Of a stretch of 38,302 nt of DNA, positions 1 through 38,302 are shown one piece after another. The translations under genes were made by a program, and so were the position numbers. The notes beneath the pieces are model-generated. The model saw only the letters and a program-made list of their open reading frames with translations. It ran no database searches and was not told where the DNA came from. The number at the start of each line of letters is the position of its first letter. Positions within the stretch are counted from its first letter, which is position 1. Origin of the DNA: a virus; IMG/VR virus record IMGVR_UViG_3300046515_000180, positions 1-38,302 of that record; one strand, given 5' to 3'.

Positions 1-720
1 CAGACGAACACCCTGAACGTGGCGCAGGTGGAACTCGAAGGGACCTGCGACTACTCGAAGCGCGAGAAGTGGGGCAGCCGCGTCGCGGGCAAGGACTACA
101 TCTACTGGGGTGACCCGCCGGACTGGGCTCTCCAGGATCTCGCGGACTTCCTGCACTGGCTGAACGCCAACCACGGGGTGCCGCTGTCCGGACCGCCGAT
201 GTGGCTGAACTACGGGCCAGACTCCCGGCGCCCGGGCGTCACGCCCGCGTCCTACGGGGCCAGCCCGGCCCGGATGTCCTTCGCGGAGTGGAACTCCTTC
301 AAGGGCGTGTGTGGGCACCAGCACGTCCCCGAGAACGACCACGGCGACCCCGGCGCTCTGCCGTTCGCCAAGCTCATCGCCCTGGCCAAGGGCCAGCCCG
401 TACCTGAGGAGGACGACATGCCCACTCCCGCCGAAGTCGCCAAGGCGGTACTGACCCTCGACGGGGTGATCTCCGTCCCGGGCGCACCGGCCACTAACCC
501 GACGTGGACCCTGAGTTCGGTCCAGACGGAGATCCTCAAGCGGATCGACGCGGTGCGTACTGCGGAGGCCGCGCAGACCGCGGCGATCACGAAGCTGGCC
601 GGACTGGTCGGCACCGGTGTGGACACGGCCGCCGTGGTGGCCGCGGTGAAGGTGGCCATCGCAGAAGCGGTGGTCAAGGTGAGCGTCGACGTGACCGGCG
701 CTGGAACGAAGGGGTCCTGA
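1..720 (+). CDS. Endolysin, N-acetylmuramoyl-L-alanine amidase (3' part, 5' end cut by window)
   Basis: The reading frame is open from base 1, so the N-terminus lies outside the window; 239 residues are visible. The segment NTLNVAQVELEG and, near visible residues 103-118, CGHQHVPENDHGDPG match the end of the PGRP/amidase_2 fold used by actinophage endolysins, where the His and the downstream acidic/Gly turn help build the zinc site. Known role: cleavage of the amide bond between muramic acid and the peptide stem of peptidoglycan at the end of infection. After residue 130 a Pro/Ala-rich linker leads to an Ala/Val-rich helical C-terminus, possibly a wall-binding or oligomerisation part. A strong ribosome site precedes an in-frame ATG at 418. 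The next two genes look like lysis membrane proteins, which supports the call. The family is well supported; the exact cleavage specificity is inferred. Confidence 0.85.
   Translation, partial: QTNTLNVAQVELEGTCDYSKREKWGSRVAGKDYIYWGDPPDWALQDLADFLHWLNANHGVPLSGPPMWLNYGPDSRRPGVTPASYGASPARMSFAEWNSFKGVCGHQHVPENDHGDPGALPFAKLIALAKGQPVPEEDDMPTPAEVAKAVLTLDGVISVPGAPATNPTWTLSSVQTEILKRIDAVRTAEAAQTAAITKLAGLVGTGVDTAAVVAAVKVAIAEAVVKVSVDVTGAGTKGS
406..720 (+). promoter_or_regulatory. Strong RBS and in-frame internal start inside the endolysin gene
   Basis: GAGGAGG at 406-412 sits 5 bases before ATG 418, in the same frame as the amidase. It would yield a separate 100-residue product (418-720) starting MPTPAEVAKAV and holding only the C-terminal region after the catalytic domain. 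Several phage endolysins are known to make such a short wall-binding subunit from an internal start. That it is used here is inferred from the RBS alone. Confidence 0.5.
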
Positions 721-722
721 GC

Positions 723-1106
723 ATGCGTATCTTCGGTAGAGAGCCCGTCTACATCCTCGCGTTCATCGCGGTGTGTCTGAAGCTGAGCGCCGCCTACGGC
801 CTGGACGTCTCGGTCGAGGAGCAGGGCGCCATCATGGCCGTCCTCTCCCTCATCGTGGCCGTCGCCACCGCGATCGTCCTGAAGACCGGTGCGGTCGCCG
901 CGTCGATCGTGAACCTCGCGCAGGGCGTCCTCGCCCTCTTCCTCGCGTTCGGGCTGCACATGGCCGCGCAGACGCAGGCGCTGTGGATGCTGGCCGTCGA
1001 GGGCGGTGTCGCGCTGATCATCCACCGCGAGGTGACGGCCCCGGTCCCGGCGCTGCGGATAGAACAGTCGAGCCCCGTCAAGCCGTCCGCGCCTCAGGGC
1101 GTCTAG
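723..1106 (+). CDS. Small multi-span membrane protein, holin candidate
   Basis: 127 residues. The ATG at 723 starts two bases after the endolysin stop. Three hydrophobic segments are visible: about residues 8-22 (YILAFIAVCLKLSAAYG), 33-62 and 65-95. They are followed by a polar tail rich in Pro, Ser and Val. Size, hydrophobicity and position directly after an endolysin fit a holin, which forms lesions in the cytoplasmic membrane to time lysis. No family signature was recognised, and another membrane role is possible. The upstream codons of the longer open frame (from 504) overlap the endolysin and are not favoured. Confidence 0.65.
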   Translation: MRIFGREPVYILAFIAVCLKLSAAYGLDVSVEEQGAIMAVLSLIVAVATAIVLKTGAVAASIVNLAQGVLALFLAFGLHMAAQTQALWMLAVEGGVALIIHREVTAPVPALRIEQSSPVKPSAPQGV

Positions 1107-1115
1107 GGAGTCCTG

Positions 1116-1376
1116 TTGGACGCCACCACCCTCGGCGCGGTCCTGGCGTTCGCTGGCGTCGTGTCCGGCTCGGTGGTGGCGTACATCGGGAAGCGGGGTG
1201 AGACCCGCAACTCGCTCACGGACCAAGTCCAAGAGGAACGCGACGGCCTGGCGCGGCGCCTCGCTGAGAAGGACGTGCAGATCGCCGCGCTGGAGCAGCA
1301 GCGCCACGACTACCTCATCAGGATCACCCAGCTAGAGATAGAGAACATCCGACTCGGAGGAAACCCCACCCCATGA
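1116..1376 (+). CDS. Single-span membrane protein with coiled coil, possible second holin or holin partner
   Basis: 86 residues. The proposed start is TTG at 1116 behind GGGAG at 1106-1110, 5 bases away. Residues 6-24 (LGAVLAFAGVVSGSVVAYI) form one membrane span. Residues 33-78 are charged and heptad-like (EERDGLARRLAEKDVQIAALEQQ), suggesting a coiled coil. The gene is in line with the preceding holin candidate, and its TGA overlaps the ATG of the next gene (ATGA at 1373). Actinophage lysis cassettes often carry two small membrane proteins, so a regulatory or second-holin role is likely but unproven. Confidence 0.6.
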   Translation: MDATTLGAVLAFAGVVSGSVVAYIGKRGETRNSLTDQVQEERDGLARRLAEKDVQIAALEQQRHDYLIRITQLEIENIRLGGNPTP

Positions 1377-2020
1377 CCCGTACTGAGCGCACGATCGTGC
1401 ACCACTGGCGCGGCATCGCGGTCCTGTGCGCGATCGTCGCTCTGTTCGGTATCTCGTGGGCGTTGTGGCACCGCATCGACTCGTCGGATCGGAACTATGC
1501 GGCCGCGGCCGCGGAGGCGAACCGGCGCGGCGACGCAGTGTCGACGCTTGCGGGGGATGTGCGGGCGTTGCGGGCGCAGGTGAAGGCGCGGGGTGGGACT
1601 CCGGTGGCTCCGGATCCTGCGAAGGCGGTCCCTAGTCTGTCGGCGCGGGCGGAGGTGCCGGTGCCGATCCCGGGGCCGCGTGGCGTCGCAGGTTCCCCGG
1701 GGCCGTCCGGTTCGCCGGGTGCTTCCGGAGCCCCGGGCAAGAACGGCGTCGACTCGACGGTACCGGGGCCGCAAGGACCGCAAGGCGTACCCGGTGCAGA
1801 CTCCACCGTTCCGGGCCCTCAGGGCGAGCGCGGCGAGAAAGGCGACACTGGCGAGCAGGGTCCGGCGGGCCCGTCCTGCCCGGACGGCTACAGTCTCCAG
1901 GCCCCGTCGTATGACCCGGATGCGCTGGTGTGCCGTCGGGATGGGGCGCCGCAGCCGAGCCCGTCGCCGTCGGGCCTGCTGTCGTTGGGGCTGGACCCGA
2001 GCCGCCGCCAGTACGTCTAG
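1373..2020 (+). CDS. Membrane-anchored collagen-like repeat protein
   Basis: 215 residues, ATG start overlapping the upstream stop. There is one N-terminal span (about residues 14-32, GIAVLCAIVALFGISWALW), an Ala-rich helical stalk with a likely coiled coil (40-72), then Gly-X-Y repeats from about residue 100 to 166 (for example GPQGPQGVPGADSTVPGPQ). The C-terminus has two Cys (CPDGYS and LVCRRD) and a Pro/Ser tail. Collagen-like repeats trimerise and occur in phage fibres. The membrane anchor and the place in the lysis cassette make a plain tail fibre less obvious; an envelope-spanning lysis or exclusion role is possible. This is the last gene of the late region. Confidence 0.6.
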   Translation: MTRTERTIVHHWRGIAVLCAIVALFGISWALWHRIDSSDRNYAAAAAEANRRGDAVSTLAGDVRALRAQVKARGGTPVAPDPAKAVPSLSARAEVPVPIPGPRGVAGSPGPSGSPGASGAPGKNGVDSTVPGPQGPQGVPGADSTVPGPQGERGEKGDTGEQGPAGPSCPDGYSLQAPSYDPDALVCRRDGAPQPSPSPSGLLSLGLDPSRRQYV

Positions 2021-2196
2021 GCCGCTGTCACGATCTCGGCGCGTACCGCGGCCGCCCACTCCGTCACGAGGACCTCATACTCCCGCCGCTGCTCTGCGCT
2101 GAGCGTCCCGCCGGCCCGCTGCCACAGGGCGCGGATCAGCTCGTTCAGCTCGACAGCAGACCGCGTGGAACCAGGGCTGGCAGGGGTGGGGGACAT
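2017..2196 (-). CDS. Small hypothetical protein of Streptomyces type
   Basis: 59 residues, start ATG at 2196, stop at 2017-2019, overlapping the last 4 bases of the collagen-like gene tail to tail. The sequence reads MSPTPASPGSTRSAVELNEL and continues as one or two amphipathic helices (IRALWQRAGGTLSAEQRREYEVLVTEW given in part). Regular codon bias and a helical, charged composition favour a real gene. Its RBS is weak (GTAGG 11 bases upstream). It is divergent from the XRE regulator at 2336 and shares its promoter region. No function is known to me. Confidence 0.5.
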   Translation of the reverse strand: MSPTPASPGSTRSAVELNELIRALWQRAGGTLSAEQRREYEVLVTEWAAAVRAEIVTAA

Positions 2197-2230
2197 GCGA
2201 CAAGCCTACGGGCCACCGCCGACACAGGCA

Positions 2231-2267
2231 CGCCCCCTGCACAGGCCCGCAGGCCGTACAGGGGGCG
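2231..2267. repeat. Inverted repeat in the divergent intergenic region
   Basis: CGCCCCCTG (2231-2239) and CAGGGGGCG (2259-2267) are perfect 9-base arms with a 19-base loop that itself can pair GGCC/GGCC. It lies between the divergent genes at 2196 and 2336 and may be a terminator-like hairpin or an operator. No T tract follows. Confidence 0.45.
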
Positions 2268-2301
2268 CAACCGCCATCCTCCCCCAGCGGAAGGGGAGTA
2301 G

Positions 2302-2326
2302 CGTTCTGAGTGTCTAGGTCAGAACG
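2302..2326. promoter_or_regulatory. Perfect inverted repeat at the XRE regulator start, candidate operator
   Basis: CGTTCTGA (2302-2309) and TCAGAACG (2319-2326) are perfect 8-base arms around a 9-base spacer, 9 bases before the ATG at 2336 and partly over its RBS (CGGAG, 2325-2329). A -10-like TAGCGT lies at 2299-2304. Position and symmetry suggest autoregulation by the downstream helix-turn-helix protein; this is inference. Confidence 0.5.
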
Positions 2327-2335
2327 GAGTCCAGT

Positions 2336-3595
2336 ATGCCCGAGCACACCGACACCGCACCCCCGGCACTCACCTTCGGCCAACGCGTCCAACGCGCCCG
2401 CGAACGCACCGGGAAATCCCGCGCCGTCGTCGCCGGACTCATGGACCAGTCCACCGAGTGGGTCAAAGCCATCGAGACAGGCCGCATCGGAATGCCCCGC
2501 CTCCCCAAACTCCTCCGCCTGGCGCACGTCATCGGGGTGGAAGACCTCGCTGAACTCACCGGCGACGAACGCCTCGCCACCGCCACGTACACCAAGGCCG
2601 AACACGGCGACCTGCCCATCCTCAAACGCGCCCTCACCTCCTACCAGCTCGCCCCCGAGGACCGCGAACCCGAACCCGCCGACGTCCTCGAAGCCCGGCT
2701 ACGGCGCGCCTGGCAGCTCTGGCACGACCGCGACCCCCAGACCACCCACGGCCGCACCCTCGAAGGCCACCGCACCCGCATCGTCCGCCTCCTCCCCCCG
2801 CTCCTCGCCGACGTGCAGCACTCCGCCCGCACCCTCCAAGGAGCAGACCGCAGGCGGGCCCTCGTCGCCCTCGCCGAGACCTACCACCTCGCCCAACTGT
2901 TCCTCTCCTTCCAGCCCGCGCCCGATCTCGTCGTCCTCACCGGCGACCGCGCCATGACCGCAGCCCAGGACGCCGACAGCCCGCGCGCCATCGCGGGCGC
3001 CGCCTGGTACATGAACCACGTCCACCGGGACGCCGGAGAGGCCGCAGAGGCACGCGTCGACCTCGCCGAGCAGGCAGCGGCACTCCTGCCGTCGACCGAG
3101 GACCCGGAGCACATCGCCCGCCGAGGCCTGCTGTACCTCGCGGTGGCCCTGTCGTACGCGAAGACCGGGCAGCAGGGGGATGCGTGGCGGTACTGGGACA
3201 AGGCCGACGCCGCCGCACGCCAGCTGGGGGACGACTACGCGCACCCGTGGCTGATCTTCGGGCGGGGCATCGTCGACGGGTACGCGATCACGATGTACAA
3301 CGACCTGATGCAGCCAGCGAAAGCCCTCGATGTCGCGGAGACCCTCAGTCTGGAGCAGATCCCGTCGGCGACCCGCCGCTCGTACCACTTGATCGAGTCG
3401 GCCCGGGCGCACGGGATGCTCGGGGAGGGCACGGCCGCGGTGTCGCTGCTGGGGAAGGCTTTCCGCGAGTCTCCGGAGACGATCCAGTACAACCTGCACA
3501 CCCGGTCGGTGTTGCCGGAGTTGGTGAAGTCGGGGCCGCGGATGGTCCGTGATGACGCGCTGGGCTTGGCCCGGGATTTGGGTGTCCCCGTGTGA
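2336..3595 (+). CDS. XRE-family helix-turn-helix regulator with TPR-like C-terminal region
   Basis: 419 residues, ATG at 2336 after CGGAG. Residues 13-73 form a Cro/CI-type helix-turn-helix (FGQRVQRARERTGKSRAVVA, then the recognition segment STEWVKAIETGR). The rest is helical and Ala/Arg/Leu-rich, with tandem helix pairs typical of the TPR-like sensor part of large Streptomyces XRE proteins. Such proteins commonly pair with DUF397 proteins and act in development or signalling (WhiJ-type systems); a DUF397 gene follows at 4380. The protein is too large to be a classic phage repressor, and the island lies between the lysis genes and attP, a usual place for lysogenic cargo. A perfect terminator closes the gene. 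Confidence 0.8.
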   Translation: MPEHTDTAPPALTFGQRVQRARERTGKSRAVVAGLMDQSTEWVKAIETGRIGMPRLPKLLRLAHVIGVEDLAELTGDERLATATYTKAEHGDLPILKRALTSYQLAPEDREPEPADVLEARLRRAWQLWHDRDPQTTHGRTLEGHRTRIVRLLPPLLADVQHSARTLQGADRRRALVALAETYHLAQLFLSFQPAPDLVVLTGDRAMTAAQDADSPRAIAGAAWYMNHVHRDAGEAAEARVDLAEQAAALLPSTEDPEHIARRGLLYLAVALSYAKTGQQGDAWRYWDKADAAARQLGDDYAHPWLIFGRGIVDGYAITMYNDLMQPAKALDVAETLSLEQIPSATRRSYHLIESARAHGMLGEGTAAVSLLGKAFRESPETIQYNLHTRSVLPELVKSGPRMVRDDALGLARDLGVPV

Positions 3596-3624
3596 TCGCT
3601 TGAAGGGTAGGAACTGTACCTGCG

Positions 3625-3655
3625 GCCGAGGGGGTAGAAGGTCTACCCCCTCGGC
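3625..3655 (+). terminator. Intrinsic terminator after the XRE/TPR regulator
   Basis: A perfect 14-base stem, GCCGAGGGGGTAGA (3625-3638) with TCTACCCCCTCGGC (3642-3655), encloses the 3-base loop AGG and is followed by TTTGT. It lies 30 bases after the stop at 3595. Confidence 0.85.
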
Positions 3656-3670
3656 TTTGTGCTGCGCCTT

Positions 3671-3705
3671 ACGGTCACGTGTGTGAGACAGATCACCGTG
3701 ACCGT
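3671..3705. promoter_or_regulatory. Inverted repeat upstream of the 3720 gene, candidate operator
   Basis: ACGGTCACG (3671-3679) and CGTGACCGT (3697-3705) are perfect 9-base arms with a 17-base spacer, ending 15 bases before ATG 3720. The spacing of about 26 bases between arm centres would put both half-sites on roughly the same DNA face. It may bind the upstream XRE regulator, although the sequence differs from the 2302 repeat. Confidence 0.45.
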
Positions 3706-3719
3706 GGAGGGCTGCCGCG

Positions 3720-4082
3720 ATGCCGAGCGAACCAGCAAGCACCATGCAAGACATCCCGCGCGAGGTGATCGCACTCCTGCCCATCCCGGACGTCAAGGAC
3801 ATGACGGACGGCCAGACCCGCGGCGCAACTTGCGTGTGGGGCGACGAGCAACTGCACAGCAGCACAGCCATTGACCTCGGCGAGCACCTGGCACCGATGG
3901 AAGGCTCGACGTCCACTCAGGGCGTGCGGCTGTTCCTGCGGGCCTGCGGCGCATGCACTCGCCGCGCCGTGCTGCGCGCCCTGCACGCCCACGCCCCGAC
4001 GTGTGAACAGTGCGTCGACGACGCCGTCCGCTGTCCCGAGGGGGCCGGCCTGCGCCGCCTTATGAGGGAGGCCCGCCGATGA
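3720..4082 (+). CDS. Hypothetical Cys-containing protein
   Basis: 120 residues, ATG at 3720. No family was recognised. The N-terminal half is acidic (VIALLPIPDVKDMTDG). The C-terminal half has spaced cysteines, ACGACTRRAVL and APTCEQCVDDAVRC, that could bind a metal. The stop overlaps the ATG of the next gene (ATGA), so the two are translated together. Its context, XRE regulator upstream and DUF397 protein downstream, suggests a role in the same regulatory cassette. Confidence 0.6.
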   Translation: MPSEPASTMQDIPREVIALLPIPDVKDMTDGQTRGATCVWGDEQLHSSTAIDLGEHLAPMEGSTSTQGVRLFLRACGACTRRAVLRALHAHAPTCEQCVDDAVRCPEGAGLRRLMREARR

Positions 4083-4237
4083 TCTGCGCATGCTGCGACC
4101 AGCCGATCCGGGACGACGAGGAATACACCACGGAGTCCATCCCCGGGGCGACTAACGCAGGGGCGGACATCGTCCTGCACACGCAGCCCTGCAAGCGGAC
4201 GCTGCAGCCGACCTCCCCGTCCGGCCTCGGCCGCTGA
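4079..4237 (+). CDS. Small Cys-rich hypothetical protein
   Basis: 52 residues, starting at the ATG of an ATGA overlap with the previous gene. It begins MICACCDQPIRDDEEYTTES: a CxxC pair at residues 3-6 and a later Cys near 43 with a His nearby suggest a small zinc ribbon. Similar short knuckle proteins are common in Streptomyces and its phages, with no known function. Confidence 0.6.
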   Translation: MICACCDQPIRDDEEYTTESIPGATNAGADIVLHTQPCKRTLQPTSPSGLGR

Positions 4238-4242
4238 AGACT

Positions 4243-4351
4243 CCGCTGCCGACCTGTGTTGCCAAACGGCAGCGGTGAACCCGCGGTGCGCGCTGGTAGA
4301 CCGCGCGCCGCGGGTGGGTGGCCGTCTCTTCTGGCGAGCAGGCGGCCACCC
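4243..4351. repeat. Three consecutive stem-loops before the DUF397 gene
   Basis: Three separate inverted repeats lie back to back: CCGCTGCCG/CGGCAGCGG (4243-4251 and 4267-4275), then CCCGCGG plus GCGCG with their complements (4280-4292 and 4302-4314, one G-U pair), then GGGTGGCCG/CGGCCACCC (4316-4324 and 4343-4351). One could terminate the 3720-4237 transcript. Together they form a structured leader ahead of the ATG at 4380. Confidence 0.55.
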
Positions 4352-4379
4352 GTCAGGCACAACTAGTGAAAGGCGCACC

Positions 4380-4577
4380 ATGTACAACACCGACGACCTC
4401 ACCTGGGCCACGTCCAGCTACAGCGGCGGCAACGGAGCCTGCATCGAGGTCGCCAAGACCCACGGCGAGGCGTTCTTCCGTGACACCAAGGACCGCAGCA
4501 TTCCCGCCGCGGTCGCTTCGGCCGGCGCCTGGGACGCGTTCCTCCAGGGCGTGACAGCGGGGACGCTCGGCGCCTGA
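4380..4577 (+). CDS. DUF397-family small protein
   Basis: 65 residues, ATG at 4380 with GAAAGG about 8 bases upstream. The sequence has the DUF397 hallmarks: LTWATSSYSGGNGACIEVA at the start, then FFRDTKDRS and a W-containing end (AGAWDAFLQGV). DUF397 proteins are small Streptomyces proteins paired with XRE regulators, thought to bind and modulate them in developmental control. Here the likely partner is the XRE/TPR protein at 2336 or the XRE protein at 4700. A shared bidirectional terminator follows. Confidence 0.9.
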   Translation: MYNTDDLTWATSSYSGGNGACIEVAKTHGEAFFRDTKDRSIPAAVASAGAWDAFLQGVTAGTLGA

Positions 4578-4662
4578 CCCCTCGCGAGACGTTCCGCTGC
4601 CGGGACCGCCCCACGCCCGGCTGTGGGATGAGGACGACTGCCTATCCGAAGGGTGGTCGTCA

Positions 4663-4702
4663 TGACCCGCCGCAGCACCGTCCCTGGGACTGCGGCGGGT
4701 CA
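4663..4702. terminator. Bidirectional terminator between the DUF397 gene and the leftward XRE gene
   Basis: TGACCCGCCGCAG (4663-4675) and CTGCGGCGGGTCA (4690-4702) form a perfect 13-base stem with a 14-base loop. The right arm includes the stop codon of the leftward gene ending at 4700, so the hairpin can serve both converging transcripts. A weaker GACGAC/GTCGTC repeat (4633-4638 and 4655-4660) lies just before. Confidence 0.75.
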
Positions 4703-4918
4703 CCTCACGAGGTCGGCAAGCGGCACATTGAGGGCGTCGGCGATGAGGAGCAGGTCGTCCAGGCCGGGGATGCGGAACGCGTACTCCCACCGGTGAATCG
4801 TCCGATGGTCCCGCCCGATGAGTTCCCCGAGCTGAACCTGGGTGAGGTCCGCATGGATGCGGGCGTCCCGGATGCGTGCCCCGATCTCCCGGCGGCGGGC
4901 GTGTACCCAGTCGGGCAT
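4700..4918 (-). CDS. Small XRE-family helix-turn-helix protein
   Basis: 72 residues from the ATG at 4918 (MPDWVHARRREIGARIRDAR). A Cro/CI-type helix-turn-helix covers about residues 12-66, with LTQVQLGELIGRDHRTIHRWE as the two key helices (given in part) and LDDLLLIADALNVPLADLV at the end. A longer form from TTG 4984 would add 22 residues unlike the family, and it would begin inside the inverted repeat at 4968-4985; the shorter start is preferred although its RBS is weak. It may regulate the neighbouring island or act as a second lysogeny regulator. Confidence 0.75.
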   Translation of the reverse strand: MPDWVHARRREIGARIRDARIHADLTQVQLGELIGRDHRTIHRWEYAFRIPGLDDLLLIADALNVPLADLVR

Positions 4919-4967
4919 GGGGTCGAGTGGCACCCGCCCCACGCTGTAACGATCATGGCCTCTTGTC

Positions 4968-4985
4968 TTTGCCCAGCCAGGCAAA
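4968..4985. promoter_or_regulatory. Inverted repeat upstream of the leftward XRE gene
   Basis: TTTGCC (4968-4973) and GGCAAA (4980-4985) flank a 6-base spacer about 50 bases before the preferred start at 4918. The surrounding DNA is unusually AT-rich for this genome. An autoregulatory operator is plausible. Confidence 0.4.
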
Positions 4986-5126
4986 TTTAATGATCTTGCC
5001 GTGGGGGAACCCGTAAACAGCCACGATCCCGCGCACAGCGCACGACCGTGGCAACAGAGCGGCCGGATAAGCGTACGCGTCTCCGCTCCATCCGGCCGTT
5101 AGACGCTAAGACTCAGTCAAAGCGTC

Positions 5127-5209
5127 CCGCCCCGCAGGCAGAAACCTGCGGGGCGGTCTACGTTGGACGCCAGAAGGCCCCCGCCGACATACCCGACGGG
5201 GGCCTTCTG
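5127..5209. terminator. Two strong tandem hairpins
   Basis: Hairpin 1: CCGCCCCGCAGG (5127-5138) with CCTGCGGGGCGG (5145-5156), loop CAGAAA, perfect 12 bases, then TCTA. Hairpin 2: CAGAAGGCCCCCG (5171-5183) with CGGGGGCCTTCTG (5197-5209), perfect 13 bases, loop 13. They insulate the XRE island from attP and the integrase transcript. Confidence 0.75.
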
Positions 5210-5360
5210 CCCGTGGTGCCGGCCTCCCCGCCGGGCAACCACAGGATCACGAGAGGCGCGTCTCAGGCGCGCGTGGGGGAGACGGCCTGCCCCTCCCGTA
5301 CGCGCCACTCTACGTGTTACTTGAACGTAAGTAAGACCCCTATATGGGCGATCCGATCGC

Positions 5361-5396
5361 AGTGGATCTGTGGGGTTGTGGACTTGATGTGGATTC
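5361..5396. repeat. Left cluster of arm-type-like repeats of attP
   Basis: Three copies of a GTGGA(C/T)-type motif: AGTGGATCT (5361-5369), TTGTGGACTT (5376-5385) and ATGTGGATTC (5387-5396). The same motif recurs on the other side of the core at 5634-5655. Tyrosine integrases of the lambda type bind such arm sites with their N-terminal domain; the assignment is inference. Confidence 0.5.
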
Positions 5397-5405
5397 TCGT
5401 CACGC

Positions 5406-5441
5406 AACCGGCCCCCCGAAGATCACTCCGGAGGGCCGGTT
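5406..5441. terminator. Hairpin, probable terminator left of the attP core
   Basis: AACCGGCCC (5406-5414) pairs perfectly with GGGCCGGTT (5433-5441); the loop can pair further through CCG/CGG. It lies 26 bases from the tRNA-like core and would stop transcripts coming from either side. Confidence 0.6.
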
Positions 5442-5466
5442 CAGGTCGCTGACCTGCCACTTATCC

Positions 5467-5514
5467 TGGTGGGCGCGGACGGTTTCGAACCGCCGACATC
5501 CGCCTTGTAAGGGC
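5467..5514 (-). other. tRNA 3' half, best fit tRNA-Val(UAC): probable attP core
   Basis: On the minus strand these 48 bases read as the end of a tRNA. There is an anticodon loop CTTACAA (5511-5505, anticodon UAC), 3' anticodon stem GGCGG, variable loop ATGTC, T arm GGCGG-TTCGAAA-CCGTC, 3' acceptor strand CGCGCCC, discriminator A and an encoded CCA (5469-5467). The 5' half of a tRNA is absent: from position 28 of the tRNA upward the sequence no longer pairs (AA instead of a C-Y pair). A tRNA 3' end directly beside an integrase gene is the classical crossover segment of a tRNA-integrating phage. The tRNA nature is seen directly; the Val identity rests on the 7-base loop, and the attP role follows from context. 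Confidence 0.8.
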
Positions 5515-5530
5515 TTCGTTCCCGCAGGTC

Positions 5531-5570
5531 AGACCCGCCAAGACTCGCCGAGACTCGCCGAGACTCATTC
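5531..5570. repeat. Tandem 10-base repeats beside the attP core
   Basis: Four units with exactly 10-base period: AGACCCGCCA (5531-5540), AGACTCGCCG (5541-5550), AGACTCGCCG (5551-5560) and AGACTCATTC (5561-5570), ending in an AT-richer stretch. A related copy (CCGAGTCTCGCCGAG) lies at 5603-5617. The same decamer in opposite orientation is found at 7971-8000 beside the early promoter. One-turn spacing fits cooperative binding of an excisionase-like protein. Confidence 0.65.
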
Positions 5571-5633
5571 TCTCTAACCCGGGCCCCCTAATCACGGATT
5601 CACCGAGTCTCGCCGAGCGGCCCCGAGGGGGCG

Positions 5634-5655
5634 TTGTGGACTCCTTGTGGACTCC
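5634..5655. repeat. Right arm-type-like direct repeats of attP
   Basis: TTGTGGACTCC occurs twice in tandem (5634-5644 and 5645-5655). An inverted copy, GGAGTCCAC, lies at 5682-5690 inside the end of the integrase gene. Together with the 5361-5396 cluster they flank the tRNA-like core, as integrase arm sites do. Confidence 0.6.
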
Positions 5656-5667
5656 AGCCCGGAAACC

Positions 5668-6954
5668 TCACTCAACCGCCCGGAGTCCACTACCCGCCTC
5701 CCCCGACAGCGCAGCCCGCACGTTCTCCCGTGCACCCTCGCTCTCGTGCGTGTAGATCCACGTCACCTTCCCGCCCCGCTTCTGCCCGAGGAACGCCTGC
5801 GTGTCCCGCTCCGACACACCCTTCAGGTGCAGACGGCTCGTCACGTCATGCCGGTACTCGTACGGACGCGGCCACCACTCAGGCCGCCCCGTCTCCGGGT
5901 TCTCCACCATCCGCGCCACACCGGCCTGGATGCAGGCACGACGCCACGGCCGGCGAATGTTGTTGACGTTCAGCGCGGCGCCCCGCGGCCCACGGAAGAT
6001 CAGTTCCTCCGTATGCAGATCGAAGCCGTCCCCGACCTTCGAACGGGTCGCCTTCGGCTGCCACTTCGCGAGCATCCACTGCACCGCCTCCCACGCCGTG
6101 GGCGTGAGTGGCACCGCCCGGAACCCCGCCTCCGTCTTGGGTGTCGCCTGCCGGCGCAAGCGCCCGTTGTCACTGACGAGGATCTCCTTGACGTACAGCA
6201 GGCGCTCTTCCTCGTTGAGGCAGTTGAGCCGCGCTCCCGCGACCTCGCCCGGGCGCATTGCTGTCTCGTAGGCAAAATCGCGGAAGATCCGCTGGTAGTA
6301 CTCGGGCAGCGCAGCATGGATGAGGTCGTACTGCGCAGCCGTCGGAGGCTTCAGATCGTCCGGGTGCTTCACCGGCTTCGTCGCCGTCATCGACAAGTGC
6401 GTCGCCGGGTTGGTGGCTATGCGCTCCCCGTCCTTGATAGCCGCGCTGAGGAGCGCAACGAGCAGCTCCTTGACCTTCTTCTGCGTCTCCCAGCCCTTCA
6501 CCTCATGGGTGAGCCACTTCTGAAGAGCCATGTACTCCAGGTCGATCAGCCGCCACTCGCCCCACTTGGGCTCGATGTGCGTACGCCACAGACCGAGTTT
6601 CCGGTTCCTGGTGGTCGTGGTGACCTTCGCCTGCTCAACCTCCCAGAAATCAGCCCACCACCTGGCAAGCTTGATCTTGCCGCGCTCCGGATCGCGGTAC
6701 GTCCGCTCACGAACCTCGGTGCGGGACTTGTCGAGGAAAGCCTCCGCAGCCTTCTTCCCACCCTCAGAGATCGGGAAGTTCTTCGCCTTCTGCTTCCCGG
6801 CCGGGTCCCGGTACCGGGCCTGCCAGGAGCCGATGCAGTCCCTGCGGGGCCGGCGGTCGCCGTACTCGGCTGGGGGGTACTCGGCCACGCAAAGGTCGCA
6901 GCCGCATGCCTTGCTGCGGACCTGCCGCGGATTGTTCTGTGCCCTACGCGGCAT
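5668..6954 (-). CDS. int: Tyrosine integrase (site-specific recombinase)
   Basis: 428 residues, ATG at 6954, ending 150 bases from the tRNA-like core it should act on. An N-terminal Cys-containing segment (CGCDLCVAEYPP) and an Arg/Lys-rich region may bind arm sites. A core-binding domain spans about 95-185 and the catalytic domain about 200-415. Catalytic residues visible: Arg234 (AMRPGE), Lys273 (TPKTEAGFR), Arg368 in YEYRHD, Tyr401 in WIYTHE as the nucleophile. The usual first His of HxxR is Tyr365, common in actinobacterial relatives, and the later His of the LGH box is Gln391, which is less usual. It catalyses recombination of attP with a tRNA attB. It faces away from the early operon and is read leftward with the two genes upstream. 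Confidence 0.95.
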   Translation of the reverse strand: MPRRAQNNPRQVRSKACGCDLCVAEYPPAEYGDRRPRRDCIGSWQARYRDPAGKQKAKNFPISEGGKKAAEAFLDKSRTEVRERTYRDPERGKIKLARWWADFWEVEQAKVTTTTRNRKLGLWRTHIEPKWGEWRLIDLEYMALQKWLTHEVKGWETQKKVKELLVALLSAAIKDGERIATNPATHLSMTATKPVKHPDDLKPPTAAQYDLIHAALPEYYQRIFRDFAYETAMRPGEVAGARLNCLNEEERLLYVKEILVSDNGRLRRQATPKTEAGFRAVPLTPTAWEAVQWMLAKWQPKATRSKVGDGFDLHTEELIFRGPRGAALNVNNIRRPWRRACIQAGVARMVENPETGRPEWWPRPYEYRHDVTSRLHLKGVSERDTQAFLGQKRGGKVTWIYTHESEGARENVRAALSGEAGSGLRAVE

Positions 6955-6986
6955 GTCGCTTCACCTCCGCCTGTGAGGCGTGGTGG

Positions 6987-7235
6987 CTACGCTCCATGGT
7001 TCATCACCTGATCACTCCTCCGCTGTTCTGGTACGCGGGGGAGCAAATCGATAGCTTCCCCGCACCAGCAGATTGCACCCAACTCGGGCTGCACTACAGC
7101 GAGTTCGGCCATGATGGCGCGCACGACCGTGACGCTGCGTTCATAGCCAAGGAGGCGGGGGAGGGTGATGGTCCGGGCGTCAGAATCGAAGACGCGGAAC
7201 TCGGGCCGAGCGGTGAATCTGACGTGCACGCACAT
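6987..7235 (-). CDS. Small hypothetical protein upstream of the integrase
   Basis: 82 residues, ATG at 7235 with AGGGG about 8 bases upstream on the minus strand. It begins MCVHVRFTARPEFRVFDSDA, with a later region VVRAIMAELAVVQPELGAIC and the Cys-Trp-Cys run CWCGEA. No family was recognised. The gap to the integrase start is 32 bases, so the two genes probably form one leftward operon. Its role could be in lysogeny or integration control, but nothing in the sequence proves this. Confidence 0.6.
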   Translation of the reverse strand: MCVHVRFTARPEFRVFDSDARTITLPRLLGYERSVTVVRAIMAELAVVQPELGAICWCGEAIDLLPRVPEQRRSDQVMNHGA

Positions 7236-7378
7236 GTGCTACCCCTGGATCGCAGGCAGATGGGAACCTGCGGCCGAAGGGGGAGGACATCGGCCGTGCG
7301 CACGACCGTACCCCCAAGTGGTGGAATTTTCGACCATTAGTGAACGTGTTGTTGCGAAAACATCACCGCGAGTGAGCA

Positions 7379-7392
7379 ATGCATTTATGCAT
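7379..7392. promoter_or_regulatory. Dyad repeat in the AT-rich gap between repressor and small gene
   Basis: ATGCAT (7379-7384) and ATGCAT (7387-7392) flank TT; an offset outer pair GTGAG/CTCAC (7372-7376 and 7396-7400) surrounds them. It lies just past the end of the repressor gene and upstream of the leftward 7235 gene, in a locally AT-rich stretch. It may be an operator or a weak terminator. Confidence 0.4.
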
Positions 7393-7429
7393 GGACTCAC
7401 GAACCACGCGAAGGGTTGTACAGCAATCG

Positions 7430-7813
7430 CTACGGCTTCGCGGAGCGGCCCTCGTTAGCCTCGTTCCACTCATTCAGCGCGCGTAGCTGCGCCTCCTGCG
7501 CGTGCTGCTGTTCGGCTGTGAGGCCGCGGATGAGGTTGAGGATCCGCTCTTCAGCGTCGGGGCCGAGGTCGCCCGGGGTTGCGCGGTCGGTCGCCGCGAA
7601 GAGCTCCGCCTCGGTGAACTTCGGGTAGGCCTTCGCGAGGGCGCGCAGTGCGGCTGGCCGAGGCTTCCGCTTGCGGTTCATCCAGAAGTTCACGGTGGAC
7701 CCGTGCACGTCGATTGCGTCACCGATCTGCTTCTCGGTGACGTTGTACTCCTCCTTGAGCCGCTTGAGGAGCTGGGGAAAGTCCTCGGCGGGGCGGGGGT
7801 CGGCGTTGTCCAC
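7430..7813 (-). CDS. Immunity repressor candidate, XRE-family
   Basis: 127 residues from GTG 7813 (VDNADPRPAEDFPQLLKRLK). A helix-turn-helix spans about residues 13-62, with TEKQIGDAIDVHGSTVNFWM as the core motif. The C-terminal third is a long charged helix (ERILNLIRGLTAEQQHAQEA), likely for dimerisation. No LexA-type peptidase domain is present, so RecA-driven self-cleavage is not expected. A TTG at 7849 would add 12 residues but falls inside the dyad at 7835-7861. From GTG 7813 translation could be leaderless, because a -35/-10-like pair (TTGCAA, GAATCT) lies just upstream. Its divergent position opposite Cro-like and Xis-like genes, with repeated half-sites between, supports the repressor role. 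Confidence 0.8.
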   Translation of the reverse strand: MDNADPRPAEDFPQLLKRLKEEYNVTEKQIGDAIDVHGSTVNFWMNRKRKPRPAALRALAKAYPKFTEAELFAATDRATPGDLGPDAEERILNLIRGLTAEQQHAQEAQLRALNEWNEANEGRSAKP

Positions 7814-7834
7814 AGGGCAAGATTCCCGCACCGG

Positions 7835-7861
7835 TTCTACTTTTTGCAAGCGAAAGTAGAA
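7835..7861. promoter_or_regulatory. Perfect dyad at the repressor promoter, candidate operator
   Basis: TTCTACTTT (7835-7843) and AAAGTAGAA (7853-7861) are perfect 9-base arms around a 9-base spacer, just upstream of the preferred repressor start. Its outer half-site TTCTAC/GTAGAA resembles the TTCGAC/GTAGAA elements at 8005-8023 and 8346-8364, so one regulator may bind all of them. A separate 10-base palindrome, GTCATATGAC, lies at 7917-7926. Confidence 0.6.
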
Positions 7862-7970
7862 GCGTGGCGCAAAGCTATTCAGTGCGCGACCTCCCCGTCA
7901 CGCGCTGTGCTAGCGAGTCATATGACAGCAGCCTAGAACAGACTTTCGACTGACGCACCCCCACGAAGCT

Positions 7971-8000
7971 ACTCGGCGAATCTCGGCGAGACTCGTTGAC
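7971..8000. repeat. Decamer repeats upstream of the early promoter, related to those in attP
   Basis: Three 10-base units in register: ACTCGGCGAA (7971-7980), TCTCGGCGAG (7981-7990), ACTCGTTGAC (7991-8000). The motif CTCGGCGA(A/G)TCT is the reverse complement of the attP decamers at 5541-5560. The last unit runs into the -35 element TTGACA at 7996. Confidence 0.65.
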
Positions 8001-8024
8001 ATCATTCGACTTCGACTGTAGAAA
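7996..8024 (+). promoter_or_regulatory. Early rightward promoter with overlapping operator half-sites
   Basis: TTGACA (7996-8001), a spacer of exactly 17 bases, then TAGAAA (8019-8024) give a near-consensus sigma-70/HrdB-type promoter, rare in this GC-rich window. The spacer holds two direct TTCGAC copies (8005-8010 and 8011-8016), and with GTAGAA (8018-8023) the second makes a near-palindrome. This fits a repressor-controlled early promoter driving the 8081 gene and the long operon behind it. Confidence 0.8.
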
Positions 8025-8080
8025 TGTCACATCACCCCGGAAGCGGGGAGACCAACAACACCACCTGGCACGGGGAACAC

Positions 8081-8395
8081 ATGCCGAAACTCCACCGCAA
8101 GGGCGAAGGCAAGCCACTCAGAGCCGCCATGGAGCGAGCCGGACTCACGGGTCCCGAACTCGCCGAGGCCACCAAGGAAGTGGACCCCGCCGGACGGGGC
8201 ATCAGTCCCGCCACCGTCGGACGCCTCGCCGGACGCGGCAAAACCTCTCGCGACCCATGCGAGTGGAAGACCGCCTGGTTCGTCGCCGAAGCACTGCACC
8301 GGAAGACGAACGCCCCCCTCCAGGACCTCTTTTCCATGCCCCCACATTCGACTTCGACAATCGAAAGGTCAAGGTCCGATGCCGAAGAAGACTGA
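8081..8395 (+). CDS. Cro-like helix-turn-helix regulator
   Basis: 104 residues, ATG at 8081 behind GGGGAAC; this is the first gene after the early promoter. Residues 10-75 resemble an XRE helix-turn-helix: GKPLRAAMERAGLTGPELAE, then GISPATVGRLAGRGKTS as the recognition part. The longer frame from 8024 would start inside the -10 element and is rejected. As the first early product opposite the repressor it is the natural Cro or anti-repressor counterpart. The distal end of the gene carries a second copy of the TTCGACTTCGAC operator motif, and it overlaps the next gene by 17 bases. Confidence 0.7.
   Translation: MPKLHRKGEGKPLRAAMERAGLTGPELAEATKEVDPAGRGISPATVGRLAGRGKTSRDPCEWKTAWFVAEALHRKTNAPLQDLFSMPPHSTSTIERSRSDAEED
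8345..8364. promoter_or_regulatory. Second copy of the immunity-region operator motif
   Basis: ATTCGACTTCGAC (8345-8357) is identical over 13 bases to 8004-8016 in the early promoter. It is again followed after one base by a degenerate inverted half-site (ATCGAA, 8359-8364). It sits 15 bases before the ATG at 8379, inside the end of the preceding gene, and could give separate control of the Xis-like gene. Confidence 0.6.
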
Positions 8396-8627
8396 CCGCC
8401 GCGTCCCCCTCCCGGCCGGCCTCATCCCCCTCCTCGACCAGCAGCAGCTGGAGACGTACTACGACGTCTCCGACTGGCAGGTCCTCCAGTGGATCAAGCA
8501 GGGGATGCCCGTCGAGCCGTTCGCCGGCCGTGGTCGTCGGTTCGACCTCGCCAAGTGCGCCGCGTGGCATGCCGCAAACGCATCGCCGGACGCGGGCCGC
8601 GTCGCGCAGCTCGCTTCCGCGGGCTGA
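8379..8627 (+). CDS. Excisionase-like / MerR-type winged helix DNA-binding protein
   Basis: 82 residues, ATG at 8379, RBS-like AAGGTC upstream. The sequence LLDQQQLETYYDVSDWQVLQ with the following WIKQGMPVEPFAGRGRRFDL matches the compact winged helix shared by MerR-like excisionases and small packaging proteins such as Nu1. Its place as second early gene, near int and the attP decamers, favours excisionase or a Cox-type dual regulator. It is a single-domain protein; the DNA-binding call is firm and the exact role is inferred. Confidence 0.65.
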   Translation: MPKKTDRRVPLPAGLIPLLDQQQLETYYDVSDWQVLQWIKQGMPVEPFAGRGRRFDLAKCAAWHAANASPDAGRVAQLASAG

Positions 8628-8719
8628 CTGCTCCCCCAAAGAAAGTCGGGGCCGCCCGGACGGCCAGGTCCAGGAAGCCCCTCGGCACACCTCAACCAGT
8701 CAGAAAGAAGAGGTCCACC

Positions 8720-8977
8720 GTGACCACAGTTTCGCAGACCCCGGACTCGGGTCAGATCAGAGTCCTCCCCCTGCACGAGGCGCCGCAGGCGTTCGTCGAC
8801 AAGGAAGGCGACGTGTGGGTGCCGAACGGGCACACCGCGTCGGGTGAGCTGCTGCTCTCCTGCCCGCAGCCGCAGGACCCGGAGGACGCGGGGGTGGGCG
8901 AGTCGTTCGCCTGGACGCTGCGGCTGGTTGAGGCGGGTTTCGGTCCGCTGACGGTTCGTTCGGCGGTGTCCCTGTGA
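8720..8977 (+). CDS. Hypothetical early protein
   Basis: 85 residues, GTG at 8720 with AGAGG about 7 bases upstream. The sequence has a beta-rich look (AFVDKEGDVWVPNGHTASGE, then LLLSCPQPQDP and FAWTLRLVEAGFGPLTV). It seems to belong to a conserved family of Streptomyces phage early proteins, without known function. The stop overlaps the GTG of the next gene (GTGA at 8974), starting the long chain of coupled genes. Confidence 0.65.
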   Translation: MTTVSQTPDSGQIRVLPLHEAPQAFVDKEGDVWVPNGHTASGELLLSCPQPQDPEDAGVGESFAWTLRLVEAGFGPLTVRSAVSL

Positions 8978-9924
8978 GCGCGCCGATGGTGGTGAACACG
9001 TCGGACGGAACGGTGTGGCTGCGTCGTGCTGAGACGCGTGGCGGGCTCGCCTTGTACGCGCCGCAGGATGTGTGCCGGTGCCCGGAGTTCGTGATGGCGA
9101 CGGAGGCTGAGCTCGCGGAGCACGGGATCACGGGGTCGGCGTACGCGCTGCCGGTGCCGGTCGGTCCGGTGCTGCGGTCGGAGTTGGATCAGGCTCGCGA
9201 CGACGTCATGGGGGCGTGCCTGGCTCGCTGGGAAGAGGAGCAGGACAACGCGCGGCTGCGGCTGGCGCTCGCCTCGGCGAAGCGCGGGCGGTCCCAGCTG
9301 CGGGCCCAGGTGGCCGAGTTGGAGGCCCAGCGCGAGCGTCGTCGTGTCCGTCTCGTAGCACTCCAGAACGACGCGCTGAACATGCGCGGCACGCTCTCGC
9401 CGAACGGCGAGGACAACAAGGTCCCATTCACCCTCGGGGAGACGCTCACCCCGGCTGTGGAGTGGCTCATCAACCGGGTCGCCGAGTTGGAGGCGGAGCG
9501 GCACTCGACGAACGAGGCGCTGGACGACGCGGTGCAGGCCCTGCGCGCGGACCGGGCCGAGCCCGCCAAGGGACCGTCGGCGGCCGAGTCGGCGGACCGG
9601 TGGACCGCGCTGTTCGCGCCGACGCAGGCGCTGCGGGTGGAGGCCGAGCGGCCTGGGGCCTGCGACGCGTGCGGCTCCCTGCCGGAGCAGTGGTGCCCGG
9701 ACTGCGCGGCTTGCAAGGCGGGCTGCCATGGCGGACACGAGGGCAACCCGTGCGGGCACGCGAACGCGCCGTGGGCCAATACCGAGGCTGTGCCGCCCCG
9801 GGTGCAGGCGATGCGGGCGCTGCTGGACGGACAGCGTGCAGCGGTCGAGGACCCGCACGACGGACCCCTCCACCACGACTACCGCGTGGGCCGGGACATG
9901 CCTGAGACGGGCGGTGGCCAGTGA
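8974..9924 (+). CDS. Coiled-coil protein with C-terminal Cys-rich region
   Basis: 316 residues, GTG at 8974 overlapping the upstream stop. Residues 1-60 are a small mixed domain. About 68-190 is a long coiled coil (LRAQVAELEAQRERRRVRL and VAELEAERHSTNEALDDA). Residues 225-265 hold a Cys/His cluster: ACDACGSLPEQWCPDCAACK followed by CHGGHEG and CGHANA, a likely zinc-binding knuckle. No enzyme motif is seen. Proteins of this build (coil plus treble-clef zinc) recur among Streptomyces phage early genes with no known role. Confidence 0.65.
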   Translation: MSAPMVVNTSDGTVWLRRAETRGGLALYAPQDVCRCPEFVMATEAELAEHGITGSAYALPVPVGPVLRSELDQARDDVMGACLARWEEEQDNARLRLALASAKRGRSQLRAQVAELEAQRERRRVRLVALQNDALNMRGTLSPNGEDNKVPFTLGETLTPAVEWLINRVAELEAERHSTNEALDDAVQALRADRAEPAKGPSAAESADRWTALFAPTQALRVEAERPGACDACGSLPEQWCPDCAACKAGCHGGHEGNPCGHANAPWANTEAVPPRVQAMRALLDGQRAAVEDPHDGPLHHDYRVGRDMPETGGGQ

Positions 9925-10118
9925 GTTGCCAGAGCTCGGCGGATGACGTGTTCGCCTGCCTGCTCCTCGCGGTCGGCCTGTTCGGGACGTCGCTGGTCCC
10001 GTTCTTCCTGCTGGTCAACTCCGAGCACCTCACGCCGAAGTGCCTGCGCCAGGCGCCGCTGTCGGCGGCCGCGCTCCTCATGCTTCTCACCACTCCGGCG
10101 AAGGGCGCCACGTCATGA
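9921..10118 (+). CDS. Small membrane protein
   Basis: 65 residues, GTG at 9921 in a GTGA overlap. Two hydrophobic segments are visible: VFACLLLAVGLFGTSLVPFF (about 10-29) and LSAAALLMLLT (about 47-57), joined by a polar loop. The final codons overlap the start of the next gene. No family was recognised. Confidence 0.55.
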   Translation: MSCQSSADDVFACLLLAVGLFGTSLVPFFLLVNSEHLTPKCLRQAPLSAAALLMLLTTPAKGATS

Positions 10119-10345
10119 AGTACCGAGCCGTACTGATCCAGACCGCCTCGTGCGTCGTCGAGTTCGAGGCTCCCGAGGACGCGACTCCGGAGCAGCTCGA
10201 ACAGGCCGCGCAGGAAGCCGAGACGCCGACGCTGTGCCACCAGTGCGCGTCGTCGGACCGCAACCAGTCGCTGAACATCGACGGCGACTGGGAGCTGTTC
10301 CGCGACGAGTCGGGCGAGCCCGAGATCAACGTGGACGGTGCCTGA
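10115..10345 (+). CDS. Hypothetical protein with CxxC motif
   Basis: 76 residues, ATG at 10115, overlapping the previous stop. It starts with a beta strand (MKYRAVLIQTASCVVEFEAP), then an acidic helix and LCHQCASS. The C-terminal half (LNIDGDWELFRDESG) looks beta-rich. It may be a small zinc-binding or ubiquitin-like fold; function unknown. The stop overlaps the next ATG. Confidence 0.6.
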   Translation: MKYRAVLIQTASCVVEFEAPEDATPEQLEQAAQEAETPTLCHQCASSDRNQSLNIDGDWELFRDESGEPEINVDGA

Positions 10346-10746
10346 TGAACCACTCCCAGAAGCCGCAGCAGTCGTTCAGCCTCGGCGCCAACGGGCTCCA
10401 CGGGGTCCTCCGCGTCGACCAGATCCGCACCGACACCCTCATGACCCTCGTCGCCGGATGGGGTGACGAGGACACCCGCGCCGACGTGATCGCCGCGCTC
10501 GACGAGCTGGCCGCAGTCGTCACCGGGGTGGCCCGCGAGGGCGAGTTGGACGCGGCGATCGAGCAGGTCGAGGACGTCGCGGGGATGGACACGGCGCAGG
10601 TCGAGGTCCGCATGTCGGATGTGCGCCGTCTGCTGGCCGAGCTCGGCGAGGTGGCTCGGGTGTTGTTCCGGTTCGGGTCGAAGGGCCCGTCGGTGCACCT
10701 CGCGAAGAGCCCGCTTCCGGAGCAGTCGGATCGGCGGTCGGCATGA
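10345..10746 (+). CDS. Hypothetical helical early protein
   Basis: 133 residues, ATG at 10345 (TGATG overlap). After a short polar N-terminus, most of the sequence is predicted helix rich in Glu, Asp, Val and Arg (ADVIAALDELAAVVTGVARE, then VRMSDVRRLLAELGEVARVL). No motif was recognised. It is part of the coupled early operon. Confidence 0.6.
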   Translation: MNHSQKPQQSFSLGANGLHGVLRVDQIRTDTLMTLVAGWGDEDTRADVIAALDELAAVVTGVAREGELDAAIEQVEDVAGMDTAQVEVRMSDVRRLLAELGEVARVLFRFGSKGPSVHLAKSPLPEQSDRRSA

Positions 10747-11222
10747 GTGCCCGCCGTCAGATCATCGCCGCGCTGTCCGAGGACAGCATGGGCGGAATCG
10801 CCACCCTCCACGACGTCGCCCACGCCGAGCAGCTCGTCGACGCACACCGCGCCGAGGTCCTCGCCGAGGCCACCACGTGGCTCGTCAAGAAAGCCCGCGA
10901 GTACCGCGCCACCAGGAACAAGCTGGGTCGGACGCAAGCCGACACAACCGCCGTACTGGCTTCGAAGATCGCCCGGGGTGCGGTCCGCCCGGACAACCGG
11001 CTGATGCTGCCCGATCCCAAGTTCTTCGAGGTCGACCGCACCTACGCCGCAGACCGGTGGCAATTCCACTGCCTCGCCGTGACCAGCCACCCGCGCACAG
11101 GAGAGGCCCGCGCGATCGGCTGGTACACGAGCAAGACCGGACTGCCGTCGGTCGAGGCGCTCGACCCGGACGACTGGGAGCACGGCGGCTGGGCCGAGGT
11201 CACCGAGGACGGTGCCGCATGA
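10743..11222 (+). CDS. Hypothetical early protein
   Basis: 159 residues, ATG at 10743 overlapping the previous stop. The N-terminal 75 residues are helical (LVDAHRAEVLAEATTWLVKK). The C-terminal half is beta-rich and aromatic, WQFHCLAVTSHPRTGEARAI followed by GWYTSKTG. The arrangement suggests a small alpha/beta domain. The family was not recognised. Confidence 0.6.
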   Translation: MSARRQIIAALSEDSMGGIATLHDVAHAEQLVDAHRAEVLAEATTWLVKKAREYRATRNKLGRTQADTTAVLASKIARGAVRPDNRLMLPDPKFFEVDRTYAADRWQFHCLAVTSHPRTGEARAIGWYTSKTGLPSVEALDPDDWEHGGWAEVTEDGAA

Positions 11223-11794
11223 GCGACAACCTCGCGAAGGCCCGCGCCGCAGTCGCCCCGCTTATCGCCCACGACACCGGAGACCGCCCCCGGTGGCGAA
11301 TCATCCACACCGACAGCGAATCACCCTCCGGAGTCGCCCTCACCTGCACCGGCGACAACAGCGACGCACTCCACATGATCGACGACTACCCGGGCGGACC
11401 CATCCACGACGAGGAGGGTGTCTACGACTGCTGCCCGTGGCCGCAGTTCGAGACGTACTCCCCGGTGCTGGCCGCGTACCTGGTGGCGCTGCTCAACGCG
11501 GACGCCGAGGAGAAGGCCACCGCTCCGGCGGCGAGGGCCACTCCCGCCGGGCCCACGGGTCGCGTCGCTCAACTCCTCGACGCAATCCGCACCGCACGCG
11601 GCCGCTGGACCACCGTCACCGCCTTCCGGTTCTACCGCGACCACATCCGCGACCTCGACCACCTGCCGAACACGCAGTGCCGCGCCGTCGCCCGCGGTGA
11701 TCTCCGCGACCTCGCGGCCTGGGGCCACCTGCTCCGGCACGAGGAGCCGGGCCGCCAGTACTACACGCTCAAGACCCGCAAGGACACCGCCTGA
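11219..11794 (+). CDS. Hypothetical protein, possible winged-helix C-terminus
   Basis: 191 residues, ATG at 11219. Residues 20-90 are beta-rich with acidic and Cys residues (GVYDCCPWPQFETYSPVLAA). Residues 105-190 look like a compact helical domain ending in a wing-like strand: VAQLLDAIRTARGRWTTVTA, then LRDLAAWGHLLRHEEPGRQY. A DNA-binding role for the C-terminal half is possible but not shown. It sits immediately before the recombination genes. Confidence 0.55.
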   Translation: MSDNLAKARAAVAPLIAHDTGDRPRWRIIHTDSESPSGVALTCTGDNSDALHMIDDYPGGPIHDEEGVYDCCPWPQFETYSPVLAAYLVALLNADAEEKATAPAARATPAGPTGRVAQLLDAIRTARGRWTTVTAFRFYRDHIRDLDHLPNTQCRAVARGDLRDLAAWGHLLRHEEPGRQYYTLKTRKDTA

Positions 11795-12840
11795 TGACGA
11801 CCACCGCGCAGGCCGGGCCCACCAGCCCGGCCGCCGGCCGCCGGGTAACACCGACCGGCCGCCTCATCCTCCCCGCCGACGCCGACCGCGCCGACTGGCT
11901 CACCGCCCGCCGCTCCGGACTCGGCTCCAGCGACATCGCCGCAGTCCTCGGCATCAGCCGCTACGGCAACGCCCTCTCCGTCTACCACGACAAGACCGGC
12001 GGACTCCCCCTCGAAAGCGACGACAGCGAACCCGCCCTGTGGGGACGGCTCAACGAAGAGACCGTCGCCCGCGAATGGGCCCGCCGCAACCGCTCCGTCG
12101 TCTGGCGGGTCGGCCTCGTCCAGAACGTCGACCGGCCGTGGCAGATGTGCACCCTGGACCGCCGCGTCCTGGAATGCCCGCTCGCCGACGGCCGCGAGAA
12201 GTGCGCCGTAGAGATCAAGTGCCGCGACAAGATGAAGGCCGGACAGTTCCGGCGCGGCGTCGCGGACGACGTCCTCGTACAGACGCTGTGGCAGGCCGAC
12301 GTGTGCGGCTACGACCACATCCACGCCGCGGTCCTGATCGGCGGGAACGACTACCGCCAGTACGTGATCCGCGTCGCCGACCACCAGCAGCTCATCGACG
12401 ACCTGCGCACGGCCGGGGCGAACGCCTGGCAACAGATCGAGGCCCGGCGCCCCCCGGTGCTCGCCGCGGACGCCGACCCGGACGTCCTGCTCGACCTCTA
12501 CGAGCAGCTCTACCCCAACCGCGCGGGCGCCGTCGACATCACCAGGGACATCGACACACAGGACGCGGTCGCCGACTACCTCGACGCCCACAACGACCTG
12601 ACCGCCGCCGAGCGCAGGAAGAAAGCAGCGAAGGCCCGCATCCTCTCTGGCCTCGCAGGCGCGGAATCCGCGACCGTCCTGGACCGCACCTACGTGGCGC
12701 TCGACGAGCAGTCCCGCGAGTGGACCGACACCAAACGTCTCGCCGAGCGCTGGCCCGACGCCTACGCCGACTGCGTCGAGGACCGCGTCTCCCGCCGCCT
12801 GAACATTCCCCGCACTGTCCGTGAGGAGCACAACGCATGA
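11794..12840 (+). CDS. YqaJ-like viral recombinase (lambda-Exo/RecB-type nuclease)
   Basis: 348 residues, ATG at 11794. The diagnostic start of the fold is RRSGLGSSDIAAVLGISRYG (39-58). The PD-(D/E)XK active site follows as Asp122 in CTLDRR and Glu140-x-Lys142 in VEIKCRDKMKAGQF; a Gln in VQTLWQADVC fits the family pattern. Residues 240-348 form a helical C-terminal extension. Known role: 5'-3' degradation of double-stranded ends to make single-stranded tails for annealing. It is directly coupled to the Erf-type gene, so both probably act as a two-component phage recombination system at ends or broken forks. Confidence 0.92.
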   Translation: MTTTAQAGPTSPAAGRRVTPTGRLILPADADRADWLTARRSGLGSSDIAAVLGISRYGNALSVYHDKTGGLPLESDDSEPALWGRLNEETVAREWARRNRSVVWRVGLVQNVDRPWQMCTLDRRVLECPLADGREKCAVEIKCRDKMKAGQFRRGVADDVLVQTLWQADVCGYDHIHAAVLIGGNDYRQYVIRVADHQQLIDDLRTAGANAWQQIEARRPPVLAADADPDVLLDLYEQLYPNRAGAVDITRDIDTQDAVADYLDAHNDLTAAERRKKAAKARILSGLAGAESATVLDRTYVALDEQSREWTDTKRLAERWPDAYADCVEDRVSRRLNIPRTVREEHNA

Positions 12841-13625
12841 GCACGATCGCTGAGCGGGCAGCCGCAGCAGCCGGCCGCCTCGACGACGACGTGGCCCCGG
12901 CCGCCGACCAGGCCCCGGCACCGACGTACACCCCGGCCCCCCTTCAGGACCCCGGCATCGCCGAGCCGGGCCCCGACGGACCGGAGCAGGTACCCGTGTG
13001 GGTCGCCTGGTCCCGCGTCATGGGCGAAGTCCGCGGCGTCAACAAGGGCGACTGGTACGGCAAGCCCAACACCAGCGGCAGCTACCAGTTCCGCGGCGTG
13101 GACTCTGCGCTCAACGCCTTCGGCCCTGCCTGCCGCCTCCATGGCGTCCTCGTCCTGCCGGTGCACGTCGAGACCGCCTACCGGGACGTGAAGACGTCCG
13201 GCGGGAAGCCGTCCCGCGAGTGCACTGCCACCGTCACTTACCGGATCATCGGCCCGACCGGCGACAGCATCGAGGTGCAGTCTGCGGGCGAGTCGATGGA
13301 CTCGGCAGACAAGGGCACGGCGAAGGCGCTGTCCACGGCGCTCCGTTCGCTTCTCTTCCTCGGCGGCCTCGTCCCGACGAACGACGCCGATCCGGACGCG
13401 ACGAACGTGGAGCGCGGTGAGGCGCCTGTGCGGTCCGCCGTCCAGTACCTCGACGAGATCACCCACCCACAGACCAGCGCCGGACGCCTGCGGCAGATCC
13501 ACTACGAGCTCAAGCAGTCCGGCCAGCTCGGCGCACTGCTGACGAACGAGGTCGGTGACGAAGAGCGGGTCGGCGACATGGTCGTCCGCATCGGCAAGGA
13601 GCGCGCCGCGGGGGGCAACCAGTGA
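12837..13625 (+). CDS. erf: Erf-family single-strand annealing protein
   Basis: 262 residues, ATG at 12837 overlapping the nuclease stop. After a Pro/Ala-rich N-terminus, the core begins at about residue 50 with VPVWVAWSRVMGEVRGVNKG. It contains SYQFRGVDSALNAFGPACRL and the later SADKGTAKALSTALRSLLF, both typical of ERF proteins. These form rings and anneal complementary single strands. Coupling to the YqaJ nuclease supports this. The last 60 residues are acidic and may bind partners. Confidence 0.93.
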   Translation: MSTIAERAAAAAGRLDDDVAPAADQAPAPTYTPAPLQDPGIAEPGPDGPEQVPVWVAWSRVMGEVRGVNKGDWYGKPNTSGSYQFRGVDSALNAFGPACRLHGVLVLPVHVETAYRDVKTSGGKPSRECTATVTYRIIGPTGDSIEVQSAGESMDSADKGTAKALSTALRSLLFLGGLVPTNDADPDATNVERGEAPVRSAVQYLDEITHPQTSAGRLRQIHYELKQSGQLGALLTNEVGDEERVGDMVVRIGKERAAGGNQ

Positions 13626-14440
13626 CCCCCTGGCACCTCCAGCGCATGGCGGCACTCGATTTCGAATCGAGCGACAAGGACCCCGAGACCGCCCGCATCG
13701 TGTCCTGCGCCCTCATCCTCGTCGGCGGCGGACTCGACACCGACACCCGCACCTGGCTGCTCAACCCCGGCATCGCGCAGGAACCCGGCGCGATCGCCGT
13801 CCACGGCCTCACGGACGAACACCTCGCCGAGCACGGCCAGCCCGCCGAGCAGGGCGTAGCCGAGATCGCGAAGGCCGTAGCCGAGGTGGTGGCCGGCGGG
13901 GTCCCGCTGGTCGGGCACAACATCGGCGGCTACGACCTCAACCTTCTCGATCGGGAAAGCCGCCGTCACCTCGGCGACAGCCTCGAAGGCATCTGCCGCG
14001 AACCGCTGACCCGGGTCATCGACACGATGATCCTCGACAAGCAGGTCGCCCCGTTCCGACGCCGCGTCTCCGAGACGCAGGGCCCGTACCAGATGCGGAC
14101 CACCGCCGAGGTGTACGGGCTCGGCTGGGACGAGAAGGCAGCGCACGGCGCGGAGTACGACGCGCTGATGTCGGCGCGGGCCGCGTACCGCATGGGTGCG
14201 ATCGCTCACCGGCCGCGCGCTGAACGACCTGTGTGGGTGCACCAGATGCGGACGCAGCGCTTCGACTCGCTGGCCGGTGTGTCGGTTGAGGACCTGCACC
14301 AGATGCAAGCCCGGTGGGCGTGGGACAACGCGGTCTCCTTCCAGGAGTGGTTGCGGACGAAGGCCCCGGAGGGGAAGCGCGACCCGGAGGCCGTGATCGA
14401 CGGCCGGTGGCCGCTTCGCCCGGTCGGGGGTGCCGCATGA
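13622..14440 (+). CDS. DEDDh 3'-5' exonuclease (DnaQ/epsilon-like)
   Basis: 272 residues, GTG at 13622. Exonuclease motifs are in order: Exo I Asp13-Phe-Glu15 (LDFESS), Exo II around 98-105 (GHNIGGYD, Asp105), VIDTM (132-136) and Exo III His175...Asp180 (AHGAEYDALMS). The C-terminal 80 residues are a separate segment with VHQMRTQRFDSLAGVSVED. Family role: removal of 3' nucleotides for proofreading or DNA processing. No polymerase is seen beside it, so a function in recombination end-trimming with YqaJ/Erf is likely. Confidence 0.9.
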   Translation: MTPWHLQRMAALDFESSDKDPETARIVSCALILVGGGLDTDTRTWLLNPGIAQEPGAIAVHGLTDEHLAEHGQPAEQGVAEIAKAVAEVVAGGVPLVGHNIGGYDLNLLDRESRRHLGDSLEGICREPLTRVIDTMILDKQVAPFRRRVSETQGPYQMRTTAEVYGLGWDEKAAHGAEYDALMSARAAYRMGAIAHRPRAERPVWVHQMRTQRFDSLAGVSVEDLHQMQARWAWDNAVSFQEWLRTKAPEGKRDPEAVIDGRWPLRPVGGAA

Positions 14441-14901
14441 GATGGCCCCTCATCTGGCGCCAGAACGGCGTCAACCGCGCCCGCTACGAGCAAGTCATCG
14501 ACCAGCGCGACGAGGCCCGCACGGAGGCCGCGGAGCACGTCTGCAAGATCGTCGAACTCTGCAACGAGGTCGATGGACTGCGCGAGCAGCTCGCCGCACG
14601 CGGGCAACTGGTGCAGCAGCGGGGCACCGCCCTCGGCCGCATCAGCAACCGCCTCGACCACATCGAGTCCGAGTACAGCCACATCGACGGCTACGCGGCC
14701 CGCATGGAGGAACGCCTCGACCGCGCTCTGAAGGCGGCTGCCCGCTACCTCGCCGCGTACCACGCGGAGAAGCGGCGTGCGGACGGGTTGCAGACCCGCC
14801 TCGACCACGCCCTCGGCCTCAACGATCCGGCCGTCGAGGCGGGCCAGCACTGGCAGGCCCGGCGAATGGACAAGCCGCATACCCCGAAGGAGACGTCGTG
14901 A
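14437..14901 (+). CDS. Coiled-coil hypothetical protein
   Basis: 154 residues, ATG at 14437 in an ATGA overlap. Nearly all of residues 15-130 are charged helix with heptads (QVIDQRDEARTEAAEHVCKI, LVQQRGTALGRISNRLDHIE, MEERLDRALKAAARYLAAYH). It recalls the coiled-coil proteins common in Streptomyces phage replication regions. No catalytic motif. Possibly a scaffold for neighbouring DNA-processing proteins. Confidence 0.6.
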   Translation: MRWPLIWRQNGVNRARYEQVIDQRDEARTEAAEHVCKIVELCNEVDGLREQLAARGQLVQQRGTALGRISNRLDHIESEYSHIDGYAARMEERLDRALKAAARYLAAYHAEKRRADGLQTRLDHALGLNDPAVEAGQHWQARRMDKPHTPKETS

Positions 14902-15110
14902 CCAGAACGTTGCGTGTCCTGCGGCAGATCGTCGCCCCGAACGGCCGGCACCGGGCCACGCACCAGCTGCTCCGCCCGGTGGAGGCGCTCGCCGAGGTGA
15001 CGGTGCGCTGCCGGGCCGAGGGCCGCGACACGGTCCATGCGCGGACCCGGGTGACGAACGAACTGATCTGCCGCTCCTGCGGCCACTTCTCCACGGAGGG
15101 ACCCAAGTGA
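14898..15110 (+). CDS. Small zinc-ribbon-like protein
   Basis: 70 residues, GTG at 14898. Basic N-terminus (TRTLRVLRQIVAPNGRHRAT) and a beta region with VTVRCRAEGRD, ending in LICRSCGHFSTEG. The Cys at 38 and the CxxC near the end may hold a zinc. Possibly nucleic acid binding; function unknown. Confidence 0.55.
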   Translation: MTRTLRVLRQIVAPNGRHRATHQLLRPVEALAEVTVRCRAEGRDTVHARTRVTNELICRSCGHFSTEGPK

Positions 15111-15730
15111 CCACCGCCCTCTTCGACCTCAACCCGCAAGCACCGGCCGCCCCTGCGGCGGCCGGGCCCCGCCCCCTCGTCATCGGCATCGACGCCAGCC
15201 TCAACAGCCTCGGCATCGCCGGCGCCGACTGGGCCGACGCCATCCGCCACCCCGGACTCACCGGCCACGCCCGCATCGACTACCTCCGCCGCGAAGTCGC
15301 CGACCGCACCAAGGCCGCCGACCTCGTCGTCATCGAGGACATCGCCCGCGGCGCCAAGGGCTCGGCCGTCCACCAGCTCGCCGGACTCTGGTGGGTCCTC
15401 ACCACCGAACTCCACCGCCACGGCATCCCCTTCGCCGTCGTCAACCCGCAGTCCCGCTACACCTACGCCACCGGCGTGGCCAACCCGGGGCGCGAGCACC
15501 CGCGGGACAAGCGGGCCCGGATCTGCAAGGGCATGGTCTGCTCGTTCGTCGTCGAGCAGCTCGGCATCTGGTGCGAGGGCCCGGGCAAGTACGACGCCGC
15601 GGATGCCGCGGTGTTCGCGGCGATGGGCCTGGACTGGCTGGGCTACCCGCTCGTCGCGCTTCCGCAGCAGCAGCGGCGGGCGCTGGACGGCGTGCAGTGG
15701 CCGACGACCACCGTGGCGGTGGCCCGATGA
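15107..15730 (+). CDS. RuvC-like Holliday junction resolvase / RNase H-fold nuclease
   Basis: 207 residues, GTG at 15107. The RNase H-like fold is visible: Asp29 in VIGIDASLNSLGIA, Glu77 in LVVIEDIARG, and the pair Asp163...Asp166 in KYDAADAAVFAAM, the same spacing as RuvC. RuvC enzymes cut four-way junctions symmetrically. Placement after recombination genes suggests resolution of recombination intermediates or debranching before packaging. It lacks additional domains. Relatives occur in many actinophages. Confidence 0.88.
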   Translation: MTTALFDLNPQAPAAPAAAGPRPLVIGIDASLNSLGIAGADWADAIRHPGLTGHARIDYLRREVADRTKAADLVVIEDIARGAKGSAVHQLAGLWWVLTTELHRHGIPFAVVNPQSRYTYATGVANPGREHPRDKRARICKGMVCSFVVEQLGIWCEGPGKYDAADAAVFAAMGLDWLGYPLVALPQQQRRALDGVQWPTTTVAVAR

Positions 15731-16308
15731 ACCCTGCACGCCCCAACGCCACCCGCGCCAACATCATCGCGATGCTCCGCGACGGCCACAGCAACAGCCG
15801 CATCGTCCGCGAACTCCGCTGCGACAAGCAGCGCGTCATCCGTATCCGTGCCGAACTCGGCCTGCCCGCCTACGTGCCCGTCGAGCAGACCCGCACCCTC
15901 GAAGAGAAGTGGGCTCTGTCCACCCAACCCGTCGACGGTGGCCATCTGGAATGGACCGGCGAGCGCGTCAACGCCGCAGGCACTCCGGTCATGCGCTACA
16001 AGGAGGAGTCCTACAGCCCGGCCGCGATCGCCTTCCGGATCCGGCACGGCCGTGACCCCCAGGGCTACACCATCGCCGGCTGCGGCATGCAGCACTGCGT
16101 CGCCCCGGACCACGTCGAGGACGAGGCCGGCCGCCGCCGGAACCGCGAACAGCTCCGGTACCTGATGGGCGGCCGCGAGCGGAATCCGTTCTGTGTCCAC
16201 GGCCACGACCAGGCCGAGCACGGCCGGTACGAGCAGGACGGGACGGCGTACTGCGAGGCGTGCAAGGTCGTCCGGAAGCGGGCCGAGCGCCAGGCGGTGG
16301 CGTCGTGA
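15727..16308 (+). CDS. HTH plus degenerate HNH_3-like module plus zinc tail
   Basis: 193 residues, ATG at 15727. Residues 8-46 form a helix-turn-helix (RANIIAMLRDGHSNSRIVRE, then CDKQRVIRIRAELGLP). Residues 57-132 resemble an HNH_3-type nuclease module: GHLEWTGE...YSPAAIAFRIRHGR...CGMQHCVAPDHVED. The usual catalytic His before the first Cys is missing (Gly118). A C-terminal zinc-like tail has FCVHGH and YCEACK. The same module is present in the next gene behind a WhiB domain. It may be an inactive HNH used for DNA binding, or a diverged nuclease. Naming is cautious. Confidence 0.6.
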   Translation: MNPARPNATRANIIAMLRDGHSNSRIVRELRCDKQRVIRIRAELGLPAYVPVEQTRTLEEKWALSTQPVDGGHLEWTGERVNAAGTPVMRYKEESYSPAAIAFRIRHGRDPQGYTIAGCGMQHCVAPDHVEDEAGRRRNREQLRYLMGGRERNPFCVHGHDQAEHGRYEQDGTAYCEACKVVRKRAERQAVAS

Positions 16309-16976
16309 GCCACTACACCGGATCCGTCCCCGACACCGAGCCCGCCGACACATGGCTCAAGTCCGCGCCGTGCAAAGCAGACCCAGACGCCATGTTCCCG
16401 AGCAGCAGCAAGGCCGAAATCGAGAACGCCAAGAGCATCTGCCACTACTGCCCCGTCATCCAGAAGTGCGGGCAGTGGGCCCTCGACAACCGTGAACAAC
16501 ACGGCGTGTGGGGCGGCATGAGCGAGGCCGAACGCCGCAGCCTGCTCCGCCGCACCGCCCGCCGCGCACGCACCAAAACCATCACCCCTACCGTCACCAA
16601 ACTGCCCCCGCCCAAGACCCTCGAAGAGGCGTTCAACCGACGCGCCCACCGCACCGCCGACGGGCACGTCACCTGGGAAGGCGCCGCCCAGATGAAGTTC
16701 CAGGGCGTCGTATACAGCGCCCTGCGTGTCGCCTTCACCCTCGGCCACGGACGCGAGCCAGAGGGGCCCGTGGACCGCACGTGCAACCAAGCGTGCTTCG
16801 CCGCAGAGCACCTCATCGACAGCACGCTCCGGAACTCGGGCGCCCTGTGCGGCTCCCGGCGCGGCTACCGCTGGCACCTCCATGTCAAGGAGTCAGCGTG
16901 CGGACCGTGCCGTCAGGCGAACACGGACGCCGACAACCAGCTCCGACGTACCGGCACCACCAAGGTCGCCGTATGA
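16305..16976 (+). CDS. WhiB-like iron-sulfur protein fused to a degenerate HNH_3-like module
   Basis: 223 residues, GTG at 16305. The N-terminal WhiB domain has four cysteines at 23, 46, 49 and 55 (SAPCK, ICHYCPVIQKC) and the GVWGGMS turn at 67-73, the standard cluster-binding and sigma-contact pattern. After a basic linker, residues 105-172 align with the module of the preceding protein (TLEE, DGHVTWEG, YS-AF-HGR-P-G, C...C...EHL). A C-terminal Cys segment follows (CGSRRG, ACGPC). WhiB proteins bind the major sigma factor and alter transcription; phage versions are known to interfere with host WhiB regulators. The fused module and its neighbour pair are unusual. Confidence 0.88.
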   Translation: MSHYTGSVPDTEPADTWLKSAPCKADPDAMFPSSSKAEIENAKSICHYCPVIQKCGQWALDNREQHGVWGGMSEAERRSLLRRTARRARTKTITPTVTKLPPPKTLEEAFNRRAHRTADGHVTWEGAAQMKFQGVVYSALRVAFTLGHGREPEGPVDRTCNQACFAAEHLIDSTLRNSGALCGSRRGYRWHLHVKESACGPCRQANTDADNQLRRTGTTKVAV

Positions 16977-17239
16977 CCGGCCGCATGGAAGTCCGGGACG
17001 CGCTGTTCGTCGACCTCGGCGAAGGCCGCGAGATCAAGCACGGCGACCGCGCCGGCCAGATCACGTACACCCGCCAGCCCCGCGCCCGCTTCGAATGCGT
17101 CCGCTGCGGCTACGCCTCCCCGACCGTCACCGGCGCCCCGCAAGTCCGCGACTTCGTGGCCAACGAACCCCGAGACCACCGGGCCGTATGCCCGGCCATC
17201 CACCACACCACCAACCAGCAAGGAGCCATCGCCGCATGA
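16973..17239 (+). CDS. Small hypothetical protein with CxxC
   Basis: 88 residues, ATG at 16973 (ATGA overlap with the WhiB gene). Beta-rich start (RMEVRDALFVDLGEGREIKH), then FECVRCGYASPT and later HRAVCPAIHH: two Cys plus Cys/His that could form one zinc site. Function unknown; translation is coupled to the WhiB fusion. Confidence 0.6.
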   Translation: MTGRMEVRDALFVDLGEGREIKHGDRAGQITYTRQPRARFECVRCGYASPTVTGAPQVRDFVANEPRDHRAVCPAIHHTTNQQGAIAA

Positions 17240-17610
17240 GCACGCACACCGACCCCACCACGGGCGAGATCACCGAGAAGGCGCCCGTCGCCGCGTTCCT
17301 CGCCAGCCACCTCAACGGCCGCACCGAGGAGGAACTGTCCGCCGAGTTCCACACCCTGCTGGAAGCGGTCCGCGCCCACGGCAAGAAGGGCTCGATGAGC
17401 ATCACGATCGTCGTCGAGCCGCCCGCCAACGGCGTCGACTCCGCCCCGCTGCCCATCGGCGTCGAGTCCGCGGTGAAGGCCCCCAAGCCCACCCCCGTCA
17501 AGTCCCTGTACTTCCTCGACGACGACGGCCTGCCCGTCCGCGAGGACCCCCGCCAGATGGCCATCGAGTTCCGCACCGCACCCACCACCGACAACTACAA
17601 GAAGGCCTGA
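17236..17610 (+). CDS. Hypothetical early protein
   Basis: 124 residues, ATG at 17236. N-terminal helix (PVAAFLASHLNGRTEEELSA), a central strand region (GSMSITIVVEPPANG) and a C-terminus with VKSLYFLDDDGLPVREDPRQ. Its place directly before the DUF2303 gene, which it often accompanies in actinophages as I recall, suggests a shared process. No motif was recognised. Confidence 0.6.
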   Translation: MSTHTDPTTGEITEKAPVAAFLASHLNGRTEEELSAEFHTLLEAVRAHGKKGSMSITIVVEPPANGVDSAPLPIGVESAVKAPKPTPVKSLYFLDDDGLPVREDPRQMAIEFRTAPTTDNYKKA

Positions 17611-17615
17611 CGACT

Positions 17616-18452
17616 GTGACGACCTACAAGACCGCCCCGGCCAGCGACCTCGACGGCATCCAGTCCGTCATCGACATCGCTCAGCAGGCCACCGAGCCGT
17701 TCCCCCTGGAGACCGGCAAGGTCTACGCCGTCACCACCCCGCGCGGGGTCGAGCGGATCGACCTCACCGGCATCGAGTACAAGGACGCACCCGACCGGAA
17801 GACCGGCACCACCGTCGTCCGCGACAGCGCATCCTTCCTCGCCTACTTCGCCAAGCACGCCGACGACAACACCGAGGTCTACGCCGACGCCGAGCGGCTC
17901 GGCATCACCGCCGTCCTCGACGCCAATACCGCCGCCGCGGCCCGCTGGGAAGGCCACCGCCTCGCCCTCGTCCTGCGCCGCACGGAGGCGTGGGCGCAGT
18001 GGATCGACAACGACGGCCGTCTCATGAAGCAGGAGGCGTTCGCCGAGTTCATCCAGGACCACCTCCCCGAGCTCCGGACGCCGTCGGCCGCCGAAATGCT
18101 GGAGATCGCGCAGTCGATCCAGGGCATCTCCAAGGCAGAGTTCCAGTCCGGCGCCCGACTGTCCGACGGCCGACGGCAGTTCCAGTACGTCGAGACCATC
18201 ACGGCCAAGGCCGGGCAGAAGGGCCAGCTGGAGATCCCGGACACGTTCGTCGTCGGCCTGGTGCCGTTCGAGGGGTCGGAGGGATACGAGCTCACCGCCC
18301 GCTTCCGCTACCGCATCGGCACCGGCGGCGAGTTGACGATGGGCTACAAGCTGGAGCGGCCCACCGACACCCTGCGCGCCGCGTTCGCGGACGTGGTCAC
18401 CGCGATCAGCGGCGAGATCACCGTGCCGGTCATGAACGGGACGCCGGCCTGA
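17616..18452 (+). CDS. DUF2303-family protein
   Basis: 278 residues, GTG at 17616. Recognised by the overall pattern: an N-terminal helix (LDGIQSVIDIAQQATEPFPL), SASFLAYFAKHADDNTEVYA, a core with AEFIQDHLPELRTPSAAEML, and an end with YELTARFRYRIGTGGELTMG. DUF2303 proteins are frequent in phage recombination and replication clusters, but their function is not known; single-strand DNA binding has been suggested by context. Its position between the WhiB pair and the helicase agrees. Confidence 0.85.
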   Translation: MTTYKTAPASDLDGIQSVIDIAQQATEPFPLETGKVYAVTTPRGVERIDLTGIEYKDAPDRKTGTTVVRDSASFLAYFAKHADDNTEVYADAERLGITAVLDANTAAAARWEGHRLALVLRRTEAWAQWIDNDGRLMKQEAFAEFIQDHLPELRTPSAAEMLEIAQSIQGISKAEFQSGARLSDGRRQFQYVETITAKAGQKGQLEIPDTFVVGLVPFEGSEGYELTARFRYRIGTGGELTMGYKLERPTDTLRAAFADVVTAISGEITVPVMNGTPA

Positions 18453-18751
18453 TGGCCGCCCGGCCGCGGGGCAGCAACCCCCAGCGCTGCCCCGCGTGCC
18501 GGGCCCCCGTCATCAAGCAGCTGGTGGGCGACCACGCCGCGCTGAACGTCATCGCCGACCTCACCCCGCTCACACCGCAGCAGCAGGCCGAACTCGCGGA
18601 GCCTAACCGGCTCATCTGGTGCCTGCGCACCAACCGGTTCGGCACCCGGCGGCTCCTGTGGCTCGACCCCTGGCACCCGCCCGACTGCCCCCGCGGTGAC
18701 CACGTCGCAGACCACAGATGCCCGCCCGCCGAACCCACCACCTTGTTCTAA
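18452..18751 (+). CDS. Small zinc-finger-like hypothetical protein
   Basis: 99 residues, ATG at 18452 (TGATG). CPACRAP at 12-18 and a later Cys/His group (WCLRTNRF, DCPRGDHVADHRCP) suggest one or two zinc sites around a helix (HAALNVIADLTPLTPQQQAE). Precedes the helicase by 14 bases; possibly an accessory to it. Not recognised. Confidence 0.6.
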   Translation: MAARPRGSNPQRCPACRAPVIKQLVGDHAALNVIADLTPLTPQQQAELAEPNRLIWCLRTNRFGTRRLLWLDPWHPPDCPRGDHVADHRCPPAEPTTLF

Positions 18752-18765
18752 GAGGAGACCCGCCC

Positions 18766-20571
18766 GTGGACAACGTCCGCCACATGCCGCGCGACCAGGC
18801 GGACCAGGACGGCCTCAACCGCACAAGCCCCCACGACGCCGAGGCCGAAAACTGGATGGCCGGCGTCATCATGCACAGCCGCACCGCCTTCCTCGAATGC
18901 GCCGAGGTCCTCGACCGGGACGACATCTATCAGCCCGCGGTCCGCCTCATCTGGGACGTCGTCGGCGGCATGGTCGCCGAGCAGAAGCAGCTCCACCCCA
19001 TCACCGTCCGCGTCGAGATCGAGAAGCACAAGCAGCTCCGCCTCGTCGACGACGGCCGCCTCCTCGACCGCCTCGGCGCCGAGACCATCAGCCCGACGAT
19101 GGCGCAGGCCTTCGCCGAACGCATCGCCGACGTCGCGAAAATCCGCCGCCACGACGAACACGCCAACCGCGTCAAAGCACAGATCCAGCTCGGCGCCACC
19201 GCCGAAGAACTCGACAAGCTCGACACCGACCATCGCCAGTACGAAGAGCGCCGCGCCACCACCGGCCACGGCCCCTCCCACCTCACCGCCGCATTCCTCG
19301 ACTGGAACCCCTTCTTCGCCACCGACTTCGGCCGCGTCGAGCTCCTGCCCGGCCGCCTCCTCGGCCCGGGCCAGCAGATCACCATCGTCGGCGAGGGCAA
19401 GGCCGGCAAGTCGCTGGTCGTCCAGGAGTGGTTGTGGCGCATGGCCACCGGCCAGTCGTTCCTCGGCGACCGCCCGCAGGCCCCCATCCCGCTCCTGTAC
19501 GTCGACGCGGAGAACGGCCACCAGGACATTCAGGAACGCTTCCTGTCCTACGGCGCAGGCCCCGGACGTATGGGCCTGATGACCTACGCGAGCTTCCCGC
19601 CGATCCGCCCCCTCGACACCGCGGGCGGCGGCGCGGACCTGATGGCCATGGTCAAGGAAGCCGAAGCCCAAGTCGTCTGCCTCGACACCGTCTCCAGATT
19701 CATCTCCGGCCCCGAGAACGACGCCGACACCTGGCTGTCCCTCTACCGCCACACCCTGCTCCCCCTGAAGCGCGCCGGCATCGCGTCCATACGCCTCGAC
19801 CACATGGGCAAGGACGGCGAGCGCGGCGCCCGCGGCTCGTCCGCGAAGACGCAGGACGTCGACCACGTGTGGGAGCTCCGCGCGCAGGGCGGCGGCACCC
19901 TCGTCCTCAAGCGCACCCACACCCGCACCGGGATCGGGCCTGACGCCTTCGTCCTGGTGCGGCAGTCCCAGAAGGACGGCGACCGCTACCGGCCCGGCTG
20001 CACCCGCCACGTCCTCATGGAGTACGACCGCGCGGAGCCCGTCGCGGAGGGCTCGGTGGAGTGGCTCATGGCGCAGATCGACAGTCTTGGCCTGCCGAAC
20101 GATGCGGGCAACCCGCGCACGATCAAGGCCCTTGCGGCGGCCGGTATCAGGGCCGGAAAAGACAAGATCGCTGACGCAGTCCGGATGCGGAAAAACCGGG
20201 ACAACTCGGGTTCCCGGGAAGGGTTCCCGGAGACCTTCCCAGAAGACGTTCCCCGGGAACATTCCCCGGGAACTTCAAAGGGATCGCAAAAACCCCAGGT
20301 CAACCATTCCCCGGAAACCCCGCGGGAACCTGCGGAAACCCCCCCTTCCCCCCTTCCCCCCCCTCTACGAGAGGGGAAGGGGGAGGGAAGCCCCGCCGCA
20401 GGTGCCACAGACACCCCCCTCTGCACCGTCTGCACCGAGCCCCTCCACGGCTACCGCAAGGACCGCGGATACGACACCTGCCTCGGCTGCGACCCCGAAA
20501 CCGGCAGCCACCCCGACCGACCCACACACCCGCCAGCCACAGACGCCGACGAACACCACGGCGCCGCATAA
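18766..20571 (+). CDS. Replicative helicase / RepA-like ATPase with DnaB N-terminal domain
   Basis: 601 residues, GTG at 18766 with AGAGGAG at 18751-18757. Residues 22-125 look like a DnaB N-terminal domain (SPHDAEAENWMAGVIMHSRT). Residues 170-425 are a RecA-fold ATPase of AAA_25/RepA type with Walker A GEGKAGKS (209-216), Walker B VVCLDT (303-308) and the sensor-like RLDHMGKD (343-350). A helical segment (430-475) is followed by a Ser/Pro/Gly-rich region (478-545) whose DNA is a dense palindrome array (candidate origin). A C-terminal zinc finger follows (CTVC and CLGC, 553-575). Role: DNA unwinding at the replication fork. No separate primase is seen in this window. Confidence 0.87.
   Translation: MDNVRHMPRDQADQDGLNRTSPHDAEAENWMAGVIMHSRTAFLECAEVLDRDDIYQPAVRLIWDVVGGMVAEQKQLHPITVRVEIEKHKQLRLVDDGRLLDRLGAETISPTMAQAFAERIADVAKIRRHDEHANRVKAQIQLGATAEELDKLDTDHRQYEERRATTGHGPSHLTAAFLDWNPFFATDFGRVELLPGRLLGPGQQITIVGEGKAGKSLVVQEWLWRMATGQSFLGDRPQAPIPLLYVDAENGHQDIQERFLSYGAGPGRMGLMTYASFPPIRPLDTAGGGADLMAMVKEAEAQVVCLDTVSRFISGPENDADTWLSLYRHTLLPLKRAGIASIRLDHMGKDGERGARGSSAKTQDVDHVWELRAQGGGTLVLKRTHTRTGIGPDAFVLVRQSQKDGDRYRPGCTRHVLMEYDRAEPVAEGSVEWLMAQIDSLGLPNDAGNPRTIKALAAAGIRAGKDKIADAVRMRKNRDNSGSREGFPETFPEDVPREHSPGTSKGSQKPQVNHSPETPREPAETPPSPLPPPLREGKGEGSPAAGATDTPLCTVCTEPLHGYRKDRGYDTCLGCDPETGSHPDRPTHPPATDADEHHGAA
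20211..20340. other. Candidate replication origin: TTCC(C)CGGGAA-type repeat array inside the helicase gene
   Basis: TTCCCGGGAA (20211-20220), TTCCCGG (20224-20230), then two tandem 13-base units GTTCCCCGGGAAC (20248-20260) and ATTCCCCGGGAAC (20261-20273), TTCCCCGGAAA (20307-20317) and the partial units GCGGGAACC and GCGGAAACC (20322-20340). A pyrimidine/purine-strand-biased hairpin follows (20341-20390). The encoded peptide is low-complexity linker, so the constraint appears to be on the DNA, as with iterons within the lambda O gene. Confidence 0.55.
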
Positions 20572-20590
20572 CCCACCCAGGAGACACCCC

Positions 20591-20923
20591 ATGACCACCG
20601 ACCACCCTTACGGCCCATCCGTCCTCCGCGTGATCGCCGTCGACCTCGACGGCGTACCGATGGACTGCGAAGACGACGACACCGCCCACGTCTGGGTCCG
20701 AGTCGCCGGATGGACACCCCGCCGCGCCTTCCTCACCGGCGCCGCCCCCTTCGCCGCTGCCGCGCAGTGCGAACCCGCCGACCTCACCGGCCGCGTCTTC
20801 CTCGCCCGCCTCAACCTCGACACCCCTCCCGGCAACGACGACACCGCAGGCGAACGACTGGAGTGGCCCGACCTGCGGGAGGCACCGCCCCTGCCCGAGG
20901 AATGGCAACGCCCCAGCACCTGA
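20591..20923 (+). CDS. Hypothetical protein
   Basis: 110 residues, ATG at 20591 with AGGAGA about 10 bases upstream. Beta-rich start (VLRVIAVDLDGVPMDCEDDD) with an AHVWVRVAGWTPRRAFLTGA segment. The acidic, tryptophan-containing end (LEWPDLREAPPLPEEW) resembles an exposed tail. It lies between the helicase and the RNA ligase. Not recognised. Confidence 0.6.
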   Translation: MTTDHPYGPSVLRVIAVDLDGVPMDCEDDDTAHVWVRVAGWTPRRAFLTGAAPFAAAAQCEPADLTGRVFLARLNLDTPPGNDDTAGERLEWPDLREAPPLPEEWQRPST

Positions 20924-20981
20924 CCGCGCACACGCAACCCCCCACACACAGCCCACCGGCCCGCCACCAGACCCCGTCCAC

Positions 20982-21025
20982 TACTGAACAACCGGTCAGT
21001 AACACCATCGCCCGCACTGAACAAC
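20982..21025. promoter_or_regulatory. Repeats upstream of the RNA ligase gene
   Basis: In the 120-base gap, TACTGA (20982-20987) and TCAGTA (20996-21001) form a dyad with 8-base spacer, and ACTGAACAAC occurs twice (20983-20992 and 21016-21025, 33 bases apart). This is one of few real gaps in the operon, so separate control of the ligase gene is possible. Confidence 0.4.
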
Positions 21026-21043
21026 GAATCAGGAGCAGCACCC

Positions 21044-22249
21044 GTGACCAGCCTTGATCAGCTCATCCCGCCTGCCGACCTCACCGCCGCGATCGACGCC
21101 GGCCACGTCACCCGCCGCCCGCACCCCACCCTGCCGCTGTCGATCTACACCTACACGCGGGCAGCCCAGTACGAGCGCGCATGGAACGCGGCCACCCTCC
21201 GATGCCGCGGCCTCATCGCCGACGACAAGACCGGCGAGATCGTGGCGTGGCCGTTCCCGAAGTTCTTCAACGTCGGTGAGCACGCGCACGGCAACGAGTA
21301 CGCGCCGCCGCTCCCCGACGAGCCGTTCGAGGTGTACGACAAGGTCGACGGCAGCCTCGGCATCGTGTTCTGGCACGCCGGCCGGTGGCGCGCCGCCTCC
21401 AAGGGGTCCTTCACCAGCGAGCAGGCGCAGTGGGCGCAGCGGCGGCTCGACGACCGCGACACCTCCGCGCTCTGGCCCGGCGCCACCTACCTCACCGAGA
21501 TCATCTACCCCGGCAACCGAATTGTCGTCGACTACGGCCAGCGGGAAGACCTCGTCCTCCTCGGCGCCTACGAGCTCGACGGCACCGAGATTCCGCTGCG
21601 CACCGCGGCCGTCGACTGGCTGGAGCTCGGAAGCGTCGTCCGCGCCTGGCCCGCCCTGCCGCTTGCCGAGCTGCTGAAGCTGACCGAGTCCAACGCCTGC
21701 CCCGACGGCCAGCCCGTCAGCGGTATGCATGCCGAGGGCTACGTCATCCGCTACGCCAACGGGCTCCGGGCCAAGGCGAAGCTCGCCGAGTACGTCCGCC
21801 TCCACAAGGTCCTCACCGGGATCACGGAGCGGGACATCTGGCGCTACCTCGGCATGCAGGCCTACCAGTTCGAGCCGCCCAAGCTCGTTGCGAAGGCCCT
21901 CGGTTGCCCGGCCGCCGAGATCGAGGCGCTGACGGCCGGCGGACAGGGCCCGCTCGATGCACTCCTTGAGCAGGTGCCCGACGAGTTCGACCGATGGGTC
22001 AAGTCCGTCGTTGCCCGCCTGAAGCACGAGGCCCGATCCCTCGAAGCACGAGCGATCAACGAGTACGCCGCCATCGCCCACCTCGGCAGCGACCGCGGGG
22101 AGTTCGCCCGCGCCGCGCAGTCCATCGAGCACCAGGGCGTGCGTGCCGCGATGTTCCTGATCCTCGACGGCCGGCCGACGAGGCTGCACCTGTGGCGTGC
22201 GATCAAGCCCGAGGCGTCTGCGCCGTTCGCCGCCGACGGCGAGGCCTGA
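21044..22249 (+). CDS. RNA ligase, T4 Rnl1-like
   Basis: 401 residues, GTG at 21044 with AGGAGC about 8 bases upstream. Nucleotidyltransferase motifs appear in order: the Rnl1-type entry RCRGLIADD...PFPKFFNVGE (53-79), motif I Lys100 in YDKVDGSLG, motif III-like TYLTEIIYPGNRIVVDY (148-164), motif IV EGYVIR (231-236) and motif V AKAKLAEYVRLHK (243-255), with lysines 244 and 246. Rnl1 enzymes seal broken RNA ends, typically tRNAs cut by host anticodon nucleases, usually together with a kinase/phosphatase. No kinase gene is seen nearby. The C-terminal 140 residues are helical and phage-specific. Confidence 0.9.
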   Translation: MTSLDQLIPPADLTAAIDAGHVTRRPHPTLPLSIYTYTRAAQYERAWNAATLRCRGLIADDKTGEIVAWPFPKFFNVGEHAHGNEYAPPLPDEPFEVYDKVDGSLGIVFWHAGRWRAASKGSFTSEQAQWAQRRLDDRDTSALWPGATYLTEIIYPGNRIVVDYGQREDLVLLGAYELDGTEIPLRTAAVDWLELGSVVRAWPALPLAELLKLTESNACPDGQPVSGMHAEGYVIRYANGLRAKAKLAEYVRLHKVLTGITERDIWRYLGMQAYQFEPPKLVAKALGCPAAEIEALTAGGQGPLDALLEQVPDEFDRWVKSVVARLKHEARSLEARAINEYAAIAHLGSDRGEFARAAQSIEHQGVRAAMFLILDGRPTRLHLWRAIKPEASAPFAADGEA

Positions 22250-22260
22250 CCCGCACAGGA

Positions 22261-22291
22261 CCGGCCGCCCCGCGGGACTCGGGGCGGCCGG
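22261..22291 (+). terminator. Hairpin after the RNA ligase gene
   Basis: CCGGCCGCCCCG (22261-22272) pairs perfectly with CGGGGCGGCCGG (22280-22291), 12 bases, loop of 7. No T tract follows, so it may attenuate rather than end the transcript. Confidence 0.6.
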
Positions 22292-22327
22292 CCCGGACAT
22301 CCTCTCGCACGATCAAGGAGCCCCACC

Positions 22328-23197
22328 ATGACCGAACAGCCCGCCGGCCCGCACTGCGGCAACAACCCGAACGCCCAACTCACCCCCGCAGACCGGCAGG
22401 CCGTCGACGACTTCAAGGCCCGCCTCGCGCTCCGCGAACGCATTGCCGACATCCTCGCCGCCACCGACGGCTGGCGCTGGGTCAGCGATTCCGACAAGGC
22501 GCGGAGCTCCACCTACCGGGGCTACCAGACCCGAGCCGACGCGGTGCTGGCCGTGCTGCCCGCGCCCGCCGACCGGGCCGCCGAGCTGGAGGAGGCCGCC
22601 ACCGCGCTGGACGCACAGTCCTGCACGTGCGGCTGCCGTCGCGGCGCCGAGTTCCTTCGCCAGCGGGCCGCTGTGATCCGCGCCTCGGACGGCCCGAGCC
22701 GCATGGCCGACGAGGCGCAGCAGCCCGAGACGCAACTCCCGTACATCCACGTCGACGACGACGGCGACCAGCTCGACATCGGCGCCGTCATGGCCAGCAC
22801 CTACGACGGCGAAGCCCCCGTCGTGTACGTGGCCGCCGACCAGCACCAGGGAGACCAGGTGGCAACCGTGTATGCCCGGCCGGAACGCGTGGACGAGGTC
22901 ATCGCAGCGCTGCGCTCGGCACGTCAGCAGGCCGAGACGCTGCCCGCCGTCGGGGCGCAGCAGCCCGAGACGCAGGCTGAGGACCCAGCACGCATCGACC
23001 GTCTACGGCCCGAGTTCTTCGAGCACGCCAGCGTCGAATCGATCGACGTTCAGATCCAGCGGGCACAGAGGCAGCAGCGCCAATGGGGGAATCGAGTGCA
23101 GACGCTGGCCATCCTGCGACAGGCCCGGGTCATGCAGAAGGAACTCGGCGAGTGGCCCGCCGTCGTGTCCCAGCCCGGCAAGGAGGCCGGACTGTGA
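22328..23197 (+). CDS. Modular hypothetical protein with repeated linker
   Basis: 289 residues, ATG at 22328 with AAGGAG 10 bases upstream. Module 1 (about 15-112): LTPADRQAVDDFKARLALRE to the Cys-rich SCTCGCRRGAEFLR, a unit frequent in Streptomyces phages. Module 2 (135-205): beta-rich with YIHVDDDGDQLDIGAVMAST. Module 3 (230-285): helix-rich RAQRQQRQWGNRVQTLAILR. The linker AQQPETQ occurs twice, coded by a 21-base direct repeat 240 bases apart, which suggests module exchange by recombination. Function unknown. Confidence 0.6.
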   Translation: MTEQPAGPHCGNNPNAQLTPADRQAVDDFKARLALRERIADILAATDGWRWVSDSDKARSSTYRGYQTRADAVLAVLPAPADRAAELEEAATALDAQSCTCGCRRGAEFLRQRAAVIRASDGPSRMADEAQQPETQLPYIHVDDDGDQLDIGAVMASTYDGEAPVVYVAADQHQGDQVATVYARPERVDEVIAALRSARQQAETLPAVGAQQPETQAEDPARIDRLRPEFFEHASVESIDVQIQRAQRQQRQWGNRVQTLAILRQARVMQKELGEWPAVVSQPGKEAGL

Positions 23198-23364
23198 GCA
23201 GCGGCGGAGGATTCACCGGCATCAGCCTCGCAGGCAACTGGGAGTGCGGCAGCTGCGGCGCCACCGGCGACGGCTGGTACGACGAGGACGACGGCCTCGT
23301 CCTGCACGACGAGAACGGACAGCCGTTCGAGCCCGGCGACCACGTCTGCGGGGAGTCGTCGTGA
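23194..23364 (+). CDS. Small zinc-finger-like protein
   Basis: 56 residues, GTG at 23194 overlapping the upstream stop. WECGSCGATGDGW (CxxC) and a final DHVCGESS suggest a zinc ribbon; the middle is acidic (YDEDDGLVLHDENGQPFEPG). Function unknown. Coupled to both neighbours. Confidence 0.6.
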   Translation: MSSGGGFTGISLAGNWECGSCGATGDGWYDEDDGLVLHDENGQPFEPGDHVCGESS

Positions 23365-23618
23365 TCGCTGAGGCCATCGACACCGCGTACACCATCGGAT
23401 GGGCCATCGTCGCGTGGATCATGGCGGCCGCGTTCGTCGTAACCGTCGTCCTGTTCACGACGATGCTCGCTGTCGCGCAGGGCTGGAAGGCGGCACGGCG
23501 CGTGCTGCGCGGCCCGTCGTGGGCCCGTGGGCGGCTCCGCGCCCGAATCCACGCACACACCCGCGCCAGGCGCCACAGCGAGCACACAGAGACACACACC
23601 TACCGGGAGGCAGCGTGA
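23361..23618 (+). CDS. Small membrane protein with basic tail
   Basis: 85 residues, GTG at 23361. One long hydrophobic region (YTIGWAIVAWIMAAAFVVTV, about 10-40) is followed by an Arg/His-rich cytoplasmic-type tail (GRLRARIHAHTRARRHSEHT). No family was recognised. First of three short genes with hydrophobic segments in a row. Confidence 0.6.
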   Translation: MIAEAIDTAYTIGWAIVAWIMAAAFVVTVVLFTTMLAVAQGWKAARRVLRGPSWARGRLRARIHAHTRARRHSEHTETHTYREAA

Positions 23619-23743
23619 TTGCCCGCGCCATCGGCGTCGGCATCATCTGCGCCCCGTTCATCAGCGCCGCCCTCCTCGCCATCCGGCGGGGCGGGCGCGC
23701 CCTCACCAACTCGATCCGCACCCATGCACGGAGGCAGCCGTGA
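23615..23743 (+). CDS. Very small membrane protein
   Basis: 42 residues, GTG at 23615 in a GTGA overlap, too short for most gene finders. One span (VGIICAPFISAALLAI) and a basic end (RRGGRALTNSIRTHARRQP). The coupled starts on both sides and continuous codon bias support it. Function unknown. Confidence 0.55.
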   Translation: MIARAIGVGIICAPFISAALLAIRRGGRALTNSIRTHARRQP

Positions 23744-24120
23744 CCAGACTCGAACTCGCCCTCGGCACGGGTGCCATCACACTCACCGCCGCCGGCACCG
23801 CAACCGCCAGCCACCGCATGTGGTGGGAGACCGCCATGTTCTGGTTCGTCGCCGCGTTCCTCGCCGAGGGCGCGTCCAGGGAACGCCACCGTCGGCGCGC
23901 CCGAGAGCGGGCTGTTGCTGTCCGGCTGGAACGCCTCGCCCGCGGTGAGGCCGTCATCGAACCGCCCCGCCCGTGCTGCTCCTTCTGGCTGTCCTCGGAT
24001 GGCGCGGTTCACGGGCACGACTGCACCCGACCCCCGGCCGCCCGCACGAGCCTCAGCCTCGCCGAGCAGCAGGCACTCGAAGAGATCACCGCACGCTACG
24101 ACGAGGACACAGCCGCATGA
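23740..24120 (+). CDS. Membrane-associated hypothetical protein with Cys/His cluster
   Basis: 126 residues, GTG at 23740. Hydrophobic segments at about 3-22 and 28-43 (MFWFVAAFLAEGAS), then a strongly basic region (RERHRRRARERAVAVRLERL) and PCCSFWLSSDGAVHGHDC, possibly metal-binding. The end is helical and acidic. Function unknown. Confidence 0.6.
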   Translation: MTRLELALGTGAITLTAAGTATASHRMWWETAMFWFVAAFLAEGASRERHRRRARERAVAVRLERLARGEAVIEPPRPCCSFWLSSDGAVHGHDCTRPPAARTSLSLAEQQALEEITARYDEDTAA

Positions 24121-24353
24121 ACGAGCCGCCCGTACCCGACGACGTCCGCGAACAACTGCTCGCCGCGCTGCGAGGCGAAGCCCCCGCGATCATCTGCGCC
24201 ACCCGGTGCGAGCCCTGCATGTACGGCCAGCACTACCAGCCGCCCGCCCCGCACCCGTGGGCCGGACCCGAGGACATCGCCCACGCGGCAGCGACCGGGC
24301 AACCAGAACCGACCGGCAACTGCGGCTGCCACTGCGCCAGGAGCACGACGTGA
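24117..24353 (+). CDS. Small Cys-rich hypothetical protein
   Basis: 78 residues, ATG at 24117 (ATGA overlap). Helical N-terminus (VPDDVREQLLAALRGEAPAI), then CATRCEPCMYGQHY and, after a Pro-rich stretch, CGCHCARS. Six cysteines and two histidines could bind two zinc ions. Not recognised. Confidence 0.6.
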   Translation: MNEPPVPDDVREQLLAALRGEAPAIICATRCEPCMYGQHYQPPAPHPWAGPEDIAHAAATGQPEPTGNCGCHCARSTT

Positions 24354-24517
24354 CCGGGCCGAGCCGTACACCCCGGGGCGAGCACACGCCCGCCCCGGGC
24401 GCCACCTGGCAGCAACTCGTCCGCACCGAGCAGGTCATCGACGACGACGCACCCGACCCCGCACCGAACCGCGCCACACGGCGCGCCATGCAACGCGCAG
24501 CACGGAGGAACCGATGA
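24350..24517 (+). CDS. Small basic hypothetical protein
   Basis: 55 residues, GTG at 24350. Polar N-terminus, a helix (ATWQQLVRTEQVIDDDAP) and a very basic end (NRATRRAMQRAARRNR), suggesting nucleic acid or protein contact. Coupled by GTGA/ATGA overlaps to both neighbours. Function unknown. Confidence 0.5.
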   Translation: MTGPSRTPRGEHTPAPGATWQQLVRTEQVIDDDAPDPAPNRATRRAMQRAARRNR

Positions 24518-25755
24518 CCGACCGCCACACCGCCGACACGATCAACAGCGACGCACTCGACCAGCTGTACGACCGCGCCGAGCGGGCCGAGGCCGAGCTC
24601 GCGCGGCTCCACGAAGGCGAAGAACCCGGAGCCAACCCGGTCTTCGAGCCCACCCCCGGGCAGCGGATCCACCAGTTCAACCAGGCCACCGCAGCGAAGC
24701 GCCTCGAAGTCGTCGGCCAGCTCCTCGACACGGCGTGGCGCGCGTGGGCCTGCACGATGAACTTGCACGAGGAGCGCATCCACGACGGCCGGCACGCCGA
24801 GATGGCCCTCAACGAAGTCCGCCACGTCGTCGCCGACATGGCGGACCAGGGCGCGTTGCAGTGGGCGGGTTGGCTGCGGGACGCGATGAAACGCGGGCAC
24901 GAGGTGTGCCTGCTCTGCGCGTCCGAGCCGAAGGCCGAGCCCGCGCCGCCCGGACCGGCAGCGACCGAAGAGCAGAACCTCGTACACGCCCTCGGCGGCG
25001 ACCGCACCGCCCAAACGATCGCCCACACCCTCACCGTCCACGGCCACACCCTGAACGCCGTACGGACCATGACCTACGCCGAACTCCTCGCCGTCCCCGG
25101 GATCGGCGGCCCGTCACTGGCCCGGATCCGTGCCGCCCTCGACGGGGTGCCGGAACCCGACGCTGCGGCAGCGACCCGGCCGGGCGAGGCTGCGATCGCC
25201 CGCGTCCGTGCCGCTGTCCACATCGCAGACGACGAGGACGTGACCGACTGGCAGCGCGGGTATCGGGCTTGCGCGGTGAACGCGCTCGCCGCCCTCGACC
25301 AGCCCGCGCCCGGCCCGGCAGCGACCCAAGCGACCAAGCCCGGCCACGTCATCACCATCGAAGGCGACCCGGCCGCCGCGCACGAAGCCGTACGGCAGAT
25401 GGACGCAGACACAACCAACCCGCACACCGGGCTCGTCGTCCAGCCGTACCGCGACCACGGCGAGCAGAAGTGGGTGTTCCGCTGCTGGGGCACAGACGAC
25501 GGCTGCGACGGCTGGCTATCCCTCGACCACTACAGCCAGCAGTCCGCGACCCGGGCCCGAGACAGGCACGTCGCCGAGGAACATCCGAACAAGGAGCAGC
25601 TCCCCACCGCAGCCGACCGCGTCCGCGTGCTGCACCGGCGGAACGAGAACACCGGGGAGTGCGAGTACTGCTCGTTCCGTGACTACCCGACTTACGCGGT
25701 GCCGTACCCGTGTGACACGGTCCGCGCCCTCGACGGACAGGAGCAGCCCTCGTGA
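24514..25755 (+). CDS. Modular protein with helix-hairpin-helix motif
   Basis: 413 residues, ATG at 24514. Module 1: helical domain (15-140) ending in CLLCASEP. Module 2: about 155-210, a helix-hairpin-helix (ELLAVPGIGGPSLARIRAAL), a non-specific DNA-binding motif found in repair proteins. Modules 3 and 4: VTDWQRGYRACAVNALAALD and, from 290, a beta-rich zinc-like domain (VFRCWGTDDGCDGWLSLDHY, then CEYCSF). The modules are joined by similar PGPAAT linkers. A DNA-binding accessory role is likely; no enzyme motif is seen. Confidence 0.6.
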   Translation: MTDRHTADTINSDALDQLYDRAERAEAELARLHEGEEPGANPVFEPTPGQRIHQFNQATAAKRLEVVGQLLDTAWRAWACTMNLHEERIHDGRHAEMALNEVRHVVADMADQGALQWAGWLRDAMKRGHEVCLLCASEPKAEPAPPGPAATEEQNLVHALGGDRTAQTIAHTLTVHGHTLNAVRTMTYAELLAVPGIGGPSLARIRAALDGVPEPDAAAATRPGEAAIARVRAAVHIADDEDVTDWQRGYRACAVNALAALDQPAPGPAATQATKPGHVITIEGDPAAAHEAVRQMDADTTNPHTGLVVQPYRDHGEQKWVFRCWGTDDGCDGWLSLDHYSQQSATRARDRHVAEEHPNKEQLPTAADRVRVLHRRNENTGECEYCSFRDYPTYAVPYPCDTVRALDGQEQPS

Positions 25756-26111
25756 CGACCAGCCAGATCATCGCGTGCGCCATCGGATGGACCGCCGCCA
25801 TCGTGGCCATCACCGCACTCGTCTCCGTGCGGCGCGCCCGGCGTCAGCCCGTGCGCTGGGAGACCGACGGCGGCATGGTCACCTTCGACCGTAAGCTCAC
25901 CGACTCCGAGGTCGAGGAGTTCAAAACTCGCTGGCTGGAGCGGCACGGGAAGCCTGGCGTCCCGCCGTCTGGACCGGCTGGGGCGTCCAGCGCCAACGCG
26001 CAGGCATGCGGGTGCTGGAACGGGGTTCGCTGCGTCAAGCACTGCACCTGCCGCCAGTGCACCGCGCTACGCCGCACGGCCGCGAGCAGAGAGGAGCAGC
26101 CCGGTGCCTGA
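25752..26111 (+). CDS. Single-span membrane protein with Cys-rich tail
   Basis: 119 residues, GTG at 25752. Membrane span at about 5-26 (QIIACAIGWTAAIVAITALV), a middle part with VRWETDGGMVTFDRKLTDSE, and at the end CGCWNGVRCVKHCTCRQC, a dense cysteine cluster for metal binding. Function unknown. Confidence 0.6.
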   Translation: MTTSQIIACAIGWTAAIVAITALVSVRRARRQPVRWETDGGMVTFDRKLTDSEVEEFKTRWLERHGKPGVPPSGPAGASSANAQACGCWNGVRCVKHCTCRQCTALRRTAASREEQPGA

Positions 26112-26643
26112 CCTGCACGGCTGGATCACCCAACAGATCGACCACACCGAGGCCATCGCCCTCGACGCGACACCCGGCCCCTGGCACGTCACCGAATACA
26201 ACTGGCAGACCGACTTCGACGCAGGCATCGGCACGTCACCCGGAGAGGTCGACGTCGTCGGCCACGGATACGAAGGCGGCGGGATCGAATACCTGCGGGA
26301 CGCACGCCACATCGCCGTGCACGACCCCGCCAACGTGCTGCGCCGCTGCACCGCAGACCGGAAGATCCTCGAAGTACACAAGCCCTACGGCGGACGCGGA
26401 TACGGCGGCCACGCCTGCACCGGCTGCGGCGAACTCAGCGAGGACTGGGCTGTCGACCACGCCAACGACTGCCCGACCCTACTCGCGCTCGCCGAGGGCT
26501 ACGGCCTCACCCCGGAGGCCCTCACCACCCTCGACCGGCCGATTCCAGAGCCGTACCCGCCCGTTCGCCTGTCAGGCCCGGACACCCGCCACGTCCCGCC
26601 GGCACTGCGCGGCCCCAACTGGAAGGGGGCGCCCGATGCGTGA
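26104..26643 (+). CDS. DUF6221-family protein
   Basis: 179 residues, GTG at 26104. The family pattern is visible: ITQQIDHTEAIALDATPGPWHV at the start (given in part), ARHIAVHDPANVLRRCTADR in the middle and the Cys-rich HACTGCGELSEDW near 95-110. A second member is at 27320 on the other strand. DUF6221 proteins are widespread in Streptomyces and their phages with no known role. Its end overlaps the next gene by 8 bases. Confidence 0.75.
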   Translation: MPDLHGWITQQIDHTEAIALDATPGPWHVTEYNWQTDFDAGIGTSPGEVDVVGHGYEGGGIEYLRDARHIAVHDPANVLRRCTADRKILEVHKPYGGRGYGGHACTGCGELSEDWAVDHANDCPTLLALAEGYGLTPEALTTLDRPIPEPYPPVRLSGPDTRHVPPALRGPNWKGAPDA

Positions 26644-26923
26644 CGAGTGGGATCAGATCACCTGGTGCTACGGATTCACTGATCTGGTGGCCTTACAGGA
26701 GAAGGCCCTGGCCGTGGCATACGCCGAAGCGCAAGCCGCGGTGGGCCGGATCCTCATCTACGGCACAGGCACCGGCGAGCCCCGCGGGTTCCTCGCCCAT
26801 GAGCAGCGGGAGCCGACGCCGGCCGAGCGGGCGTTGCAGATCCTCGACCCCGCGCTGCGCCGCTGCCCCCTGTACAAGGCCGGGCCGCCCACGCTGTACC
26901 CGAACTGGAAGGCAACTCCGTGA
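26636..26923 (+). CDS. Hypothetical protein with a TTA leucine codon
   Basis: 95 residues, ATG at 26636 inside the end of the previous gene. N-terminus MRDEWDQITWCYGFTDLVAL; the middle is GRILIYGTGTGEPRGFLAHE and the end CPLYKAGPPTLYPNW. Codon 20 is TTA (26693-26695), the only in-frame TTA I found in the accepted genes. In Streptomyces this codon needs the developmentally controlled bldA tRNA, so expression may be limited to late growth. No family was recognised. Confidence 0.6.
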   Translation: MRDEWDQITWCYGFTDLVALQEKALAVAYAEAQAAVGRILIYGTGTGEPRGFLAHEQREPTPAERALQILDPALRRCPLYKAGPPTLYPNWKATP

Positions 26924-27123
26924 CCAAGCTGCCGCCGTTCTCGGGGGACCGGCCACGCTGCCGCGAGTGCGGCGTGCTCGGAGCCCACACCGAATGGCAG
27001 CCACGCAAAGCGCCCGTCTACGACCGCACCCAGCTGGTGCGCGCCGCCGAGGACGAGCATCTACGCCGCTCCTGCATCCGCTGCGGGTACCGCTGGCGCG
27101 AGGACATCGTGCGTCCGGTCTGA
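26920..27123 (+). CDS. Small zinc-ribbon protein
   Basis: 67 residues, GTG at 26920. CRECGVLGAH (14-23) and SCIRCGYRWRE (51-61) make two CxxC pairs 35 residues apart, a plain four-Cys zinc ribbon. Last gene of the long rightward operon; two hairpins follow. Confidence 0.65.
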   Translation: MTKLPPFSGDRPRCRECGVLGAHTEWQPRKAPVYDRTQLVRAAEDEHLRRSCIRCGYRWREDIVRPV

Positions 27124-27139
27124 CGCCGGGCATGAACGC

Positions 27140-27285
27140 GGCCCGCTGCGGTGGAGAAACAGCGGGCCACGCGCCTCCGCGGGCGCCCCCCAATGTGGAG
27201 TGCAGCGACCGTACGCCCGGCCGGCCGGGTAGCGGAAGATGACGGACAGCACGAAGGCCCCGACCATCTGCCGGCCGGGGCCTTC
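27140..27285. terminator. Two hairpins between converging operons
   Basis: GGCCCGCTG/CAGCGGGCC (27140-27148 and 27160-27168) and GAAGGCCCCG/CGGGGCCTTC (27253-27262 and 27276-27285), both perfect. They separate the rightward early operon, ending at 27123, from the leftward gene ending at 27320, and can serve both strands. Confidence 0.7.
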
Positions 27286-27319
27286 ACCATGTTCGGGGCT
27301 CAGCCCCAGGTCGTGTCAC

Positions 27320-27808
27320 TCACGGTGTCCTCCACTTGTCCCGGAATCCAGGCCGGTCAGCGTACGGGCCCGCGAGGCAGAGGACGCAAGACTGAAGCGC
27401 GCCCGCCACCTTCACCCACGAGTCACGCTCCTCGTCAGCGAGGCTGAGATCGCCGGCCTGTCGGCACGCAAACTCGTACCGGGCAACGATGGCCAACTTG
27501 GCAGCGATCTCGCGCAGCACCCGCGCCGGATCATGCTCGACCGCATGCCGCGCGATCTCCGGCTCGTGAGCGCCACCACCGCTCATCCCGCTACCGATCA
27601 GTTCGACCGGGCCGAACACCTCGGCGTCCGGGGGCATCGTCGTGATCTGCCAGTACGTTCCGCCCTCATCGGTGTAGGCGTTGCCGAAGCGCCATTGCGC
27701 CGCACCCGGCACGCCGCCAGGAACGTCGCCGACCGCACTGATGGCAGCCCGCGCGATCCGTTCGTCCTTGTCGAACTGCTCGCCGAGCCACCGCACCAGC
27801 TCATCCAT
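27320..27808 (-). CDS. DUF6221-family protein (second copy)
   Basis: 162 residues, ATG at 27808 with GAGGAATCG upstream on the minus strand. The start MDELVRWLGEQFDKDERIAR, the middle VEHDPARVLREIAAKLAIVA and the end with LQSCVLCLAGPYADRPGFRD parallel the protein at 26104. The longer frame up to 27964 overlaps the upstream gene and is unlike the family. The stop of the upstream regulator overlaps this start, so both are one operon. Confidence 0.8.
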   Translation of the reverse strand: MDELVRWLGEQFDKDERIARAAISAVGDVPGGVPGAAQWRFGNAYTDEGGTYWQITTMPPDAEVFGPVELIGSGMSGGGAHEPEIARHAVEHDPARVLREIAAKLAIVARYEFACRQAGDLSLADEERDSWVKVAGALQSCVLCLAGPYADRPGFRDKWRTP

Positions 27809-28106
27809 CCGACGATTCCTCCTTCTTCGGCCTCGAACCCCACGGGCCAGAGTGACCGCGAACGATGTCCTGCACCGTGCCGAGCGACACGTCGAGCGCG
27901 GCGGCGATCTTCCGGAACGAGATCTTCTCCTCGCGCATCCGCAGCACGATCTCCCGCCGCTCATCTCGCAGCTCAGGCTCTTTCTCGGTCTGCGACTTCA
28001 GCAGTTCGCTGATGGCTCGCGCCCGCCGCACCGGGTCCTCGATTGCACGCACTGCGTTCACGGCGTCGACCACCCTCTGAACCTCCTCGATCACACCCGG
28101 CCTCAT
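27801..28106 (-). CDS. Small helix-turn-helix protein, sigma-region-4-like
   Basis: 101 residues, ATG at 28106 (MRPGVIEEVQRVVDAVNAVR). The C-terminal half has the helix-turn-helix ISFRKIAAALDVSLGTVQDI (about 68-87), similar to region 4 of ECF sigma factors and to RpoE-like phage regulators. The preceding ELRDERREIVLRMREEK is helical. A perfect 16-base palindrome 30 bases upstream is the natural autoregulatory site. It is cotranscribed with the second DUF6221 gene. The start is chosen because the longer frame runs through the palindrome. Confidence 0.7.
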   Translation of the reverse strand: MRPGVIEEVQRVVDAVNAVRAIEDPVRRARAISELLKSQTEKEPELRDERREIVLRMREEKISFRKIAAALDVSLGTVQDIVRGHSGPWGSRPKKEESSDG

Positions 28107-28135
28107 CTCGTTCGGGCGGGCCGCTTCCCCCAAGC

Positions 28136-28151
28136 GTATGGCATGCCATAC
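28136..28151. promoter_or_regulatory. Perfect 16-base palindrome in a divergent promoter region
   Basis: GTATGGCATGCCATAC is fully symmetric. A -10-like TACGCT on the minus strand (28138-28133) and TACAGT on the plus strand (28149-28154) lie at its two edges, so a bound protein could block both divergent promoters. The HTH protein at 27801 is the likely ligand; this is inference. Confidence 0.65.
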
Positions 28152-28187
28152 AGTGGCGGAAGCAGCCCAACACTGCTGATGCACAAA

Positions 28188-28228
28188 GCCCCCGGCCCGG
28201 CGCTGCGAACGCCATATGGGCCGGGGGC
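28188..28228 (+). terminator. Leader hairpin before the 28260 gene
   Basis: GCCCCCGGCCC (28188-28198) and GGGCCGGGGGC (28218-28228) are perfect 11-base arms with a 19-base loop, between the palindromic operator and the RBS of the next gene. It may act as an attenuator or an mRNA 5' stabiliser. Confidence 0.5.
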
Positions 28229-28259
28229 ACCCACCCTGACTCTCACGAAAGGGCAGGCA

Positions 28260-28520
28260 ATGCCCGACTTTACCGACCGCGCCCCACGCGGCGAAGCCCC
28301 CCGCACCCTCCTGATCACCATGGCCGACCGCCTCGACCAGGACCCCGAGCACGACGCCGACGCGCTGTTCGCCAACACGCAGCGCGTCGCGTTGGCCAGC
28401 GAGCTCACCGACAACGAGCCGCTATTCGACGAGCTGATCATCGCGGCCCCCGTCATCACCTCGCCGACCACGCGCGGCCAGTACGCGCAGCGGCTCCGCG
28501 AGATCGCGGGTGTCCGATGA
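28260..28520 (+). CDS. Small hypothetical protein
   Basis: 86 residues, ATG at 28260 with AAAGGG about 7 bases upstream. Helical and acidic: LLITMADRLDQDPEHDADAL, then LASELTDNEPLFDELIIAAP. No family was recognised. First gene of the next rightward block; its stop overlaps the next ATG. Confidence 0.6.
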   Translation: MPDFTDRAPRGEAPRTLLITMADRLDQDPEHDADALFANTQRVALASELTDNEPLFDELIIAAPVITSPTTRGQYAQRLREIAGVR

Positions 28521-28687
28521 GCGAGCCCCACCGGACGCCGAAGCCGAACCGGATCCTTGCCCAGCCCGCCACCGTGCAGGCCTGCGCCGCAGACCTCCGC
28601 ACCCCCGGACAGCAGACGGCAGCCGCTGGTGCCGCGCGCACCCAGCTCGCTGAGGCCCGCATGAACGCGGCAGGAGGGCACAGCTGA
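28517..28687 (+). CDS. Small hypothetical protein
   Basis: 56 residues, ATG at 28517 (ATGA). Polar, Ala-rich, mostly helical (QPATVQACAADLRTPGQQTA, then ARTQLAEARMNAAGG). Function unknown; supported by coupling to both neighbours. Confidence 0.5.
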   Translation: MSEPHRTPKPNRILAQPATVQACAADLRTPGQQTAAAGAARTQLAEARMNAAGGHS

Positions 28688-28863
28688 TGCCGGACACCTT
28701 CGGCGGTGAGTGGAATCGCCCCAAGAACCCCACCCGCGGCCACTCCCAACGCGAACTCCAAGACCGCGCCAGCTTCGACAACGAAGCGCAGACCGGATGC
28801 GGCGCGCTCTTCCTGTTCCTCGTCCTCGCCGCCGTCGCAGTCCTCGGACTGGCGCTCTCGTAA
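28687..28863 (+). CDS. Small single-span membrane protein
   Basis: 58 residues, ATG at 28687 (TGATG overlap), stop TAA at 28861. It starts MPDTFGGEWNRPKNPTRGHS, then RELQDRASFDNEAQTGC, and the last 20 residues (ALFLFLVLAAVAVLGLALS) are one membrane span with almost no residues after it, a tail-anchored arrangement. Function unknown. Confidence 0.6.
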   Translation: MPDTFGGEWNRPKNPTRGHSQRELQDRASFDNEAQTGCGALFLFLVLAAVAVLGLALS

Positions 28864-28886
28864 CAACCGCCGCCCCACCAGATCGG

Positions 28887-28921
28887 CCGGCCCCCGCGAA
28901 ATCTCCCCCCGCGGGGGCCGG
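28887..28921 (+). terminator. Terminator-like hairpin
   Basis: CCGGCCCCCGC (28887-28897) and GCGGGGGCCGG (28911-28921) pair perfectly over 11 bases. It follows the 28863 stop and precedes the lipoprotein gene. Confidence 0.65.
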
Positions 28922-28945
28922 TCTCACCCCAGGAGATCTCAGCTC

Positions 28946-29278
28946 ATGAACACCCGCCACGTCCTCGCCGCCATAGTCGCCGCCGCCGCGTTCGCTCTCA
29001 CCGCCTGCACCAGCACCACCCCGAACACCGACCCCACCCCGGCCCCCAAGCCCGCGGCCATCGACACCACCACCACCAGCAGCGACGACATGACGCAAGC
29101 CATCGTCGACCTCTCGTGGGCGCAGCAGACCGAGGACGACAAAGACGCCATGTGCTTCGGCCTCGCGCTCTACGGCACCGACTGGGGTGCCGAGCAGATG
29201 CGCATCGGCGCCGGCAACGAGTCCGTCGACTGGGACAGAGCCGCCGTCCTCGTCGAAGCGAAGTGCGCGCAGCGCTAA
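28946..29278 (+). CDS. Predicted lipoprotein
   Basis: 110 residues, ATG at 28946 with AGGAG upstream. The signal peptide MNTRHVLAAIVAAAAFALTA is followed by Cys21 in a lipobox (LTAC), then a Thr/Pro-rich tether (PNTDPTPAPKPAAIDTTTTS) and an acidic helical domain with two Cys (AMCFGLALYG, VEAKC). Expected location: outer face of the cytoplasmic membrane. Prophage lipoproteins of this size can cause superinfection exclusion; that role is inference. Confidence 0.75.
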   Translation: MNTRHVLAAIVAAAAFALTACTSTTPNTDPTPAPKPAAIDTTTTSSDDMTQAIVDLSWAQQTEDDKDAMCFGLALYGTDWGAEQMRIGAGNESVDWDRAAVLVEAKCAQR

Positions 29279-29314
29279 CCCGCACCGTCCTCTCCTCGCC
29301 ACCCGGAGACCCAC

Positions 29315-30178
29315 GTGAAGACCCGCACCGTCCAGCGCACGCGCCTGGTCCCGCACACCGTCGACGGCGAGACCGAACTCGTCCTCGACCGCTACGACGT
29401 CGAGGTCCCCCTCCCGCCCCGCGACTGGGACCAGACCGTCCGCACCGCCGTCACCGCCGGCGCCGCCATCCTCGTCACCGCCTGCGTCATCTGGTCCACC
29501 GCCAGCATCGGCGACCTCCTCGCTCGCGTCACCGTCACCGCGGCCGCGTACGGCGCAGCAGCCGTCTTCGACCTCACGTGGATCATCTGCATGGGCGTCG
29601 AGTGGCTGTTCCGCTACGACCCCGACCGCGCCCGGCTGCCCCGCATCGCCGGGCACTTCGCCCTCGGTATCGCCATGCTCGCTGTCGGCGCGCACGGCTA
29701 CCTCGCCGGGGTGTGGGCGATCGGCGCGGTCGGTGCCGCCGTGTCTGGTCTCGCGAAGGGGGCGTGGACCGTCGTCATGCGCGTCCACGCCCGGCCGCTC
29801 GACAGCCGCACCCAGCAGTGGGTGGCGAAGCGGCGCGCCATGCTCGACGGGCAGCTCGCGATGATCCCGATCCGGCGCGAGCACCAGCGCGGGCAGAACA
29901 TCCTCGACGCGGAGCGCCACGCCCTCACCGCGGAATCCGGATCCGGAAATCCGGAGGCCGATCCGGAAGTTCCGGAGGAGCGTCCGGCGGATCCGGATCC
30001 CAAGGTCAGCGAGATCCACCCCGGCGCCCCGACCACGAGGGATGCCGTCCGGACAGCGTGGGATTCCGGAATCCAGGACCCGGACGCAGTCCTCCGCTAC
30101 GTCCGGACGGCCACCGGCAAGGACGTCCCGCAGGACACCGTCACCCGCTACCTCCGGGCGCTGCGAGTGGGGGCGTGA
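29315..30178 (+). CDS. Spd-like (SpdB / DUF2637-type) membrane protein with C-terminal DNA-binding-like part
   Basis: 287 residues, GTG at 29315 with CGGAGA upstream. A polar N-terminus (residues 1-43) precedes four hydrophobic segments between about 46 and 150 (TAGAAILVTACVIWSTASIG, AAAVFDLTWIICMGVEWLF, FALGIAMLAVGAHGYLAGVW and the following one). This resembles the SpdB spread proteins of Streptomyces conjugative plasmids. A basic cytoplasmic stretch, an acidic Pro-rich linker coded by a TCCGGA-rich DNA array, and a final helical domain (DAVLRYVRTATGKDVPQDTV) that looks like a small helix-turn-helix complete it. The plasmid role is intramycelial spread; the role in a phage is unknown. Confidence 0.65.
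   Translation: MKTRTVQRTRLVPHTVDGETELVLDRYDVEVPLPPRDWDQTVRTAVTAGAAILVTACVIWSTASIGDLLARVTVTAAAYGAAAVFDLTWIICMGVEWLFRYDPDRARLPRIAGHFALGIAMLAVGAHGYLAGVWAIGAVGAAVSGLAKGAWTVVMRVHARPLDSRTQQWVAKRRAMLDGQLAMIPIRREHQRGQNILDAERHALTAESGSGNPEADPEVPEERPADPDPKVSEIHPGAPTTRDAVRTAWDSGIQDPDAVLRYVRTATGKDVPQDTVTRYLRALRVGA
29936..30107. repeat. Array of TCCGGA palindromes, clt-like in appearance
   Basis: TCCGGA occurs nine times in 172 bases: 29936, 29942, 29950, 29962, 29971, 29992, 30048, 30065 and 30102. The 8-mer GATCCGGA is present at 29940, 29960 and 29990, and GACCCGGA at 30077. GACCCGGA is the repeat bound by the conjugative translocase TraB of Streptomyces plasmid pSVH1, as I recall it. The array codes for a low-complexity linker of the Spd-like protein. 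Confidence 0.5.
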
Positions 30179-30345
30179 TGCTCCTCGGCCTAGTCGTCTT
30201 CCCGGTGCTCACGCTCCTCGCCGCGGCCGGCCTCCACGCCATCGCGCCCCACCACTACCGCGGCGAATACCTGCTGCCCGCTGCGCGCACCGTCGCCGTC
30301 ATCACCACCGCTGCCGCTTTCGTCGCGGCCGTCTGGAGCCACTGA
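30178..30345 (+). CDS. Small membrane protein of the Spd-like cluster
   Basis: 55 residues, ATG at 30178 (overlap with the preceding TGA). Two hydrophobic segments (LLGLVVFPVLTLLAAAGLHA and VAVITTAAAFVAAVW) with a short polar loop. Coupled to the Spd-like gene; probably in the same membrane complex. Function unknown. Confidence 0.6.
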   Translation: MLLGLVVFPVLTLLAAAGLHAIAPHHYRGEYLLPAARTVAVITTAAAFVAAVWSH

Positions 30346-30346
30346 A

Positions 30347-30853
30347 ATGCCGTACACGATGATCAGCCTGGGCGGTGTCGCCGTCGGCGTCGGCATCGTC
30401 CTCATGTACCTCATCCGCTGGTGGTTCAAGGAGAAGCGCCAGTGGACCGCGCTCGTCCCGTTCGTCCTTTCCCACATCTACGGGCTGCTCGCCGCGCTCG
30501 CCACGTTCGGCGCAGCGTCCGCACTCGGCATCGTCACCTGGGCCGTCATCTGGGCCGCGAACGGCGCGGGCTACCTGGGTCTCGTGTGGGGCGTCGGCGG
30601 CAACGACCGCGATGTGACCCGCGGGAACCCGGTTGCGCTCACCGACGGCGGGTTCGTGATCGTGTTCCTGTTCACGCTCGTGTTCATCGCCCTGATCAAG
30701 TGGGCGCCCAAGGTGCCGAACGGAAAGCTGTACGCAGGCGCCTTCTCGGGGATCTGCTTGGCCCTGTCCGGCGGTGTGGCGGGTGTGGCTGCGGTGCCGC
30801 TCGGCAGCGCGGTGAACCTGCTCGGGTCCGGTTTCACGGGCGCCTTGGGATGA
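30347..30853 (+). CDS. Multi-span membrane protein of the Spd-like cluster
   Basis: 168 residues, ATG at 30347. Five hydrophobic segments: about 5-22, 38-58 (FVLSHIYGLLAALATFGAAS), 60-80, 100-116 (GGFVIVFLFTLVFIALIKW) and 128-160. An N-terminal basic loop follows the first span (RWWFKEKRQW). Its position between two Spd-type genes suggests a role with them at the membrane. No family was recognised with certainty. Confidence 0.6.
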   Translation: MPYTMISLGGVAVGVGIVLMYLIRWWFKEKRQWTALVPFVLSHIYGLLAALATFGAASALGIVTWAVIWAANGAGYLGLVWGVGGNDRDVTRGNPVALTDGGFVIVFLFTLVFIALIKWAPKVPNGKLYAGAFSGICLALSGGVAGVAAVPLGSAVNLLGSGFTGALG

Positions 30854-31527
30854 GCGCTGAGACCGAGCCCGAGACCGACGAGGCCGGAGAACCGGGGGAG
30901 TCCGAGGAGCCGGGGGAGCCTGCCGGAATGAGCGAGCGCACGGCGAAAATCGTGCTGCTCACGGTCGGCCTCCTGGCGATGTGGGGGATCGTCGCCGTTC
31001 TTCCAGAGACCGCGTATTTCGTGGCCGGGATCATGGCCTGCCGGGGCTGGCAGAAAGCCCGCGGATGGATCGGCCGGCACGGCGAGGACAAGGCCAGCGA
31101 GCCTGAGCCGGAGGCCGACGAGACGGTGGCTGGTGCCGCCGAGACGTGGCGCGTGCCGACGTTCCACGAGCTGTGCGAGTCCCTCGCCCGCGTGGGTACG
31201 CCGCACGCGCACATCGCTGTCCTCGCTCACGACTTGGGCACGACGCCCGAGCGGGTGCGTGAGGCGCTCGACGCGTGCGGCGTCCAGGTGGAGGCCGTCC
31301 GCATGCAGGGCAGGGGCTCATCCACGGGCGTGAAGGGCGATGCTCTCCCCACTCCCCGACCGACCCTAGGGGGCGTTGTTGGTGCAGGTCAGCCCGCCAA
31401 CAACGACAACAACAACGATCCGGGCGACCCCTCCGAGAAGGGGTTGCGTGTACAGCCCATCGGCCAGGCCGGAACCCTCATCAACAACCCGGCTGACGCT
31501 GTCCGCCACCACCAGGTCGGCAAGTAG
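30850..31527 (+). CDS. Spd-like protein: membrane span plus cytoplasmic helical domain
   Basis: 225 residues, ATG at 30850 overlapping the upstream stop. An acidic N-terminus (about 25 residues rich in Glu and Pro) precedes one or two spans (IVLLTVGLLAMWGIVAVLPE, AYFVAGIMACRGW). Then comes an acidic linker and a small domain at 105-155 (FHELCESLARVGTPHAHIAV, LGTTPERVREALDACGVQVE), typical of SpdB2-type spread proteins as I recall them. The C-terminus is an Asn/Gly-rich tail. The plasmid-spread assignment is tentative. Confidence 0.6.
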   Translation: MSAETEPETDEAGEPGESEEPGEPAGMSERTAKIVLLTVGLLAMWGIVAVLPETAYFVAGIMACRGWQKARGWIGRHGEDKASEPEPEADETVAGAAETWRVPTFHELCESLARVGTPHAHIAVLAHDLGTTPERVREALDACGVQVEAVRMQGRGSSTGVKGDALPTPRPTLGGVVGAGQPANNDNNNDPGDPSEKGLRVQPIGQAGTLINNPADAVRHHQVGK

Positions 31528-31539
31528 CAGAACCTCCTC

Positions 31540-31571
31540 GGCCCCGTCGCGAACTCTCCCGCGGCGGGGCC
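31540..31571 (+). terminator. Intrinsic terminator after the Spd-like cluster
   Basis: GGCCCCGTCGCG (31540-31551) pairs with CGCGGCGGGGCC (31560-31571) with one T-G pair and is followed by TTCGT. It starts 12 bases after the last Spd-like stop. Confidence 0.75.
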
Positions 31572-31592
31572 TTCGTGCGCCATCCTGAGCTC

Positions 31593-31772
31593 ATGCCAGC
31601 CGCGCTGAAGTTCACCGGGGAAGACAAGGACATGACGCTCGACGAGCTCGCCGCGTTCGTCGACGCAGCCCGGAAGGCCGGCGTGCCGCGGGACAACCCG
31701 ATCCGTGCGGAGCTGTCGACAAGCGGCAAGATCAAGCAGGTTGAAATCGCGATGGACGAGGACGACGACTGA
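31593..31772 (+). CDS. Small acidic hypothetical protein
   Basis: 59 residues, ATG at 31593; a GTG at 31575 in frame would overlap the terminator's trailing sequence and is less likely. MTLDELAAFVDAARKAGVPR resembles a short helical domain common in Streptomyces small proteins, followed by a strand (IKQVEIAMDEDDD) and an acidic end. Flanked by two terminators, so it forms its own transcript. Function unknown. Confidence 0.55.
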   Translation: MPAALKFTGEDKDMTLDELAAFVDAARKAGVPRDNPIRAELSTSGKIKQVEIAMDEDDD

Positions 31773-31824
31773 CCGGCCTGCCACACTGGAGGCTGCACGC
31801 CGGGTAACGCCCGGCACCCCTGAA

Positions 31825-31862
31825 GAAGGCCTCGCCGCAATCCCCCCGTCGGCGGGGCCTTC
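31825..31862 (+). terminator. Intrinsic terminator
   Basis: GAAGGCCTCGCCG (31825-31837) with CGGCGGGGCCTTC (31850-31862), a 13-base stem with one T-G pair. It follows the 31772 stop and isolates the lipoprotein gene downstream. Confidence 0.7.
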
Positions 31863-31930
31863 GCCATTCCGTCGCGGGCTGTCGGTGGCCGGCGCTACGA
31901 TCCGGGCCACACACCGTCCTTGGGGGGACC

Positions 31931-32347
31931 ATGCGCCACACCACCACCGTCCTGCTCGCCACCCTGCTGCTCGCCGGGGGCGCCGTCGGCTGCTCGAAGT
32001 CCGGCGACGAGAACGCCAAGGACTGCGCCGCCGCGCTCACGGAGCGGATCGGAGGCAAGCCCGCGGACAAGCTGACTGTCAGCGAGGCGAAGGAGCGGGT
32101 CGACGCGTTCGACGAGACGCTCGCGGGCATGGTCCGGTCCGGGTATGAGAGCCAGGCTAACGACGCGTTTGCCAAGCTGGAGAAGAAGACGGAGCAGGGC
32201 GGGAAGGGACGGCCGGAGGCGTGCAAGTCGGTCTCGAAGGACGACTACACCGCGCTGCAGATGGCCACGGCGATCAATGGGTTGGGGTGGACGGGGGAGG
32301 ACGGCCAGTTCGATAAGTTGAAGATGGCGGAGGGCCTCGGTAGCTAG
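31931..32347 (+). CDS. Predicted lipoprotein
   Basis: 138 residues, ATG at 31931 with GGGGGGA just upstream. Signal peptide MRHTTTVLLATLLLAGGAVG with lipobox Cys21, then a charged helical domain (CAAALTERIGGKPADKLTVS, KERVDAFDETLAGMVRSGYE) with Cys near 32 and 97. Own transcription unit: terminators lie on both sides and a -10-like TACGAT is at 31896-31901. A surface-exposed lysogenic conversion or exclusion protein is a reasonable guess. Not recognised as a family. Confidence 0.75.
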   Translation: MRHTTTVLLATLLLAGGAVGCSKSGDENAKDCAAALTERIGGKPADKLTVSEAKERVDAFDETLAGMVRSGYESQANDAFAKLEKKTEQGGKGRPEACKSVSKDDYTALQMATAINGLGWTGEDGQFDKLKMAEGLGS

Positions 32348-32366
32348 CGTCCGCCTTGGCGTGCAG

Positions 32367-32398
32367 AGGCCCCGCTCCGGGTGGTCCGGGCGGGGCCT
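32367..32398. terminator. Bidirectional terminator
   Basis: AGGCCCCGC (32367-32375) with GCGGGGCCT (32390-32398), perfect 9 bases, followed by TCGT. It lies between the rightward lipoprotein gene and the leftward genes ending at 32414. Confidence 0.65.
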
Positions 32399-32413
32399 TC
32401 GTCATGCGGTGGG

Positions 32414-32692
32414 CTACAGGAATCGCTCCGGTGCTGGAGCCGTCCGGAACCGATGCCCGCAAGGGTCGACGTCGATCTCCAGCACCAGCCCGTCAGAGCC
32501 TCGGTCGTACGTGGACCATGCGCACTGCTCCGCCGGTACCCCGCACTCGGGGCAGCCGGGCAGCGGTACGCGCTGCGCGCCGTCGATGAGCAGGTCGATG
32601 GCCTCGGCGTGGATGTAGTTGCGGCGCTTCTCGAATGCCTCGTCGAACGTTGTGGCCCTGTCGCCGTTGAGCGGGATGCGGTCTCCGCTCAC
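32414..32692 (-). CDS. Hypothetical zinc-knuckle protein
   Basis: 92 residues, GTG at 32692 overlapping the upstream gene's stop (GTGA). FEKRRNYIHAEAIDLLIDGA, then LPGCPECGVPAEQCAW and a later VDPCGHRFR, giving Cys/His pairs for a zinc site. Similar in build to the next gene upstream (CPACG...SPCGHRFR), so the two may be diverged duplicates. Function unknown. Confidence 0.6.
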   Translation of the reverse strand: MSGDRIPLNGDRATTFDEAFEKRRNYIHAEAIDLLIDGAQRVPLPGCPECGVPAEQCAWSTYDRGSDGLVLEIDVDPCGHRFRTAPAPERFL

Positions 32693-32985
32693 GTGGTGGG
32701 CTCCTCGTCCGGGCGCACCGGGCCCGCGCTCGGGTCGACCACCGCACGGAAGCGGTGCCCACACGGCGACCAGCGCATGAGCAGCGCTGTCTCGTACACG
32801 CCGAACCGGGGATCCTCTACCCGCTCGTCGATGCGCTCGGCAGTAGTCCCACACGCGGGGCAGGGTGGGAGCGGCGGTAGAGGCTTGCCGCGCACGATCG
32901 TACCGAGGGCCTGCACGGGCCGGTTGTTGAGCTGCCGTCGCAGTGCGGCTACCTGCTCGCTGGTGAGCTGCTGCGGCTCGCTCAT
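32689..32985 (-). CDS. Hypothetical zinc-knuckle protein, paralog-like to the downstream gene
   Basis: 98 residues, ATG at 32985 with GAGGAG upstream. The helical N-terminus SEPQQLTSEQVAALRRQLNN is followed by PPCPACGTTAERIDERVEDP and RWSPCGHRFRAVVDP. The CPxCG and PCGHRFR pattern is shared with the protein at 32414. Its ATG overlaps the stop of the RHH regulator gene, so all three form one leftward operon. Confidence 0.6.
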   Translation of the reverse strand: MSEPQQLTSEQVAALRRQLNNRPVQALGTIVRGKPLPPLPPCPACGTTAERIDERVEDPRFGVYETALLMRWSPCGHRFRAVVDPSAGPVRPDEEPTT

Positions 32986-33179
32986 GCGTTCTTCTCCTCG
33001 CTGCTCACCGGGCGCCCCGGCAGGCCGGCGTTCTCGCGCCCGAGGTACCAGCGGATGAACTCTCGGACGACGCGGGTACGTTCGCGGTCGCCGACGGCCT
33101 GGCCGAAGGACTTCCACTCGTCGTCTGGGATGCGGAGTTGGCGGAGCGGGGTGTGGCCTTCGGTCCTCTGCTTGGGCAT
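32982..33179 (-). CDS. Ribbon-helix-helix (Arc/CopG-type) repressor candidate
   Basis: 65 residues, ATG at 33179. A basic N-terminus with a strand LRQLRIPDDEWKSFGQAVGD and a helix ERTRVVREFIRWYLGREN matches the ribbon-helix-helix fold, where the strand inserts into the major groove. Three TGTATATACA-type sites lie just upstream in the divergent promoter region. The -10 (TAGAGT) is 6 bases from the start codon, so the transcript would be almost leaderless. Autoregulation and control of the divergent WYL gene are the likely roles. Confidence 0.75.
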   Translation of the reverse strand: MPKQRTEGHTPLRQLRIPDDEWKSFGQAVGDRERTRVVREFIRWYLGRENAGLPGRPVSSEEKNA

Positions 33180-33194
33180 GCCTCAACTCTAGTC

Positions 33195-33266
33195 GTGTAT
33201 ATGCATTGGGTCCACCAAAAGGCTTGACGTGTATATACACGAACCCTTAGTCTCTGTATATACACA
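33195..33266. promoter_or_regulatory. Divergent promoters with three palindromic operators
   Basis: Operator cores: TGTATATGCA (33196-33205), TGTATATACA within the perfect palindrome CGTGTATATACACG (33228-33241), and TGTATATACA (33255-33264). Rightward promoter: TTGACG (33224-33229), 18 bases, TAGTCT (33248-33253); its spacer contains the perfect operator. Leftward promoter: TGGACC, 17 bases, TAGAGT on the minus strand, with operator 1 in the spacer. Confidence 0.75.
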
Positions 33267-33285
33267 CCGAGCGAGGGGGCCACCG

Positions 33286-33675
33286 ATGAGGCACACGGCG
33301 AACGAGACCACCACCCAGACCCTCACCCGCCTCATCACCGCCCTCGACAAGCGCCACCCCGTCACCATCACCTACACCAAGGCCGACGGGTCGGAGACGA
33401 TTCGCACCGTCGAGCTGTACGACATCGTCGTCAGCGCCGCCGGCGACATCCTCCTGAAGGGCATGGACCGCGACAGCCAGGAAGCACGCTCCTTCCGGCT
33501 GGACCGCCTCGTCTCCTACACCACCCACCGCACCGCCTACACCGTCGCCCGGCCGGCTGCCGACGAGCCGAAGGTGCGCCCCGCCCACGGCCTCGCCACG
33601 ATCACCGTGCTCTACCCCGTCGACTGCCCCATCACCACCCGCGTCCAGCTCCTCGCCGACGCGCTCGCCGCCTAG
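33286..33675 (+). CDS. WYL-domain-like protein
   Basis: 129 residues, ATG at 33286. ITALDKRHPVTITYTKADGS, TIRTVELYDIVVSAAGDILL and SFRLDRLVSYTTHRTAYTV (each given in part) follow the beta-rich WYL fold. WYL modules sense ligands or nucleic acid and regulate transcription or defence systems. There is no helix-turn-helix, so this is a stand-alone sensor, divergent from the RHH repressor and under its operators. Confidence 0.7.
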   Translation: MRHTANETTTQTLTRLITALDKRHPVTITYTKADGSETIRTVELYDIVVSAAGDILLKGMDRDSQEARSFRLDRLVSYTTHRTAYTVARPAADEPKVRPAHGLATITVLYPVDCPITTRVQLLADALAA

Positions 33676-33684
33676 GAGGCCGCC

Positions 33685-33927
33685 ATGACCACGTACATCC
33701 CCGCCATCGGCGACCGCATCCTCGTCCGCCGCACCCCCGGCAACCACGGTCCCGTCGGCGTCATGACCGGCCTCGTCCTCAACGTCCTCACCGTTGGTGG
33801 CGTCGACGGGATCCTGCACTTCAAGTGCGAGCAGGGCGGCACCGTCTACCTCGCCACCAACGAGCAGATGGCCGAGATCGGGAAGACGCAGACGATCGAG
33901 CGCGCCCCCGACTCCCTCACCGCCTGA
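33685..33927 (+). CDS. Small beta-rich hypothetical protein
   Basis: 80 residues, ATG at 33685 with TAGGAGGC upstream, 9 bases after the WYL gene. Beta-rich (YIPAIGDRILVRRTPGNHGP, GVMTGLVLNVLTVGGVDGIL), perhaps a small SH3-like or OB-like barrel. Likely cotranscribed with the WYL gene. Function unknown. Confidence 0.6.
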   Translation: MTTYIPAIGDRILVRRTPGNHGPVGVMTGLVLNVLTVGGVDGILHFKCEQGGTVYLATNEQMAEIGKTQTIERAPDSLTA

Positions 33928-34017
33928 CCTATCCACCCGAATCCACCGCGATCGCCCGCCCGAGCACGAGAAGATTCTCCGCAGCGACTCCGCGCCCAAC
34001 ATCCCCAGAGGTTGCCC

Positions 34018-34278
34018 GTGCGTCTTCGGATTTCCATCCCGCTCCCCGGACCGTTCTCCATCGGCGGATCAATCCCGCTCACCAGCCGTCGGCGCCGACG
34101 CCGGTCCGGCTCCAGCTCAGCAGCCGATGTCTTCAAGCTGATCGGCTACATCGTCGTCGCTGAAGCGTGGCTCGCCTGGTGGCGCGTCAAGCCGTTCTAC
34201 CTGCTCGGCGTTCTCGTCCACCGCAAGGCGACCGGGCGGGACACGCCTATCTGGCGGTCCCGCAACGGCTGGTGGTAG
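34018..34278 (+). CDS. Hypothetical phage protein with one hydrophobic helix
   Basis: 86 residues from GTG 34018, chosen because AGAGG (34007-34011) is 6 bases upstream; a TTG at 34012 is too close to that RBS. The start VRLRISIPLPGPFSIGGSIP recalls a short N-terminal motif seen in Streptomyces phage proteins. A basic Ser-rich stretch and a hydrophobic helix (VFKLIGYIVVAEAWLAWW) follow. Function unknown. Last gene before the packaging module. Confidence 0.55.
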   Translation: MRLRISIPLPGPFSIGGSIPLTSRRRRRRSGSSSAADVFKLIGYIVVAEAWLAWWRVKPFYLLGVLVHRKATGRDTPIWRSRNGWW

Positions 34279-34313
34279 ACCGCCCCGCGCTCCCGCCCGT
34301 TCCTACGCATGCC

Positions 34314-34358
34314 GAAGGCCCGCATTCCCCGGACGCCCAGTCAGGGAAGCGGGCCTTC
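34314..34358 (+). terminator. Terminator between early and late regions
   Basis: GAAGGCCCGC (34314-34323) with GCGGGCCTTC (34349-34358) form a perfect 10-base stem, extended inside by TTCCC/GGGAA with a bulged A. It stands just before the small terminase gene and marks the early/late boundary. Confidence 0.75.
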
Positions 34359-34408
34359 ACCGCGTGCACCACCGTCCACCAGTTGCACACCCTCGTTACC
34401 ATCAGACC

Positions 34409-34954
34409 ATGGTTACCGGTAACAAGCCACCAGTACCGGCCGAGCCCGAACCCACCGCCGGCCACCCCACCGGTGACGGGCGCGCCCGCGACAGCCTCAA
34501 CCGCTTCGTCCGCACCCCCGAAAACGCGGCACGTGACGCCCGCGCAGCCGAACTCCGCGCCGAAGGTTGGACCTTGCAGGCGATCGCCGAAGAGCTCGGC
34601 TACTACGACAAAAGCGTCGCGCGTAAGGCCATCCGCGGTGTCCTCCGGGAAATCGTCCGCGGGCCCGCGGAGAAGTTGCTTCAGCTGCACATGGACCGGC
34701 TGGAGAACCTGTACGACGCGGCCCTTGACGTGCTGGAGACGGACCATGTGATCGTCTCCCACGGCAAGGTCGTCACCGGCGCGGACGGGCAACCGCTGAT
34801 GGACAGTGCGCCGAAGCTCGCCGCGATCCGCGAAGCACGGCAGACCCTCGACGCGTTCTGGAATCTGACCGGGATGAAGCAGCCCGCGAAGGTGGCCATC
34901 TCCGGGGGCGTCCGGTACGAGGTCGTCGGGGTCGACCCCGCGGACCTCACGTGA
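34409..34954 (+). CDS. terS: Terminase small subunit
   Basis: 181 residues, ATG at 34409. The helix-turn-helix region at about 40-75 (ARDARAAELRAEGWTLQAIA, then YYDKSVARKAIRGVLREIV) is followed by a long helical part (KLLQLHMDRLENLYDAALDV) and the C-terminal GGVRYEVVGVDPADL. Size and order before a large terminase identify it. It recognises the packaging site on viral DNA and hands it to the large subunit. The first codons carry a perfect 12-base palindrome. Its stop overlaps the next frame's GTG at 34951. Confidence 0.88.
   Translation: MVTGNKPPVPAEPEPTAGHPTGDGRARDSLNRFVRTPENAARDARAAELRAEGWTLQAIAEELGYYDKSVARKAIRGVLREIVRGPAEKLLQLHMDRLENLYDAALDVLETDHVIVSHGKVVTGADGQPLMDSAPKLAAIREARQTLDAFWNLTGMKQPAKVAISGGVRYEVVGVDPADLT
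34412..34423. promoter_or_regulatory. Perfect palindrome over codons 2-5 of the small terminase gene
   Basis: GTTACCGGTAAC is fully symmetric and starts one base after the ATG's first two bases. A direct GTTACC copy lies at 34396-34401, 16 bases before. It may be a late-gene operator or a terminase-binding (cos/pac) element; no T- or A-rich cos hallmark is clear. Confidence 0.45.
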
Positions 34955-35079
34955 GCTGCCAAGTTCCGCCGCGTGTGGGGCAGTTGACCTGCGGAAACGA
35001 TAGAATCAGGAGCAACGGAGGACCCCGGCGACGGCGCCAACCGTCCCGGGGCATGGCCGACCTGAGAGAGCAGATCGAC

Positions 35080-35763
35080 ATGACCCAGCGTACCCATGTC
35101 CTGGTACCCATCGGCGGGCAGTGCTCCGTCGATCCTTGTGGCCGCCCGCACTACGCCAGCGGATATTGCAACCCCCACTGGCGCCGATGGAAGCGCAACG
35201 GAGATCCAGGCGCGGCCGAGATCAACAGCACGCCCGAGGAATGCTCCTTCAATGGATGCGGGCGCCCTCGCTCGGCCAAACGCCTCTGCGCCAGCCACTA
35301 TGCCCAACACCGCAAGGGCAACCCGCTCACCGCGCTCAACGACCGCGTGAACCCTCGCGGGCGCGACGCAGCGGGCAACAAGCGGTGCGCCACCTGCAAG
35401 CAGTGGAAGCCGCCAGCCGAGTTCCGGGCAGCCAACCGCACCGCGGACGGCCTGGACTCACGGTGTATCGGCTGCTCCCACGACATCAGCATCCGGAAGC
35501 TCTACGGCATCGGCGCGGTGCAGTACGCCGCGCTACTCGAAGCGCAAGGCGGAGGCTGCGCCATCTGCGGCGGAACGAATGAGAGTGGCCGCGCCATGGC
35601 CGTCGACCACGACCACAGTTGCTGCGCTGGGCAGCGGGCATGCGGAAACTGCGTGCGCGGGCTGCTGTGCAGCAACTGCAACATGGGCATCGGCTTGTTG
35701 CGTGACGACCCTGAGCGCCTGGAAGCAGCAGCTGTCTACCTGCGGCGGTACGCCCGTGACTGA
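35080..35763 (+). CDS. Recombination endonuclease VII-like nuclease
   Basis: 227 residues from ATG 35080. The C-terminal 100 residues are diagnostic of the endonuclease VII family: KLYGIGAVQYAALLEAQGGG, CAICGG, AVDHDHSCC, VRGLLCSNCNMGIGLLRDDP. The histidines of VDHDH are the HNH-type active site and the four cysteines hold a zinc. The N-terminal half has several CxxxC/CxxH groups (CSVDPCGRPHYASGYC and similar), probable zinc knuckles. It cuts DNA branches and is often found beside terminase. Starts at 35053 or GTG 34951 are possible; a hairpin at 35023-35051 lies in that stretch. Overlaps the large terminase start. Confidence 0.85.
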   Translation: MTQRTHVLVPIGGQCSVDPCGRPHYASGYCNPHWRRWKRNGDPGAAEINSTPEECSFNGCGRPRSAKRLCASHYAQHRKGNPLTALNDRVNPRGRDAAGNKRCATCKQWKPPAEFRAANRTADGLDSRCIGCSHDISIRKLYGIGAVQYAALLEAQGGGCAICGGTNESGRAMAVDHDHSCCAGQRACGNCVRGLLCSNCNMGIGLLRDDPERLEAAAVYLRRYARD

Positions 35764-37084
35764 GACGGTCGTGCGGTACGAGCCAAGGGGCGGCGCGAAG
35801 GAACTTTTGACCGGCCGCGATCAGGAAGCCTGCATCGCGGGTCCCGCAGGCACCGGCAAGAGCCTGGCCATGCTTCAGAAAGCCCACTACACGAGCCTCA
35901 TGGTTCCCGGCTGCCGATCGCTGATCGTCCGCCAGACGCACGCATCGCTGACCGGGTCGACGCTCGTCACGTTCGAGCAGCAGGTCATCCGTGACGCCCT
36001 CGCCCATGGCGTGGTCAGTTGGTTCGGGGGCTCTGCCCGCAAGCCAGCCGCCTACCAGTACGCCAACGGATCAGAGATCGTGGTCGGCGGCCTTGACCGT
36101 CCTGAGAAGTTCCTGTCGACGGAGTTCTCACGGATCTACGTCGACGAGGCCACGCAGGTCACCCTCACCGCGCTGGAGACGCTGATCACCCGCCTTCGCG
36201 GGAACGCCGACACCTACCGTCAGATCGTCTTGGCCTGCAACCCGGACGCCCCCCAGCACTGGATCAAGAAGCGGTGCGATGCGGGCATCATGCGCATGAT
36301 CCACTCGCGGCACTCCGACAACCCGCTGCTTGTCAACGCCGATGGCACGCTCACTGAGCGCGGCGTGGACTACATGAAGAAGCTCGACGCCCTGACGGGA
36401 GTCCGACGTCTGCGCTACCGCGACGGGAAGTGGGCGGCGGCCGAGGGGCAGATCTACGAGGCGTGGGACGACGCTATCCACATGGTCGACTCGGTCAAGC
36501 CGACGGCCGCGTGGACCCGTTGGGGCACGGTCGACTTCGGGTTCACGAACCCCTTTGTGTACCAGGACTGGTGGGAGGACCCCGACGGGCGCCTGTACCT
36601 GGCGCACGAGATCTACTACACGCGCCGCCTCGTCGAGGATCACGCGAAGAACATCAAAGACCTGTTGTTCTATCCGTCCGGGCAGCCCCGCGGGCAGCTC
36701 CCGCGTGCGATCTACGCGGACCACGACGCGGAGGACCGGGCCACCCTGGAGCGGCATTTGGGCCTGTCGACGAAGCCCGCGCACAAGAGCGTGTCGGATG
36801 GGATTCAGGCGGTGCAGGCGCGCCTCCGGGCGCAGGAGGACGGGAAGCCCCGTCTGTTCATCGCGCGCGGTGCGCTGGTGGAGCGGGACCCGGGGTTGGA
36901 GTCCGCGTCTTTGCCGGCCTGCGGCGCGGAGGAGATCGCGGGCTACGTGTGGGCGGTGAAGCCGGGCAACAGCGGCGGACTGAAGGAGGCCCCGGTGAAA
37001 GAAAACGATCACTCGATGGATGCGCTCCGGTATATGGCGGCGGCGCGGGATTTGACGGGGCGTACCCGGGTGAGGTGGCTGTGA
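35756..37084 (+). CDS. terL: Terminase large subunit
   Basis: 442 residues from GTG 35756. ATPase motifs: Walker A GPAGTGKS (29-36), Walker B IYVDEA (127-132), and the coupling segment VLACNPDAP (158-166). Nuclease domain: Asp260 in GTVDFGFTNP, Asp322/Asp324 in YADHDAED, and Asp418 in KENDHSMDALRY, an RNase H-fold as in Terminase_3/6 families. It translocates DNA into the prohead and cuts it. The longer frame from 35579 overlaps the nuclease gene and lacks the family's start. Full length for the family. Confidence 0.95.
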   Translation: MTETVVRYEPRGGAKELLTGRDQEACIAGPAGTGKSLAMLQKAHYTSLMVPGCRSLIVRQTHASLTGSTLVTFEQQVIRDALAHGVVSWFGGSARKPAAYQYANGSEIVVGGLDRPEKFLSTEFSRIYVDEATQVTLTALETLITRLRGNADTYRQIVLACNPDAPQHWIKKRCDAGIMRMIHSRHSDNPLLVNADGTLTERGVDYMKKLDALTGVRRLRYRDGKWAAAEGQIYEAWDDAIHMVDSVKPTAAWTRWGTVDFGFTNPFVYQDWWEDPDGRLYLAHEIYYTRRLVEDHAKNIKDLLFYPSGQPRGQLPRAIYADHDAEDRATLERHLGLSTKPAHKSVSDGIQAVQARLRAQEDGKPRLFIARGALVERDPGLESASLPACGAEEIAGYVWAVKPGNSGGLKEAPVKENDHSMDALRYMAAARDLTGRTRVRWL

Positions 37085-37260
37085 TGAGGAGCCTTCGAGT
37101 GAACCCTAAGAAGCTGAAAGATTTGCGGCCTGCGAGCATGTTGACAGGAGGATTTACACTCATCACAGCAGGATGCTGGAATATCTTCGGAACCGGGGTC
37201 GGTCTCATCTCCGGAGGAGTCCTCACCTGCGTCCTGCAATGGGTGCTCGACAGCGACTGA
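37084..37260 (+). CDS. Small membrane protein between terminase and portal
   Basis: 58 residues, ATG at 37084 in a TGATG arrangement; a GTG at 37081 in the same frame is also possible. Basic N-terminus (RSLRVNPKKLKDLRPASM), then two hydrophobic stretches (LTGGFTLITAGCWNIFGTGV and GLISGGVLTCVLQWVL). Locally the DNA is less GC-rich than its neighbours, suggesting a recent insertion. Function unknown. Confidence 0.6.
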   Translation: MRSLRVNPKKLKDLRPASMLTGGFTLITAGCWNIFGTGVGLISGGVLTCVLQWVLDSD

Positions 37261-37277
37261 CGTGAAGGAGGTGGCCG

Positions 37278-38302
37278 GTGGGCAGAACCCTCTTCGGCTC
37301 CCTCGCCAACGCAGTCACCAGCCTCCGCACCCCCGACCTGCCCATCCCGTACACCAGCCGCGCACAGTCGTACGGAATGTTCGGCGCCCGCCGTGACGCA
37401 GAAGGCCAGATGCGGGCCATGTCCGCGGTGTCCACGCTCTTCGCGATCGTCGACCGCACCTCCAACGCGACCGCGCTCGTCGACTGGAAGCTGTACCGCA
37501 AGGCCAAGTCAGGCCGCGCCGAGGACCGCGTCGAAGTCACGAGCCATGCCGCGCTCGACCTGTGGCGGAAGCCCAACGGATTCATGCCGCGGCAGGAGTT
37601 CGTCGAGTCGTCCACCCAGCACTACGACCTCACCGGCGAATCCTGGTGGGTCATCGGACGCAACGCCGCATCCACGCTGCCACTCGAACTGTGGCCCGTC
37701 CGCCCCGACCGCATGACCCCGGTCCCGGACCGCGAGCGTTTCCTCAAGGGCTACATCTACACGGCGCCCGACGGCGAGCAGGTCCCCCTCGAACTCGACC
37801 AGGTCATCCAGCTCCGCCGGCCGAACCCGCTGGACCCGTACCGCGGGCTGTCGCCGGTGCTGTCGATCCTCCCCGACCTCGACACCAGCCGGTACGCCGC
37901 GGAATGGTCGCGCGCATTCTTCATGAACAGCGCGCAGCCCGGCGGCATCCTCCAGTTCGACCAACGCCTGTCGGACCATGAGTTCACCGAGCTGCGGGAC
38001 CGGTGGGCCGAGCAGCACAAAGGCGTCGCGAACGCCCACAGGGTGGCGATCCTCGAACAGGGCAAGTGGATCGACCGCACCATCAGCCAGCGGGACATGC
38101 AGTTCGTCGAGCTGCGCGGCGCGACCGCGGACCGGGTCCGCGAGGCGTACGGCATTTCGAAGAGCGCCATCGGCGACTTCGAGGACATCAACAGGGCGTC
38201 CGCCCTCGCGGCGAAGGCGTGGTTCGCGGAGCAGCAGACCATCCCCCGCCTGGAGCGCATCAAGGCCGCGCTCAACCACGAGCTGCTCCCCATGTACGGG
38301 CG
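37278..38302 (+). CDS. Portal protein (3' end cut by window)
   Basis: 341 complete codons visible from GTG 37278, with GAAGGAGGTGG upstream; the frame is open to the window end. AVSTLFAIVDRTSNATALVD, then GESWWVIGRNAASTLPLELW, QVIQLRRPNPLDPYRGLSPV, AEWSRAFFMNSAQPGGIL and VREAYGISKSAIGDFED are typical of HK97-type (phage_portal) proteins. The portal is the dodecameric ring at the capsid vertex through which DNA enters and leaves, and it docks the terminase. Confidence 0.93.
   Translation, partial: MGRTLFGSLANAVTSLRTPDLPIPYTSRAQSYGMFGARRDAEGQMRAMSAVSTLFAIVDRTSNATALVDWKLYRKAKSGRAEDRVEVTSHAALDLWRKPNGFMPRQEFVESSTQHYDLTGESWWVIGRNAASTLPLELWPVRPDRMTPVPDRERFLKGYIYTAPDGEQVPLELDQVIQLRRPNPLDPYRGLSPVLSILPDLDTSRYAAEWSRAFFMNSAQPGGILQFDQRLSDHEFTELRDRWAEQHKGVANAHRVAILEQGKWIDRTISQRDMQFVELRGATADRVREAYGISKSAIGDFEDINRASALAAKAWFAEQQTIPRLERIKAALNHELLPMYG

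Follow-up and report, generated by a model that had tools for sequence, protein, structure and literature searches.

The window, meaning here the whole 38,302-base virus record, carries a regulatory block in the order attP, int (minus strand), rep (minus strand) and then cro and xis (plus strand), with the following features by coordinates and strand.

5375..5395, plus strand: putative Int arm-type repeat pair of the outer arm, GT TGTGGACT N3 TGTGGATT (repeat search)
about 5466..5514, minus strand: attP core, corresponding to the 3' end of tRNA-Val(TAC) (Streptomyces genome matches and ARAGORN)
5530..5566, plus strand: attP decamer array 1, about 3.7 units of GAGACTCGCC
5595..5627, plus strand: attP decamer array 2, 3 units, weaker
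5633..5653, plus strand: putative Int arm-type repeat pair of the int-proximal arm, TGTGGACT N3 TGTGGACT
5668..6954, minus strand: int, tyrosine integrase (Pfam PF00589, E 9e-12; phrog_1, E 3e-41)
7430..7849, minus strand: rep, HTH_3 repressor-like gene, start codon uncertain (Pfam PF01381, E 9e-7)
7834..7861, no strand: palindrome TTCTACTTTTTGCAAGCGAAAGTAGAA, likely the Rep operator
7972..7995, minus strand: early-promoter decamer array, the reverse complement of the attP arrays
7996..8024, plus strand: predicted early (lytic) promoter, TTGACA-N17-TAGAAA, read from the sequence
8003..8029, plus strand: operator-like repeat over the promoter, with an 85% identical partner at 8345-8371 (repeat search)
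8081..8395, plus strand: gene for a Cro-like protein (phrog_14639, cro-like repressor, E 1e-36)
8379..8627, plus strand: xis, predicted winged-helix excisionase and proposed binder of all three arrays (phrog_66, E 1.5e-6)

The attP core segment is closely matched in Streptomyces genomes, at 98-100% in two of the three that were searched, and at two of these loci (L181 and L182) ARAGORN predicts a complete tRNA-Val(TAC). Both attP arrays lie between this core and the 3' end of int. The repeat search pairs 5375-5395 with 5630-5667 at a spacing of 258, and equivalent arm-type repeat pairs are present in OnionKnight, SF3 and mu1/6. A preliminary description of this DNA had missed array 2 (5595-5627) and the arm-type repeats at 5375-5395 and 5633-5653. 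The predicted early promoter has TTGACA at 7996-8001 and TAGAAA at 8019-8024, a gap of 17 bases, with the cro-xis operon downstream; a sigma-70 scan whose -10 box must end in T did not report this pair. An Rfam scan of 5300-8100 returned no RNA elements, and a plasmid search gave no useful match.

Array 1 (5530-5566) reads CAGACCCGCC AAGACTCGCC GAGACTCGCC GAGACTC, and its self-identity is 0.80 at a lag of 10 against at most 0.36 at the other lags from 5 to 15, which bears out the earlier claim of decamers with a 10-base period beside the attP core. Array 2 (5595-5627) reads CGGATTCACC GAGTCTCGCC GAGCGGCCCC GAG. The reverse complement had also been said to recur at the early promoter and to run into its TTGACA, and an array of that kind does lie at 7972-7995, its bases 7972-7994 reading CTCGGCGAATCTCGGCGAGACTC, immediately 5' of TTGACA. 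When a 23-base two-unit model was run over the whole window, the attP copies scored 22/23 and 20/23 and the promoter copy 21/23, and the model gave no score above 16 in the window outside the attP and early-promoter loci. Dinucleotide-preserving shuffles of the whole window, 200 in all, scored at most 18, and none of 42,400 shuffled 180-bp pieces scored 21; a chance repeat is ruled out by these shuffles. Array 2 by itself scores 18/23, the level of the shuffled maximum, and is taken as real because it is conserved in relatives. A scan of the whole VWB genome with the VWB decamer picked out only attP and the early promoter.

Relatives found by distant blastn (OnionKnight, SF3, VWB and mu1/6) share the gene order of the window. 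Searches of viral contigs with Xis and Int, together with a search of genomes with Xis, yielded a dereplicated set of 52 phages and prophages that have both regions along with the int, rep, cro, xis module; their hosts, where named, are Streptomyces and Kitasatospora. Across related phages rep is syntenic and the early promoter keeps its position; the palindrome pattern of 7834-7861 occurs in 47 of the 52, and the repeat pair 8003-8029/8345-8371 in 40. The two-site array layout is likewise found in about 50 distinct Streptomyces phages and prophages, with differing decamers, the promoter array being weak or absent by the criteria used in L042, L052 and L174. VWB carries GAGTCTCAGT at attP and CTCACTGAAACTCACTGAAACTC at the promoter, and SF3, OnionKnight and mu1/6 each have a matched attP/promoter pair of their own. 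A block equivalent to array 2 is present in the relatives at spacings of 55, 65 or 75 bp; attP block spacings mostly take these three values, and 33 of 47 equal 5 modulo 10. In VWB this second array is now annotated as a terminator. At the promoter the units hold a constant phase relative to the -35 box (133 of 158 CTC triplets fall in phase 3-5), the last half-unit abuts that box, and in the VWB class the units extend beyond it into the spacer.

Within each phage the two sites change together. The best ungapped match between the attP block and the reverse complement of the promoter block averaged 16.2 for own pairs in the 52 phages, against 8.9 for cross pairs of phages with Xis less than 50% identical and 8.4 (sd 1.3) for shuffled DNA, so that arrays of phages with unlike Xis are no more alike than chance would give. 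The observed mean was not reached in any of 20,000 permuted pairings, and 51 of the 52 phages scored above their own dissimilar partners. Since the permutation test needs no definition of a motif and sets two non-homologous regions against each other, flanking homology cannot account for the co-variation. Close relatives among the phages are non-independent events, a matter that the trees described below address in part. Three main decamer classes were distinguished, and the two sites agreed in class in every one of the 33 phages in which each could be given a clear main class, the other 19 of the 52 being either not classable at both sites or in minor classes; motif and wing classes were set after the sequences had been seen, and among these tests the co-variation score alone is free of classification. 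The preliminary description had proposed that one protein controls both attP and the early promoter, and had staked this on the decamers being conserved in related phages. The two-site arrays are conserved and co-vary within each phage, which supports the dual-regulator reading.

As to which protein is involved, two candidates had been named, the Cro-like protein at 8081 and the Xis-like protein at 8379, and the comparisons made here speak for the second and against the first. In a regression of cross-site motif similarity on protein similarity, the standardised beta was 0.46 for Xis, 0.31 for Cro, 0.05 for Int and 0.07 for Rep. However, the control repeat 8003-8029/8345-8371 also followed Xis and Cro; linkage inside the cro-xis cassette can mimic the signal, which makes the test of attP classes on trees the discriminating one. 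The attP array adjoins int, and linkage alone would thus favour Int. Similarity from attP to attP mainly reflects linkage to Int (beta 0.41) and is of less use here. On the trees, the attP class changes 3 times with Xis, 7 with Cro, 7 with Int and 8 with Rep. In the AU test, class clades were not rejected on the Xis tree (p 0.52 and 0.38) and were rejected for Int, for Rep and, at p 0.021 and 0.011, for Cro. It is therefore highly improbable that the attP decamers are arm-type sites of Int and the promoter copy an Int or unrelated site: the decamers do lie in attP beside int, and tyrosine integrases commonly have arm sites in direct repeat, but the motif does not follow Int in any of the three measures, and in the reference phages a separate TGTGGACT pair, the candidate for the arm-type sites, flanks the core on both arms.

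The Cro-like protein is a quite improbable shared binder, even though it would join lytic regulation to the attachment site, is the canonical regulator for such promoters and has a similarity that also predicts motif similarity. Xre/Cro proteins normally act as dimers on palindromes rather than on long 10-bp direct repeats, and the other repeat pair (8003-8029, 8345-8371) is available to Cro or Rep. The tree and AU results above count against it, as does L039, whose proteins are identical to those of the window at 92% for Cro, 90% for Rep, 81% for Int and 60% for Xis; its Xis wing carries an insert, and at attP its decamer reads GAGTGGTTCC where the window has GAGACTCGCC. The identities of Xis and Cro are correlated (0.68), which indicates that the two are co-inherited and leaves Cro disfavoured rather than excluded. 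Taken together, these comparisons favour Xis (8379) over the Cro-like 8081 protein as the candidate binder of the arrays.

The wing of Xis may carry the specificity. Within the Xis group to which the window belongs, all 13 phages whose wing ends in RG have C(G/A)CC decamers, and all 15 with another type of wing (GRQ, GRE, GGG or a longer insert) have (T/C)TCC, a count that omits phages with too few or mixed decamers, such as L045, L054 and L170. Of these, L054 would be an exception, its units being mostly C(G/A)CC although its Xis wing has the insert. On the Int tree there are five independent switches of wing and decamer, all concordant, although with five pairs formal significance is unreachable. 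A region-wise regression inside Xis placed the signal in the N-terminus and wing and did not single out the recognition helix, so that the wing code rests on the comparison of wing and decamer classes.

The 82-residue window Xis alone has no Pfam match. Among its homologues, 22 of 25 match HTH_17 (PF12728; best E 4e-7), and the window protein itself matches the PHROG 'excisionase and transcriptional regulator' (phrog_66). The RefSeq name 'excisionase and transcriptional regulator' of mu1/6 gp9 is this PHROG label and was discounted as experimental evidence. A profile search of the PDB with Xis returned gpNu1, BldC (E 1.2e-5) and, more weakly, RdfS (E 0.03). The AlphaFold model is modest (mean pLDDT 73); with it Foldseek retrieved BldC, RdfS (8dgl) and Pukovnik Xis (4j2n) at best-chain probabilities of 0.94-1.00 and E of 0.03-0.5, with no match to the model at E below 0.001. 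Xis is thus predicted to be a BldC/RdfS-like winged helix. It resembles recombination directionality factors in its HTH_17/winged-helix profile, in its modelled Xis/RdfS-like fold, modest as that model is, and in the tandem candidate sites in attP beside Int arm-type sites.

A terminase small subunit of the gpNu1 type was considered for the same gene and rejected: phrog_57 is matched at E 1.5e-8, but the gene encodes 82 aa and lies behind cro, and in VWB the large-subunit gene is about 21 kb away instead of adjacent. The PHROG 'terminase small subunit' shares its fold with Xis, and the VWB Xis is now annotated under that name.

A host protein of the BldC type might instead bind both arrays, BldC being known to bind direct repeats in Streptomyces (PMC5859096). 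This is extremely improbable, since the decamers vary among phages of one host genus and follow the phage Xis, and BldC sites are AT-rich vs the GC-rich decamers found here.

It is rather likely that Xis binds both sites, as an excisionase at attP and as a repressor at the early (cro-xis) promoter. Proteins of the BldC, RdfS and Pukovnik Xis type sit head-to-tail on tandem repeats or form DNA filaments (PMC5859096, PMC7498355, PMC11963761), and Xis monomers would likewise sit head-to-tail on the decamers, one per helical turn. At attP, Xis would occupy arrays 1 and 2, which lie between the core and the putative Int arm sites nearer to int, and the resulting filaments would bend the DNA of the int-side arm and so allow Int to excise the prophage. 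The inverted array at 7972-7995 would be filled in like manner at the cro-xis promoter, where Xis would cover the -35 box and most likely repress cro-xis once the protein has accumulated. Such negative autoregulation would give the lytic programme a pulse-like start, and Xis may also damp the divergent rep promoter.

The sign of this regulation is most likely repression, as read from the geometry of the site: occlusion of the -35 box and autorepression are suggested by the last half-unit, which abuts the box, and by the VWB-class units, which enter the spacer. It is also conceivable, if unlikely, that Xis binds both arrays but activates the early promoter, through positive feedback or by recruiting RNA polymerase from a place just 5' of the -35 box. 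An array directly upstream of the -35 box and in phase with it would suit an activator, and XisF4 of Pf4, divergent from its repressor gene, activates itself (PMC7379572). Occlusion nevertheless fits the half-unit and the spacer units better, and there are precedents for repression in RdfS at its own promoter (PMC11963761) and in Apl at pR and pL (PMC7498355).

A wider picture is somewhat more probable than not, in which a radiation of temperate Streptomyces phages would use one BldC-like excisionase for both excision and early-promoter feedback in a lambdoid rep|cro-xis switch. Specificity would have switched repeatedly, with two distant arrays re-evolving in concert and the wing reading the decamer code, so that each phage would possess a private excision and induction circuit. 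Phages differing in decamer and Xis wing would amount to a natural mutagenesis of the winged-helix DNA code. The integrases of VWB and mu1/6 already drive cloning vectors, and the arrays indicate a likely excision factor for both vector systems. The preliminary description knew of no such case in a Streptomyces phage, and none was found in the open-access papers searched, a set without the mu1/6 and VWB papers most likely to mention the repeats; novelty of the repeats in VWB or mu1/6 is accordingly not established.

Among known systems, the Xis proteins of Pukovnik and L5 are alike in being actinobacteriophage excisionases that partner a tyrosine integrase, and the Pukovnik structure 4j2n matches the Xis model. 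Neither phage is known to have a second array at its early promoter. Both proteins bend att DNA, and Pukovnik Xis binds tandem repeats, as cited in PMC7498355. BldC of Streptomyces is a winged helix that binds head-to-tail on direct repeats (PMC5859096). In contrast to the phage protein, it is a host developmental regulator with 9-bp AT-rich repeats. BldC is not known to act in recombination. XisF4 of Pf4 is an excisionase that also regulates transcription and whose gene diverges from that of the repressor, but it belongs to a filamentous phage and is reported to activate both itself and PA0727 (PMC7379572). RdfS of ICEMlSymR7A, to which Xis is matched in profile and fold, is a winged-helix directionality factor with binding sites at attP, adjacent to an Int arm site, and at its own promoter, which it regulates negatively (PMC11963761). 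However, it serves a conjugative element and no consensus motif was found for it, whereas clear phage-specific decamers are present here.

Dual excisionase-regulators are best known from P2-like enterophages. For Apl of 186 and the Cox proteins of P2-like phages, sites directly repeated at intervals of roughly one turn of the helix occur both at attP and at the lytic/lysogenic promoters (PMC7498355), and here too the same type of site is found at attP and at the lysis-lysogeny promoters, a single small HTH protein encoded in the early operon being the proposed binder of both. The purpose of Apl repressing its own promoter has been described as not well understood (PMC7498355). The P2-like promoters face each other, whereas those of rep and cro-xis point in opposite directions, away from each other, in the window as in its relatives; Apl and Cox are encoded by the first gene of their operon, whereas a Cro-like gene precedes xis. 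Compared at family level, with Pfam hits accepted up to E 1, neither the window proteins nor the Xis homologues matched a Cox/Apl family. The Cox/Apl logic is thus known, and what is new here is the combination of divergent promoters, a Cro-like gene before xis and no Pfam-level kinship to Cox or Apl, so that the same logic would operate through an apparently unrelated protein and the opposite promoter layout in dozens of Streptomyces phages.

The attP core, formed by the 3' end of tRNA-Val(TAC), is flanked on both sides by direct-repeat pairs of TGTGGACT (window 5375-5395 and 5633-5653), and in several phages these pairs are spaced approximately 258 bp apart, making them candidate arm-type sites for Int. 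An inverted repeat, TGACCTGC / GCAGGTCA, lies tightly around the core (5450-5457 and 5525-5532), and GACCTGC-like words are found close to the core in many relatives. One further gene lies on the far side of attP:

4700-4984, (-) strand: HTH gene, resembling gp29 of the related Streptomyces phage OnionKnight

Within the regulatory block, rep is preceded by a nearly perfect palindrome, TTCTACTTTTTGCAAGCGAAAGTAGAA (7834-7861). This pattern recurs in 47 of the 52 relatives, and the palindrome is likely a Rep operator. A second repeat has copies with 85% identity across the early promoter (8003-8029) and at the cro/xis junction (8345-8371), with a similar pair in 40/52 relatives. These are candidate operators for Cro or Rep, the junction copy possibly providing separate control of xis.

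In the relative L039, Cro and Rep are similar to those of the window and Xis is different. In its mixed promoter array, the distal unit (GAGTGGTTTC) alone is similar to the new attP decamer, as though the array were still adapting following an Xis swap.

In the public record of phage VWB, attP array 2 (141-167 of locus L003) carries the annotation of a terminator and the gene for Xis (2870-3103 of that locus) that of a terminase small subunit. Both annotations appear to be mistaken.
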